This document shows, in pieces, positions 1 through 64,000 of a stretch of 64,000 nt of DNA. Each line of letters opens with the position of its first letter. Position 1 is the stretch's first letter. The notes beneath the pieces were generated by a model, which saw only the letters and a program-made list of their open reading frames with translations, had not been told where the DNA came from and did not search any database. The translations under genes and the position numbers were made by a program. The stretch comes from Corallium rubrum (lineage: Eukaryota; Cnidaria; Anthozoa; Scleralcyonacea; Coralliidae), in contig OZ035997.1 of the NCBI GenBank assembly GCA_964035015.1, forward strand, positions 29,383,567 through 29,447,566, read 5' to 3'.

Positions 1-3
1 CTG

Positions 4-1971
4 TTGGTTAAGACATTTGGAAATGACTCTCCGAAATTGATGACTTGTGATCGGGTTCAAGTGTCCATTACAGCCACAGATGGGTTGGAGCTGTATGTCA
101 ATGCCTTCAGCACTCCAGTTATTTGCAGCCCTGTTAGTAACCAAGCTGTGGAGGTAGCTGTGGAAAAGTATCCATACTTACAAGATTTGGTATTAGCAGA
201 CGAGATTAATTCATCACATGATGTGGATATTGACATCCTTATCGGAGCAAATTTTTACTGGAACTTTGTCTCCAATGAGTCTAGAAGGGGAGAGCAATCT
301 GGTCCAGTGGCCCTACTGACAAGGCTGGGATGGGTTTTGTCAGGACCCGTCAGTGGCAGCTGTGATGAGTCACACTGTACGACCAACCTCAATGCAACCC
401 ATGTCTTACGAATTGATGCTACACCGGTCCAACATGAGCTAAACACGAAGATGAACGAGCAACTTAAGAAGTTCTGGGATTTGGAAACGGTTGGTATCCG
501 CAGCCATGAGAGTTCCGTTTACGATAAGTTTGTTGAAGATATTCATTTTGACGGAGAAAGGTATGAAGCAAAACTACCGTTTAAGGAACATCATTCGTTG
601 CTACCAGATAATTACGCAGGCAGTGTAAAGAGATTGGGATCACTGATTCATCACCTCCAGAACCAACCAAGTCTTTTACATGAATATGACAAGATTATTC
701 AAGACCAGATCCAGAAGGGTATTGTGGAACCAGTCAATCCTGAAGCAAGAGTGAAACCTGGAAATGTTCACTACCTTCCCCACAGAGAAGTGGTAAGAAC
801 TGACAAGGACACCACGAAAGTAAGAGTAGTGTATGATGCATCGGCCAAAACTACAGGACCCAGCCTGAATGATTGTTTGTATGCTGGCCCATCTCTAACG
901 CCTTTGATTTTTGATATTTTGCTTCGATTTCGAGTGCATCGAGTAGCCATGGTAGCTGATATAGAGAAGGCTTTCCTGAACATTTCCATAGCCCAAGAGC
1001 ATCGTGATCTCCTGAGGTTTCTGTGGGTGGACGACCCAAATAGCACGAGTCCAACAGTTCAGCCATTAAGATTCACACGAGTCGTCTTCGGTGTTACCTC
1101 GAGTCCATTCATCCTTAATGCTACTCTGCGTTATCACATGAATCGATATTTGGCAGAAGATCCAGAATTCGTCCAGGAAGTGTTGAGGTCGCTTTATGTC
1201 GACGATTACGCGTCAGGTTCTACGAGTGTATCGAGTGCCCTGGAATTGGCCAGAAAAATAAAACACCGACTGTCTTGTGGAGGTTTCAACATGCGAAAAT
1301 GGCAAACCAACTCCGAGAGTCTTCAGCAAGTATTTCAAGAAGGCCAAGAATTTGCTGAATGTTCTTCAAGCCCAGAATTAGTATCGTCAGTTAAGGAAGA
1401 AGATCGCGGTTATACAAAGTCCGTTCTTGGTGACCATCATGAAGCCAAAAACAAGGTACATGTACTTGGTCAAACATGGGACACTTGTAACGACAAATTT
1501 GAAATCAACGTGTCTAAGGTCGCAGCTGACCATAATCCGAATGTTTGTACCAAACGAACAGTACTGAGTCTCTCCGCAAAGTTTTACGACCCATTGGGTC
1601 TGATATCTCCCATAGTCCTCCAGTTGAAGCTTCTATTCCAAGAACTGTGTGGAAACAACGTCGCATGGGATGATCAATTGAGCGAGAATTTCTGTCTTCG
1701 ATGGAATTCGATCATCTCCTGTTTGAAGAAAACAGATATAATCTCAGTGGACCGATGTTACTTCGCCAAAGAATCAACTGGTCAAGTCCAGCTGCATGCT
1801 TTTGCTGATGCAAGTGAGACCTCCTATGGTGCCTGTGTATACTTGCGTTACGAACACGAAGCTGGGGTCCACTGCAATTTAGTTGCTTCCAAGACAAGAG
1901 TAGCTCCGACAAATAAAGTCCATACCACGCCTCGAATTGCTATCTTGTTTGGTTTCAGTGCGACTCGTTGA
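4..1971 (+). CDS. pol: Bel/Pao pol, first half: protease, reverse transcriptase, start of RNase H
   Basis: This open frame enters from the left edge, so no true start is visible. Residues about 75-87 contain DILIGANFYW, typical of the Pao-family aspartic peptidase region. The reverse transcriptase follows at about 265-470: VRVVYDASAKT near 273, an aspartate in MVADIEKAF near 319, and the catalytic pair in YVDDY at about 400-401. LSAKFYDPLGLISP near 525 is characteristic of the Pao A17 region. RNase H begins with AFADAS near 602. The frame runs out after the sequence slips at about 1937-1950: the expected R-L-E-L-L run is broken and coding continues in the next frame at 1937. The enzyme copies element RNA into DNA in cytoplasmic particles. 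The frameshift could be a mutation or an assembly error. Confidence 0.9.
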   Translation: MVKTFGNDSPKLMTCDRVQVSITATDGLELYVNAFSTPVICSPVSNQAVEVAVEKYPYLQDLVLADEINSSHDVDIDILIGANFYWNFVSNESRRGEQSGPVALLTRLGWVLSGPVSGSCDESHCTTNLNATHVLRIDATPVQHELNTKMNEQLKKFWDLETVGIRSHESSVYDKFVEDIHFDGERYEAKLPFKEHHSLLPDNYAGSVKRLGSLIHHLQNQPSLLHEYDKIIQDQIQKGIVEPVNPEARVKPGNVHYLPHREVVRTDKDTTKVRVVYDASAKTTGPSLNDCLYAGPSLTPLIFDILLRFRVHRVAMVADIEKAFLNISIAQEHRDLLRFLWVDDPNSTSPTVQPLRFTRVVFGVTSSPFILNATLRYHMNRYLAEDPEFVQEVLRSLYVDDYASGSTSVSSALELARKIKHRLSCGGFNMRKWQTNSESLQQVFQEGQEFAECSSSPELVSSVKEEDRGYTKSVLGDHHEAKNKVHVLGQTWDTCNDKFEINVSKVAADHNPNVCTKRTVLSLSAKFYDPLGLISPIVLQLKLLFQELCGNNVAWDDQLSENFCLRWNSIISCLKKTDIISVDRCYFAKESTGQVQLHAFADASETSYGACVYLRYEHEAGVHCNLVASKTRVAPTNKVHTTPRIAILFGFSATR

Positions 1972-3898
1972 AAGTATAAGGAAAGCACTTCAAGATGTTA
2001 TGAAGATCGACACCATTGTCTTCTGGTCTGACTCCACTGTTGCCATCCACTGGATACGAAGTGTGCACAAGGAATACAAGCAGTTTGTGGAGAATAGAGT
2101 GCAAGAAATCCGTAGATTGTCAGACCCAGAGTGCTGGAGATATTGCCCAACAAAGGAGAATCCAGCCAACACTGCTTCGAGAGGAGAAACGGCGAAGAAG
2201 CTCGTAGCAAATTACAAGTGGTGGCATGGACCAAAGTTTTTGGAAAAACATAAAGAGTCCTGGCCTGAACAGCCATTTAGCGAAGCAAATGACAGCCCTG
2301 ATACACTACGAGAGTTGAAAGCAAGCGAGCAGAAGGTAACCGTAGCTGTGGTAGGTGCTGAAGTAGAACAGACTCACAACCTCCAGAAACTGTTGAACCT
2401 ATCGAAATACAGCAAGATTGAAACCTTGTTAAGAGTAACAGCCTACATTCAAAGATTTATTACTAATCTAAAGCGACGCTTGAGGGGATTGGATATGATC
2501 AAGGGTCCACTTACCGCGGAGGAACTTGATGCAGCAGAGAAATCCTGGATAAAGCAAGTACAAGCTGCATTGCCAAGATTGCCAAAGTACCAGAAGATGA
2601 AACAATCTCTACGTTTATTTGAAGATGATGAACAAATAATACGCTGCCGTGGACGCATTGAGAGATCTAGCCTTCCTCAAGAAACAAAGTTCCCCATATT
2701 GCTTTCGAGTGAACATGCATTTACCAAGCTCGTGGTTCTTCGCTGTCATCGAGAAGTCATGCACGACGGAGTGGGAGAAACCTTAACTCAATTAAGGTCA
2801 AGATTTTGGATCGTCAAAGGTAGACAAGTGGTCAAAAAGATCGTATATCGGTGTACCACTTGCAGAAGATGGGAAGGAAAGTCTTACGGAGTACCACCTG
2901 CGCCGCCTTTGCCAGAATACCGTTTGGATAACACTGCCGCATTCACCAGAGTGGGAGTCGACTACGCCGGCCCCTTGTTTGTAAGAAATATTTACCCTAG
3001 TGATGAAAACATGCACAAAACGTACATTGTTCTCTACACATGTGCCTCCAGTCGTGCTGTTCATTTGGATCTAGTTCCCGATGCGACAAGCGAAGCATTC
3101 ATCCGTAATTTCAAACGATTCATCAGTCGCAGAGGAGTCCCAGCTACGATGATTTCAGATAACGGCAAGACCTTCAAGGCCAAAGAGGTGAAAGAATTCA
3201 CCGCATCTAAGAGGATCAAATGGGTACACATTGTAGCACGTTCTCCATGGTGGGGAGGATTCTATGAACGACTAGTTCGGTCAGTCAAGAGATGTCTAAA
3301 AAAGGTACTACGTACAGCCAAATTAACCTATGAGGAACTGCTGACGTTGCTTATACAAGTAGAAGGTGTGATGAATTCCCGTCCTCTCACCTATGTTTAT
3401 GAAGACAACGAACCGTTAACCCCGTCGCATTTGGTTTTAGGACGGCGAGTACTGTCTCAAGCCCAGGAAGTTGACGTAAACGAGACCGATCAAGCCGAGA
3501 GTTCTGAGAAAGCCACGCGGCGACAAAAGCATCTAAAAACCGTCCTACTACAATTTTGGAGAAGGTGGCAACAAGAATATCTTACCCAATTACGTGAGTA
3601 TCACCGTCCGAAGAAAGCGTTGGGACCACCAGTAAACATAGGTGACGTTGTGACGATCCGAGAAGATAACATAAAACGGCTGAATTGGAACATTGGACGA
3701 GATGAAAAACTGCTGACGGGACGAGACGGAAATACTCGAGCAGTCGTATTGCGTACAATTAGCAAGGACGGAAGACCGAAAGAGATGAAACGACCGATAC
3801 AGAGATTGTACCCAGTAGAGCTCCAATCTGATCGGAATAAGAACATCCAAATTCCGATAACTTTTGTCGAACACGCTAATCAAGAAAACCGATTATAG
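1937..3898 (+). CDS. pol: Bel/Pao pol, second half: RNase H and integrase
   Basis: This frame continues the pol protein after the frameshift. The first methionine is fortuitous. RNase H motif FWSDSTVAIHW lies near residue 31. Integrase occupies about 260-500, with an HHCC zinc-binding motif (CHREVMHDG and CTTCRRW) followed by the catalytic triad: D342 in VDYAGPL, D408 in SDNGKTF and E444 in FYERLV. The last two are separated by 35 residues, as expected for a DDE retrotransposon integrase. The C-terminal stretch with LGPPVNIGDVV and RPIQRLYPVEL is the conserved tail of Pao polyproteins. The stop sits 46 bases before the LTR, as expected for the 3' end of pol. Confidence 0.9.
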   Translation: MLSCLVSVRLVESIRKALQDVMKIDTIVFWSDSTVAIHWIRSVHKEYKQFVENRVQEIRRLSDPECWRYCPTKENPANTASRGETAKKLVANYKWWHGPKFLEKHKESWPEQPFSEANDSPDTLRELKASEQKVTVAVVGAEVEQTHNLQKLLNLSKYSKIETLLRVTAYIQRFITNLKRRLRGLDMIKGPLTAEELDAAEKSWIKQVQAALPRLPKYQKMKQSLRLFEDDEQIIRCRGRIERSSLPQETKFPILLSSEHAFTKLVVLRCHREVMHDGVGETLTQLRSRFWIVKGRQVVKKIVYRCTTCRRWEGKSYGVPPAPPLPEYRLDNTAAFTRVGVDYAGPLFVRNIYPSDENMHKTYIVLYTCASSRAVHLDLVPDATSEAFIRNFKRFISRRGVPATMISDNGKTFKAKEVKEFTASKRIKWVHIVARSPWWGGFYERLVRSVKRCLKKVLRTAKLTYEELLTLLIQVEGVMNSRPLTYVYEDNEPLTPSHLVLGRRVLSQAQEVDVNETDQAESSEKATRRQKHLKTVLLQFWRRWQQEYLTQLREYHRPKKALGPPVNIGDVVTIREDNIKRLNWNIGRDEKLLTGRDGNTRAVVLRTISKDGRPKEMKRPIQRLYPVELQSDRNKNIQIPITFVEHANQENRL

Positions 3899-3944
3899 TA
3901 TTTAGTACTGTTGATTGCTTTCTCATCAATCAAGGTGGGGAGTA

Positions 3945-4162
3945 TGTTGTAATTCGTGACATTGATATTGCGAGTGTGTAGCGCGCCTGAGTCTCGCGTG
4001 TACGTGAAACACATGGAAAATTGTCCTTTTTTTTGTTGAATTGTTGAACAGGTAAAGAGTTGAAGAGTACAGTTCTGAGTGAAGTTCTTGAAGATTTATA
4101 TAGTCTTTATTAGTTATTAAAGGAACAAAAAACCAAGAATACAGATCTAATTTATTACAACA
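3945..4162 (+). repeat. Bel/Pao 3' LTR
   Basis: The segment starts TGTTGTAA and ends TTACAACA, a perfect 8-base terminal inverted repeat of the TG...CA kind. A purine-rich tract (AAGGTGGGGAG) lies immediately upstream, in the position of the plus-strand priming site. It is 218 bp, short for this superfamily. The 5' LTR is outside the window, so identity between LTRs cannot be judged. Confidence 0.7.
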
Positions 4163-4729
4163 ACAACCAGACAGTGAAGACTAAGTAAGACTCGACTATT
4201 CATTTGTGTTTTAAAAAAAGGGTAAAGAAAATTACGAAGGGGTAAATTCAGAATATGTTACAACATTGACAAGGAAGCCATGCACAAATTACCTACCTTA
4301 TCTTTTTGGTGGTATGGTTATAATTTTAAGTTTTGTGTCGGACTCTCGGACCAGTCCAAATATTTCAGGGTTTTCCCGCTCTTTAATTTTCCGAGGACGA
4401 GCTCGGACGTCGCACATGCGCAAAACGTTTGGCAGCGGTGGTCCTTGAGCGGTGACGTCAAACTAATACCGCTGCCAAACGTTTTGGGCATGCGCAGCGT
4501 CCAAGCTCGTCCCAGGCTCGTCCTCAGAAAAAGAGCGGGTGTCCAAGAGTCGGACACAAAAGCTAAAATTATAAGCATACTACCAAAAAGATAAGGTGGG
4601 TAATTTGTGCATGGCTTCTTTGTCAATATTGTAACATATTCTGAGTTTACCCCTTCGTAATTTTCTTTACCCTTTTTTTAAAACACAAATGAATAGTCGA
4701 GTCTTATTTAGTCTTCACTGTTGTTGTCG
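4163..4729. mobile_element. Foldback (long inverted repeat) element directly after the LTR
   Basis: The sequence from about 4171 (ACAGTGAAGACTAA) is repeated in reverse complement up to about 4721, with arms of roughly 250-270 bp. The centre, near 4440, is itself built of inverted GCATGCGCAAAACG and GCAGCGG words. Both arms carry the run AAAGAAAATTACGAAGGGGT. No coding capacity is seen; translations across it are only the palindrome read twice. It abuts the LTR, so one element may have inserted at the edge of the other. Confidence 0.8.
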
Positions 4730-5420
4730 CCATGGCTAGTTCCCATTTCTCTTGCAATGTTTATTCTAAGGAATTCACGCATGCGCAAACGTTTGGCAGC
4801 GGTGTTAGGTTGGGCTACGAGCATAGCTAGCTAGATTTCAAATAACGCATAGGCCACGATCCCCAGAGGCCACGATCCTTTTGGCAGCCAAAATGATCGT
4901 GACCTCTGGGAACGAGAATGAATCTGTAGAATATACTATAGAGTTGTACAATCGCTTTACAATGTTTCTCGCGCATGCTCGACAGTGATTCGACTCGATT
5001 TCAGCAGAGCCTTATTTTACGAGTTGCTAGCGGCTAGTATTTATAAGGGCTGCTCGCAGGGTGGCAGCACCAAGCTGTCACTTTTCTATATATAGGAATT
5101 CGAATTTTTCGGTTTTCCCCCTCGTGTTCGTGTGGTTCGCGAAGCGGGCCTCGCGACGCGAGGGTACTAATCTCGACGGAGTGGGTGGTAAGTCCGGTCG
5201 GGGATTGTACCCATGGTGGCGGTTTGGAGTATCCATTTGTGTATATATATATATATATATTTATTTATTTATATGCAATGATCACCATGTCGGGGATCCG
5301 CGGGGTTGATGGTGGTTAAAAGGGTACACATTTTCTCTGTAGTTTTGCTATTTTTACGTCAAAAACACACTTTCGTTCGAGTTTGAGTACAAAAGTTCGG
5401 AGCAGAAAACATGTTTATAG
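4730..5420. other. Unassigned, CpG-containing stretch with a possible promoter
   Basis: A 60-base hairpin lies at 4851-4913. Around 5038 there is TATTTATAAGG followed by GC-richer sequence. A strong donor-like GTAAGT occurs at 5188, so a plus-strand promoter and untranslated first exon are possible but weakly supported. A short TA run lies at 5241-5260. Nothing recognisable is encoded. Confidence 0.25.
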
Positions 5421-5800
5421 GCTAGAAATGTTGAGACGTATTCAAGAGAAAGACAAGATAAAGAAACAAGCGAACGAACGAAGGGAACAGCAGCAGGCTA
5501 GAGCAAGAGACGATTACAAGGAGAACTACAGTATATATTAAAGCGACTTCAATCAGGAAAACAAAACACAATCCGAGTTTATAGTCGAAGAAACGAAAAG
5601 AGCGACTCGCAATTTCAAGGCTGAACACAGTGTCTAGAACTACAACAGCGGAGAGTTACAGCGAAGAGAAGGGCTAGAAATTATGCAAGAAAACACAGCA
5701 AAAAGAGTAGCCAAGAGAAAGAGAGACATGCAGCGAAGAGAAAAACGTGAATTTAGTGAATTTATTTTATAACACATGTGAGAAATGAATAGAGGCCGAA
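5421..5800 (+). other. Purine-rich stretch, possible decayed coding sequence
   Basis: The plus strand is strongly A/G-biased. A 37-codon frame starts at 5428 (MLRRIQEKDKIKK...), and further lysine, arginine and glutamate-rich frames continue to about 5772 with stops and frame changes. The charged, coiled-coil-like composition may reflect an old exon or transposon, or simply the base bias. I do not recognise it. Confidence 0.2.
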
Positions 5801-5942
5801 AAATATGCGAAGGTACAGAGATATTTTTTTAAATATTTATTTATTAATAACAAAAGAAAACGTAATAACAATATATCTCTGTGTAGGAATTGTTGGTGGC
5901 ATCATGTACTGTACAATTATGTATTTGATATTTTTATGCATT

Positions 5943-5980
5943 TACTGTACTGTACTGTACTGTACTGTACTGTACTGTAC
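5943..5980. repeat. (TACTG)n microsatellite
   Basis: About seven tandem copies of a 5-base unit, TACTG or GTACT, are visible directly. Confidence 0.9.
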
Positions 5981-5992
5981 ATGTATTATGTA

Positions 5993-5998
5993 TTTATT
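5993..5998 (-). promoter_or_regulatory. Possible polyadenylation signal of the Ig-receptor gene
   Basis: On the minus strand AATAAA occurs 100 bases after the in-frame stop of the tentative last exon. The spacing is sensible, but the hexamer is common in AT-rich DNA. Confidence 0.3.
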
Positions 5999-6097
5999 AT
6001 AAATTCATCAATTGGAGTAATGCCTGTGTCAGGCATTTGCAAACTTTTTATGCCTTGGAGTGGGGCATTTATCCACAGTACTTTTAAAAATGTTTAC

Positions 6098-6133
6098 CTA
6101 GGGCATTGCTGTTGTGTTGGGCATTTGCCAAAG
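6098..6133 (-). CDS. Tentative last exon of the Ig receptor (short cytoplasmic tail)
   Basis: A good acceptor (pyrimidine run ending TTTTTTCAG) precedes a phase-0 reading of 11 residues (LWQMPNTTAMP) and a TAG stop. The phase matches the end of the membrane exon at 6693. The surrounding sequence contains loosely repeated GGGCATTTG words, so this may be chance. The true cytoplasmic exons may instead lie left of the window, beyond the Bel/Pao insertion. Confidence 0.25.
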   Translation of the reverse strand, partial: LWQMPNTTAMP

Positions 6134-6692
6134 CTGAAAAAATCCTGGTTGCCTTAATAGTCACATACTTGCTGTGGTATAATAAGCCAATTAAACAGCA
6201 ATACAAATGGGTTGTCAAAATATTGTGTTTTGTGCAAAAAGACAATATAATTTATACTGGTATGCTACAATGGGAGGTTCGGGACTCCCATATATTGACT
6301 ATACAGGGATGTGCCAATGGAAAGGGAATGGTTTTCATTTTTGCCATTTTTAGTTTGGAACAGGGTACTGGTGTAATAATTATCACACTTTTGATCTGGT
6401 GCAAGGTCTGTTCTTATATGCTGGCAGTTATTTAGGCTAGCACAAGGTACCCTATGTTTTCCTTTCTTTCAGTTTGGAACTGTGTACCATTTTTAGCCAT
6501 TTTTTGTGAAACAGGGTAAAAAAATATACAATTCCTTTGTCTGGAGTGACCAACATAATTTAAGGATTCAGTGGTATTAATACACCCCTGGGATTGAAGG
6601 CAGAGGTTATTAATAATAATAAACAATGAACATGAGGGGTTTGCATTAATGTATTTCTAGTAAATATAAATAACTAATATATTTGTACTTAC
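6134..6692. other. Unassigned intron-like sequence
   Basis: This is AT-rich sequence between the tentative tail exon and the membrane exon. Two diverged copies of a roughly 40-base word (ACCCTGTTxCA...AAAATGGC on the minus strand) are seen near 6340-6370 and 6475-6520. Nothing else is recognised. Confidence 0.4.
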
Positions 6693-6799
6693 AGAAAAAC
6701 AAACAATAATCGTTCCCACGAATAAAAACACACCAGTAAATATAAAAATAATCTTCCACCATTTAATTTTGTATGACTTGTAGTTGTATGGCGAGTGTT
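6693..6799 (-). CDS. Transmembrane exon of the predicted Ig receptor
   Basis: The exon is 107 bp, phase 1 at its start and phase 0 at its end. The acceptor reads ...TTAACGTTGCAG and the donor is a near-perfect GTAAGTAC. The peptide begins HSPYNYKSYKIKWWK and continues into about 21 hydrophobic residues (IIFIFTGVFLFVGTIIVCF), a clear single membrane-spanning helix. The KIKWWK cluster lies on the N-terminal, presumably outer, side, which is slightly unusual. The first codon is completed by a G from the previous exon to give Glu, as at both preceding joins. Confidence 0.65.
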
Positions 6800-6929
6800 C
6801 TGCAACGTTAATAATGTCAGGAAAAAAAAGAGAATAAGTTTGATTTGAAACACGGTATTGAATGGTGAAGTGTGCGTGAATGGGATTGTGAACGATCACG
6901 ATTTAATAGCTCCAATTCATCGCCAATAA

Positions 6930-7628
6930 GGGACCGTTCATTATTTATCGGAGGGGGGGGGGGGGGGATGGGTGAGAAATTGCCAAACTTTCTTTTTTTT
7001 AAGGTACCCCCAAGCAAAGTTCAAAAATTTGGTAGCCCCCTGTTTTTATTTGATATAATTTCAGTAACCCCCCCCCCCAACCCTTCAAATCCTGACATTA
7101 ATATTAAAACTAACACCACCCACCCTTCCTATAAAACCTCAAAATTCAACCCCATTAACCCTAAACCTAACCTTAACCCTAAATATAACCTTCTTAACCC
7201 CAACCTTAATTCCCACCTGACCCACACATTAAACCAATTAATTGTCACCTTAACCTTCTCCTTAATCTCAATCATAATCATTACCCTAACACCTTAAACC
7301 TCAAATTATAAACCATTCTTCACTACTATTTACCAACACAATACACCAAGGATGGTAAGTCACAACCAGGATCTAAATACCTGAGCCTTATGGTTTACTT
7401 TTACATTTATTTTACATTTTACAAAACAACACAAAATAATTCCAATTAAAAGCTTTTCTGAATGATTTTTCCCAATAAGAAATGTTTGTAAAACAAAAAC
7501 TTCATGCCCCCCTTTAAGAACTTATAAATTATTTCAGGGTCCCCCCAAAAGTAGTGGCAAAAATATCAGGTCCCCCCATTTTCTCACCCATCCCCCCCCC
7601 CCCCTTCCGATAAATAATGAACGGTCCC
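6930..7628. mobile_element. Short inverted-repeat element with 3-bp TAA target duplication
   Basis: Both ends carry the inverted repeat GGGACCGTTCATTATTTATC followed by long G (left) or C (right) runs, and the element is flanked by TAA at 6927-6929 and 7629-7631. A 3-base TAA duplication is typical of PIF/Harbinger-type transposons. The interior (about 7110-7290) is C-rich with many CCCTAA/CCTTAA words. No transposase frame is seen, so it is non-autonomous. It lies in the intron before the membrane exon. Confidence 0.75.
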
Positions 7629-7631
7629 TAA

Positions 7632-8475
7632 GAATTATCAAACAAGGTATAGAACCATGCAGTGGAACGTTTGACTAAAAAAACACACATGATGAAACCA
7701 AGGCAGCTTTTGTATGTCAGTGCAGTCTTTTCTCAATTTCAGATATCCAAATTTTTGGCGTTAAACTTAAACGTCAAATGCATGGGCCTTTTACTGTATG
7801 TACCATGTATTAATCGGCTCTTCAGTGCATGTAAAGCGTACCAGTACTATTATTATATAAGCGTAAGATAAAAATTGCAAACACCCCATGTGATGGTTAT
7901 CGTTTTAGTCCCGTTTATGGAAAAGTTGACCGTAGACCGTGATGCCACACTTAGAATTAGGGCTGGAGTTAGGTTTATCACCTTTCCCGCTGACCTCATA
8001 TACTGAGGTAATATTCTGCATTCTACAAATTACCCGCATATCGCAAATTTTCCGTGGCTGCAAACGGAGCCTCTAGCCAATCAAAACACTTCTCTTGGTG
8101 ATGGATTATCCCAGAGTCATGGTTTGCGCGCCGACGAAGGTTCTGGGAACGAGATTGTACTGGCGTCAGCACATGCGTCCAGAAATAGATTATATAGCCA
8201 GCGGCATTTTCTTAAAGCTTAGCATGGGAAAAGGTCTCAGACTACCAATGGTTAAAAGCACTAAGGGCAATCGTACATACGAAATCAAATGCAGGAGTTT
8301 ATTTTTCATATAAAAAAATTTTCTAAAACCTCTCACGATCTTGATTGGCAGTACTTCACTTTTAATATCAAAACCCCAAGTCTAATTGTTAATTATTAAC
8401 CGACGGATGACTGGACTAGACTATGGGCACTAATTAGTTGGAATGATACGTTGAATATACCGTATATATCACTTT
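7632..8475. other. Intron-like sequence, nothing recognised
   Basis: I see no exon with paired splice sites and no repeat end in this stretch. It includes a slightly GC-richer part near 8090-8240. Confidence 0.4.
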
Positions 8476-8844
8476 CTGTTTAGACTAGGTGCCCGGGTAT
8501 AGTGCCCAGGCACGGGAACTAATGTGAACACGACTTTTTCGCGGTTCCCAACTCAAACTAATCAAAACTGGACACCGTGCGTTGGTACCTGCCTACCCGG
8601 GTACCGGTTACCGTTACCGTTACATAACGGTTACGGGCACTAATGTGAACACGTTTTCATAGTGCCCAAAGTGGTGCCCACGCCTTTTGCTAAATATTCC
8701 TTGTAATTCGAAGGCTTAAAGCCACAAAATAGCTACAAAAGCCATGAAAAACTTCCTGTGTGAACACATATCAGATCCAGGGCACCGTGAATGTGAACAA
8801 GTGGCCCGTGCCCAAGCACCGTACCGGGTACCTAGCTCAAACAG
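8476..8844. mobile_element. Short inverted-repeat element (CTGTTT...CTAGGT ends)
   Basis: The left end CTGTTTAGACTAGGTGCCCGG is mirrored at the right by CCGGGTACCTAGCTCAAACAG. Inside, the word GGCACTAATGTGAACACG or close variants recurs. The length is about 370 bp. No coding sequence and no clear target duplication were found. Confidence 0.6.
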
Positions 8845-9085
8845 AGGGTTAAACGATTCAAATTCATTGGCGGCGGAAGATTTTATATATTGGACGGGCT
8901 AATTCGCTAAATACAATATTAGGGGGTGTACGTTGACCTTCTACCATTATATTTTAGGCAATTTTTGGTATTATCTTCAGAAATATTGCCACCTTTGCCC
9001 TCCCTGTTTCGCCGCCCTTATTCAAATTAAATGCCTGCTCAAAAGCAACTTCATAGTATTGATTTAGCCACTTACTGGTATATAC

Positions 9086-9157
9086 CTTTAATGGCTTTAT
9101 CTTTCTTTCTTGTCAGTTGTATCGTCGGCTTATCCGATGATGATTTTGAAATATTCT
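9086..9157 (-). CDS. Linker mini-exon A of the predicted Ig receptor
   Basis: This 72-bp phase 1-1 exon has acceptor CTTTTAAAACAG and donor GTATAT. It encodes ENISKSSSDKPTIQLTRKK and five more residues, a Ser/Lys-rich spacer with one N-glycosylation motif (NIS). It is a diverged duplicate of the exon at 9747-9821: the acceptor flank and the start ENISK are shared. It lies between the Ig exon and the membrane exon, where a stalk is expected. Confidence 0.55.
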
Positions 9158-9746
9158 CTGTTTTAAAAGAGTGAGACTTAAAAATTAAATAATTGTAAAC
9201 AGAATTGAATTTCATTGTTTTCCTGCTCTTGTGGCAATCATATAGATACAGAAAGTGACAATCCACTCCATAGGAAAAAAAGATGGCGTCATCTACTTTG
9301 TTCTCACTAGCTTGTTTGTACAATGACGCTTAGGCCTGCGCTTTATACGCGAGTTGCACGATCATGCGCATGCATAATTTTGGCGGGCCACTGGCATACA
9401 TTTGGCGGGCCACAGGCATAATTTTGGCGGGCTTAAGTGAAAGGCATTCAACAATTTTCTGAAGATATTAGCATCAGGAATTATTTCTATCTTTAAAAAT
9501 AGTTAAATTTCATTTAGTATTGGCCACGTTTTAATGCATGTGACCCGCCAAAATGATGCGCGCGCAACATCGTGCAACGTGCCTATATGTCCTAGATAAA
9601 ACCATGCACGCATAAATGTCGGCAGGGCCGCACATAGCGAAGAAGACAGCAGAAGCAACTTCCCTCCAGAGAAAATCAAAAATATGTTTATTTAATCTGA
9701 ATGTCTCCGAACTCAGAAGCAATTTTGTCAGTATTGATTTATTTAC
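9158..9746. other. Intron between duplicated mini-exons
   Basis: Sequence upstream of mini-exon A (to about 9290) is repeated upstream of mini-exon B, where it is split by an insertion. Around 9375-9440 and 9540-9560 the word TTTTGGCGGGCC or its complement recurs, suggesting a degraded short element. Confidence 0.45.
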
Positions 9747-9821
9747 CTTTTATGGATTTACTGGATTTCTTTGTTGTCAGTAGCATCATTGCCGTAGTCG
9801 GTGGTAATTTGGAAATATTTT
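9747..9821 (-). CDS. Linker mini-exon B of the predicted Ig receptor
   Basis: This 75-bp phase 1-1 exon has acceptor CTTTTAAAACAG and donor GTAAAT. It encodes ENISKLPPTTAMMLLTTKKS and five more residues, Thr/Lys-rich with an NIS glycosylation motif. Its acceptor and first residues match mini-exon A about 660 bases downstream, evidence of a tandem exon duplication that kept splice sites and phase. Retention of phase argues that both are real exons. Confidence 0.55.
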
Positions 9822-9849
9822 CTGTTTTAAAAGAGTGAGATATATGTAT

Positions 9850-10958
9850 AGGTTATTTTGAGGCCACGAGGGGATATGCCCGAGGGGCCTCAAAATTACG
9901 TACTTATTTTTCACTTGGCGAGGTTAACAGGATTTCATAAGATAAGGAGTGGTGCGGGGGATATTAGACAGGAAGATTAGAGGAGAATATTATAGTGAGG
10001 AATGGTAGAGGGGAATATTAGAGTCTTAGAGGGGAATATTAATCTATTGTTTTGCCAGGGGCTATTGAATATATTCCCCTAAAACAACAAAGGAAACTGA
10101 GGCATGTGAAAAATAAAAAATTATAAACAGAATTAAACTCCATTGTTTCCCCACCTTAGCAGCAAAAGATGACGCGGCCTTGTACTACCATAACCCTTTG
10201 CGTGCAGCCAGAAACTGAAGGATGAAAGAAGTCTTACAGATTAAACTGTAGTCCATTAACTCTTTCACTCTACCGCGAGGCTCTCCACTTGACAAGTAAA
10301 ATCGTCTGGCGTTAGACGGGTAAAATACTCTGGCGTTAAACAGAGTCTGCTTTGTTCGAAAACGAACGATACGGTGGGAAAACAGTTAAATTTATTTTGA
10401 CCGGTCAAACAATATTATTTTAACTCTTACCAGAACTAGCTTTATGATAGAAAGTACATGCAACCGCTTTTTTGCTACGGTTAAATTTCTAAATTCAGTT
10501 TATAGCAAAGCAAATGCGCACTGCGAATTGCAAATACCAGCTATAGCCTACGATTCACGCACCAAAAAATCAAATTTTCGGTAGAAAGTCAGAGTTAAAA
10601 CAGGCGGCGCAAAAAATAAGGCAAAACGTGAGGACTGATTATTCTTCCCATGGCTCGACGTTTCCTTTCAAACTAAAAATCTCGAAGGTTGGGAACTTTA
10701 AAGTTTTTTATTTATTAATTCACTTAAAATCACTTCAACTACATATCTTATGTGCTAACGTTGCCGTAGGAAGCACATAACTATAAATTTCCAACCTATA
10801 GCTCTTCGTGCATGTGTGCGCGGTCATTAGAATTAACATTGCAAGTAGTTTGATCTCTGTCTGGACGGGTTCAGCAATATTTTCGCCAAGTATTCGAGCT
10901 CGATCAACGTCTGCAAAAAATCTGTTACACTGCACCAAGCTCGCTTGAATGTATTGCA
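9850..10958. other. Intronic insertion and unassigned sequence
   Basis: The block 9850-10100 interrupts the duplicated intron sequence and carries repeated GGGGAATATTAGA words near 9980-10040, so it is probably an inserted repeat. After it the duplicated sequence resumes (ATAAACAGAATTAAACTCC). From 10200 to 10958 nothing is recognised. Confidence 0.45.
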
Positions 10959-11290
10959 ATATGTGTAGGTGTAGGTGTAGTGTGTAGTGTGTAGTGTGTA
11001 GTGTGTAGTGTGTAGTGTGTAGTGTGTAGTGTGTAGGTGTAGTGTGTAGGTGTAGTGTGTAGGTGTAGGTGTAGGTGTAGTGTGTAGTGTGTAAGTGTAG
11101 TGTGTAGTGTATAGTGTGTAGGTGTAGTGTGTAGTGTGTAGTGTGTAGTGTGTAGGTGTAGTGTGTAGGTGTAGGTGTAGTGTGTAGCGTGTAGCGTGTA
11201 GGTGTACGTGTAGGTGTAGGTGTAGTGTGTAGGTGTAGTGTGTAGTGTGTAGCGTGTAGCGTGTAGTGTGTAGTGTGTAGGTGTAGGTGG
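10959..11290. repeat. GTGTAG / TGTAGTG minisatellite
   Basis: About 330 bp of tandem copies mix a 6-base unit (GTGTAG) with a 7-base unit (GTGTAGT), with a few GTGTAGC and GTGTAAG variants. Confidence 0.95.
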
Positions 11291-11346
11291 TTAGCAGACG
11301 TTATTGGTGGACGTTCGTCAAGCTCAATTACTCAGAAAAGATTTCT

Positions 11347-11425
11347 GAGCCCCAAACAGGGTTCGAATCTGCAACCTTCTAATGACCGGTTAGACGCTCT
11401 AACCATTATTGAGCCACTGAGGCTC
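11347..11425 (-). pseudogene. tRNA-like sequence, probably SINE-derived
   Basis: On the minus strand GAGCCTC at the start pairs fully with GGGGCTC at the end (one G-T pair) as an acceptor stem. In between are a D-arm-like TGGCTCAATAATGGTTAGAGC, a stem TCTAA/TTAGA with a 7-base loop, and a T-arm-like ATTCGAACCC. The loop lacks the invariant T before the anticodon position and the T stem is imperfect, so a working tRNA is unlikely. Confidence 0.55.
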
Positions 11426-11992
11426 TGATGGAGAGCTAAGATTGCAAATTCATAGTCATATGTGCTCCGAAGTCGTAGCGTTTGCATATGAGAATGTAGT
11501 TAAAGTGATATGATAAGCCAACAGACCTTTGTCTCACCGCTAGAATGTATTAAGCAAGGATTAAAGTGAGTTCGTTAAGATTGTCACGGGCTTTATAGCC
11601 AGCATATTGCTGTTTGAAAATGATCGAAGAGTTAGAAAAGATGCGGGAACTGAACGAAGTTTTAAATCGAATCAAACACGGCTCTCTGTTGCTGGTGTTC
11701 GTTTTTGCTTTATTTATACCTTTCTGTGAGGCTTCGAATGTCTTATTAATGATCAGTGTTTTCTCTTTATACGAATTCTTAAGTGGTTATCAAATGTAGT
11801 CAAGATGCCAAAAGTATTGCTGATTATAATTGCAAAAAATCGGAAAAATTATAGAACACGTTTCTTGGCGCCTCCTTTTCCACCCGCGAGCCTTCTTTTC
11901 CACCCGCGAGCGTCTGTGACGCCGGCTACATGTAAAACAGTGAAGAAATTAACCCAATTTTCACATGTGATATAGCCACAAAAATCTCATGC
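11426..11992. other. Intron-like sequence
   Basis: A 61-codon plus-strand frame at 11614-11799 (MKMIEELEKMRELNEV then a hydrophobic run) has no recognised homolog or splice context and I do not call it a gene. Two adjacent copies of a roughly 18-base CCTTTTCCACCCGCGAG word lie at 11870-11905. Confidence 0.35.
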
Positions 11993-12178
11993 AATAGACC
12001 TTATTCAAAAATGGCCGCCGAATTAAAATTCTTTATATACATATAAATTAGCCCTTATGAACTCGTTTTCATGTGTGAAATGCAAAAGAATTTTCACTTG
12101 AAAACGAGGTCATAAGAGCTAATTTATATCCACAGAAAAGAATTCTAATTCAGCGGCCATTTTTGAATAAGGTCTATT
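11993..12178. mobile_element. Foldback short element, family 'AATAGACCTTATTC'
   Basis: The ends AATAGACCTTATTCAAAAAT and their reverse complement frame a palindrome with arms of about 85 bp. A second member lies at 29426-29621 with the same ends, showing a dispersed family. It is non-coding. Confidence 0.85.
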
Positions 12179-12432
12179 ACACGCGTTGCCATTGTGTATA
12201 AATAAACGAATAATTTTAAATTCCAATGTGTTTTTACTGTGGGCGGTGGTGGTGGTGAGCGGAGGTAGGATCTTGGTACGAGGTTGCTTTCCACACTAGC
12301 TAGGCTGAGATTTTTCAGTCGGCCTTGGACTAAACCGAGACTAAATACTCTCCATGTAACTATACATAGTTCCCATAAATTATATAAAAAAATATTAAAT
12401 TAGCGGCATTATATATAGCAAAAGTGATTTAC

Positions 12433-12750
12433 CAGACAAAACTTCAAGAGAAACGTTGAAAATTAGAATCGATCCATCCCACGCCTTTAAAGCAACAGTA
12501 AAATCCCCAGTTTCTTTCTGGCTCACATTAAATAAATTTAATGCAGCCAGTCCAGTAATCCGTATAATTTGCTTGAAAGGAGCTCTAATCCAGATATTCG
12601 GTGGACTCTTGTAGGCTATAATTTTACGGTTAAAATAAACTATAATCCCTGCATGTGGCATACTGCTGGTGTTTGCGTACACCCAGCTCAAAGTAACATT
12701 GTCGCCAGTGTTTGCCAGGATTTTTGACGGTGGTCTCTTAGTGAGAACAA
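12433..12750 (-). CDS. Ig-like domain exon without cysteines
   Basis: The exon is 318 bp, phase 1-1, the usual form of an exon holding a single Ig domain. The acceptor has a long pyrimidine tract ending CTTAACAG and the donor is GTAAATC. The peptide shows an Ig V/I-set pattern: GDNVTLSWVYAN in strand B, a mid-domain IIVYFNRKII, then TGLAALNLFNVSQKETGDFT, the usual L-x-I-x-x-V-x-x-x-D-x-G-x-Y region with F for Y, and a final strand FNVSLEVL. No cysteine is present, so the B-F disulfide is absent. Four N-glycosylation motifs are present (NVT, NTS, NVS twice), fitting an extracellular location. Cysteine-poor Ig domains are known from cnidarian receptors. Confidence 0.75.
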
Positions 12751-13664
12751 CTGTTAAGACAAAAAAAAACAAAAACAATAAACAACAAACAACAAACAAA
12801 TAAATAACGAATAAATTAAGTCTGCGACAATACATGTTAATTAATGTGTATAATTGATATGCGGTGAAACATTCATCTTATAAAATGCAGTTCGAAATAA
12901 ACTGTAGTGAAACACAATTAAAATACTCATTAGAATAATTTTGTCGGGCATTGGGGTGTATTTTCGGGCTAAAATGGAGAATTCAGCTAATCAGTTTTAA
13001 CAGTTCTAAATCACTATTGGTTTGTTGTTTACGGAATTGTATACTTTTCTTGTCAATACTTTGGAGCAAAGATCGTTTTGATGACAAATATTGCGTTTTT
13101 CTGTCAAGTTATATGTAAGTTTTAACCCTCACCTTCACCTTCAGCTCTAGCTAAAATGAGCCTGAGTCGGGCCAAAAACATATCTATGCCCACGTTGTTA
13201 TATTAATAATTCGTGACAAAAAGACAAAAGAAATGAGTCTTAATTATTAATGTCTGTAAATCGGATACAAAATTTCAGCTCGCTTTGTACTACCAATACC
13301 AAGCCAACGCAAAGGAATGTAATCACGTGAGAGAAGTAAACAAAGTCGTTTTGATCGTTGAGAAGATCTCACAAGTAAACGCCTTATATGTACAGGATGT
13401 ACATATGTCGTGGACTTCGCAAGGTAGTGTTCGCGTCCTTTAGATGTAACGTGGAATGTTGCCATAATAAAGAACTAAAGAACCACATGAAATAAAGTTG
13501 CCGTAAATACTGCATTTTTCACTCACGTCACGTGATATAATTCCTTTGCATTAGGTTTGTTACGACGTGTCGTTATTTTGGGCTCAACGAGCATTCTACT
13601 GATTTTGGTAGTAAATCTCATACGGCCACTCATACTGTATCTAGTATATTAACTTAAAGGGGCT
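12751..13664. other. Intron sequence, nothing recognised
   Basis: This is AT-rich sequence between the Ig exon and a nested transposon block. I see no paired splice sites or repeat ends. Confidence 0.4.
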
Positions 13665-14199
13665 GTTTACATGAGCCGGGCTAGCCCGGCTAACCGGGCT
13701 GACTCGTGTCGCGAAACTCTTTCCTCAGGATTCGTTTACATCTAAACTGAACCAATACATCTTTGTAAATTTAGTTTATACAAGTCTCAAACCACTGTGA
13801 GGTCCTACCAGGGACGTAGCCAGGATTTTGAAAGGGGGGAGCAGAAATCAAAATAAAATTTTAGGGGGTCCGGGGGCATGCTCCCCCGGGAAATTTTGAA
13901 ATCGAGAGTCGCAGAAATGCCATTTCCTGGCTTTGGAGGAAGATTTTACAGATTCTAAAGGTTAAAAAACGTCATATAAAATACTCAAAACAAGCAAACG
14001 TCACATAGATACTCAAAATGCATACACTCAGTAGATTGAATACACTGTTTACAGTTTATTTCCTGACACAATTCATATTGCAACAGTTTTGAAGTTCATG
14101 TCTGTTGTTTTATATCAAAAGGGGGGGAGCCGGCTACGTCCCTGGATCCTACTCAAATCCGTGAGCCCAGTTAACCGGGCTAGCCTGGCTCATGTAAAC
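13665..14199. mobile_element. Short inverted-repeat element (GTTTACATGAGCC ends) carrying a nested hAT-like element
   Basis: The left end GTTTACATGAGCCGGGCTAG is mirrored by CTAGCCTGGCTCATGTAAAC at the right. Related GGGCTAGCCC-rich sequences occur at 18470-18570 and around 42010-43040. Nearly two thirds of this copy is a second element at 13809-14144. Confidence 0.7.
13809..14144. mobile_element. hAT-like non-autonomous element, copy 1
   Basis: Ends CAGGGACGTAGCC / GGCTACGTCCCTG are flanked by an 8-bp duplication, GGTCCTAC left and GATCCTAC right (one mismatch). CAGGG ends and 8-base duplications are typical of hAT transposons. Copy 2 at 59877-60238 is closely similar along its length. It is non-coding. 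Confidence 0.85.
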
Positions 14200-14221
14200 A
14201 TGTACAATATATACTATTCAC

Positions 14222-14382
14222 TTAATTAGCTGGATTTCCTGACTAGGCGTAAAATATTGGGAGCTCGACTTTTTTCTTTTGTCTTGCGAGTTTCCATGTG
14301 GAACGAAGTAGAAAACTATTCAATTTGTACAATAGAAAAGTCGAGCGCGCGACATTTCACGCCTAGAGGAAACCCAGCTTAA
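14222..14382. mobile_element. Short inverted-repeat element, family TTAAGCTGGNTTTCC
   Basis: It is bounded by TTAA on both sides, with ends AGCTGGATTTCC and GGAAACCCAGCT. The interior contains the GTCGAGCGCGCGAC-like core shared with members at 29761-29915, 39887-40042 and 62074-62257. TTAA targets suggest mobilisation by a piggyBac-type transposase. Confidence 0.7.
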
Positions 14383-14770
14383 GGCCCCAGTTACACGATA
14401 CCGTGGGAAAACCACACGGCCTAATAGAATATATTTGCTTCTTGCCAAGCATGACTTCGAGCAGTCGTCCATCGTGTCTATTTTTTGATTCTATTGTTTA
14501 GAAATTATAAATATGGACCAAACTTTTCATATTTTGCTTTCACATTGTTCTAGTTTTGTCGTTTAGATGTGAAAAAGACTTTTCAGTTATTAATTAAAAA
14601 AAACAAAAAAAAACGTGTTTTCGTCACACGCGAGAAACACCCGATTTTTGTGTTCACTTACCTTATAAGGTCACGTGGCACACTAAGCTAACGCGACTTT
14701 TGGACCGATAGCGATGACGTCACAGTTACGAAATCGAACCGATGTTTTGGCGACCATTTACAAATTGGGC

Positions 14771-14813
<43 letters not shown>

Positions 14814-15357
14814 GCTAATAATGGCTTTATACAGTAAATAGTCTAATTAATATAAATGCCCCAAAAATTAAAAAACAAAAAATGTATATTAAGTTTAAGT
14901 TTTTAGTCTCTCGTTTGCAATGCGAGCAAAGTGTTCTTCGACTGTACGTTTAAAATCACTAAAATAACGACAGTTTCTTATCTCTACAGGCAAACTATTT
15001 TGGAGTTCTTTTGCACTTGTTTTTTTCACTGATTAGTGATGCGATTATTCGTATAAACGTTAACAAAAACATAGAACAAAGAGTTTGGCTGCATTTCCAG
15101 ACACTTCAATTCTAGTGACTGCTACTGATGTATATGTAGTGCTAACTTAGCACTGCTAAAGTGCTTATCGCCGAGCTTAAGCTTTATCTAGTTCCGTGTT
15201 TCTCAAATACGTCAGTGGGCACATACACACAATGTGTGTCTATTTTTTTATTGTAGATTGCCAATCCGGTATAGTGTAACCAGAGCAGAAACGGCATGGT
15301 TTTCATATAGGATTCCGTGGCAAAAAACAATCCAGCATCGTGTAACTAGGGCCTTAA
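14379..15357. mobile_element. TTAA-flanked inverted-repeat element, about 0.98 kb
   Basis: The ends TTAAGGCCCCAGTTACACGA and TCGTGTAACTAGGGCCTTAA are inverted repeats bounded by TTAA, which it shares with the preceding element. Inside are an (AAT)n microsatellite (14769-14812) and AT-rich sequence with no long frame. Confidence 0.75.
14769..14812. repeat. (AAT)n microsatellite
   Basis: About fourteen tandem AAT/ATA triplets are visible directly. Confidence 0.95.
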
Positions 15358-15395
15358 TAGGTTAATTGGTGTAGAATTTAATGTCAATTATTAAC

Positions 15396-15676
15396 ATGGA
15401 CAATTTGCATTATAGCAATGCATCATGGGAAAAATGGTAGCGCTTCATTTGCAGGCGAAATGGCCGCCACGAAGCGAGCATTTTGCTTGTGAGAAGAATC
15501 GATTCTTTTAAGCACATTTTTTGTAGTGCAGGAGAATTTCGAAAAATGTGCTTAGAAAGTGCGCTTAAAAAGAATCCATTCTCACAAGCAAAATGCTCGC
15601 TTCGTGGCGGCCATTTCGCCTGCAAGTGAAGCGCTGCCATTTTCCCATTATCCATTCTATAATGCAAATTGTCCAT
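15396..15676. mobile_element. Foldback short element
   Basis: Arms of about 125 bp are inverted copies, starting ATGGACAATTTGCATTATA and including GGCGAAATGGCCGCCACGAA. The centre is near 15530. It is non-coding; the minus frame across it is a by-product of the palindrome. Confidence 0.9.
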
Positions 15677-16172
15677 TGTTGTAGTTAAAGATTCTGCCAG
15701 AATTTGTGAACAAATTTAACACTGACTGTAATGTCTTCTTATACGTGTAAACATGCAATAGCAGTAACAGTTTAATAGAAACTTACTGCATGTTGTCCAT
15801 GTGGTGGCATTAGAAGAGTTCTTTAAATATTGTTGCAATAGACCATTTGCACGATGACGTTAGGTGACTAACTAAAACTACCAGAATGCTTTGCCAGTAT
15901 TTAGGCCAGGGTTTCGGCTAAAAGGGTGACTCAAAAGGACCCGTTCTTTCGCGGCTTTTCTAAAATGCGTCGTCAAAAATGTTTTTCCAAAAAGCTAGGG
16001 GGTAAACCAGATTTCTGATTATGGTTAGGATTTTTGTTTTGGTTAGGGGGAAAGATTGCTAAAATCTTGAGTATCGCTGAAACTTGACGACAAATTTGAA
16101 AAAAAAAAAAACCCACAAATTTGACGATATATTTTGGGAAAGCCGCGAAATTCTGATTTTTATTTTTCTTAC
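15677..16172. other. Intron 1 sequence of the Ig-receptor gene
   Basis: This is AT-rich sequence just downstream of the signal-peptide exon. I see no other exon. An A-run lies at 16098-16112. Confidence 0.4.
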
Positions 16173-16233
16173 CTTTGCCTTCGAGCAAAGTTAAACTGAA
16201 CAAAGTGATTACTGTGCTTATTAGAGTATTCAT
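16173..16233 (-). CDS. Signal-peptide exon of the predicted Ig receptor
   Basis: The ATG at 16231-16233 opens MNTLISTVITLFSLTLLEGK. It has a hydrophobic core of about 14 residues with a small polar start, a good secretion signal. The exon ends AAAG and a GTAAGAA donor in phase 1, exactly the phase needed to join the Ig exon at 12750 (the shared codon becomes Val). No other ATG-led signal sequence with a matching donor was found nearby. The 5' untranslated region and promoter were not identified; the next upstream sequence is AT-rich. Confidence 0.6.
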
Positions 16234-17017
16234 GAAGACAAAAAGATCTAAAAAATGTAAAACAGTTTGAAAGGAATCATTTTCAAAATATCAACCACAT
16301 TATTTATAAAAGGCATATTATAGTTACCAGGGCGAGTTCTATATACATGTAATGTAACGTAGGAATGGAGTGCAGCTTGCTTTCAGCTTGACTTGCATTC
16401 TCAAATAGGCTCGGTTTCAAGCCATATATCCCTCCCCTGAAATCACGGCTGGACTCGTGAGCTTGTAATTGTCGATTCGCACCAATCACATACGTGCCTG
16501 CACATTTTCAGCAGGCACATATTATTAGGATTATTGCGTGAATTACCCGTCAGTTCAAAATGGCGGCAATAGACCAAATCGTAGTTTCATTTAGGCCCAC
16601 ATGCAAATTAGTTTCCTATTCAATTTGGGCCCCTATGCAAATTACATCGTGTCTATTAAAGTATAACGGGAAGATAACATAGGCTGGGACTATTTTTTTC
16701 ATGTTTTGAGTTCATTATTTTTAGACACTAGGTTTAGGATTATTGTCAAGGATAATCGATAAACAAATTAAAAAGTTCCTGAAATCAGAAATGTTATATT
16801 ATGTTTACTAGGCTGCTTCAGCCTCATCTTATAAATGAACTACGTTTTATCCCGACTCAGATTAGAATGCTGATAAGCATGCAATCGCATCAGTTTTATA
16901 AACGTTTAAGATTGATTGTCTAAGAAGGGGACAACGGGAAGCTATAGAGAAATTGGTTAATGGCCAATACGTTTTCGTCATTTAGCCTACAGGATTGCAA
17001 AAGTCGCTTATATTTCA
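16234..17017. other. Upstream region of the Ig-receptor gene
   Basis: This region is presumed to hold the promoter and 5' untranslated sequence, but I cannot place a TATA box or start site with confidence. Short AATAGACC/GTCTATTA ends at 16568-16659 may mark a small element. Confidence 0.3.
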
Positions 17018-17409
17018 GACCCCGTTTACACGATGCCGGTACAATTTGAAAACGGAACAAAATCATGCCGTTTAGGCCTTGCGTTTACACGATACCAGCA
17101 CAAAAATGACATGAAAACGGCACAGAATGAAGACGGGTTCCTTGACGGCATGAAATGAAAACGGAGCACTAACCGGTATCGTGTAAACGCCCGTGCGGTA
17201 ACAGTTTGATGACGGTAAATCACAGTATTTGGGTCAGCAGTATTCACAAAGTCTTCCCAATTCTCATTGGAAGAGAATAGTCACATGCCAATCCGTCATT
17301 ATATTATACCGGCACCGTGAAAACGCGTAAAGACTTTTTCGCCTGTATTTACACACTGGCATGATTTTGTTCCGTTTTCAAATTGTACCGGCATCGTGTA
17401 AACGGGGTC
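17018..17409. mobile_element. Inverted-repeat element with 3-bp TCA target duplication
   Basis: The left end GACCCCGTTTACACGATGCC is repeated in reverse complement at the right, with about 50 bp of almost perfect inverted repeat. TCA flanks both sides (17015-17017 and 17410-17412). A 3-base duplication suggests the PIF/Harbinger group. It is non-coding, 392 bp. Confidence 0.8.
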
Positions 17410-17692
17410 TCAGTCAGCTTCTATTGGGTTTTAATATCGTTAAATTAATTTATACAATATGTCACAGACACGTGCAGTGCATTACTCACGCGTCCAGCCG
17501 TCTTTTCCGGGGGAGGTAAGTATACCGGGGACCGGGAGACGGCTGGAAATCAAGCCTAATGCTAAAACCGATTTACATTTATGTTAAACATTCCAAGGCC
17601 TTCACGTATAATCTTTAAATGTTGCCACAGACCACTAGACCACTTTACCAATTTGTTTCATTTGTTTTTAACGAGTGCATGTTTCCTTCTTT

Positions 17693-18255
17693 GAGGGTGG
17701 TAAAGAGTATTTTCGTGAGCCGTGAATTGCCAATATATTTTCTTGTGAAATGTGAAATGCCGGAATTTTGTGTCGTGAAACGTGATTTGTATTCCATCCG
17801 TGAGCCGTGATTCTCGATAATAATTGTCCGTGAAATGAGAATAAAGTACTGAAGTTGTCGTGAACTGTGATTAAGCATTACGTATTTTATAATTTTTAAG
17901 ATTATAAGTTTAATTTGTTCAAACCTGATGTCAGATCGCAGGAAATGCCATTTTAGAGACCCCAATTTCAAAAATTTTCCGGGGGAGCATGCCCCTGGAC
18001 CACCCTACAACTGTGGACCACAATTTTGACTGACGTTTTCAAAATCCTAAATTCGCCCCTGACTATGACGAATATGAACTTCAATCTCCTCAGCTTCAAT
18101 CTACTTCGCCTTCTGTGAATAATTGTCGCAGAGTTGATTAAACGTTCCCATAATATTTTGTGAAACGTTAAATGGCAGTTTTCTTATCCGTGAAATGAGA
18201 AATGACTTTTTTATTTCCCGTGAAACGCGATCCGTACCCCCACTTTACCACCCTC
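17693..18255. mobile_element. Inverted-repeat element with internal CGTGAAACGTGA minisatellite
   Basis: Ends GAGGGTGGTAAAG and CTTTACCACCCTC are inverted repeats. The interior is made of degenerate tandem words such as CGTGAAATGAGAA and CGTGAAACGTGAT. A diverged fragment resembling the hAT-like family (GGGGGAGCATGCCCC) interrupts it at about 17955-18062. Confidence 0.65.
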
Positions 18256-19015
18256 TTGTTTCTTTCAGACAATGCGCTTTTTCCCGTGCTCTATCAAGTA
18301 ATTGATCAGAGCGGTGGAGGAGTTTTTATTTATTGAGATTACATGAGCGATTTGAACCCAGTCTAAAACAACACTTTTTTATCAATATATAACACGTAGG
18401 AATTCGAAATTTTTTGTTTTGCGTAACGAACAATAGACACCGTTCACACGCTTCGGAAAATTTTGGCCGATTACATGGGCGATTTCAGCCCAGTTGACCG
18501 GGGCCGGAAATTCCATCCCAGGTAGAAATCTGTATCCGGGCTGAATTTCAGCCTGGGATCATGAGAGTCTCTCCAAGTAATAAATCGCAAATTCGTTCAG
18601 TTTAATGTACATTTGTTTTTCAACTCTTTCGAGACAATGTCGACATTTTTATGGCAACTAGTAAGTTATTCGTGTATCTTTTTGAATTTTAATACTGTAT
18701 CTCATCACGATGGCTTTTAGGCCCAAATCAAACGACGTACTTTACATTAAATTCATGACATCATGACAAAATCGACCGAGACTTCTGCATAATGAACCTT
18801 TCCGCATCAAGTGCGTCGATAACGCGTTGAGACATTTGATTGCCTCTCGCAAAAATCCAGACATCCAAAACCAACCCGGACAAACATTGGACATTAGCCA
18901 ATCAGATATCTCAAAAAGAAAGATCACGTGACCCATTCACGTGATCCGGAAAGTTGCGGAAAGGTCTATTACATTGCGTTGGAAATTTTTGTGCTTTTTG
19001 ACAAACGCTTATATG

Positions 19016-19016
<1 letters not shown>
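18256..19016. other. Unassigned sequence with short inverted-repeat remnants
   Basis: A GGGC-rich palindromic patch lies at 18465-18570. The inverted ends TAATGAACCTTTCCGCA (18790) and TGCGGAAAGGTCTATTA (18954) suggest a small element of about 180 bp. No exon was seen. Confidence 0.4.

Positions 19017-19068
<52 letters not shown>
19017..19068. repeat. (TA)n microsatellite
   Basis: About 26 TA dinucleotides are visible directly. Confidence 0.95.
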
Positions 19069-19069
<1 letters not shown>

Positions 19070-19073
<4 letters not shown>

Positions 19074-19924
19074 TGTTATTTTCAAGGAGTAGTTTTAACT
19101 CGGGTGAGAGGACTAGATTAATTCCTTCAGGGGGGGGGGGGGGTATTTTACAGGAGTTATTTTAACTACATTACTATGGGGTTATAATAACTCTAAAGGG
19201 GAGGGGACGAGGTTTTGTTATTAATTTTTAACTCGGGTGAGAAGATTTAATAGATAAACTCCTTCAGGGGAGTTATTTTATAGGAGTTATTGTTAAGTTA
19301 TAATAACTCCAGCAGCGGGATTTGTTAATTTCAGGGAGTAGCTTTAACTCAACCAAGAGGATAAGATGGACAGACGAAGTCGGTAAGGTAATATATTACT
19401 TTACTTACAATGAATGCAAAAAATCTTTAAGTATGATGTAGTATTGTCTTTCGTCAACGTGCTTGTGGAATTTCTAGTAGATCCGTTAAAGAGTTTTTGA
19501 GATAACGTTGTTTGAGTTAGGTTTGGTAAACAAGAGAATTAGAGAAATCGAGCGATTTCATTATTTTAAAAATATACCTGTCAGCTTAAATGTTGATTTC
19601 ACCTATAGTTTCCACTCCTCAATTGTCTGAAAAATACATTATCTTCAAGCCTGATAAAATTATCTACATTTTGATGTATAACATGATGATGAATGATGAT
19701 CGGGAAGTTTCGAAAAAAAGCCAAAGAGTTTAGGTGTTTATTCGAGATACGCCAATTTGTAAAATTCAAAAAATAACTTAAGTCTTCTCAACATTTCCAA
19801 ATGTAACTTTGGGGCTAGTTATTGTAGAATGTTCAGACATATATTAAACAATAGCTCTTTACCTAGCGAACATATTGATATATAGTACAACTGTACAAGT
19901 TTGCAAGTGTACTGGAATTCTACA
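19070..19924. other. Diverged tandem repeat and unassigned AT-rich sequence
   Basis: Between 19080 and 19350 the words TTTTAACTCGGGTGAGA, CTCCTTCAGGGG and GGAGTTATTTTA recur two or three times, indicating a diverged tandem repeat of roughly 100-130 bp. The remainder has no recognised feature. Confidence 0.45.
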
Positions 19925-20012
19925 AGTCCAGTTGCCACCTTATATGTTTCCTTAGGCAACCTTGTTGTTGTGAGAAGTGTACATGTATTGTTTTGTTGTT
20001 GTTTTTTGTTTT

Positions 20013-20141
20013 TTTGTTTGTTTGTTTGTTTGTTTGTTTGTTTGTTTGTTTGTTTGTTTGTTTGTTTGTTTGTTTGTTTGTTTGTTTGTTTGTTTGTTTG
20101 TTTGTTTGTTTGTTTGTTTGTTTGTTTGTTTGTTTGTTTGT
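20013..20141. repeat. (TTTG)n microsatellite
   Basis: About 32 tandem TTTG units are visible directly. The Phe-Val-Cys-Leu frames across it are repeat artefacts. Confidence 0.97.
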
Positions 20142-21044
20142 GTTTTTTGTTGGGGTTTTTTTTTTTGGGGGGGGGGTTATACTTACATGGGTTTATAGAA
20201 CTGTATTAGCTCGCTTGCCGGAGCGGCAACTTTGGGGAACTTTGTAGTTTGCATAAATCCAAGATGGCTCATTTGCACAAATCCAAGATGGTCGCTGTCG
20301 AAAGGGTAAAATATAATGTTTTAACTAATCAGCTTAGAATCAACTGATACCTCTTTTTCGTATAATTTTGATATGAGGAATCGATTTCTGATGTAAATTT
20401 TCTAGGTTAAATTTGGGTCAAAGGTCAAAGTCATTTTCGTCCAAAATAGTATAAATAACTTAGCTCAATCTTACGGTCGTCGATGGTTGTGGAGTGATTA
20501 ATAAGCTTTTCAGCGAGTGAAAGTTAAGGTCATGTTCTAAAGGTCAAGGTCAAGGTAATTTGAACCCACAAAATTCGCCCAAAAATATGGATATAGCTCA
20601 TAGCTTTGCATGATAACAAAACGATTGACAATTATTTTAGAATAATTGTCGTCCAAGGTCACAATTTAAGGGTCAAATTGAATGTCAATTGATCACTGAA
20701 ACTAAAATTTTCAATAATTAACCAACGTTGATATACTATTATTTCTCATGACATCAGTACGTATACAACATATTAATAAAATGAGAGAAAAAATAACTAA
20801 AACAGAAAAACATATCAGTACGCGTCATTAACTACTCATGTTCAACTTCTTCATCTACTTCTACATATCCTTCTTTCACATATCCTTCTTCTCTCCCGGC
20901 TTCCACCTCATCTTCGTTGTCTCTCTTGAATGGGTTAAAGCATTCATCACTGCAAGCGCAACACAGTGCATGATATCTTGCCGTGATGACAGCTGCAACT
21001 TCCCGTTGCCCACACCTTCCTCTCCGCCTTGCAGCCGCACCAGA

Positions 21045-21620
21045 CTACACCCATAAGATCTGTGGGTCCTGGAGGCTGATTGGCGGTTGCTGGTACTGGT
21101 ATGCCATCTTTGCAGTCCTATCGAAACATTGTGATATCAAGTTCAGGTAGACCCAGCTTGTCAGCTGATTTGGTGACGATTGTCTGCAAATGACCACGCA
21201 AAATGTGTAGGAAAAGATTCTGTTCAGTTGGTGGTAGTGACATAATCGTGAGCAGCTTTTCAGACTTACTTGTGTACATACGATACCTCGCCTCACTCAT
21301 TGTGGTCCCATGCTGATGTCCATAGAGGGCGTAAACGAAGGCTTGTCCTGCTTCCATGAGCTGTGCATAGCTAGCATCAAGCTGAACAAAGGGAAACCTT
21401 CAGCCTTTAGGGTCTTTAGGACTGACACTTTCCCCTTGCAAAATAGGTATGAAGTGATATCTGAGCCAGTCAGAGATAGTGCATTCCTAGGATCTGCAGG
21501 GATTTGGGACCGAGCTGGGCACAGGTGGCATTGATGTCCCAAACTGTTCCATTCCACCGCTGCATCTGCACTATGCCCTGGATTAATTCTTCGTGCTGAC
21601 AGTGCGACCATTTCCACCTG
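21045..21620 (-). pseudogene. Left-arm copy of transposon-associated CXC protein, C-terminal fragment
   Basis: The minus-strand frames contain LSLTGSDITSYLFCKGKVSV, then EAGQAFVYALYGHQHGTTMSEARYR and LPPTEQNLFLHILRGHLQTI in shifted frames. This order (GSDTTS-x-FxGKGK, then LYG...LRY, then LPPT...LHxxRxxxQ) belongs to a protein family repeated hundreds of times in invertebrate genomes and thought to be transposon-encoded. The frames are broken, so the copy is dead. It is the inverted partner of 22024-22820. Confidence 0.65.
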
Positions 21621-21679
21621 ATGTCACCATCGTTGATGTAAGCCAACTATTCTACCGCATCATTTGGCCGTGCAGAGGA

Positions 21680-22820
21680 GATGCGTCGATAATAGTCGAG
21701 TCTATCAAGACCAGATTGTCTCTTCCGGGTTCCGGGCAAGAAAGTCTCAGTCTTCGACAAATACTATGACATTTCTGCAAAGGACCATCAACGCATGCAA
21801 CGTGTTGGCCTCGGCTCCATCAATTACGACCTCGCTATCAACCCACCACTGCCCAGACGAGACGCCATCATGAGAAATAAGCACAAGAAGCTGCAACTGT
21901 CAAAAGTACTAAGTACCTACAACTTTGGTGAAGACGTCATGGTTGATGAAGCAGACATAACGATGATCTCATACCTCCTCATGGCTGCCGAATCCGACAC
22001 GTAAGTGATCCGCATCCTCTCTGATGACACCCATGTGTTCGTGCAATCGCGCTACTCGTGTACTGAGTGTACCGACACAAAATCCAGGGCATAGTGCAGA
22101 TGCAGCGGTGAGATGGAACAGTTTGGGACATCAACGCCACCTGTGCCCAGCTCGGTCCCAAATGCCTGAAGATCCTATGAATGCATTATATCTGACTGGC
22201 TCAGATAACACTTCATACCTGTTTGGCAAGGGGAAAGTGTCAGCCCTAAAGACTCTAAAGGCTGGAGACTTCCCTGGTTTGGATTCGGCATTTCCGCATT
22301 GGGTGAGCTTGATGCTGGCCATGCACAGCTCATGGAAGCAGGACAAGCCTTCTTTAGCACTCTCTATGGTCATCAGCATGGGACCACAATAAGTGAGGCA
22401 ATGTATCGTATGTACACAAGTAAGTCTGAAAAGCTGCTCACGATCATGTCGCTACCACCAACTGAACAGAATCTTTTCCTACACATCTTGCGTGGTCATT
22501 TGCAGACAATCGTCACCAAATCAGCTGACAAGCAGGGTCTACCTGAACTTGACATCACAATGTTTCGATAGGACTGCAAAGATGGCATACCAGTACCAGC
22601 AACCGCCAATCAGCCTTCAGGACCCACAGATCTTATGGGTGTAGTCTGGTGCGGCTGCAAGGCGGAGGGGAAGGCATCCGTTACTGGAAGTTGCAGCTAT
22701 CATCACGGCAAGATATCATGCACTGTGTACTGTGCTTGTGCTTGCAGTGACGAATGCTTTAACCCATTCAAGAGAGACAACGAAGATGAGGTGGAAGCCG
22801 GGAGAGAAGAAGGATAGGTG
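21680..22820 (+). pseudogene. Transposon-associated protein with PIN-like and tesmin/CXC-like parts, broken
   Basis: Plus-strand frames in order show a VFDKYYDISAKDHQRM-like segment (from about 21750), then VDEADITMISYLLMAA and VIRILSDDTHVFVQ around 21940-22050. These match the (H/V)EEADTR and DTDVFVL motifs of the family, which look like a PIN/FEN-type nuclease core. LTGSDNTSYLFGKGKVSALK follows near 22190, then LPPTEQNLFLHILRGHLQ near 22450. Last comes a cysteine-rich end at 22635-22760 (WCGCK...CSYH...CTVYCACACSDEC), resembling a CXC/tesmin domain. Several frame changes and a stop show it is not intact. The nuclease assignment is my inference from motif spacing. Confidence 0.6.
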
Positions 22821-23955
22821 GAAGAAGTATATGTAGAAGAAGATGAAGAAGTTGAACATCGGGCATTAGACCCTAAGAATGGGTGTAGTTAATGACGTGC
22901 ACTGATATATTTTTGTTTTAGTCATTTTTTTCTCATTTTATTAATATGTTGTATACGTACTGATGTCATGAGAAATAATAGTATATCAACGTTGGTTAAT
23001 TATTGAAAATTTGAGTTTCAGTGATCAATTGACCGATTCACTTTGACCCCTAAATTGTGACCTTGGGCGACAATTATTTTTAAATAATTGGCGATCGTTT
23101 TGTCATCAAAATAGTATTATTCTAGGCGGAAATATGGCATTTTCCATATTTTTGGGTTCAAGTTACTTCCACCTTGACCTTTAGAACATGACCTTAACTC
23201 TCACTCGCTGAAAAGCTTGTTAATCACTCCACAACCATCGACAACCGTAAGATAGACACTAAGATAATTAAAATAGATTTGTTAGTTCTTGGGCTAAGCC
23301 ATTTATACTATTTTGGACGAAAATGACCTTGACCTTTGACCCCAAATTCAACCTCAAATTACAAAATTTACATCAGAAATCGATTTCTCATATCAAAATT
23401 ATACGAAAAAGAGGTATCAATTGATTATAAGCTGATTAGTTAAAACATTTTATTATATAAAATAGTGTTTTATTGATTTTGCCGCCACTGATAAAAGTGA
23501 TAATCTCACATGTGTGATTATTTATGATACTGTAATCGCACATGTGACGATTATCGCTGAATCAGCATTATAGTATAACGCAATTTTTGCAAGGCAATAG
23601 GACAATTTTTTTATATAATAGACAGAACAATACATGGAAATATGAAATTTATTTCTCGTGTTGAACGGGATATCTCACTGGTCAACACTCGAAATAAATT
23701 TCATATTTCCGCGCATCCATGTATTATTCTCTATATATTTTACCTTTTCTACGGCGGCCATCTTGGAATAGTGCAAGTCAGCCATTTTGGATTTATGCAA
23801 ACTACAGAGTTCCCCAAAGTTGCCGCTCCGGCAAGCAAGCTAATATAGTTCTATAGACCGATGTAAGTATAAAACCACAAAAAAACAATACACTTCTCAC
23901 AACAATTAGGTCTTCAATCTGGCAACTGGACTACAGCGGGGTAAACATCGGACAA

Positions 23956-24250
23956 TCATAGCAAGAAACTAGTGAGTCAAGCATAGGATAAAGGATTGCA
24001 TTCATGCTCCTATAAATGTTTTGGGGTTTTTTGCCTAGCTTGAACAGGGGAGCACTGCTTATGACCTTTATCAAAATGAGTTTTTTTGTTTTATTAATGA
24101 AAAGTATTAAAGTATTCCTTTCAAAAACACAAAAATACTATTTAAGCATACACCGACTTTATGTTATATACATTAAATATCTCTGTTATTGTCGAGGTTA
24201 TTGTTATAAACAAGCACAAGTTAAATTAAATTAAATTATCCCTTTTACCT
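23956..24250. other. Unassigned AT-rich sequence
   Basis: Nothing was recognised between the foldback element and the LINE tail. Confidence 0.4.
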
Positions 24251-24780
24251 TTGGAGTACAGAAGAGAATTAAAAGACCTTAAATTTCTCTTTAAATTTAG
24301 ACTAGGTTTGGTTGAACTAGCTCATCCTTCACTACAACAGCACTCTAATGTTCAAAATCGCATCTTAACTCGTACTTTCTCTTCTTTTGACTATAAGCTA
24401 CTGCATAATAGTAAAAATTACCTTAAAAATTCGTATTATTATCGGGTTGCCGCTAACTTGGAACTCCTTACTTGTAAATGTCAAACGTTCTCCTAGTCTA
24501 AAATCGTTTAAGAAAGTTCTTTCAAGTTATTATTTCCAGAGACTTCAATCTTATAGTCTCCCTGGTAAATGATTTAATTTTCCAATTTGACAATTTATCA
24601 TTATTTTCTTTATTATTTATTGTAATAATGTAATAACAAATTTTGTTGTAGTTAATTTATTGTAATATGACTTGGGGGTTTGACATCAATTGGGGCTATT
24701 GTTCTGTTTCATATTCCCGTTGTTACTATTATACATTTGTAAGTAATGGTAGACAACCAATTTAATAAATTCAAATCAAA
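24251..24780 (+). mobile_element. LINE 3' fragment
   Basis: A short plus-strand frame, shifted once near 24450, ends with the typical C-terminal region of a non-LTR reverse transcriptase: SYYYRV, then TWNSL, then RSPSLKSFKKVL. Its 3' untranslated sequence runs to an AT-rich tail with AATAAATTCAAATC near 24760. The rest of the element is missing, as usual for 5'-truncated LINEs. Confidence 0.7.
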
Positions 24781-24785
24781 ATTCA

Positions 24786-24825
24786 AAGTGGCGCAGTGGG
24801 TTAGGCGTCAGACTGTAAAGCCTGG
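24786..24825 (+). pseudogene. Possible tRNA-derived SINE start
   Basis: The word GTGGCGCAGTGGGTTAGGCG resembles the 5' half of a tRNA with an A box, and GACTGTAAA could be an anticodon region (GTA). The 3' half is absent and an inverted-repeat element seems to follow. Weak call. Confidence 0.3.
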
Positions 24826-26939
24826 TTTCCATATTGTTGTAATTCGGTCGGCGATTGACGATCGGCGATTGCTTGCGATATTTCACAAAAGTCGTGTTTC
24901 CATATAGTTGTAATTGTTGTAATTCAAATTGACGATACGCTCGAACTCAGGACTTCTCAGTTTTTAAAATGCTTAAATGAGTTAAATATGGTATTCAAAA
25001 ACAAATTGGAAGACTAAAAGTTTGTTTGTAATCACTCTTACAGGATATATAATATAGTATGCAGTATTTACAAGTGCAGTAATTTTGCCGCTTTGAGTCT
25101 CATGTTTCGTGAACGTTTACTTGCGAACGTTGAGTTCGGACTTTGGCGGTCAAGTCTTCCACTTAATTAGTCATTTCGTAGACTTCTTTAACAAATCGAG
25201 ATATTTTTGAAAGCATTTGGCCGGTTTTTGTAATGAATTTGGTCTTTTAGGTTGTAGAACCCTAGCGAAAAGTCGCCGACTGTCGGCGATTGATGTTCCA
25301 TTAACTGTTGTTGCATAGTCTGTAGACGTAAACACCATATATATCAGCGTACCGTATTAATACAAAATGACCACCCAAAGTGCTTTTGAAAGCACCGTTG
25401 TTAGTTCGGTACTTGCACAAGATTCACCGTGCACGTGACACAGCACATAATTATGTGCTGCGTCACGGTGAATCTTGTTGCTCCGCAAATAATTCGCGCA
25501 CGTGCGACGGATTTATTTCACGGCTTGACTTTACTATATGATATACTTTACTCATATATACTGCAATATAGTGTCGAATTGTCATGCATCATTGACGACT
25601 AATTCGGAGACTGATGAGTTTTGATATTAAGGTGTTTGCGTTTCAATTGGGCGTACCTAAATTTCCTTACCTCCTTAGCTACATGTTTGTTACTGAGCTT
25701 CACCTTGATAAACAGTTATATACCCAAATGTGCAAGTGGCTATAATCTACATGCATGATATGGAACAATAAATTTTCGAATGTTGGAATTGTCATATCGA
25801 TTTTCGTTAGTAATAATATTGTAACTTATTGTAAATTATTATATACTGTCGGTAATCTTGGCATTGCTATGAAATAGATTAAATTGCAACTAGCTGGTAG
25901 CCTTTAGGCAGTAAGACAAAATTTGCACCATGTTGTCTAGATCTAATCTTTCAGGTTCTCACACTGCGTTTATTTATTTCTATATTTTGGCTAACTCGGT
26001 AGTAAAGTGCAGGAAAAGATGTGAAGATATGAGAAGTGTTGCTTTGCCCAAGTTCAAGCCGTTGTGACTTGTGAGTTTATAACTCATCCGGTACCCTGTA
26101 CTAAGAATTGAACGTACTAAAAAAGATGGCAACTTTTACATTTAACTGATACCATAAAATACTGACAAAATGTCGAAAAAACTTAGAAGACATATTATGG
26201 TTTTAAAGACAGTCAAGTCATTAGTGCAAGAACGGAGGTGTTACTAAAAACATATTACTACAATACTAGAAGTGATTCAAGCTTTGCGTAGTGCCACAGA
26301 TTAATGTACAAATATGCAGGCGCGATATTTTTTCAATATGTTGGGAATTGCGATTTGCGCAAATTGAACATCAGCCGTGACTGCAAAGATATTGTGATGA
26401 GGTATATCGTTTTTCTTTGACTAATTACATGTCATCCAAAGTACGACCAATGTGTACTGACTGTTTTAAACACAGTGACTTTAGTTAAACGAATCCGGCA
26501 ACCAAACAACAACTTACCTGTTTTCTTATGTTTTAAATAAGTATAAGTAAGGTAATTATTAAAAGGTTGTAAGAACTAGACTGAGCCACAAATTATAGTT
26601 CTTTAATAGTTCTTACGGTTTTCGTTAAATTTAGTGATCAGTATGAAACATTACCTATAGATATAATATACCTACCTCTACACATCAGATAAGCACACTT
26701 CTTCCTTTGGCCTTCCCAACGCTGAGATGTGTTTAACTAGCTATAGCTGATGGGTCATAGAGATTAATATACTTTAGTTTACATAATCTGTCACTTTGAA
26801 GCGACACACAGGTGTTCCACTTAACAAGGTCACGTATAAAAAATATTTAAATCAAAAATCTTATTTCATTACAGAAAAATTTTTTTTAAAGAAAACCTGT
26901 GAAAAGGAACTTTCCTGTAGAATCTATAACGTGGTTTAC
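24826..26939. other. Mostly unassigned; one perfect hairpin
   Basis: The GGTTTCCATATTGTTGTAATT words at 24829-24930 and GTCGCCGACTGTCGGCGATTG at 25271-25290 look like parts of a short inverted-repeat element. The hairpin at 25418-25477 is listed separately. No exon with matching splice sites was seen. Confidence 0.4.
25418..25477. repeat. Near-perfect 60-bp hairpin
   Basis: CAAGATTCACCGTG...CACGGTGAATCTTG with inner GCACATAATTATGTGC, centred on TAATTA. Only a few inner bases are unpaired. Confidence 0.9.
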
Positions 26940-27378
26940 ATGAATAGACGACTTTCAGGCTCATGCGCAGTAGCAACTTTACTTCAAATTTTCATCGGAG
27001 GTAAAAACAACTGTTTTAGCTGGAAAGATCATATTAAAAATAGTAAAAGTGCAAAGTTTAAAATAAATCAGACAAATAGTGCGAAAGCTACGCTCTTCGG
27101 CAGTTTTGCTCTCCACTAGGGATTTAATAGGGATTTTGGCTTGGCGTGCAACTCCCGCCCGCCAAGCCAAAATCCCTATTAAATCACTAATAAATCCCTG
27201 TTGGAATGGTCAACTTTCCGCTTGTGAAACTTTTTCCATTTGTTAAGCAATTCGTTTCAAACTCTGCACTTCTACTATTTTCAATATGCTCGTTCCAGCT
27301 AAAACAGTTGTTTTTATCTCCGACGAAAATTTGAATATTTGTTGCTACTGCGCATGATCGTGAAAGTCGTCTATATAA
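26940..27378. mobile_element. Foldback element with inner palindrome
   Basis: The left arm (GAATAGACGACTTTCAGGCT...) is mirrored at 27290-27378. At the centre, GATTTAATAGGGATTTTGGC and its reverse complement form a second tight palindrome (27120-27186). The frames across it are by-products. Confidence 0.8.
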
Positions 27379-29425
27379 AGAAAATGATCAAAAGACAAGT
27401 TGAATTGAAGAGTTTATTATAGTTCTATTTATACAAGGCCCATGGCTATATGCTGACCTTTACCAATAATGTCAAGCTCCTTACTAGTCTATATAGCTGT
27501 CAGTAAAGTGTTCAGTTGTATAACATTCAGGTTAAAACAGCGATTATCTAACCTGACACGAGTCACATTTCTATCGTGTATTTGACATTTTTGTTAGGTC
27601 TTACAAAAAAGTGACTTTAATAAATATTTCTTCAAACTGTTGTATTAAATAGAACGCACCGGCAGGCGTATATGATAAACCCCAGAGATTTCCCTCCATT
27701 AGCGTTATCTAAATCTCAAATCTTTGGTCGCATTATCGAGAGATAACTTTGCAAGTTGTATCCTAGCCGCGGAGTATCATGCATGGAAAAACCTTCAGGA
27801 CACATGCAATTTCATGCAGTCAACCACAATCAAGCTCAATTCCCGTATAAACATGCATCTCCGAATACTAAACACGATTAATTCAACCCAAACTACAAGC
27901 GTATTTATAACTATCACAACAATGCTTTTTTTTAAGACATTTTGTATTTTATTACCCATAGGCTATGTGACGTCGATTTTGGAGTTTATGTAGAAGGTCA
28001 ACCCACAATCAGGTGTGCATATGACACTGCTAAAGCTGTATGGTAAGACCCTCTCATTGTATGACGCGAGCAACATGTACATGCAATATTTGACACAAAT
28101 GAATATGATACTGGATACCCCATGTAGGCTTGCAATGGACGTATTTATATTACTAAGTAGATTGTTGGCACTTTGAGTTTTAAGCCCTTTTCAACAAAAC
28201 ATGTTTTTCTTATTCTCATAATATACGTATTATTGAATTACATTTTTACACTTGACTGTAAATTATTATTTTAGACACGATGTAGTTTCTTATATATAGG
28301 TTTAACATTTAATTATTCCACTGACGTTTAAGGATCTCTGGTTTGATGGTTTATCTCTCTACCAGCTTAAGTGGTTTCTTTTTACCTTATCTTCCTTTTT
28401 TGCTGTGGACGGCATTTTAGCTTTCGTATAAGCAATTAACTTTTGTTTGCATTCGCTTTCGTTGAAACCACATGCAGGTGAGATAAAATTCTTCAATAAT
28501 TTATTTTTAGCCTGCAAGCCATTGATATATATATATAGCCTCCTCCGCGTACAACTCTCTTCTCCTCAATACAAATGCTGCAAAGCAGAGCAATACCACC
28601 TCCACCCACACCCACCCTCGCCCTCACGTGTCACATAAATCCCATGCACATAACCCCGGTACCTGGTAGAAGCTACTATACTTGGTCAGTCATAGAAGCT
28701 AACGAGCCATGTAATTTTCGACTCTCAGTTCCAACATAGACTGGTGCAAAATGGTTGAAATTAAACCTAGTTAAAAATTGTGATGCCATAAACAGGACCC
28801 ACCGAGGGGAATTTTGGAGCCCTGATAAAAAAATATAGATTTGTCGTCTTCAGTTAGTATCAAGTACATGCAGACCGCACAGTATGACAACAAGTACAAA
28901 CTCACAACTATTCTATACTATATACTATATCAGTATAAACCAACTAGTCAGGACTATGTATAGGTTAGTTACCGAACCCGAGGTAACTACGTCAATTATG
29001 AGACTGAGATACTGAGTTCGTTATCACAGAGGTTGTCTAACTGAAAAACACTTCAGTCGCGATGATAAATCCTTTATCACATTCGTGACCATTGATTAAC
29101 CCAGTTTCCCAACCACGCATAAATCAAGTCAACTGCATGCCCCAGGCTAATATACTGTATATTAGTCCGGTGCGTCGTTGGGACTTAAGTAGGTCGTAGG
29201 AGCTTAACCAACTGCTAGGACGACGACGGCAATCCATAGTTCAGTATCTAGCAGAAACCACAAATCATTTACGTAGTATTAAATAGTTAAAGTATGTTTT
29301 TCGACATTCAAAAGCTTTAAAGCTCTAGACTAAATGGATTTTTCGCACAGTTTGACGTCAAACTGAACTACTGGTTTCGCCGTTTCACGAGTTAACGTTG
29401 TCCTGAAGACGTGAAAATGATTTGA
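27379..29425. other. Unassigned AT-rich sequence
   Basis: I see no exon, repeat end or RNA gene that I can support across this 2 kb, apart from short TA runs near 28530 and 28920. An 89-codon plus frame at 27724-27993 has no recognised features. Confidence 0.4.
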
Positions 29426-29621
29426 ATAGATCTTATTCAAAAATAGCCGCCGAATTAGAATTCTTTTATGTGCATATAAATTAGCCCTAGCCTTATGACC
29501 TTGTTTTAAAGTAAAAATTCTTTTGAATTTCACACATGAAAACGAGTCATATAAGGGCTAATTTATATGTAAATAAAAGAATTTTAATTCGGCGCGCGGC
29601 CATTTTTGAATAAGGTCTATA
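29426..29621. mobile_element. Foldback short element, family 'AATAGACCTTATTC', second copy
   Basis: Ends TAGATCTTATTCAAAAATAG and TTTTTGAATAAGGTCTA frame a palindrome containing AAATTAGCCCT, as in the copy at 11993-12178. Confidence 0.85.
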
Positions 29622-29760
29622 ACGTTGTATGTAAAACGGGGACGGCATTACGATTACTCTTGGGACAGAAAATTATTCATTTTCTTTGTCAGTGTGAAGA
29701 AAATTATATTGTATTAAGGACGTTGTCTTTGACGTTCGCGTTGTATTTGCTTAAGCTCCC

Positions 29761-29915
29761 TAAAGCCGGTTTTCCACTAAGCGACTTTTTTCCCGCGAAG
29801 CGACTTTTTCTTTTGTCTCATGCGCTCTGAGCTGGAACTAATCAGAAATCTATTGAATTCGAACAAAAGAAAGTCGCTTCGCGCGAAAAAAATCGCCTAG
29901 TGGAAAACCGTCTTA
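29761..29915. mobile_element. Short inverted-repeat element, family TTAAGCTGGNTTTCC
   Basis: Inverted ends TAAAGCCGGTTTTCCACTAA and TAGTGGAAAACCGTCTTA enclose AAGCGACTTTTTTC and GTCGCTTCGCGCGAAAA. It is the same family as 39887-40042 and, more distantly, 14222-14382 and 62074-62257. Confidence 0.8.
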
Positions 29916-32714
29916 AGATCTACGACGGCCTTAAAAACGTTAAAAAGCAATGCATTTAAAAGATACATGGTAAATTAACTTCCGTAGTTCACTTTTAAGC
30001 TTGTTTAATGACTTTCAAGACGCTCCAGTTCTTGCAGCTAAAACGGCCGGCTGTAGTGACTGAGCTGAAGTCAATGTTAAGAAACAGCTCTCACTTCTCT
30101 GCGTGTTCGCGTTTTGCAGTGAAAACGCGAAAATGCTGAGTGGCGTTGTTTACAGAACGAGGACGGTATTGATATATACTCTTGGGATTACAAATTAGTC
30201 ATTCACTTTGTTTTCAATAACAATTCTTTTGTTTTTAAGGCGCGTCATCGAGTAGGCCCGTTTCAAACGTCGCTCTTCTCATGCGCCAAACCTAATACAA
30301 ATAGATTCGACGTTGGAGTGGCTCTGTAGCGGCGTCGATTCAAACGGCAAACTTAATTCGTCGAACCTAATTCCTCAAACTATTAAAAACCAGCAAAAAC
30401 CTTGCACATGATCAATATCATAATTCATGCATTAGGTTCAGCACATGAGAAGTTCGACGTTTGAATCAGAGTCGCTCCAACGTTCGCATAACGACCGGCC
30501 TTGCCGTTCCAAATACAATCTGCCGCTCCTAATACAATCTGCCGTTCTTAGTTGATTCGTTTCAAACGTCGCTCTTCTGCCGCACTTAATGCTTGTTTTA
30601 GATTGGGCGCATGAAAACAGCGACGTTTGAAACTTAAGACAAACAAGACACCTGGGTCAGGTGTTCACTCGGGCTACTGGAAATTGCAGGTCTCTATAAC
30701 GCACGAGCAAAGAGGTGGGAGTGGGCCGAGGAAAAGGTCAGATCGAACGCTGAATGTGGTGCAGGACTATCCATTCCTGAATTGTCAATTTAAAGTGTCA
30801 GGATGATATATGTCCTGATGCCTAGGGGACTTCTCTGTCCCACATGTGGGATGTTAAACTAAAAGCATATAACAAAAAAAACCAGTAGGGGTATTGTGGT
30901 CAGGGTCTGAGAGGTGGAACTTTCTCCCTGGGGGGTTGTGGTTAGATTTAGGGTTACTGGTGGTTGTCGTTAGGTTTAGGGTCATGGTTAGAGGTGGAGG
31001 TCAGGGTTGGGTTTCATTTTCTTTAATATTCAGGATTATCTGGAATTCTAGACCACTTCATGATTCAGGAATGGATAATCATGTAAACAAATACAATAGA
31101 TATAAGTTATTAAGGTCAGTAGCAGTAAGGTTTAGAAGAGAGTATGTTACAGCTCAGGATGAAGAACATTTTAAACATTGATTTCAAAAAAAAAGTTATT
31201 GACGTTGTAAGCATTGACAATAATTACAGCATTAATTAGTGACTAGAAAGTTGTTGAAATTGTTTTTGCTGAGCTATTTGTATGTGTAGACCATCAGTCC
31301 AAACTTTTAGGCTGACAACCCACTGCACAACTTCAAGCATTGTGCCATGATTGATTTCATGATAAATTTAATACATTATTTGTTGTACATAAGTAACCAT
31401 TTAATATAATTACATGAACTTGTGAAAGTAGCGAACAAAAAATACTTCTGCATTTGGGGATTTCATGTCTACTATTTAATAACATTGTGTAACAGACAAC
31501 TGGGTTAACTTGACTAATGTTTGTCGGCAAATGCTGAAAGACTATAAGTCGTTCAACTTCTGACAAAATCCTGTGAAAATGTTTTGTGCCCTGCTTTTGG
31601 GTTGTGACCATAGTTTGCAGACCATCAGTGTAGACAATGTTCAACGAAAGGGACAGCATGATTGTTCCACAGTACTGATATACAGTACATGCATGATAAC
31701 AATGCGACTTCACTAACATTCTGTGTACATGCTGACAGCTGTGACAGTAAATTTAACTTCCAGGTTTTTAGATTTATTTTCCAGAAATATATTAGAAACA
31801 TCAGATTTTACCAGCACTGATCATGACAGGTAGTAATTGTCCAAACCTGGCTCTGGGCCTGGATCTACAGATTATAAAAAAAAAATTAGCCAAAAAAGTA
31901 CTGTATGAGAAAATAGAGCCATGGTCCAAGATTTTCATGAGTATCAGCCAAAGTTGATGATGGTCGCAGATAAAAGAGATTGCCCGGCACTAATTCTACA
32001 TGTTAGGTATTTAAAAGGCAAGTAATGAAGACCCTGGGTACAGGTTTGTGGCAGTTACAGTAATTTAGCCTGGGGTATAAAAGGGGAATTTCAATCAATA
32101 TCAGGTGGATGAACTCTTTGAACATGTGTTTTAAACCTTGCTCAAATACTCTAGCATCACTATATCTATTATGCTCCATTATGATTAGCATAAAGACAGG
32201 TAAAATGAATTAGTAGATGATGGTAAACACAGGAGGCAGCTGACACTGAAGCATTAAAACTTGTACCAGTAGTCATCTAGACCTGGATATACTGGAAGCC
32301 ATGTATGTCTGGAAAACCAGGAATGGTCTTAAAATGAGGTGCCTGGGGCTCTTTCTCAATACAGTATATGCACAACCAAAATGGTTATGGGTTACGGTTT
32401 GCATTGTGCATGTTATGTATCAAGACAGTGCTGTGCCTTGGGTCCTTGATTCCTAGACTGGTGTCTTGTGTGGGAATCCATCTTTATATAGTTTTGTCAA
32501 AAGTTTTTTCTAGAACACAAAGAGTGGAACTATACTTTTGCTTCACTATGGGTCCAAGGCTCAAAATCCTGAGTCATTAGTACTGATTACATGAACAAAT
32601 CCATGAAGCTATACCAGTATAGTAACCACAATGTCAATTTTTAAGAGATTTGTTTTATTTGAGGCTACATGTATCCATGTCTATATGTGACAATGGGTTT
32701 TTCAAAATGTTTAA
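29916..32714. other. Unassigned, with remnants of short repeats
   Basis: From 30256 to 30637 the word CGTTTCAAACGTCGCTCTTCT recurs and is mirrored by GCGACGTTTGAAAC, probably a decayed inverted-repeat element. GTGTTCACTCGGGCTACTG at 30661 matches a sequence at 33956. A G-rich patch of TTAGGGTTA-like words lies at 30890-31010. No gene was supported in this 2.8 kb. Confidence 0.45.
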
Positions 32715-33308
32715 TGCACCTATCAATGTAAACCCCGCGGGGGGAGGGTGCGGGCAAGGGCGGGGATGGTTTTCACTGTCAAATCTCCACAGTCGCGCAT
32801 TTGACCATGAGTTGTTCCCCGTGGGTCGAGACATTTGACTTAGATGCACGGTGTTGATTGATTGCAAAAGGCCTGGAGTCGAGTGTTTGAAAACGGATCT
32901 CCTCCTCGTGGTCAGTTCGTAGTCTTCTAGCCTTCGTTTGTCCTTCAACAGCAGATTAACAAAGGTAAGCAAAATCGAAATATGTCTTTGCTTTCAACTA
33001 TGTATCTGGTCAAAAACATTCAGCCTTGGGAAAGGAATTTTTTTCAGTTGCTTATTCATGATTCAATTAAAGGTTATCATGCACAGGAATATTAAATATA
33101 TGTATGATGTGACTTGTGTCTTTCGTCATTTGACTTGGTGCAGTGTACAATCTCTTGTTTGAATCTGTCCCCAGGCGCATTCTTTTTGAAACATTTGATT
33201 AATATACAATTCTCCACCCTCGCGCATTTTACTTAAATTTTCAATTTTTTGTCAAATCCCACCCTTTGCCCGCACTCCCACCCCGCGGGGTTTACGTTGA
33301 TAGGTGCA
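32715..33308. mobile_element. Inverted-repeat element with 3-bp TAA target duplication
   Basis: Ends TGCACCTATCAATGTAAACC and GGTTTACGTTGATAGGTGCA are inverted repeats followed inward by CCGCGGGG. TAA flanks both sides (32712-32714, 33309-33311). It is 594 bp, non-coding, probably PIF/Harbinger-derived. Confidence 0.85.
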
Positions 33309-33448
33309 TAATTCATAACCGATTTCAAAACTGCTCAAACAAAATCGTTTAAACATGGTATAAAAACTTTGTTCTATAAACTAATTTAGACAACGGCTAT
33401 CTAAATAAGCTTACGTACTGTACCAATGAAATAACGAAACAGCTCACC

Positions 33449-33965
33449 TTTACTTCAACAGATCCTGGCGAGTTTTGGTAAAAGGCCATAAGTCTTACAA
33501 TCATTTATCATTACAATGTCTAGTATCACCGAGAACTTGATTCCTTGTTTCTTTCGGAGAACACGTAGTCAGACAAGGTGTCATAGACGTAGCCATACTA
33601 AAGGTCCGCCGTCGCATTGAATGAAGCGTCTTTGAGATCAGAACACTTAGATATAGTCACATATTAAACATGACTGTTCTCTGATGTCCTTCACTCCTTC
33701 AGTTTAAAGTTTCCAATTATTTTTAATACACCTTGATTCGCTGACAGTCCGACTACTCTGACATCTTTGTTTGAGACGACTGCTGTGTAGCGTACCAAGA
33801 AATGTCGTAGAAATATTCAAAAACATCGATAAAATGGAAAGAAAAGCTTCGTTCAAGAGACAACCGCCATGAATATCGCCAGCGGCCGCGCGGAGGACTA
33901 ATAACGCGTCGCAAAAAAATAAAAATAAGAACAAGAACAAGACGCCTGGGCAGGCGTTCACTCGG
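33449..33965 (-). other. Duplicated cassette, copy 1: possible promoter and first exon
   Basis: On the minus strand this segment ends at a donor-like site (GAAGTAAAG then GTGAGC, exon end 33448). The frame entering it reads MAFYQNSPGSVEVK. Upstream lies GC-rich sequence with GCGCGGCCGC near 33890. About 500 bp are repeated at 34579-35045 with the same donor position and the peptide FYQNSPG(S/C)VEVK preserved. The product is unknown and no downstream exon was found. An old transposon terminus remains possible. Confidence 0.3.
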
Positions 33966-34578
33966 GCTACTGCAAAATCACAGTGCTATGCAGTGCTAAG
34001 GTCTAAAGTCTATTAAACACATTGGTCACAGACAAAAGTCAAAACGCAATCCAATTCTCCAATAGAAAACACAATTTGCAATAACAAAACACGATGGCTG
34101 TATTTATTAACATATTTCCACACATGTACACAGCGCTCATATGTCGAGTCTCTTCAGGTATTAAATATCAACACAACTATCACCGGCGTGTGCGATTGTA
34201 AGTGTATATAATATCAAGATACTTGCCACCGACATTACTGACCAATAACTATGTCTGTGAACACACAGAACACATCCGAGACGAGTGATCAGACATCAGG
34301 AAAGCAAAGAAAGAAAGTATTATTTCCACACATGTACAGCGTTCAATATGTCAAGTCTCTTCGCCTTATTAGACGCAAGTTCACTTAATGAACGGCGTGT
34401 GCGATTGTAAGTGTATATAATAATATCAAGATACTTGCCAGCGACATTACTGCCCAATAACTATGTCTGTGAACAAACAAAACACATCCAAGACGAGAAA
34501 GCTCACTCACTCACTCACTCAGTCGAAAAGGAAGAAGTGAAAATATAGTGTACCAATGGAAATAACGAGACAGCTTAC
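33966..34578. repeat. Tandem direct repeat of about 200 bp
   Basis: The block at about 34110-34300 (TTTCCACACATGTACA..., GGCGTGTGCGATTGTAAGTG, CAAGATACTTGCCA) recurs at 34322-34500 with the same word order. It lies between the two copies of the larger cassette and probably belongs to the same duplication. Confidence 0.75.
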
Positions 34579-35045
34579 CTTTACTTCAACACATCCTGGC
34601 GAGTTTTGATAAAACGGCCATACAATGTATAGTATCGCCGAGAGATTGATTCCTCGTTGCTCGAACACGTCCTGATTGCTCAGACAAAGGTCATAGCACA
34701 GATCAGTGGGTCATACTCATTACTGTCATTAGACGTAGCCAAGGTCCGCCACTCCGCCACCGCATTTCGGCCTTATTTTTGATCGACAGCCAGTCGATAG
34801 CCAACACGTAAACAACTGAGAAACAGTGAAATGTCTTGCTAATACTCAAAAACATCGATAAAATGGTAATGAAAGCTTGGTTCAAAAGAAACAACTCGCC
34901 AAACCTCGATTTCGCAAAGCGGCGGCCATTACGGCAATTTCGCGCGGCCGGGAGACTAAGACTAAAACGCAAAAAATAATAACAAAGCCGAAACCTAGAC
35001 TCGTCTACCTGCGGTAGCCCGAGTAACAAGAATCGCGAAACCTAG
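34579..35045 (-). other. Duplicated cassette, copy 2
   Basis: This is the counterpart of 33449-33965. It has a donor-like GAAGTAAAG then GTAAGC (exon end 34579), the FYQNSPGCVEVK frame, and the shared AAAAACATCGATAAAATGG block on the plus strand. It differs by small insertions and substitutions. At its upstream end ACTCGTCTACCTGCGGTAGC occurs twice (34999 and 35048), a direct repeat of about 34 bp. Confidence 0.3.
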
Positions 35046-35155
35046 ACTCGTCTACCTGCGGTAGCCCGAGTAATTAATTCCGCATTAATTTTGATTGGCT
35101 GAGCTATACTCACTGTCTATTGGTGATAGACTACGAAAACCAAAAGAGTCAAAGT

Positions 35156-35393
35156 TCTAGACTAGACTAGACTAGACTAGACTAGACTAGACTAGACTAG
35201 ACTAGACTAGACTAGACTAGACTAGACTAGACTAGACTAGACTAGACTAGACTAGACTAGACTAGACTAGACTAGACTAGACTAGACTAGACTAGACTAG
35301 ACTAGACTAGACTAGACTAGACTAGACTAGACTAGACTAGACTAGACTAGACTAGACTAGACTAGACTAGACTAGACTAGACTAGACTAGACT
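35156..35393. repeat. (CTAGA)n satellite
   Basis: About 47 nearly perfect copies of a 5-base unit are visible directly. Confidence 0.97.
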
Positions 35394-35395
35394 AG

Positions 35396-35910
35396 ACACT
35401 AGACCATAGACTAAGGACGATAGACTAAGGACTATAGACTAAGAACTATAGACTATAGACTAAGAACTATAGACTATAGACTATAGACTATAGAGTATAG
35501 ACTATAGACTATAGACTATAGACTATAGACTATAGACTATAGACTATAGACTATAGACTATAGACTATAGACTATAGACTATAGACTATAGACTATAGAC
35601 TATAGACTATAGACTATAGACTATAGACTATAGACTATAGACTATAGACTATAGACTATAGACTATAGACTATAGACTATAGACTATAGACTATAGACTA
35701 TAGACTATAGACTATAGACTATAGACTATAGAATATAGACTATAGACTATAGACTATAGACTATAGACTATAGACTATACTATAGACTATAGACTATAGA
35801 CTATAGACTATAGACTATAGACTATAGACTATAGACTATAGACTATAGACTATAGACTATAGACTATAGACTATAGACTATAGACTATAGACTATATAGA
35901 CTATAGACTA
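35396..35910. repeat. (TATAGAC)n satellite
   Basis: About 70 copies of a 7-base unit, with a few variants near the left end (AAGGACTATAGAC). It adjoins the CTAGA array and ends at the PLE. Confidence 0.97.
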
Positions 35911-36068
35911 CAATCGAAATATAGTAAGGTTAGATATACTGCCGAAACAGAGAACATATGAATGTAACGTTTCGAGCGAAGGTGTAAACAAACAATGCAT
36001 GAGCTTATATACGAAAGGTAATCACGTAACCAAAAATAAGCTAATCAGATAAAAATAACAATAACAAA

Positions 36069-36629
36069 TTGATAATGAGATGCGAAAAATTAGCCAATCA
36101 AATCAAAATAACAATAAACGGCTTTAAATCTTCCTTCAACCTCTTGCATTTTAATTTACCGACCATTCACCGCCATTTCTCTGACTCCATCTCGGCAGCT
36201 TGTTCGAATCACTCTCGTCGTTTGATACGTATGACCATTCAATCGATGTCCATCTACATACAGCAAACTGATGACAATATTTCGCAATGTAAAACTTTTC
36301 TTTCTCAGGTTTGTCCACCAATTTTGGTCACCGATATTATCACTAAAATTTGCTTTTTAAATTCTAAACTTTATTCGTTTCTTAAAGACGTTGAGGCGTC
36401 CAAATTGTCTAAATTATTAGGACCTCGCTCTGTTTCTCCTGACTGTACTAGTTCTGTCAACGAAGATGATCTAGTTTTTACCATTCCGTCTGATTTACCC
36501 TTGTCCGACCCAGAGAGATCTGTTGACTTATTTTCAGTCAAAGAAGACACTGAAGCTTTTCCCCGCCGTTTACGCCTAAAAGCCCATTTTCATAATCAGT
36601 CCTCCACCTTTAATAAAGGATGTCTTTGA
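36069..36629 (+). pseudogene. PLE 1 N-terminal region
   Basis: The frame contains RLIRMTIQSM, LRSVSPD-like and PSDLPLSDPERSV segments that match the equivalent part of PLE 2 (51896-52474: RRLMRITIHSM, PPDLPLSDPERSV). It lacks a recognisable catalytic motif. The frame shifts after about 36600; the continuation FSSLDLFVRQCRHEID is in another frame. Confidence 0.7.
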
Positions 36630-36785
36630 GGAAATCAACCCTAAAAAGTCTTCTTGGTCTCCATCTGAAGGCCAATTTTCGTCTCTTGATCTTTTTGTTC
36701 GACAGTGCCGCCATGAAATTGACAGATTAAACCATTCACGTCCCAAAAGGGCTTCCAACCTCAATAACGAGGAACTTCTGGCTTT

Positions 36786-37886
36786 TCAATCATTGCGTAT
36801 AGTCGTAATGACGTTGTCATCAAACCTGCGGACAAAGGTGGTGCCGTTGTTGTCTGGAGATCTGACTTGTACCAACAAGAAGCACTTAGTCAACTTAGCG
36901 ATGCCTCCTTTTACACTAAGTTAAGTTCCGATTCCACTCCTACTCACCAAAAAACTGTTAAAACTACCATTAACAATCTTATTCAAGTCGGTGAATTGCC
37001 TGCCTCTGCCTCCAACCTGATAATTACCACTCCTAGAACACCAGTTATCTATTTTTTACCTAAAATTCATAAACCTAACAATCCTGGCAGGCCGATCGTC
37101 TCGGCTTGCAGCTGTCCTACTGAACTCATTTCCAGCTTTTTAGACAATGTTATGTCACCTTGGTCAAGAAGTTGCCTTCTTTTATATCAAAGATACAAAA
37201 CATGCTCTACAGATTTTCGACCAAATACATTTCAGCGGTTCCAGTAAACTCATTTTCACCATGGATGTCAAGCCTCTCTACACCGTCATTCCTCACCGTG
37301 ATGGTCTGGAAGTAGGTTTTTTTTGTTTTTTTGTTTTTTTCAACGCACCGTTTTGGAACCATCCACCACTACATTACTTCGCTTGGCAGAACTTGTACTC
37401 TGCACCCTCAACAATTTTTCATTTGATGGTGAACATTACCAACAGATTAGTGGAGTAGCAATGGGTACCAAAATGGGCCCTAGCTATGCAAACTTATTAG
37501 TTGGTTATGTTGAAAAACAAATCTTTGAACGATACACTGGACCCTTTCCTGATTTCTTTAAGAGATACATAGATGATTGTTTCGGAACAGCATCGTGCTC
37601 ACGTGTGAATTTAGAGAGATTTATCAATTATGTTAACGATTTTCACCAAGCACTCAAATTCACATGGGAAATCAGTGAAACCTGTGTGTCGTTCCTGGAT
37701 ATCTTGGTATCGATTAGTGATCATTCGTTCATGACTTCTGTATCTTATAAGCCGACCGATTCACATAGTTACCTTTTATTTTCATCCTCTCATCCCAAAC
37801 ACACTAAACAATCCATTCCATACTCTCTCGACTTCGCCGCCTATGCAGTGATGACAAAGACTCTGAGACCAAATGTTTGGAAATGA
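36786..37886 (+). pseudogene. PLE 1 reverse transcriptase, frameshifted
   Basis: Pieces in three frames cover VIKPADKGGAVV, YFLPKIHKPNNPGRPIVSAC (from 37053), FTMDVKPLYTVIPHRDGL (37253-37306) and GVAMGTKMGPSYANLLVGYVE. The catalytic RYIDDCFGTA is near 37567. Frame breaks lie near 36810, 37165 and 37315; the last is at a T-rich insertion. All motifs have direct counterparts in PLE 2. Confidence 0.85.
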
Positions 37887-38173
37887 GATCCTTTTTTGTC
37901 CAGCGTGGCTATACCGTGCACCCACCTGTTAGACACTGCTATTAACAAAGCATCTATAGTATATTCCTCGTCCTGACACTTTAAAACAACCTTTAGAAAG
38001 AGTTTCTGATACTAAAATACCATTAGTTCTTACATTTCATCCTTTCAACTACAAATAAGGATATCATTAGCCACAATTTCCACATCCTAAAGAATGATCC
38101 TGAAACGTCAGCTATTTTCACTGACAACCCTTTAATCTCTTTTCGGCGTAATAAAAATATTCGTGATGGTTTA

Positions 38174-38758
38174 GTGCGTAGTGCCCTTAGAAAAAATCTA
38201 TTGGCACCAGCGCGGGTACTCAGTTTTTCTTGCTCCCGTACCCGTTGTTACACGTGTTGCTTTCTTAACTCCGCTACATGTATTTTGGGACCTAAATCTA
38301 ATTTTGTTATTCAGCATAATTTTACTTGCATCTCTTCCAACATCATTTACTGTATTTCTTGCAATAAATGTTGCATGCTTTACATCGGTGAAACTGGCAG
38401 ACGTTTATCTGACAGGTTTGCTGAACATCTTCGTTCTGTGAGGAACAATGTTAACAAGCTTGTTGCCCGACATTTTAATAGTGCTAACCATTGTATTTCG
38501 GACATGCAAGTTTTTGCCATCTCACCCATTTCTGGCGGTAATGTCAGCCGCAAGACTAGAAAAGCGTCTCATTTTCAAAATTGGTACCATTCATCCTCGC
38601 GGACTCAACGAACGTTTTTCTTTTATTTAACACCTCTGAAGACATTGTTTCTGTTTAGCAAGGGCAGACATGAACAGCGTTTTCACTTTACACATTTATC
38701 TACTTTTACTCTCACTCATCCTTTTTACACCCTCCTTGCTCATCGACGGTATGAATAG
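38174..38758 (+). pseudogene. PLE 1 GIY-YIG endonuclease domain
   Basis: The frame reads NIIYCISCNKCCMLYIGETG with RLSDRFAEHL and RHFNSANHC. This is the cysteine-flanked GIY-YIG variant of Penelope-like elements, in which IYC and YIG replace GIY-YIG and the arginine follows. The last part, after HFQNWY, departs from the LGTIHPHGLNERFSF ending of PLE 2 by a frameshift. Confidence 0.8.
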
Positions 38759-39043
38759 CAAATGTCTTTCGCATCTCATTATCGATTTGTTATTCTGATT
38801 TGATTGGCTAATTTTCGCATCTCATTATCAATTTGTTATTGTCATTTTTATCTGATTGGCTTATTTTTGGTCACGTGATTACCTTTCGTATATAAGCTCG
38901 TTGTTTGTTTACACTCTTTACGTTTCTCTCCGACGAAGGGCCTTCGCTCGAAACGTTAGATTCCTACGTTCGGCAGTATATCTAACCTTACTATATTTCG
39001 GTTGTTGTTTCTACACTGCCTACACAGCACGCTACTTTTATTA

Positions 39044-39300
39044 CACTATAGACTATAGACTACAGACTACAGACTACAGACTACAGACTACAGATTACAG
39101 ACTAGACTATAGACTAGACTATAGACTAGACTAGACTAGACTAGACTAGACTAGACTAGACTAGACTAGACTAGACTAGACTAGACTAGACTAGACTAGA
39201 CTAGACTAGACTAGACTAGACTAGACTAAACTAGACTAGACTAGACTAGACTAGACTAGACTAGACTAGACTAGACTAGACTATAGACTAAACTGGACTG
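39044..39300. repeat. TATAGAC/ACAGACT and (CTAGA)n satellite, right of PLE 1
   Basis: A short stretch of TATAGAC and ACAGACT units is followed by about 180 bp of CTAGA units and a few TGGAC variants. Unit order mirrors the left side (CTAGA outside, TATAGAC inside). Confidence 0.95.
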
Positions 39301-39886
39301 GACTGGACTGCAAGGAAATTTCCAAGGAATTTAATCAAATTTGCAAAGGAACTCAATCAAAATTGCAATCAAGTTAGGAACTCAACAGAGGAACACTTGA
39401 CGTGGGTAAGAGCGGACAAACATCAATCCTGACGTCATCACGACGGAGCGCTATTGATGCAGTTTGGGCATGATTTGTTGATTAGTTTTCTTATCTTTTC
39501 ATCTTTTATGATATCTGATTATCTTGAGTGAGAACCACTTCACTAAAACGAGGGTCACATTGGACCAGTGCCCTATTAAAGTAATCTTTAAAACACGAAC
39601 ATCAGTGCGTAGCACGAGAATATTTAGCTTAAAAATATAGCTTAAAAGACGTTCCGTTATTATTGGTTGCTTTTGCTTCGATTTATTCAATTGCAAATTA
39701 GGATGACAATTTTATATAAAATTCTATGTTCATGCATTAGTATTCTTTATATAAAATTTTATCTATTAGCTAGTATTCTTTCTGATGTCAATAACTTTTA
39801 TCAGGTATAAAACCACCGACATGCATGGTACTGATTTCCTTTGTGTTTTCCTCATGAATTATTGAGTGTTTTAAGTTCACTATGAC
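39301..39886. other. Unassigned sequence
   Basis: Nothing was recognised. Around 39720-39780 the word TTATATAAAATTxTAT is repeated. Confidence 0.4.
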
Positions 39887-40042
39887 TTAAGCCGGTTTTC
39901 CACTTGGCGATTTTTTTCGCGCGAAGTGACTTTCTTTTGTTCGAATTTAATAGATTTCTGATTAGTTCCAGCTCAGAGCTCATGAGACAAAAGAAAAAGT
40001 CACTTCGCGCGAAAAAAGTCGCCTAGTGAAAAACCAGCTTAA
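39887..40042. mobile_element. Short inverted-repeat element, family TTAAGCTGGNTTTCC
   Basis: TTAAGCCGGTTTTCCACTTG and the inverted end TGAAAAACCAGCTTAA are bounded by TTAA. The internal TCGCGCGAAG words match the copy at 29761-29915. Confidence 0.85.
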
Positions 40043-40090
40043 CGAGTATTTGAACAGGCGGTACGACGTCTTTTATAATACTGGTAATTG

Positions 40091-40352
40091 TTAAAGTGCC
40101 TACATCTATCATGGATGGGGATTTTACATATTTAGGATATTTGGAACCTGAGAAGATTTGTAATATATCTCTTCCTTTCCGTTAAAGTTGACGGAAATGA
40201 CGTCAAAAGAGGAATTTGTCTATACATAAACCACTTTACAGATTCCTCCTTTGATGAAATTTTAGGAAACGAAGATATATTACAAATCTTCTCAGAAGGT
40301 TCCAAATATCCTAAATATGTAAAATCCCCAACCATAATATAGGCACTTTAAA
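40091..40352. mobile_element. Foldback element, family TTAAAGTGCCTA
   Basis: Ends TTAAAGTGCCTA...TAGGCACTTTAA with long arms including TTTACATATTTAGGATATTTGG. The family is shared with 43262-43684. TTAA lies at both borders. Confidence 0.85.
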
Positions 40353-41394
40353 ATACATTTCAAATTGGTATTTTTTTTTGAAAATTGAAATAAATTCTTA
40401 CTTTTTATCTTTCTGTGTTGAATTGTTGCTTAATTTACTTCAGAAGGCTGACAGTTAAGATGTTTGAACGGTTTTACTCTGCTAAATAACAAAGATAATT
40501 TTTTGTTTGAAGTCACTAATTTTATAGGTGATCAGAAGAGATTTCAAAGCTGTTCAAACTTTCCTATTACTATCATCTCTGTGGAGTGGGTTTATTTCAG
40601 TCAAATTCTACCTGTAAAATTAACAATTTTAAATGCGTTTTAACAATTAACGGCATTATAAAAGTTGTATTCAAATACTCATAAATATTACGAGCTTGAG
40701 GTATATAGTGCTTACATTTGTCATTCGAATCCGACCTAGTTTTTTCCACAATCGAGTGCATGTTCGAGGTAAACGTTATTTTGTTTTGATGGTTCCTGTG
40801 TTGTTTTGAAGAAACAGGCGTCGCAAAATAGTGCTTTGTTTTTCTCGGAAATTGCGATGCATATTTTAACTTAGTAAACCTTGATATTTTCTTTTAAAAT
40901 GAGTAAGAATAGACGGGCATTTTATTTTATTGTATTGCATGGCTTTGTCGTATTTACAAGCAGCTCGATTATCATTTTAAGCTGTATTAATCCTAAACTT
41001 TGAATATACTAGGGGTTTTTTAAAGGTTGTTATGCTCACGCCATCAATTTTCCTATATCCAGTCTTTCAATACGTATACTATCCATATGTTGTCATTAAT
41101 TGCAATTGATTTTTTTATGATTTATATGACATTCACTTACGTTATAGCTTCCTTATTTTCTCTTTGTTTTCTCTTCAGTAAAAATATTTCAGGGTGAAGG
41201 ATTTTTACATCAGTGATATATGTCCCTCAATTATAGGGTACACTGCAGTATAAAGAATTATGCAGACAAAACATGCAAGGCGAGTATTATTGCCTGAGGC
41301 GGATGACATTTACCAAGGTCTGCATAATTCTTTGTATCGTAGGAAAGCTAAACCATAATTTTTATATTATTCATTCAAAATACTATAGATGAGA
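40353..41394. other. Unassigned sequence
   Basis: This is AT-rich sequence. An inverted pair AAAGAATTATGCAGAC / GTCTGCATAATTCTTTG at 41252 and 41319 marks a hairpin or small element. No exon was supported. Confidence 0.4.
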
Positions 41395-41818
41395 TTGGAA
41401 ACCATAAACACAAACCAATATTAGTTATGAATTGTAAAGTAAAACCGAAGGGCTTTATTCAGGGCGACTCAAATACAATGCGTTTTATTTTGTTCGAAAA
41501 ACGTTTTCGCATTTCGATTCCGAGATAAATTTCCAGAAAAACGGTGTCAGCGTTTTTTCATTTATTGCCTGGTTTCGATTTTATGTCTTTTTGTCCGAAT
41601 GTTGGTCGGAAAACAGCAATTTCAACTTTGGTCCTCAATATAATCAGCAAAACTCGACATCAAAAAACGCTGACACCGTTTTGCTGGAAATTTATCTCAG
41701 AATCGAACTACAAAAAAAGTTTTGGAACAAAATAAAACGCTTTGTACACGAATCCTCCCGAGTATAAAGCCATCTGGTTTTACTTAAAAAATTCATAACT
41801 CTATATTTGTGTTTATCG
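41395..41818. mobile_element. Foldback element
   Basis: Arms of about 150-200 bp are inverted copies: ATAAACACAAA, AGTTATGAATT, AAGTAAAACC, GGCTTTAT and ACGGTGTCAGCGTTTT all recur in reverse complement. It is non-coding. Confidence 0.85.
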
Positions 41819-41870
41819 CAAAATCAAATACAACATTGTACTCTACAAATTAATATATTTTTTTTGTAAG

Positions 41871-42001
41871 TAATACCATGGTATGAAGAAATTAGTGATT
41901 AAATGTCCCCTCAAGCCGAGGGAGGATTTGTGCAAGTCACAAATCCTCCCGAGGCTTGAGGGGACATTTAATCACTAATTTTCCGACATGTCGTGGTATT
42001 A
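41871..42001. mobile_element. Short foldback element, 131 bp
   Basis: TAATACCAxG and CxTGGTATTA ends, with arms AATTAGTGATTAAATGTCCC repeated inverted and the centre at CACAAATCCTCCC. It is a near-perfect hairpin. Confidence 0.9.
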
Positions 42002-42002
42002 G

Positions 42003-43040
42003 GGGGTAATCACATGGACCGGGCTGGCCCAGTTAATCGGGATGAAAATGTCCATGTAATCGTTTCGTCCCGGCAAACCCGGGCTGAAAAACTGTTAAAC
42101 TCGCTTCGATACGCGTTCGTTTACTTGACTGTGGAAATAAATTTATTTATTTTATTTTATTTATTAACTTTGCCATGATTGTCATATTACAAATATAAAT
42201 AGAGACATTGAGACAACAGGCTGGGCAACCGCAACAGCTAATGCCAATTACTGCGGCCCCGAAACAGATAGAAACACTTTACGAATTACAAAATCTAAAC
42301 TATACAATGTACAAGATAAACAATAAAGGATAGGCGACACAGTACACATAGTCTAATAACAACACGATGGTAGGATGTTCGTAAGATTCCTCGCTGAATT
42401 ACATTTAACACACACAGTTTTCCAAGTGCGTGGGTCTTCTACGTTATAGCTAAATTGCGCTAAAAGGAAATGAAATAGAATGTCAAAACGTTGTTCGTGT
42501 GTTTCGTGATTACAGCGAAGACTTAATAAATTAATTAGCCTTCGTGAAGACGCTTTGTGGGGTTAGCTAAAAGACTATGACGATCTTTTTATTAACGATG
42601 GGCTTACAAAAGATTGTGGCGACATAAATAGTAGACTATATAAATTAGTGTAAAACTGAAGTAAAAACAAGTTGAAAAGCGTTGTTGCACGTATTACCAC
42701 TACCCACTTTAAACATTGTCACACAACAATGATTTTGTTGTAAGTTGAAAAAGTAGACTCCAGATCTACTTGCTGCAACACGCTGTTTCAATTTGCAACA
42801 AAATCGTTGTTGCGCGACAATGTTTAGGTGAGTGGTAAACGTGCAACAACGCTTTTCAACTTGCAACGCAACAATGTTGCAGCAACTTTGCCCTTATTTA
42901 CTTGCAATTGATAATTGCGAATTTTGGCCTGAAATCATCCACGTCAATTCAAAACTCATCCCAGCTTACCGGGCTAGCCCACTCCATGTAATCGTTTCGT
43001 AAACTCGTTCCGGTTAACTGGGCTAGCTAGCCCTGATTAT
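42003..43040. mobile_element. GGGCTAGCCC-type inverted-repeat element with nested foldback
   Basis: GATTACATGGACCGGGCTGG-like words at the left are matched by GGGCTAGCCCACTCCATGTA and GGTTAACTGGGCTAGC near 42980-43030. It resembles the element at 13665-14199. A nested palindrome (42655-42870) has arms starting GAAAAGCGTTGTTGCACGT. The outer borders are approximate. Confidence 0.5.
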
Positions 43041-43261
43041 CTTATAATAACTATTTCTTTGTTGTGTAAGAGTACTGTTTGGATGTTTGGTCATGCATGC
43101 TAAGGAGGAGAAAATTAGAAATTTGCCCTGTTTGAAGGAAATTAGAGATTAAATTATACCCGGTGAGAACAAAAGATGGTATTACTAAGGGTATCTATTT
43201 TATTTTTGTGGCATAAATTCTGACGAATTTCGGGCGCTTTACTGAAATGACCTTGGAAACC

Positions 43262-43684
43262 TTAAAGTGCTTATAAACCCAAATATGATATTACTGCATA
43301 TGGATTATATTTAATGTGTATAGTTGAATGCCAAAATATTTGATTTGAACTTTTATTTGTTGTTATATTGAAAGTTTGTATTTCCAAAATGGTAATGAGG
43401 ATGACGTCTATATTTAGGCATAATTTGCATACGCAGTGTTTTGTTACTTGTATAGTATATTCTATACTTTATCATTTTTTTTCATTAAAATCTTCCAGTA
43501 GTTTATCATAAGAAAAAAAACAAACACAAATTCCTAGTACATTGACGTCATCCTCATTAATATTTTGGAAATACAAACCTCAATATAACAACAAATAAAA
43601 GTTCAAATCAAATATATTGGCATTCAACTATACACATTAAATAGAATCCATATCAGTAATTATTTGAGTTTATAGGCACTTTAA
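43262..43684. mobile_element. Foldback element, family TTAAAGTGCCTA, second copy
   Basis: TTAAAGTGCTTATAAACCCA and its inverted counterpart ending TATAGGCACTTTAA enclose arms of about 180 bp that include GTTCAAATCAAATA-type and AATATAACAACAAATAAAAG-type words. Confidence 0.88.
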
Positions 43685-44874
43685 TATATATAGACTGCAA
43701 CTCCAAACGTGCCTATTAACCTAAACCGAACTATTATGTGTAGCCTTTACATCAAGTGCGTGTATCAAAATCGTAATGTATAAAACGGAAAAAATGAATG
43801 GAAATTTATGTGCAAACTATATCATTAACAATCTAAACATCACAAAATGAACCATAAACTTGTTAAAGTATAACTCCATTTCTGTGCACTGATCTCTCTT
43901 ATTGTCGCTTTACCATGACAGCACGTATACATTGGTACTAATTTTGCCTAAAAGTAAAAGTTGTTTTAATTAATACAACAGTAGATTTTAAGTTTGTTTT
44001 AATTAAGTTGTTCAGGGGCCGCCGCGCCCACCCCCTTTTTTCTGACATATGGTCGTTCTTTATGATGTTGAGAGTACTCAAGAAGCAATGTAAATCTAAA
44101 AAGTTTGAAATGCATACTTTAAGTTTAAAACCTCAAACAAAGTGATACATAATCAAATACCGCGTATTATAGAGTGCAATGCAGTGAATAGCGTATCGGT
44201 AAGAAGGCGTATAAAACGCATCTCCCTTTGCTTTCATTGATAACCGTCAACAGGCTTCGACCTTACAATCCATCGTTTTAAGTTTCGGGTTAATTATGTT
44301 TTCCTGTAGATGGTCACAATTAATATACAAAATCCAAAGTCTAATTTAAACAAATTCTTTGTTAAAATGAAAAGATGTGCCATAATTAAAAAACATTTAA
44401 AATTTTGCTTAAAAATACTGCCAAATGCGGGAAATGCCAAAATGGAAAGAGAATCAAATTTTAAAAATTTTCCGGGGAAGGATGCCCCCGGACCCCCCAC
44501 AAAAACGCTCCATGGCCCCTGTTGTTTAATACGTACGTCAACACATAAGGACAAAGTGGATTAGGTTTAATTCCTCTGTAAGTAATACTTTATGATAGTT
44601 ATAACTGGAACGCGAGATCTCTAAAAAAGATAAGGTGGCTGACTTTGTATAGTCCCCAACCGCGTGAAAGGGACTGAAACTAGCTTACAAAAGCGGCTGT
44701 ATTTTGGTTTCATTTCACTACAGAGCCAGTCATTGAGTTAGTATCCCAGTTATCAACACAGAGTAAACAGTAATGCAATAGACTACTCAAAAACAAAAAT
44801 AATACTTCGCAAAATAGCCGAAATTTGAGCGTTGTAAAACGACTGCTACAAGTAAAATATTTTGCAAATCGAGT

Positions 44875-44966
<92 letters not shown>

Positions 44967-45164
44967 GCTATATTATAGCAATATACATGTAAACTCAACA
45001 CCGTCCTCGTTTCTACAACGCTACTTAGAGAATTTTCACGTCTTGAGGACGACGTCAACGGCCAAAAGATGAGAACTGTTGCTTGAGATTTACTTCAATA
45101 CGGACACTACAATAATTTTAGCAATACTGAAAAACATTTCGTAATACTGGCGTTTTGGAAGTCA
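43685..45164. other. Unassigned, with hAT-like fragment and TA microsatellite
   Basis: TTTTCCGGGGAAGGATGCCC at 44469 resembles part of the hAT-like family at 13809 and 59877, so 44390-44525 is probably a broken copy. The (TA)n tract is listed separately. No exon was supported. Confidence 0.45.
44877..44963. repeat. (TA)n microsatellite
   Basis: About 43 TA dinucleotides are visible directly. Confidence 0.97.
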
Positions 45165-45533
45165 TTAAGGTGGCTCTAAATCAGAAGAAATTATCGTTTT
45201 TCCCCGTAAAAAGTTTTGCACAGATCTCACGAGCTTCATTTTAGTTCAGCGTATAGCTCTGGTGGTGATCTTGACTATTGAAAAATTTTATACCCTCAAA
45301 GTTTACCTAAGTGAAGAAATCGTGTTTCCAGTAAATGCAGAAAACCTAATTTAGTTGCATAAAATCTGTCGCTTACCACAAACACAATTTCTCTAGATAC
45401 GCAAGCGCTACAAGTATAAATCTTTTCAATAATCAAGACCACCACTAGAGCTTGCAATGAACTAAAAGGAAGTGCATGAGACCTGTCAAACTTTTTATTG
45501 AGAAAATACGTAATTTCATACGAGCCACCTTAA
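45165..45533. mobile_element. TTAA-bounded foldback element
   Basis: TTAAGGTGGCTC...GAGCCACCTTAA ends with arms that share GATCTTGACTATTGAAAA-type and CCACCA-type words in reverse complement. The interior is AT-rich, with no frame. TTAA borders suggest a piggyBac-type target. Confidence 0.8.
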
Positions 45534-45747
45534 ACAAGTTTCAAATACCAAATATAATAGTCAGTTAATTATAACCGTGACTGCTTTAAATTGTAAAACT
45601 TTTCTTGCTTTTTAACCGCCGTCGTCGTCCTAGCATCTTAACGTCCTAATCGACGGTACGCTATTAAAATTCAACCAATGTTTCTACAAACATTACTAAT
45701 ATTAATTTTATATTCAAGATTCAAACTAGCAGTAGCACACAACTTAC

Positions 45748-45795
45748 CTACTGCACAGCTCTCATTGTGACAATCAGAGTTACGAAACTTATTTC
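45748..45795 (-). CDS. Possible 48-bp exon, Cys-containing
   Basis: Between an acceptor (CTCTTGTTTGAG) and a good donor (GTAAGTTG) lies a phase 1-1 reading, NKFRNSDCHNESCAV. It has the same phase as the exon just upstream at 45866-46120, so the two could be consecutive. Two cysteines and an NES motif would fit an extracellular segment. The exon is very short and support is limited to splice signals. Confidence 0.25.
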   Translation of the reverse strand, partial: EISFVTLIVTMRAVQ

Positions 45796-45865
45796 CTCAA
45801 ACAAGAGATCAGTATCAGACAGCCAAAAAATGTCCACCAGACACAACATTGATGAACACGATTAC

Positions 45866-46120
45866 CTGAATTACAATACGATCTAACCCCTGCAACTACC
45901 ATGGAGGTGACGACGGTTGTATCCAGCTTACTAAGATGACGATTCGATGTTGATTGAATAAGATTAACATCTGGCCAATGTGCTGACAACCGGTTATCAC
46001 TAGAAAGTTGTGTGCTCGGCAAAACCCATGAAAGCGATTTATCTGAAGTACTTTGTACTGATGCATCAGTGCGTGTTCTTGAAGCAATCACAGAAAGTGA
46101 CGCTGAACGTTTGATTTTAT
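45866..46120 (-). CDS. Possible Ser/Thr-rich extracellular exon
   Basis: This is a 255-bp phase 1-1 open segment with acceptor TATATTTTAG and donor AATTCAG then GTAATCG. It encodes about 85 residues rich in Ser and Thr (for example TDASVQSTSDKSLSWVLPST), with no known domain. Such segments often serve as stalks between extracellular domains. Strand and phase agree with the EGF exons upstream on the minus strand (58966, 61315), so it may belong to that gene, but no transcript evidence is available. Confidence 0.35.
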
Positions 46121-46147
46121 CTAAAATATATAAATACATAATATATG

Positions 46148-46149
<2 letters not shown>

Positions 46150-46196
<47 letters not shown>
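46150..46196. repeat. (TA)n microsatellite at PLE 3 border
   Basis: About 23 TA dinucleotides end exactly where the inverted PLE end begins. Confidence 0.95.
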
Positions 46197-46199
<3 letters not shown>

Positions 46200-46335
46200 G
46201 CTTACCTCAAAAGTCTGCTACAGGCTGTTTCATCTAAAAAAGAATCTTCAGGCAGATGACAATTTTCGAAAACAGGGGGTGCTTATATCCTTCTTGTCGG
46301 AACGTGGGAGTGTGGGGGCGAAACAATACATGCAT

Positions 46336-47115
46336 TCATGGCTTTGTTGCGCTGTTTGCGCGGAATTTGTTTCGATGACGACATTGACTGATAATTTCTG
46401 CTCTTTTGTTGAGTAAACAATTCTTGTTTTTATCTTTCAAAATATAAAATTTTTCTTCTAAACATAAATTACATCGTTTTGAACCTCCCGTGTACGAAAT
46501 GGAATGTTTTAAAATTTGCCAATTAATACTAAAATGCTTATTGTTTTCTTTCAATGCCCAAATATATTTCGAAAGTTCGGTGTCGTTTGCATGCTTTTTA
46601 TGCTGAAAAGATTTAGTGTGGTTGGCCAATCGCTCTTTGAATGTGGTTGAAGTCATGCCAATGTAATTCTTGATCGTGTTTGTGTTGTTTACTGTGACTG
46701 TTGCTTTGTATACTATGTCCCTAGTCATGCATTGTTTTCTAAGTGGGCAATTCGTGTTTTTCTTACAATTACAACTGTTAGTGTCCTTATCCTGTGGCAT
46801 GTTATTCCTAGATATGTGTGCATTGTGTTTAGTGATTATTGACTTAACATTGTTCATGCAGCTGTAACTTACTTTGACTGTGTTTCTGTTAAAAATCTTA
46901 TGGAGCTTGTGGTGTGGTGGGAAGTGCTTGTCAATTAGGTTTAGGAAATTACGTCCTATGTTTGTGCTTACACTCTTGCTAAAAGGTGGGTTGAACCAAG
47001 TGATGTTGCGTTGCCTATTCCTGCGTGGTTGCTGTGCTGTGTGTTGAGTGTAGCTAAGATTATGATCAAAGTCGCACCCGTATATCGGTTGTGCACTCTT
47101 GTTTACGTTATTCAT
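46336..47115 (-). CDS. PLE 3 GIY-YIG nuclease fragment, inverted copy
   Basis: The minus frame covers the C-terminal part of the PLE 3 protein. It has FNPPFSKSVSTNIGRNFL, a cysteine cluster CNCKKNTNCPLRKQC, then KNYIGMTSTTFKERLANH (the YIG motif plus the conserved Arg and His), and the end CNLCLEEKFYILKDKNKNCL with LNKRAEI. Residues before CDFDHNLSY (the start at 47115) are not homologous, so the frame begins in flanking sequence. It agrees almost residue for residue with the plus copy at 49200-49721. Confidence 0.85.
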   Translation of the reverse strand: MNNVNKSAQPIYGCDFDHNLSYTQHTAQQPRRNRQRNITWFNPPFSKSVSTNIGRNFLNLIDKHFPPHHKLHKIFNRNTVKVSYSCMNNVKSIITKHNAHISRNNMPQDKDTNSCNCKKNTNCPLRKQCMTRDIVYKATVTVNNTNTIKNYIGMTSTTFKERLANHTKSFQHKKHANDTELSKYIWALKENNKHFSINWQILKHSISYTGGSKRCNLCLEEKFYILKDKNKNCLLNKRAEIISQCRHRNKFRANSATKP

Positions 47116-47132
47116 TTCTATTTAACTTCAAA

Positions 47133-48410
47133 ATGCGGCAATTTCGATTTGACTATTCACTAAAGAATATCCCAATACCATCACAGGACGCTTATTTGAA
47201 GAACTTGATTGAAAAAGTGGAAAGTGTAATAAAACGTATGAGATGGAAAGCCAATTTCTTTCTTAAAAACAAACAGAGAGAAAACCAAAACAACCCTTTC
47301 GGCCTTGCGTCCAACAAAACACCTCCTTCTATCCCAGAAATAAAACCTTTCGAAGACGACCTTATAAAACTCATCGAAAATATACAATTTCGGCCATATA
47401 CGAACCAGTTTCAGAAATGTTTGGCTACCGATTTAAAGAAAATTAATTCATCTCCCAACATTTTCATTTTTGCAGACAAAACTAGGAACATTTATGAAAC
47501 CCCGCTCGACACATACAACAAGCTCCTACATGACAACATCACAAAAACATATAAGCATGGATCCGAGGACACTATAGATGAGATTGATTCGGAACTAAGA
47601 GAAATTTCGAACAGTTTAGGAATCGGCGACAAAATTGAAAAAATGAAAAAACGCGAAGCATTTATATCTTTAAAAGACCACAAAGAAAATTTCGAAAACA
47701 ATCCAAAATGCCGATTAATTAACCCCGCTAAAAGTGAATCCGGAAAACTAAGTAAGGTGATTTTGGACAAAATTAATTCTAATTTGAGACAAAAACTGAA
47801 TTTAAACCAATGGAGAAATACAAAACAAGTAATTGAGTGGTTTGGCAATATAAAAGATAAGGACAGACATAGTTTTATTTCGTTTGACATTGTCGATTTC
47901 TATCCGTCTATTTCTGAAAAACTATTGGACCAAGCATTATCTTGGGCTTCGAACTTGGCTACTATAACTGAAAACAACATTTCAATAATAAAACACGCTA
48001 GAAAATCTCTCCTTTTCAATACCGGAATTTCATGGATAAAAAAAGATAGCAATAGTTTGTTTGACGTTACCATGGGTTGTTTCGACGGCGCGGAAGTTTG
48101 TGAGTTAGTAGGCCTTTTCATTTTAAATCACCTAAGTAAGAAATTTGGCAAAGAAAGCATTGGCCTATATAGAGATGACGGTTTAGCTATTATAAAAAGT
48201 AAATCAGCACGTTTAGCGGACAAAACAAGGAAAGAACTCCACAAAATTTTCGAGCAGTTTGACCTAAAAATTACCGCCGAATCAAATTTACGCATAGTAA
48301 ACTTTTTAGATGTAACTTTCGACCTTAACAATGGAAATTATAGGCCCTATAGGAAGCCCAATGACGATCCGCTTTACATAAATAAGCACTCTAACCACGG
48401 GTTAGGTTAA
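47133..48410 (+). CDS. PLE 3 reverse transcriptase, interrupted at its 3' end
   Basis: I choose the ATG at 47133 (MRQFRFDYSLKNIPIPSQDA) because the 14 preceding codons read into the inverted copy. Conserved parts are RMRWKANFFL near residue 35, FISLKDHKENFENNPKCRLI near 180, motif A FISFDIVDFYPSI near 247, and VTMGCFDGAEVCELVG near 310. The catalytic pair is in GLYRDDGLAI at about 348-349. YRDDG rather than YIDDC marks a PLE lineage distinct from PLE 1 and 2, widespread in cnidarian genomes. The frame runs into the inserted foldback at 48399 and stops 12 bases later. Beyond the insert and its duplicated site, the downstream nuclease frame is in the same phase, so the host frame was intact when hit. 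Confidence 0.9.
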   Translation: MRQFRFDYSLKNIPIPSQDAYLKNLIEKVESVIKRMRWKANFFLKNKQRENQNNPFGLASNKTPPSIPEIKPFEDDLIKLIENIQFRPYTNQFQKCLATDLKKINSSPNIFIFADKTRNIYETPLDTYNKLLHDNITKTYKHGSEDTIDEIDSELREISNSLGIGDKIEKMKKREAFISLKDHKENFENNPKCRLINPAKSESGKLSKVILDKINSNLRQKLNLNQWRNTKQVIEWFGNIKDKDRHSFISFDIVDFYPSISEKLLDQALSWASNLATITENNISIIKHARKSLLFNTGISWIKKDSNSLFDVTMGCFDGAEVCELVGLFILNHLSKKFGKESIGLYRDDGLAIIKSKSARLADKTRKELHKIFEQFDLKITAESNLRIVNFLDVTFDLNNGNYRPYRKPNDDPLYINKHSNHGLG

Positions 48411-48863
48411 AACGCGGATACGGACGGACGGACGGACGGACGGACGGACGGACGGACGGACGGACGGACGGACGGACGGACGGACGGACGGATATGAGGG
48501 TAAAACGCGGATATGAGCTTTTTACCCTCATATGCGCGTTTTACCCTCATATCCGCGTTTTACCCTCGAGGGTAAAACGCGGATATGAGGGTAAAACGCG
48601 GATATGAAAGTAAAACGCGGATATGAGGGTAAAAAGCTCATATCGGCGTTTTACCCTCATATCCGCGTTTTACCCTCGAGGGTAAAACGCGGATATGAGG
48701 GTAAAACGCGGATATGAGGGTAAAACGTGGATATGAGGGTAAAAAGCTCATATCCGCGTTTTACCCTCATATCCGTCCGTCCGTCCGTCCGTCCGTCCGT
48801 CCGTCCGTCCGTCCGTCCGTCCGTCCGTCCGTATCCGCGTTTTAACCTAACCCCTCTAACCAC
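48389..48863. mobile_element. Foldback transposon in the PLE 3 frame, with 10-bp target duplication
   Basis: The element is 48399-48853 (455 bp). Its ends GGGTTAGGTTAAAACGCGGA and their perfect reverse complement are flanked by CTCTAACCAC at 48389-48398 and 48854-48863. A 10-base duplication fits Mutator-like transposons (9-11 bp). The interior has inverted ACGG/CCGT tetranucleotide arrays (48421-48490, 48775-48832) and many copies of GGGTAAAACGCGGATATGAG in both orientations. It has no coding capacity. Confidence 0.9.
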
Positions 48864-49721
48864 CCACCAAGCATCACAAGACAGTTACCCACATCAATCA
48901 ACAAGCGCATTGCACTTCTCTCATCAGATGAACAAGTTTTTCAGGAATCTGCACCCATATATCAGAACGCACTTAGGCACAGCAACTTTGATCATGATCT
49001 TAGCTACACTCAACACACAGCACAGCAATCACGCAGGAATAGGCAACGCAACATCACTTGGTTCAACCCACCTTTTAGCAAGAGTGTAAGCACAAACATA
49101 GGACGTAATTTCCTAAACCTAATTGACAAGCACTTCCCACCACACCACAAGCTCCATAAGATTTTTAACAGAAACACAGTCAAAGTAAGTTACAGCTGCA
49201 TGAACAATGTTAAGTCAATAATCACTAAACACAATGCACACATATTTAGGAATAACATGCCACAGGATAAGGACACTAACAGTTGCAATTGTAAGAAAAA
49301 CACGAATTGCCCACTTAGAAAACAATGCATGACTAGGGACATAGTATACAAAGCAACAGTCACAGTAAACAACACAAACACGATCAAGAATTACATTGGC
49401 ATGACTTCAACCACATTCAAAGAGCGATTGGCCAACCACACTAAATCTTTTCAGCATAAAAAGCATGCAAACAACACCGAACTTTCGAAATATATTTGGG
49501 CATTGAAAGAAAACAATAAGCATTTTAGTATTAATTGGCAAATTTTAAAACATTCCATTTCGTACACGGGAGGTTCAAAACGATGTAATTTATGTTTAGA
49601 AGAAAAATTTTATATTTTGAAAGATAAAAACAAGAATTGTTTACTCAACAAAAGAGCAGAAATTATCAGTCAATGTCGTCATCGAAACAAATTCCGCGCA
49701 AACAGCGCAACAAAGCCATGA
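48864..49721 (+). CDS. PLE 3 C-terminal part with GIY-YIG nuclease
   Basis: This is the open frame after the foldback insertion, in phase with the reverse transcriptase frame once the insertion plus one target duplication (465 bp, a multiple of 3) is discounted. It contains WFNPPFSKSV, KVSYSCMNNVKSIIT (Met at 49200), the CNCKKNTNCPLRKQC cluster, and KNYIGMTSTTFKERLANH. It ends CRHRNKFRANSATKP with a stop at 49719-49721. The nuclease is presumed to nick target DNA to prime reverse transcription. Confidence 0.85.
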   Translation, partial: PPSITRQLPTSINKRIALLSSDEQVFQESAPIYQNALRHSNFDHDLSYTQHTAQQSRRNRQRNITWFNPPFSKSVSTNIGRNFLNLIDKHFPPHHKLHKIFNRNTVKVSYSCMNNVKSIITKHNAHIFRNNMPQDKDTNSCNCKKNTNCPLRKQCMTRDIVYKATVTVNNTNTIKNYIGMTSTTFKERLANHTKSFQHKKHANNTELSKYIWALKENNKHFSINWQILKHSISYTGGSKRCNLCLEEKFYILKDKNKNCLLNKRAEIISQCRHRNKFRANSATKP

Positions 49722-49924
49722 ATGCATGTATTGTTTCGCCCCCACACTCCCACGTTCCGACAAGAAGGATATAAGCACCCCCTGTTTTCGAAAATTGTCA
49801 TCTGCCTGAAGATTCTTTTTTAGATGAAACAGCCTGTAGCAGACTTTTGAGGTAAGCGAAAATCTATATTTGCTCTAACTATATGTTATCGAGCACTCTG
49901 CGTTTCGTAGACCAAAACCCACAC

Positions 49925-49926
<2 letters not shown>

Positions 49927-49960
<34 letters not shown>
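49927..49960. repeat. (TA)n microsatellite
   Basis: About 17 TA dinucleotides lie between the right border of PLE 3 and the PLE 2-type palindrome. Confidence 0.95.
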
Positions 49961-49963
<3 letters not shown>

Positions 49964-49965
49964 TA

Positions 49966-50956
49966 TACCAGGGTTAAGTCACGTTGGCCTGAAAAAAAGA
50001 GAGAAAAATCTTCTCGACGTTTCGAGCGAAGGCCCTTCGTCAGGAGAAATTAGTAAACAACTCACATGTGGTCACGCGTATTTATAGCAGAGCTACAATG
50101 GGAATCACGTGAACACATGTAAGCCAATAAAAACAAAGTAAACAAATAAATTAATATGTAATTTTAGCCTGCGTGCAGGTGCTGACCCAATTTGTGGGTC
50201 AGCTACCTGCAAATAGGCAAAGAAACAGGTTATAAATTACTATTTAAATCATCGGAAAAAGGTTAAGGAAAAGGTGTGGAATATGGTGGTGGAGTGAGCT
50301 AAATGAAAGAGAATCGCTCATTGAGGCCGTGAGGGTGAATGGTACCAAGTTTGTAAATGAGACGCATTTCTTGTTTACGACGAGTATCGTTACAACCTGT
50401 AATGGGCTGAATGGCACAGATTTTCATGTTGGAAAAGGAGTGGTTGGCACTGTTGAAGTGCCTGGCAACAAGTGCCAACCACTCCTTTTCCAACATGAAA
50501 ATCTGTGCCATTCAGCCCATTACAGGTTGTAACGATACTCGTCGTAAACAAGAAATGCGTCTCATTTACAAACTTGGTACCATTCACCCTCACGGCCTCA
50601 ATGAGCGATTCTCTTTCATTTAGCTCACTCCACCACCATATTCCACACCTTTTCCTTAACCTTTTTCCGATGATTTAAATAGTAATTTATAACCTGTTTC
50701 TTTGCCTATTTGCAGGTAGCTGACCCACAAATTGGGTCAGCACCTGCACGCAGGCTAAAATTACATATTAATTTATTTGTTTACTTTGTTTTTATTGGCT
50801 TACATGTGTTCACGTGATTCCCATTGTAGCTCTGCTATAAATACGCGTGACCACATGTGAGTTGTTTACTAATTTCTCCTGACGAAGGGCCTTCGCTCGA
50901 AACGTCGAGAAGATTTTTCTCTCTTTTTTTCAGGCCAACGTGACTTAACCCTGGTA
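49966..50956. mobile_element. Perfectly symmetric palindrome of a PLE 2-family 3' end
   Basis: The left arm 49966-50451 (minus) and right arm 50471-50956 (plus) are both 486 bases and nearly identical inverted copies, separated by a 19-base spacer. Each arm holds the last roughly 70 codons of a PLE 2-type nuclease (KICAIQPITGCNDTRRKQEM, LGTIHPHGLNERFSF) and its 3' end with a TATA-like GCTATAAATACGCG. No reverse transcriptase lies between the arms. Confidence 0.9.
50879..50906 (+). ncRNA. Hammerhead-like ribozyme core in PLE 2-family terminus
   Basis: CTGACGA, a short hairpin region and CGAAAC followed by GTC have the order of the hammerhead core (CUGANGA, stem II, GAAA, stem III, UH). ACGT at the junction is self-complementary, so stem III could form only between two copies. 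Hammerhead motifs are described in PLE terminal repeats. The same words occur inverted at 50016-50044 and 51079-51106, and at 54836-54863. A competing CGAAGG/CCTTCG hairpin makes activity uncertain. Confidence 0.4.
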
Positions 50957-50999
50957 ATATTTGGATTTCAACCGTGGCCGACGCTGTCCTAGAAGCTTT

Positions 51000-51003
<4 letters not shown>

Positions 51004-51030
<27 letters not shown>

Positions 51031-51031
51031 T
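51004..51031. repeat. (TA)n microsatellite
   Basis: About 14 TA dinucleotides, directly before an inverted PLE 2 end. Confidence 0.95.
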
Positions 51032-51888
51032 ACCAGGGTTAAGTCACGTTGGCCTGAAAAACAGAGAAAAATCTTCTCGACGTTTCGAGCGAAGGCCCTT
51101 CGTCAGGAGAAATTAGTAATCAACTCACATGTGGTCACGCATATTTATAGCAGAGCTACAATGGGAATCACGTGAACACATGTACGCCAATAAAAACAAA
51201 GTAAACAAATAAATTAATATGTAATTTTAGCCTGTGTGCAGGTGCTGACCCAATTTGTGGGTCAGCTACCTGCAAATAGGCAAAGAAACAGGTTATAAAT
51301 TACTATTTAAATCATCAGAAAAAGGTTAAGGAAAAGGTGTGGAATATGGTGGTGGAGTGAGCTAAATGAAAGAGAATCGCTCATTGAGGCCGTGAGGGTG
51401 AATGGTACCAAGTTTGTAAATGAGACGCATTTCTTGTTTACGACGAGTATCGTTACAACCTGTAATGGGCTGAATGGCACAGATTTTCATGTTGGAAAAG
51501 GAGTGGTTGGCACTGTTGAAGTGCCTGGCAACAGGTTTGTTTTGCACATTGTTTTTGACATCACGAAGGTGTTCAACAAACCTGTCACCTAAACGTCTTC
51601 CAGTTTCTCCGATGTAAAGCATGGGACATTTACTGCAAGAGATACAGTAAATGAGGTTGGAGGAAGTGCAAGTGAAACTGTGGGTTATGTTGAACCTACA
51701 TTTTGGAGCCGAAATTGAAATTGAGGAGTCTAAATATTTACAGGTGTTGCACCTACCACGACAACAAGAGCTGGTGCCAAGATGTGATACCAAGACTTGC
51801 TGCAGTGAGCTGTGAACAACGTTTTCCCGGATGTTTTTGCTAAGCCGAAAAGATACTAGGGTTTTCTCAGAGAAAATGAGAAACTTCG
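51032..51888 (-). mobile_element. Inverted 3' part of PLE 2, head-to-head with the main copy
   Basis: The minus strand carries the nuclease and 3' end of PLE 2. It ends at TACCAGGGTTAAGTCACGTT (51032), and near 51888 meets the start of the plus-strand copy. It retains the nuclease part that the plus copy has lost. Confidence 0.85.
51362..51793 (-). CDS. PLE 2 GIY-YIG nuclease domain, intact in the inverted copy
   Basis: The 143 residues contain CNTCKYL, then LIYCISCSKCPMLYIGETG with RLGDRFVEHLRDV, RHFNSANHSF and the end LIYKLGTIHPHGLNERFSFI. The spacing of IYC, YIG, Arg and the downstream Glu-bearing end is that of PLE endonucleases, with the cysteine pairs probably binding zinc. The start is arbitrary, since this is the C-terminal part of a longer protein. 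Confidence 0.8.
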   Translation of the reverse strand: MVSHLGTSSCCRGRCNTCKYLDSSISISAPKCRFNITHSFTCTSSNLIYCISCSKCPMLYIGETGRRLGDRFVEHLRDVKNNVQNKPVARHFNSANHSFSNMKICAIQPITGCNDTRRKQEMRLIYKLGTIHPHGLNERFSFI

Positions 51889-51895
51889 TAACGAA

Positions 51896-52474
51896 ATGGT
51901 ATGTTATATTTCACTATTTTCATCGTCTATCGCCAAACCTTCTCTCCGCTTTTTCGATTTAATTCTTAATAAAACACGCTTCTGTAATCACATTTCTTTC
52001 TTAAGCCGTTGCCTACGCCACAATGTAGTGCCCAATGGTTTTAAATCTTCTTTTAATTTTAATTATTTTAACTCACAACACGTGGCTAGAAGTGTCATGG
52101 CGGCTTGTTATAAACACAGTCGTCGTCTTATGCGTATTACCATTCACTCAATGTCCCAACACGTCAACAAAATTGATTCTGATATTTTGAACGTTAAGAC
52201 AAACCTCTCTAACGTTTGTCCTACCGTCATATATTCAGGCATCACCCAGTTTATTCGCTCGTTGAACTCGAAATTTTACACGTTTCTCAAGGCGAGTAAA
52301 ACTTCGAAATTCAACACTCTTGTAGGCCCTCGTCCCGTTTCGATTTCTAACCACACTAACTCCACCAGTAATGTCAATTTAGTGGTCACGATTCCTCCTG
52401 ATTTGCCCTTGTCTGACCCTGAGAGATCTGTCCTTGCGAAAGGTCTCAAATTTGTTCCCAACCCTGGGCCATAG
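51896..52474 (+). pseudogene. PLE 2 N-terminal region, cut by a hAT-like insertion
   Basis: The frame reads SRRLMRITIHSMSQHVNKID and PPDLPLSDPERSVLAKGLKF, matching PLE 1 at 36069-36629. It is interrupted after FVPNPGP, where the short element starts. The continuation resumes after 52758 (GPIDSFSVKKDTETFFRRL) and shifts frame near 52810. Confidence 0.75.
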
Positions 52475-52750
52475 TCCCTAGAATTATATTGTCTGGAGAC
52501 GCGGCGAACATCAAAACGGTTAACAATGAGCTACAATTTAGGTTGAGGGTGGCAAATAAGGTGCACAATCTTTTGTTTTACGTTCATTAATATTTATAAA
52601 GCAACGCTGCTATTGGTTGATTGCTTCATTATACCAAAAATACAATGTGTTCAGCAAGCGTTAAGGTGAAATAAGGTGCACAAACGTGAACAAAAACCTA
52701 GAACAAAGACTTTGGCCGCGTTTCCAGACAATTTATTTCTAGGGACTATG
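52471..52750. mobile_element. hAT-like short element 'CATAGTCCCTAG', copy 1, inside PLE 2
   Basis: Ends ATAGTCCCTAGAATTATATT and CTAGGGACTATG are flanked by CCTGGGCC (52463-52470 and 52751-52758), an 8-base duplication as in hAT elements. A second copy in the opposite orientation lies at 56925-57204. It is non-coding. Confidence 0.88.
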
Positions 52751-52949
52751 CCTGGGCCCATAGACTCCTTCTCAGTGAAGAAGGACACCGAAACTTTCTT
52801 TAGAAGACTAAGCACATTTTCACAATAATTCCTCCATCCAACAAAAGGATGTTTTTGAGGCTGCTAATCCTAAAAAATATTCCTGGTCTCCTCCGGAAGG
52901 CCAATTTGGCTCCCTTGATCTTTTCATTCGACAATGTCGACATGATATA

Positions 52950-54197
52950 GATCAGCTCCCACCTTTTAGGCCCAAAAGGCCATCTAATCTCAGCTCTAGT
53001 GAATTAAGTGCTTTAAAATCATTGCGTAGCCGGAATGATATTGTCATCAAACCTGCTGACAAAGGTGGTGCTTTGGTTGTCTGGAGAGCTGATTTGTACC
53101 GCAAAGAGGCTGAAAGGCAACTAAACGACACTGCTTTTTACAGCAGAGTTGATGGTGATTTGACACCCCAACACAACACCACCATTCGATCCACCATCAA
53201 CAACCTCATCACCACTGGGGAATTGCCTGATACAGCAAGCAATCTCCTAACCACCACTCCACGCACACCTGTCATGTACTTCCTTCCCAAAATTCACAAA
53301 CCCAACAACCCAGGTAGACCTATAGTGTCTGCTTGTGGTTGCCCTACCCAAGCCATTTCATCCTACCTTGACCACATCATGGCGCCCTTGGTTAAGAATT
53401 TACCTTCTTACATCAAGGACACCAAACATGCTCTGAAAATTTGTGACCACATTAGTTTTCAGGGTTCACATCATTTCATCTTCACCATGGATGTCAAATC
53501 ACTCTACACTGTCATCCCGCATCACGATGGTCTTCAAGCACTTAAATATTTCTTTGATCAACGCACAACTCGGGAGCCATCGACCACTACTTTGTTACGC
53601 CTGGCCGAGTTAGTGCTCACCCTCAACAATTTTTCATTTGATGGTGAGCATTACCAACAAGTTAGTGGTGTAGCCATGGGTACCAAAATGGGCCCTAACT
53701 ATGCCAACTTATTTGTTGGTTATGTGGAAAATCAAATCTTTGAACAATACACTGGTTTCCTACCTGACTACTATGGTCGGTTCATTGATGATTGCTTAGG
53801 CACTGCATCATGTTCGCGCGCTGACCTGGTTTGCTTCATTAACTATGTTAATGACTTCCACCCAGCACTCCAGTTCACATGGGAGATCAGTGAGACTAGT
53901 GTGTCGTTCTTAGATATTCTCGTCTCCATTAATGGTAATAAGCTGAGCACTTCTGTCTTTTACAAGACCACTGACTCTCATAGCTACCTCCTCTTCTCCT
54001 CTCATCATCCTAAACACACCAAAACTTCCATTCCTTTCTCTCAGTTTCTTCGTCTTCGCCGCCTCTGCAGTGAAGATGACGATTTCAATGCCAAATGTTT
54101 GGAAATGAGAAACTTTTTTGTTAATCGCGGTTATCCTTCCCACCTCTTAGACACTGCCTTACACAAGGTCTCCAACATTTCCGTTCAGACACCTTAA
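52950..54197 (+). CDS. PLE 2 reverse transcriptase
   Basis: The open frame is best defined from 53022 (MRSRNDIVIKPADKGGALVV), but coding continuity extends upstream to at least 52950 (PKRPSNLSSSELSALKSL). Motifs are YFLPKIHKPNNPGRPIVSAC, FTMDVKSLYTVIPHHDGLQ (motif A), GVAMGTKMGPNYANLFVGYVE (motif B), and GRFIDDCLGTAS with the catalytic Asp pair at residues 256-257 counted from 53022. LVSINGNKLSTSVFYKTTDS follows. The closest relative in the window is PLE 1. The reading frame is open throughout this domain. Confidence 0.88.
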   Translation, partial: DQLPPFRPKRPSNLSSSELSALKSLRSRNDIVIKPADKGGALVVWRADLYRKEAERQLNDTAFYSRVDGDLTPQHNTTIRSTINNLITTGELPDTASNLLTTTPRTPVMYFLPKIHKPNNPGRPIVSACGCPTQAISSYLDHIMAPLVKNLPSYIKDTKHALKICDHISFQGSHHFIFTMDVKSLYTVIPHHDGLQALKYFFDQRTTREPSTTTLLRLAELVLTLNNFSFDGEHYQQVSGVAMGTKMGPNYANLFVGYVENQIFEQYTGFLPDYYGRFIDDCLGTASCSRADLVCFINYVNDFHPALQFTWEISETSVSFLDILVSINGNKLSTSVFYKTTDSHSYLLFSSHHPKHTKTSIPFSQFLRLRRLCSEDDDFNAKCLEMRNFFVNRGYPSHLLDTALHKVSNISVQTP

Positions 54198-54205
54198 GCG
54201 AACCT

Positions 54206-54728
54206 TTGGCTACCATTTCTAATGAAAAAGTACCTCTGGTTCTCACTTTTCATCCCTTCAATTTCAAAGTAAGGGACACCATTAGCCGCAATTTCGACCT
54301 CATTAAAAATGACCCAGAAACATCTTCCATTTTCTCTGAGAAACCCCTAGTATCTTTTCGGCATAGCAAAAACATCCGGGAAAACGTTGTTCACAGCTCA
54401 CTGCAGCAAGCCTTGGTATCACATGTTGGCACCAGCTCTTGCTGTCGTGCATGGTAGGTGCAACACCTGTAAATATTTAGGCTCCTCAAGTTCAATTTCG
54501 GCTCCAAAATGTAGGTTCAACATAACCCACAGTTTCACTTGCACTTCCTCCAACCTCATTTACTGTATCTCTTGCAGTAAATGTCCCATGCTTTACATCG
54601 GAGAAACTGGAAGACGTTTAGGTGACAGGTTTGTTGAACACCTTCGTGATGTCAAAAACAATGTGCAAAACAAACCTGTTGCCACAAATTGGGTCAGCAC
54701 CTGCACACAGGCTAAAATTACATATTAA
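54206..54728 (+). pseudogene. PLE 2 connector and truncated GIY-YIG domain
   Basis: Frames at 54206-54457 and 54387-54728 carry VPLVLTFHPFNFKV, then CNTCKYLGSSSSISAPKCRF and LIYCISCSKCPMLYIGETG. The domain stops at NKPVA because of the deletion and runs into 3' untranslated sequence. A frame change separates it from the reverse transcriptase. Confidence 0.75.
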
Positions 54729-54954
54729 TTTATTTGTTTACTTTGTTTTTATTGGCTTACATGTGTTCACGTGATTCCCATTGTAGCTCTGCTATAAATA
54801 CGCGTGACCACATGTGAGTTGATTACTAATTTCTCCTGACGAAGGACCTTCGCTCGAAACGTCGAGAAGATTTTTCTCTGTTTTTCAGGCCAACGTGACT
54901 TAACCCTGGTAATATTTGGATTTCAACCGTGGCCGACGCTGTCCTAGAAGCTTT

Positions 54955-54957
<3 letters not shown>

Positions 54958-55022
<65 letters not shown>
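54958..55022. repeat. (TA)n microsatellite between two PLE ends
   Basis: About 32 TA dinucleotides lie between the 3' end of PLE 2 and the inverted end of PLE 4. Confidence 0.97.
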
Positions 55023-55026
<4 letters not shown>

Positions 55027-55890
55027 GTATAGTTACCTTAAAGTCTTCGCTACCAGAGGTTTTACCCTAAACGGGATCATCAGGCGACTGGAAAATATCG
55101 GTTAGTGGGCTGCTTAAATGCGTTGGTTGGGGCGTGGGTGGGGGCGTCGAAACGTCCGGCGCATTCCTTTGGAGTGTGGGTGTCGAAACGTTGCGCGCAT
55201 TCCTTTGATTGTTTAGGTTGTTGATCCGAAATATGTTTTTGTGCCGACAGGTCGAAACTATTTCTGATCTTTTGTTTAGCAAAAACTGTTTGTCTGCCTT
55301 CATGATGAAAAGCTTTTCGTCCAAACATAAATTGCATCCTCTTGATCCTCCCGTGTAAGAGATTGAGTGTTTTAGTACAGACCAGGTTATGGCGAAACTT
55401 TGATTTTTTTCTTTTAGATTCCAAATGTATTTCGAAAGTTCCGTCTCGTTTGAATACTTTTTATTCTGGAAAGATTTAGTATGGTTACAATATCGCTCTT
55501 TAAATGTACTTGCTGTCATGCCAATGTATTGCTTAGTGATGTTCGTGTTGCTTGTGGAAATAGATGCCTTGTATACCATGTTGTTTGTCATGCATTGCCC
55601 ACGTAGGGGGCAATTGTCCTTAATCCTGCAATTGCAACTGCTTGTAACTATGCTTAGTGGCTTGTTTTTCCTGATTATGCGTGAATTATGTTTCGTGATA
55701 ATAGACTTGGCGTTGTTCATGCAACTATAGCTACCCACACCCACGCTCCAAAGGAATGCGCCGGACGTTTCGACGCCCCCACCCACGCCCCAACCAACGC
55801 ATTTAAGCAGCCCACTAACCGATATTTTCCAGTCGCCTGATGATCCCGTTTAGGGTGAAACCTCTGGTAGCGAAGACTTTACGGTAACTA
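55023..55890 (-). mobile_element. Penelope-like element 4 fragment with inverted ends
   Basis: The minus-strand nuclease part (to about 55735) is followed by an inverted copy of its own 3' end (55733-55890). GCGCCGGACGTTTCGACGCC, CCACTAACCGATATTTTCCA and CTGATGATCCCGTTTAGGGT recur in both orientations. There is no reverse transcriptase. The nuclease is related to PLE 3 but clearly diverged. Confidence 0.85.
55067..55786 (-). CDS. PLE 4 GIY-YIG nuclease fragment
   Basis: The minus frame has SYSCMNNAKSIITKHNSRII, a cysteine cluster CNCRIKDNCPLRGQC, TKQYIGMTASTFKERYCNHT, SYTGGSRGCNLCLDEKLFIM and LLNKRSEIVSTCRHKN. It resembles PLE 3 at most positions. It ends in a Pro/Thr-rich tail absent from PLE 3 (STPTLQRNAPDVSTPPPTPQ) that is encoded by the terminal repeat itself. 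The start at 55786 lies in the inverted end, so the true N-terminus is missing. Confidence 0.8.
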   Translation of the reverse strand: MGGGVETSGAFLWSVGVGSYSCMNNAKSIITKHNSRIIRKNKPLSIVTSSCNCRIKDNCPLRGQCMTNNMVYKASISTSNTNITKQYIGMTASTFKERYCNHTKSFQNKKYSNETELSKYIWNLKEKNQSFAITWSVLKHSISYTGGSRGCNLCLDEKLFIMKADKQFLLNKRSEIVSTCRHKNIFRINNLNNQRNARNVSTPTLQRNAPDVSTPPPTPQPTHLSSPLTDIFQSPDDPV

Positions 55891-56031
55891 TAGTTCATGC
55901 TTTATATTTTGCTCTATCTAATCATGGTATTGAGCACTCTCTAACATTTCGTGAACCAAAACTCACTTATATATATATATATAGTTGACTTAACCCTGAC
56001 TACTTGACTTATATAGTTGACTTAACCCTGG

Positions 56032-56033
<2 letters not shown>

Positions 56034-56094
<61 letters not shown>
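56034..56094. repeat. (TA)n microsatellite
   Basis: About 30 TA dinucleotides, directly after a TTAACCCTGGTAATAT word identical to PLE 2 termini. Confidence 0.95.
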
Positions 56095-56098
<4 letters not shown>

Positions 56099-56735
56099 AA
56101 CAATTGTAATTAGAAACCTAACCACTCATTTTATATACGCACCTGAAGAGCTTACAATAAAGCGAAAACGTTTGTGCAATTTTACGAGTGGTTCTAGTAT
56201 GAATTATTCACAATATTGTCTCTTCTAGTTGTTTATGTACTGTATAATAAACGAGCAGGAGTGTTTTATCAGATATAAAGACACGAGGCGAAGCCGAGTG
56301 TTTTTATATCTGATAAAACACGAACTGCGAGTTTATTATACGGCTTCAAAAACGAACCACTTGGTAAGTTGATTGGCGGAGTTAGTTTGAAAAATAACCT
56401 TGTCTAAGCCGAGAAAATCAAAGCTAAAGTTTATGTAAATCAGGAGAAATCTTTATCACATATAAAGATACGATACGGTCATGATTTTCTTTTGTGTTTT
56501 CCTCATGAATTATTAATGAGTTTTTGAATGAAACTATAATGACGGATTAGCATGTGACTATTCTCTTCCAATGAGAATTGAGAAGACTTTGTGAATACTG
56601 CTGATCGACCCGAATGGCGAATACTCTGGTCGCATATATCGTGATTACCGTCATCAAACTGTTATATGGCACGTGTTTTTTAATTTTTTCACCTCCCCGT
56701 GCCGCAGCTGAGCATCGTTCGTTGTTTTCTCTCGA
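56095..56735. other. Unassigned, one strong hairpin
   Basis: GTGTTTTATCAGATATAAA and its reverse complement (56262 and 56310) form a hairpin with a short centre (ACGAGGCGAAGCCGAGTG). TTCTCTTCCAATGAGAATTG near 56560 also occurs inverted near 17255. No gene was supported. Confidence 0.45.
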
Positions 56736-56741
56736 ACGTTT

Positions 56742-57292
56742 ATGACTGATCCAATACACCCTCAACATATTGACATTGACGCCATCCGTATCGAACTGGG
56801 CGAGGAATCGCTCGCCCAACAACCGCTCGCTCAAGTTCATGTCGGGGATGAATTTGTAGCGCTACCGGCGCCAAACCCTCAAGTTCCAGTTAATAACCCT
56901 GGACCGGGGATGCTGGGCTTAACCATAGTCCCTAGAAATAAATTGTCTGGAAACGCGGCCAAAGTCTTTGTTCTAGGTTTTTGTTCACGTTTGTGCACCT
57001 TATTTCACCTTAACGCTTGCTGAACACATTGTATTTTTGGTATAATGAAGCAATCAACCAATAGCAGCGTTGCTTTATAAATATTAATGAACGTAAAACA
57101 AAAGATTGTGCACCTTATTTGCCACCCTCAACCTAAATTGTAGCTCATTGTTAACCGTTTTGATGTTCGCCGCGTCTCCAGACAATATAATTCTAGGGAC
57201 TATGGCTTAACCTTGTCAAAAAAACTACAACGGTTGCGAAACAGAGCTGCTCGCATTATAACTCGTCAGGGTTATAGTGTGCGCTCAAAAGA
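56742..57292 (+). mobile_element. LINE C-terminal fragment split by a hAT-like element
   Basis: After the inserted element, 57213-57292 encodes KKLQRLRNRAARIITRQGYS followed by VRSKDL, the typical end of a non-LTR reverse transcriptase protein. The frame before the insertion (56742-56924, MTDPIHPQHIDIDAI...) is not recognised and may be unrelated. The LINE remnant is on the opposite strand to the larger fragment at 57900-58850. Confidence 0.6.
56925..57204. mobile_element. hAT-like short element 'CATAGTCCCTAG', copy 2
   Basis: It is the inverse-orientation copy of 52471-52750, highly similar along about 280 bp, flanked by GCTTAACC at 56917-56924 and 57205-57212, an 8-base duplication. Confidence 0.88.
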
Positions 57293-57490
57293 TCTACACC
57301 CGTGGGGGCCTACCGGCGGATCACCATCAGGCAGCCCGACCCGAGAACCCGTCGTAGACAGTGTATAGGGCGTACTAAGGATACCCCTCTCGGATCAGCC
57401 ACCATGCAAAGCGCGGGCGTGGGGAAAGACCCGAACCAGCTCCCGTTGGGACGCCGCAAGGGCGGAGACAAACTTCCCCACATACTAAGC
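57293..57490. other. GC-rich block of unknown origin
   Basis: About 200 bp are clearly richer in G and C than anything nearby (for example CCTACCGGCGGATCACCATC). It interrupts a LINE-like sequence and leads directly into a minisatellite, so it probably belongs to an inserted element. Not recognised. Confidence 0.5.
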
Positions 57491-57770
57491 CAAACATAAT
57501 TTACATGCACGAGTCCACACAGCAAGTGTATAGAAAAATACTAAACTCATGCAACATAATTTTAAAGCACAAGACCACACAGCAAGTGCATACAAAAATA
57601 CTAAGCGAAACATAATTTCAAAGCACAAGACCACACAGCAAGCGCATAGCAAAATACTAAATCCAACCTAATTGAGAAACACTAGAACACAAAGCAAGTG
57701 CCTAAGTATACGAAATATTAAACGAAACATAATTTTAGATGCGCTAGATCGCCCAGGAAATACATAGACA
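57491..57770. repeat. Minisatellite, unit about 60 bp
   Basis: The words ACATAATTTxAAAGCAC, GACCACACAGCAAGTGCATA and CAAAAATACTAA recur four to five times with a spacing of about 58-62 bases, diverging to the right. Confidence 0.85.
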
Positions 57771-57899
57771 AATATTGACTAAACAATAGTGGGTGCAGCA
57801 AATCACCCAAGCAACCGTAAATACAATAATGACTAAAGCAAAAGATAAGAAACCAACCTGAGGAGCTGGAGCCTGGAGCAGGTGGTGGCACCGGTAGCA

Positions 57900-58850
57900 G
57901 ACCTGAGAGCAATAATCAAAGTATGCATGTTGAATTAAGGATTGGTAAACAATTATTAATGTATTATGATCAACGATGTCCCTCAGACGTCTGAGAATGT
58001 TTAAACCAGGAGTAACTTTCGTTGTTATAAGGTCAACTTGCGCACCCCAGGTAAGCCTCTCATCTATCGTTAAACCAAGCGATTTAGTTGTCTTTAGCCT
58101 ACGAATTGTCATATCACCTATTTTTAATGATGGTCCTTCTTGGATGTTGGCTAGTTTTTGGTTTGAACCAATGATCATATAGTCTGTTTTACTTCTATTT
58201 AATGTTTCTATTTAATGTAGATTCCATCCAGATTAAGATATTTTCCAAATCTTCGTTTAATTTTTTGGTAATTATATTGACATCAATAATTGTTAGTTGT
58301 TTGCTGTACAAGCTGTGTTAGTTAGTAATACTCAGAAAAACTCTGAGCTCAGAAGGTTGTGGGATCGAGTCCCGCTCAGAGCTCAGAGTTTTTCTGAGTA
58401 TTACTAACTAACACAGCTTGTACAGCAAACAACTAACAATTATTACTAACATCAAGCTGCAATTTCTGAAACTAACTATATTGACATCATTACTCGATGT
58501 CATTATTTGAGTATCATCGGCGAACATATCAGGTCGCGTAGTTTTCAAACATTTGGGTAAGTCGTTTATGTAAATTAGAATAACAAGGGACCCAAAACCG
58601 ATCCTTGTGGTATTCCTGTTAACATACATAGAGGTTTAGAAGTCCGACCATTCACTTGGCAATATTGTATACGATCAGATAGATAAGATCTTATCCAGTC
58701 GTGGGCATTACCTTTTATATCATATATATCAAGTTTACTTAGTAAAGTTTTGTGATCTACAGTATCAAATGTTTTCTTAAGTCAAGGAAAACCACTCCAT
58801 TTAGTTGACCTATATCCATATTTTTTGTACCATTGGTTAGTAATAGACCA
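57900..58850 (-). mobile_element. LINE reverse transcriptase fragment
   Basis: Minus-strand frames give VVFLDLRKAFDTVDHKTLL, WIRSYLSDRIQYCQVNGR, GIPQGSVLGPLLF, INDLP and FADDTQI (the catalytic FADD). The C-terminal KSLGLTIDERLTWGAQVDLI and LIQHAYFDYCSQVC follow. Frameshifts and an inserted SINE-like sequence (58286-58476) break it, and it stops at about 57900 where GC-rich sequence takes over. It is a decayed non-LTR element. Confidence 0.85.
58286..58476. mobile_element. Palindromic SINE-like insertion within the LINE
   Basis: The insertion is flanked by a 13-base direct repeat TATATTGACATCA (58273-58285 and 58477-58489). It is mostly a palindrome: TTGTTAGTTGTTTGCTGTAC and its reverse complement frame a centre with AAGGTTGTGGGATCGAGTCC, which resembles a tRNA T arm. 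A variable-length target repeat plus a tRNA-like core suggests a LINE-mobilised SINE that formed a hairpin copy. Confidence 0.75.
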
Positions 58851-58965
58851 ATCAGAGGCTGAGATAGCCTAGTCTCCACCAGGGCCATTTGTTCCCGCCA
58901 TCTTGGCCCAGTTCCCTACAAATGGCCCTGGGTGCGAGATTGGGCAGACCAGTGGTCAAAATTAC

Positions 58966-59094
58966 CTATACAAATAAATCCATCTCCAGAAAACCCAGCT
59001 TTGCATTTACACGTGTAAGATCCAATATTGTTTGTACAATTTGCATTGACATGACATGCACTGGGCCCTGCTGACGTGGCACATTCGTCGATAT
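58966..59094 (-). CDS. Calcium-binding EGF-like exon 2
   Basis: This 129-bp phase 1-1 exon has acceptor CTTATCTCTTTTAAAG and donor GTAATTTT. It encodes one complete cbEGF domain: IDECATSAGPSACHVNANC, then TNNIGSYTCKCKAGFSGDGF and IC. All six cysteines are present, the calcium-binding pattern D-I-D-E is at the start (the first Asp is split by the intron), and C-x-N-x4-Y-x-C-x-C fits the Asp/Asn hydroxylation consensus. Phase 1-1 single-domain exons are typical of EGF-repeat extracellular proteins. It is very similar to the exon at 61315. Confidence 0.85.
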   Translation of the reverse strand: MSTNVPRQQGPVHVMSMQIVQTILDLTRVNAKLGFLEMDLFV

Positions 59095-59614
59095 CTTTAA
59101 AAGAGATAAGAAAAATATGGCATAAACACAATTAGTATCAACCAACTAGTGGTCTAATAGAAGAAATAAAACTGTTGATTAAAATCACTAAAAAGAATAT
59201 GACATCAAAAATTGGATAGCAAAGTGTAATTGTATCTATACGCGGGTCGGTGCTCCCATGCGAAAATAATAACTCGACAAGATTGGAATTAGCGCATGCG
59301 CAGCCGCTCTAATTATCACAAATTGTATACTCTTTTAACAAGTACAAAATACGTCCTTTTCCGCCACTGGCGTCAAAAATTGACGTAGTAGTGGAATATC
59401 TCGTATTCGGCATTTTCCCGCAGGTTAGACTTAGAATAAATAGGCCTCATGGGCGTCGCCATTTTAGACTTGACGACGTAAAATAGTTGCACTTAATATT
59501 CGAAGACAATTATGGTTTCATTGTTTTATAACGATAAAGGCAACCATTTTACGTCATCCCTATCAACAATTTTCTTTCAAGCTAATGAATTGTAAACAGA
59601 TTCAGATTTCAGAA
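59095..59614. repeat. Intron segment duplicated with the EGF exon (copy 2)
   Basis: From the exon to about 59550 the intron matches 61441-62280: TGACATCAAAAATTGG, CAACAAGATTGGAATTAGCG-like, GCAACCATTTTACGTCATC and ATTTTCCCGCA words follow in the same order, though the second unit is interrupted by insertions. Confidence 0.75.
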
Positions 59615-60420
59615 TATCATTCACTCAATGCCAATGAATAAGGCCACTGGACACGATAAAATACCAATCCGTATTCCTAAGTCCTGCCTATCTATTTGAC
59701 TGCTATGTCGATGACAGTAAATTTTATATTTCATTTCCAATCCATGACAGAACCAAGGCTATGACTGGAATTGATGATGCGCAACTGGTGTTTTGATAAC
59801 AGTCTACTCTTGAATCCAAAGAAAATAAAGCTAATGGTTTATGGCAGCCGACAACTGTTATCAAACCTACCTGACCCAGGCACGTAGCCAGGATTTTGAA
59901 AGGGGGGTGCCGAAATCAAAATAAATTTTTAGGGGGGTCCGGGGGCATACTCCCCTGGGAAATTTTGAAATCGAGAGTCGCTGAAATGCCATTTCCTGGC
60001 TTTTGGAGGAAGATTTTACAGGCTCTAAAGGTTAAAAAACGTCATATAAAATACTCAAAACACGCAAACGTCACATGGATACTCAAAATGCATACACTCA
60101 GTAGATTGAATACACTGTTTACAGTTTATTTCCTGACACAATTGATATTGCATCAGTTTTGTAGTTACATGTCTGTCGTTTTATATCAAAAGGGGGGGAG
60201 CCGCGGCTCCCCCGGCTCCCCCCCTGGCTACGTCCCTGACCTGACCTCCGTGTAACATTACTGTATTAGGAAAAGAAATCCAACCCGGTGTAATTTTCGA
60301 TCAGAACCTCAGTTTTGATGAACATATTACGAAAACTGTATCTTCTTGTATGTCGATTTTAGGCCAGATAAATCGTGTTAAGCATGCATTTAATAGGAAT
60401 ACTCTTATTACAGTAATACG
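59615..60420 (+). mobile_element. LINE fragment, plus strand, with nested hAT-like element
   Basis: The frames, with stops, contain NANKATGHDKIPIRI, YVDDSKFYISFPIHDRTKAM, NPKKIKLMVYGSR and, after the nested element, GVIFDQNLSFDEHITKTVSS then GQINRVKHAF. These are reverse transcriptase and C-terminal motifs of a non-LTR element unlike the one at 57900. It is dead. Confidence 0.75.
59877..60238. mobile_element. hAT-like non-autonomous element, copy 2
   Basis: Ends CAGGCACGTAGCCAGGATTT and TGGCTACGTCCCTG are flanked by a perfect 8-bp duplication ACCTGACC (59869-59876 and 60239-60246). The interior is closely similar to 13809-14144, including GTCATATAAAATACTCAAAA. It is non-coding. Confidence 0.92.
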
Positions 60421-61314
60421 ATGATCGCCTTGGATTGAGGGGAAAATGAGGGAATATTAGAAGACAAAGAAATCCTTTGTCTTCTTCTAAATTTCCCGCT
60501 TGCATATATATATATTTTCCCTCATCAAAAATTCTGTAGACTCAATTTTTTTGAAAAATAGAAAACCATACTTTTTCTTCGATAAAGAAATTGGGTCTGC
60601 AGAATATTTTAAAAATCTGCCTATTGATTACCTAAATTTAAAGAAATGTTTTAATGCAAAAAAAAATGGGGGTCACCAAACTCGTTTTTGAAATAAATTG
60701 AATTACGTAAATTTACGGCCAATACACGGCAGTACACTTTACTACATCAATACAAATTAAACTTGTAGATACTAAATTTGTCGATGTTAAGAAGGTATTT
60801 GTGGGCGACGACGACTTAGGTTGTTAGCTAGAGAGGCCTATACTGGACGCACAATGGTTCAGCTTAAAACCACATTGCATTAACAAGAGAAGAAACTTGA
60901 AATTAGTAATCGTATAAATTATTACAATTAGAGAGTATTTTTTATCCGTATGATCAGTGCATTAAATTCTTAACATTATACTGATTGTTCGCAAGAAGGG
61001 TTCGACGTTATTATGTATTCTAATATGTCAATTTATTTAGACATATAAAAGTGAACACTAATTAAACCGAAACGGTTTTTTTTAAATAAAGGACCAGCAA
61101 AGAAGTTACTTATTTCTTTTTCTTATATATCTATAGTAACTTCGAAGGCTATACACGGTATATGCATGTATGTTAAAGTATGTGCGGTGTATATATTAGG
61201 TATTTATCTACGGTATATATGTATGTGAGTCGTCTCAATAAACGAAAGCATGTACAATAAGAACCAATAAATTACTAGACCATTAATTACGATAAACAGC
61301 TGGAATGTAGTTAC
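60421..61314. other. Intron-like sequence, nothing recognised
   Basis: This AT-rich stretch lies between LINE remains and the first EGF exon. A 63-codon plus frame (60500-60691) is lysine-rich and not recognised. Confidence 0.4.
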
Positions 61315-61440
61315 CTATACAAGAAAATCCATCTCCAGAAAACCCAGCTTTGCATTTGCACATGTAGTTCCCAATAGTGTTTGTACAATTTGCATTAACA
61401 TGACATGCAATAGACCTTGAAGTGGAACATTCGTCAATAT
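61315..61440 (-). CDS. Calcium-binding EGF-like exon 1
   Basis: This 126-bp phase 1-1 exon has acceptor TATATAATTTAG and donor GTAACTAC. It encodes IDECSTSRSIACHVNANC, then TNTIGNYMCKCKAGFSGDGF and SC, a complete six-cysteine cbEGF domain with the hydroxylation consensus. It shares most residues and codons with the exon at 58966, one codon longer there. On the minus strand it precedes that exon by about 2.2 kb, so the two would encode consecutive EGF repeats of one secreted or membrane protein. The remaining gene lies partly outside the window. Confidence 0.85.
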   Translation of the reverse strand: MLTNVPLQGLLHVMLMQIVQTLLGTTCANAKLGFLEMDFLV

Positions 61441-62345
61441 CTAAATTATATAGATTAAGGATGGTACTATGTAGATAATAACACTATTTCAGTTAGAGAT
61501 GAGGATAGAAGAATTAGAAATGTTTTTAAAATCATTGAAAAAATAACATGACATTAAAAATTGGTTAGCAATATGTAATTGTATTTACGCAGACCATTGC
61601 TCCCGTGATAATATGACACCTCAACAAGATTGGAATTAGCGCGTGCGCACCCGCACTAATTAAATATCTGACGTCACGGCGGTCATATTGATGCAACCAT
61701 CTTTATCTTATGGGAATTTAACTCTGTTCTTTCTTACTCAAATATTTCGTATTGTTTCATCACCCCCAACGGGGCCACCGCTCATGTGATCGTGAGTGAA
61801 AACGATTGTATAAACTTTTAACAAAATACAGAATACGTCATTTTCCGCCACTGACGTCAAGCTCAATCTTTTAAATTCTACTAAAAATATACAAAAGCCT
61901 AAAACAATAAACCAAATTATAAAAGATTCAAAAAGCAAATTGGAAAATAATTGACGTCGTGATGGAAAATTGCGTTTTTGGCGAGGCTGGATTTTCCCGC
62001 ATGTTTGAACAAATAGGCCTTGTCGCCACCTTGGATGACATAAAATAGTTGCACATAATGGCTTTATAACAATAAAGGTGGATTTCCATTCAGTGCATTT
62101 TATCGCGCGATCGACTTTTTGCGATCGCTTTCTTTTGAATTGTGGGTTGTCAAGCGGAACGCATTCATTAGCTTTGGTTGAATACACACATTTCAAAAGA
62201 AAGCGATCGAGAAAAGTCGATCGCGCGACAAAATGCACTGAATGGAAATCCAGCTTAAGTGCAACCATTTTACGTCATCAAATCCAGGACGGCAGAGCCC
62301 AATATGCCTATTTGTTCAAACATGCCGAAATCTCTTTTTTTAAAG
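61441..62345. repeat. Intron duplicated with the EGF exon (copy 1), with nested inverted repeats
   Basis: The left part matches the intron at 59095-59550. From about 61980 to 62345, ATTTTCCCGCATGTTTGAAC, AAATAGGCC and ATGACATAAAATxGTTGCAC-type words are mirrored, forming an outer palindrome around the short element at 62074-62257. The minus frame spanning this block is a by-product. Confidence 0.7.
62074..62257. mobile_element. Short inverted-repeat element, diverged TTAAGCTGG family
   Basis: AAAGGTGGATTTCCATTCAG and its mirrored CTGAATGGAAATCCAGCTTA enclose GCGCGATCGACTTTT in both orientations. The layout is the same as at 29761 and 39887. Confidence 0.85.
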
Positions 62346-62404
62346 GCGTGTCTATAAAACCATTTAAAATGTACAGGTGAGACCATTTCTTTGATATCCT
62401 GGTT

Positions 62405-62905
62405 GTTATACACAGCAAAAAATGATTTTCTTATTAAGAATTTTTTTTCTTATTTTAAGAAAATTTTTCTTAAAACAAGAAAATCATTTTCTTAGAAAGA
62501 AATAAATTCTTAAAATAAGAAAATCATTTTCTCAGTAAGAAAAAAAATTCTTAAAATAAGAAAATCATTTTCACCGTTTTCCTAGTAAGAAAAAACATTC
62601 TTAAAATAAGAAAATTATTTTCTTATTAAGAAAAAAAAATTCTTAAAATGAGAAAAAAGTTTTTTGCAAGGATCGAGATTTACTAGTATCTTAAAACAAG
62701 AAAATATTTTATACGAATGAGAAAACCAGTTTCTTAAAATGAGAAATATTTTCAAGCATATGTTCAACATTTTTCACTTTCTCAAAACAAGAAAATATTT
62801 TCTTAAAATGAGAAAACCATTTTTTTACAATAAGAAGTATATTTCCTTAGAACATGCCGAACATTTTTCATTTTCTTAAAACAAAAAAACCCAGTTTCTC
62901 TCAAT
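62405..62905. repeat. Palindromic minisatellite of TTCTTAAAATAAGAAAAT
   Basis: The 18-base word, and its near-complement ATTTTCTTA(T/G), recur more than ten times in alternating orientation. The array is almost pure A/T with G/C only in the AAGAA/TTCTT core. Confidence 0.9.
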
Positions 62906-63416
62906 AAAAATATTTTCTAGCACATGCATGCATATATGTGCCACTGGAATATTCTATTCGATTTTTTATTCATCTCTATAAGTTATAACATTGAGCTTCA
63001 AATGCTTTTCCAAGTTTACCATTTGTCATATTTTGTTTATAAGTGTTTCACCAATATTTCCACCAAACTTTAACTATATACCTTTCATATCTTCAAAATT
63101 CCTCTGCTAACAGATATTTAGTGCAGCATGCTACACACTATTTGATTAGACACAAAACTTGTCAAATGACCTAAATATACTGGCCCATAAAGTTGAATTA
63201 AAAAGTAGAAATATTAATTTGTAAAACTCATGCAATGTATGGCTTTCGACTTTCGAGTGACTATGGCGAATTTACATAAACGTTTTGTGCTACCTTAAGA
63301 CCACGCGAGGCTAACGCGGGATTATTATCCCATGATGACACGGAAACCGGGTGACGCGTTCATTTTCGAATTGGAAGTTCGTTGGTGATTGCAATATATT
63401 TGCTTCTGGTTTATAA
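62906..63416. other. Upstream region of a possible plus-strand gene
   Basis: It is AT-rich to about 63240, then carries CpGs (ACGCGAGGCTAACGCGGG, GGGTGACGCGTTC). A TATA-like TTTATAAATG touches the candidate start codon, so it is more likely incidental than a core promoter. Nothing else was recognised. Confidence 0.3.
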
Positions 63417-63468
63417 ATGGTTCTTCGCTGGACGTATACAGACGATGGATGCGATCATATTATTGAAG
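63417..63468 (+). CDS. Possible first coding exon of an unknown gene
   Basis: The ATG at 63417 opens MVLRWTYTDDGCDHIIE, and after one more base comes a strong donor GTAAGTCA (phase 1). Position after a CpG-bearing stretch supports a gene start. The product cannot be named from 17 residues and no following exon is seen before the window ends. Confidence 0.35.
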
Positions 63469-64000
63469 GTAAGTCATAGATTCTTTAATCAGCAATTTTG
63501 TGTACTGATTTGTATGTATTAAATTTGAAATAGTCGGCAAGGTATACTTGGGGTATTTTATATTTATTCGCCACACAGAATGCTCTTAATTTATTCTCTA
63601 GAAATTGTTCGTAATTGTTGGAACACAAACGATTTGCAGTTTGATTCTTACAAAATATGTTTATTTTCGTAGTTTATAAGTATTACAATTACATAAATGA
63701 TTTATGGTTTGTTTCGGGAATTGACAAATTGTTTTGTGTTGATCAACAACGGCGGCAATTTTGAATATATATACCCCCTACATACTATAGGTAATTCATT
63801 TACAAAAAGTCGACCTTTGATTCCCTTTTTGATGTATACAACTGTTATGTTTCAATATTTAATTTAAGAAAAGGCTTTACTGTGTCAACAACATTGCTTG
63901 AAAACTAGATATTCCTAGACAGCAATGTTCTCAGTGTTGGAGTCTGGGGTGAACTTATGCATGTATGCTATAAACCAGACTACAAAGAATATTAAACATT
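63469..64000. other. Presumed intron or unassigned sequence
   Basis: AT-rich, nothing recognised up to the window edge. Confidence 0.35.

Follow-up and report, generated by a model that had tools for sequence, protein, structure and literature searches.

We present computational evidence for a gene on the minus strand of the window, the 64-kb stretch of DNA analysed here, and on balance we favour the reading that this octocoral gene is real, present in a single copy, and codes for a type I membrane protein, an adhesion or recognition receptor with a single, disulfide-free V-set immunoglobulin (Ig) domain. Computation gave a chain of exons that join in frame, an Ig domain without cysteine, a V-set structural model for that domain and relatives in the same genome. 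The gene is probably functional, as an unusual receptor gene, and it appears to stand alone as a distant relative of a large, tandemly repeated family in the same genome.

Reading the open frames and splice sites of the window shows that five minus-strand segments (16233-16173, 12750-12433, 9821-9747, 9157-9086 and 6799-6693) join in frame, in the order leader, Ig domain, two stalk exons and membrane helix. Exon 1 begins with a start ATG and ends at a GTAAG donor, while each of exons 2 to 5 is preceded by a CAG acceptor and followed by a donor, GTAAA, GTAAA, GTATA and GTAAG, respectively. All four junctions are in phase 1, and the longest exon has 318 bases. These results agree with a sequence-only reading of this DNA, which had proposed five minus-strand exons with GT-AG sites and compatible phases, none longer than 318 bp; every one was found in its place. 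The joined product would have 211 residues and six N-glycosylation sequons, and its sole cysteine, residue 209, lies in the membrane exon, so that the Ig exon contains none, as the same reading had claimed. Judged from these signals in the DNA, the transcript would be spliced as the following chain, listed here with an alternative 5' end and a repeat at the left.

16173 to 16233, minus strand: exon 1, ATG and leader MNTLISTVITLFSLTLLEGK, ending in phase 1 at the GTAAG donor.
12433 to 12750, minus strand: exon 2, predicted V-set Ig domain without cysteine, with W23 and V86 in the canonical cysteine places, Y25, and V38 in the place of the C-strand tryptophan.
9747 to 9821, minus strand: exon 3, putative stalk ENISKLPPTTAMMLLTTKKSSKSIK.
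9086 to 9157, minus strand: exon 4, putative stalk ENISKSSSDKPTIQLTRKKDKAIK, a tandem duplicate of exon 3.
6693 to 6799, minus strand: exon 5, juxtamembrane segment and predicted transmembrane helix, ending in phase 0 at a GTAAGT donor.
12751 to 12835, minus strand: alternative 5' end, with an ATG at 12835 that would open the frame of exon 2 and supply a hydrophobic leader, so that exon 1 is not needed.
5993 to 6661, no strand assigned: part of an interspersed repeat, which contains the 3' end proposed in the sequence-only reading.

On both strands of 264 kb (the 64-kb window and the 200 kb to its left), no segment other than the membrane exon combines a phase-1 entry, a CAG/TAG-type acceptor with a pyrimidine tract, a GTRAG donor and a 19-residue hydropathy of at least 2.2; because a stricter pyrimidine-tract threshold excluded this exon and the cut was relaxed to admit it, its uniqueness is a description and not a blind test. 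Likewise, the Ig exon is the only open segment of 270-369 bases in phase 1-1 listed on the minus strand of the window outside 47-52 kb, a region that holds retroelement-like open reading frames. Leader-like exons are commoner. We found 17 of them in 528 kb of strand, exon 1 among them, and two other candidates lie upstream of exon 2 in the window, at 38085 (25 kb away, hydropathy 2.73) and at 13181 (hydropathy 1.72), as against a hydropathy of 2.45 for exon 1. Within 25 kb upstream of exon 2, exon 1 is the most hydrophobic leader-like exon; since such exons are commoner and since 38085, 13181 and the ATG at 12835 are candidates too, it is the best near leader candidate, not a certain one. In the alternative 5' end at 12751 to 12835 the frame crosses the pyrimidine tract. 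Where exons 3 and 4 match they share 78% identity; their alignment has an in-frame gap of 3 bases, and their acceptor regions are the same. The differences between them, read by eye from the alignment, mostly change the amino acid, as would be expected for a loosely constrained stalk.

The 3' end has to be revised. The sequence-only reading had placed it at 5993, a position that falls inside an interspersed repeat with at least 40 further copies elsewhere at 91-99% identity (40 of 1071 candidates scored). This repeat extends from 5993, where the query started, or from further left, to about 6661, and the stop codon that is reached by reading through the exon 5 donor adjoins its right edge there. 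The exon 5 donor, GTAAGT, is intact, and therefore a cytoplasmic-tail exon further left is likely. A scan for phase-0 exons with tyrosine motifs returned 11 candidates for such a tail, none of them supported and the first lying inside the repeat.

Sequence similarity alone gave modest signals of Ig identity. Pfam returned no Ig family for the joined product at E up to 10, the cut-off of the V-set model PF07686 was not reached, and the best phmmer match among PDB sequences was a CD48/CD2 chimera at E 0.21. A profile of 26 V-set domains from the same genome placed the window exon first of 5768 sequences, namely 767 open reading frames (one of them the window exon's own) and 5000 shuffles, at 15.3 bits, the best shuffle reaching 13.8; a 10-row profile gave corresponding scores of 11.8 and 11.2 bits. 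AlphaFold, given an alignment with 14 relatives from the same genome, predicted a complete V-set sandwich for the Ig exon at a pLDDT of 87.6, with strands A, A', B, C, C', C'', D, E, F and G, and the Ig relatives in the alignments can themselves favour an Ig fold. The model thus reproduces the Ig sandwich that the sequence-only reading had assigned to this exon, and it matches the V domains of CRIg, TIGIT, PD-L1 and nectin. As to the alignments, A1, A2 and A4 misplace the C strand and were left out of the conclusions, A5, used for the first fold, shares this fault in part, and A3, which looked better, was the basis of a PDB profile search whose matches reflect the whole family.

In the domain the V-set cysteines of strands B and F are replaced by W23 and V86, the tryptophan of strand C by V38 in the profile alignment, and the counterpart of the D-x-G-x-Y-x-C motif is E80-T81-G82-D83-F84-T85-V86, a degenerate form. 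CD2 is described as an exception to the B-F disulfide in the part of the source covered (PMC12051499). Because of this known exception to the cysteine rule we keep the V-set call and name the domain a cysteine-free variant, and loss of the B-F disulfide therefore does not forbid function. A literature search for CEACAM1 V domains without the disulfide found none.

Relatives of the domain were sought in the whole genome (474 Mb, 312 contigs, with the window on contig C1). The Pfam V-set model gave at least 152 matches, strong and weak, many of them closely spaced; the array relative L030 as query gave at least 56; and a composite query gave at least 82 at E up to 10, with 49 counted below 0.001. 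Arrays of V-set exons occur on contigs C224, C62, C156, C292, C302, C69, C256 and others. The window exon itself is absent among the matches listed for the V-set, L030 and composite searches, and the closest V-set match on its contig, among the matches listed, is 2.3 Mb off. L030, which lacks the cysteines, had been picked as the relative most like the window exon in look, and the 26-row profile consists of all 20 rows from the L030 search and six rows from 20 fetched V-set exons, 10 of which lack both canonical cysteines by our own reading, the six profiled being among those 10. Both canonical cysteines are absent in 26 of the 26 profiled domains, a figure that describes the L030-type family and not all V-set exons of the genome, because the query lacked cysteine. 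In these domains the B-strand cysteine place is taken by tryptophan in 20 of 26, the residue two further on is tyrosine in 25, the F-strand cysteine place is occupied by leucine, phenylalanine, valine or isoleucine in all 26, and four have one cysteine at another position. Two of four array V domains tested fall below the Pfam V-set cut-off and two above it.

Two array stretches were followed, C224:951-969 kb and C302:43.5-59.3 kb. A cysteine-bearing I-set exon lies about 5 and about 11 kb downstream of the V exon in these stretches, and we infer that V and I-set exon are parts of a single gene; Pfam clearly identifies as Ig the one I-set exon tested from the array relatives. Scans like those applied to the window found no leader in 1.9 kb upstream of these two relatives and no membrane exon downstream, and the layout of the window gene is thus without precedent in them.

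Compared with the arrayed genes, the window exon has Trp23, Tyr25 and Val86 in the places of their signature (W-x-Y in strand B and no B or F cysteine), and, as read by eye, its V-set exon is followed by a donor in apparently the same phase. However, it shares 11-23% identity with the 14 relatives in alignment A6, it lacks a tryptophan or phenylalanine in strand C (Val38), and, unlike in the two relatives followed, no downstream I-set exon was detected. A protein search of the genome with the window exon returns this exon only (one candidate scored). Neither tblastn nor a regular expression loosened to include the window exon nor a family-domain search detected a paralog in the 264 kb, and no tandem clustering of the gene was seen there, such searches having limited reach at this divergence. 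When array domains were searched against the 264 kb at E up to 0.5, the window exon itself was not retrieved, so that this search has little reach; the sole row it gave came from an I-set query, at E 0.38 and 172 kb to the left. Near the window gene the family-domain search of the 264 kb revealed no I-set exon, and as far as seen this gene is therefore a one-Ig version. A two-piece match 31.7 kb to the left was rejected as a paralog, being split over two frames with stops inside each. Of the clustered paralogs that the sequence-only reading advised looking for, none was found beside the gene in the 264 kb; clustered relatives exist elsewhere in the genome as V-set arrays.

The same reading had allowed for a cnidarian source, and the genome can now be placed as that of an octocoral by the presence of mitochondrial MutS (mtMutS) and COX1 on one contig, C129; to our knowledge mtMutS is unique to octocorals among animals. 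Besides COX1, this contig has MutS_V in open frames that reach 1009 aa, and copies of both genes are spaced by about 18.9 kb, all on one strand, as would suit a concatemer of an animal mitogenome. A dinoflagellate origin of the contig, considered for its repeated COX1 copies, was rejected in view of MutS on the same contig. The genome also has one match to the GFP family, which fits a cnidarian.

Known receptors offer partial parallels. The V domains of nectin, CAR, TIGIT and CRIg carry the canonical disulfide, and their identity to the window domain is low, 10-17%; CD2 and CD48 are vertebrate proteins with two-domain ectodomains. The ectodomains of Hydractinia Alr proteins have V-set and I-set domains in tandem, whereas one Ig exon was found in the window gene from leader to membrane exon; several Alr members have a tail of the ITAM/ITIM type. 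According to papers that cite Huene et al. (2022), Alr proteins are reportedly cnidarian single-pass receptors of the Ig superfamily with unusual V-set and I-set domains. The portions of the literature covered present Alr genes as an Ig-superfamily family found mostly in clusters (PMC11876637, PMC11067881), whereas no neighbour was found for the window gene in the 264 kb.

A strict Alr-type allorecognition receptor, that is, a polymorphic homophilic self-marker related to Hydractinia Alr1 and Alr2, would accord with a single-pass layout and a V-set domain without the usual motifs in a cnidarian, with the low sequence identity described for Alr genes in the covered part of one paper (PMC11067881) and with the putative Alr genes that sit outside the allorecognition complex according to parts of two others (PMC11876637, PMC13119343). 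We consider it quite improbable, since the window gene has one Ig domain, the genome search returns its exon alone and no paralog appears in 264 kb. No match labelled Alr is among the structure and sequence matches listed, which excludes nothing. The Alr-type resemblance noted from the sequence thus holds for the Ig-fold surface-receptor layout and the cysteine-free domain, but family membership is not supported, and we describe the gene as resembling Alr in kind without filing it as an Alr gene.

It is also unlikely, in our judgement, that the gene is silent or decaying, as an old arrayed-family member stranded among transposable elements. Such a history would suit a locus rich in mobile and repeat sequence, with a repeat adjoining the membrane exon, a tail exon that the phase-0 scan did not find, and mostly amino-acid-changing differences between exons 3 and 4; yet all proposed exons are open, their splice sites are intact, their phases fit, and the exon 3/4 duplicate has retained frame and acceptor through its divergence. 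Nor do we think it likely that a real Ig exon has been placed in a wrong chain, with another leader (ATG at 12835, 13181 or further upstream) or other downstream exons, in which case the product may be secreted or of another architecture. Alternative leader candidates are present, and the two array relatives have their I-set exon at about 5 and 11 kb, with none detected near the window gene. Against this, the 264 kb hold no second segment like the membrane exon on either strand, the phase of that exon is right, and the phases of exons 3 and 4 fit too. The absence of a Pfam Ig match and a best shuffle that trails the exon by no more than 1.5 bits in the profile comparison would be compatible with an open segment that resembles an Ig domain by chance, an explanation that we hold to be very improbable.

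If the window gene is the single-V-set receptor that we favour, its product would consist of a leader, one disulfide-free V-set domain, a short, flexible stalk rich in lysine, serine and threonine and made up of two copies of one exon, a single membrane helix and then a cytoplasmic tail. The V domain would hold without the B-F disulfide through its packed core, with Trp23 and Tyr25 replacing the usual cysteine environment. The protein would be displayed at the cell surface, where its front face (strands G, F, C and C') may bind a surface protein of a neighbouring cell, by analogy with the V domains of nectin, CAR and the CD2 type. The predicted fold suggests a role in cell-cell adhesion or recognition.

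The window gene is of value mainly because it points to arrays, in an octocoral genome, of V-set genes that lack the canonical disulfide, and the signature of these genes, W-x-Y in strand B and no B or F cysteine, can serve in the search for receptors that Pfam can miss. A literature search over titles and the beginnings of abstracts, mostly without subscription journals, returned nothing on octocoral arrays of cysteine-free V-set domains, nor are such arrays mentioned in the covered parts of coral and cnidarian papers; we know of no recognition genes in octocorals. We speculate, as a tentative idea to which we give a low probability, that octocorals own a self-recognition system of expanded disulfide-free V-set receptors, of which the window gene would be a diverged single-V-set partner or founder. 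The arrays would then be large clusters like the Hydractinia complex, with the B-strand cysteine replaced by tryptophan. If this is true, cysteine-free V domains would be central to recognition in a lineage of Anthozoa whose split from Hydractinia lies at the base of Cnidaria.

The introns of the proposed receptor gene carry several small elements, and elsewhere in the window retroelement-like open reading frames were recognised by eye:

15428-15646, inverted repeat of 68 bases, 96% complementary, with an 83-base spacer, in intron 1
11990-12181, a further inverted repeat or MITE-like palindrome
11348-11423, minus strand, tRNA-like match (44.6 bits), in the intron between exons 2 and 3
1904-3898, plus strand, integrase-like open reading frame
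36-38, 46-49 and 51-55 kb, several reverse-transcriptase/GIY-like fragments

The inverted repeat in intron 1 is a MITE-like palindrome. The tRNA-like match is possibly a tRNA-derived element; next to it lie about 330 bases of GTGTA-type tandem repeat.

Two other contigs of the same genome deserve mention. The mitochondrial contig C129 (97,394 bases) carries several copies of COX1 and MutS, whole, partial or broken and in both orientations, with same-strand copies spaced by about 18.9 kb. It probably represents the mitogenome as a noisy concatemer; with the standard code, one of its COX1 copies is open over 533 aa. On C224, which is listed at exactly 1,980,000 bases, the V-set and composite searches of the genome found V-set exons that pair up by identical score at 1.31-1.41 Mb and 1.75-1.86 Mb. 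The members of these pairs lie 92.7 and 95.7 kb apart, a pattern suggesting that the C224 array contains large segmental duplications or haplotypes left unmerged.

Outside the window, the V-set exon L032 (C1:95566320-95566780) has Trp at the place of the B-strand Cys and retains the Cys of strand F, and it may represent an intermediate stage at which the disulfide was being lost.
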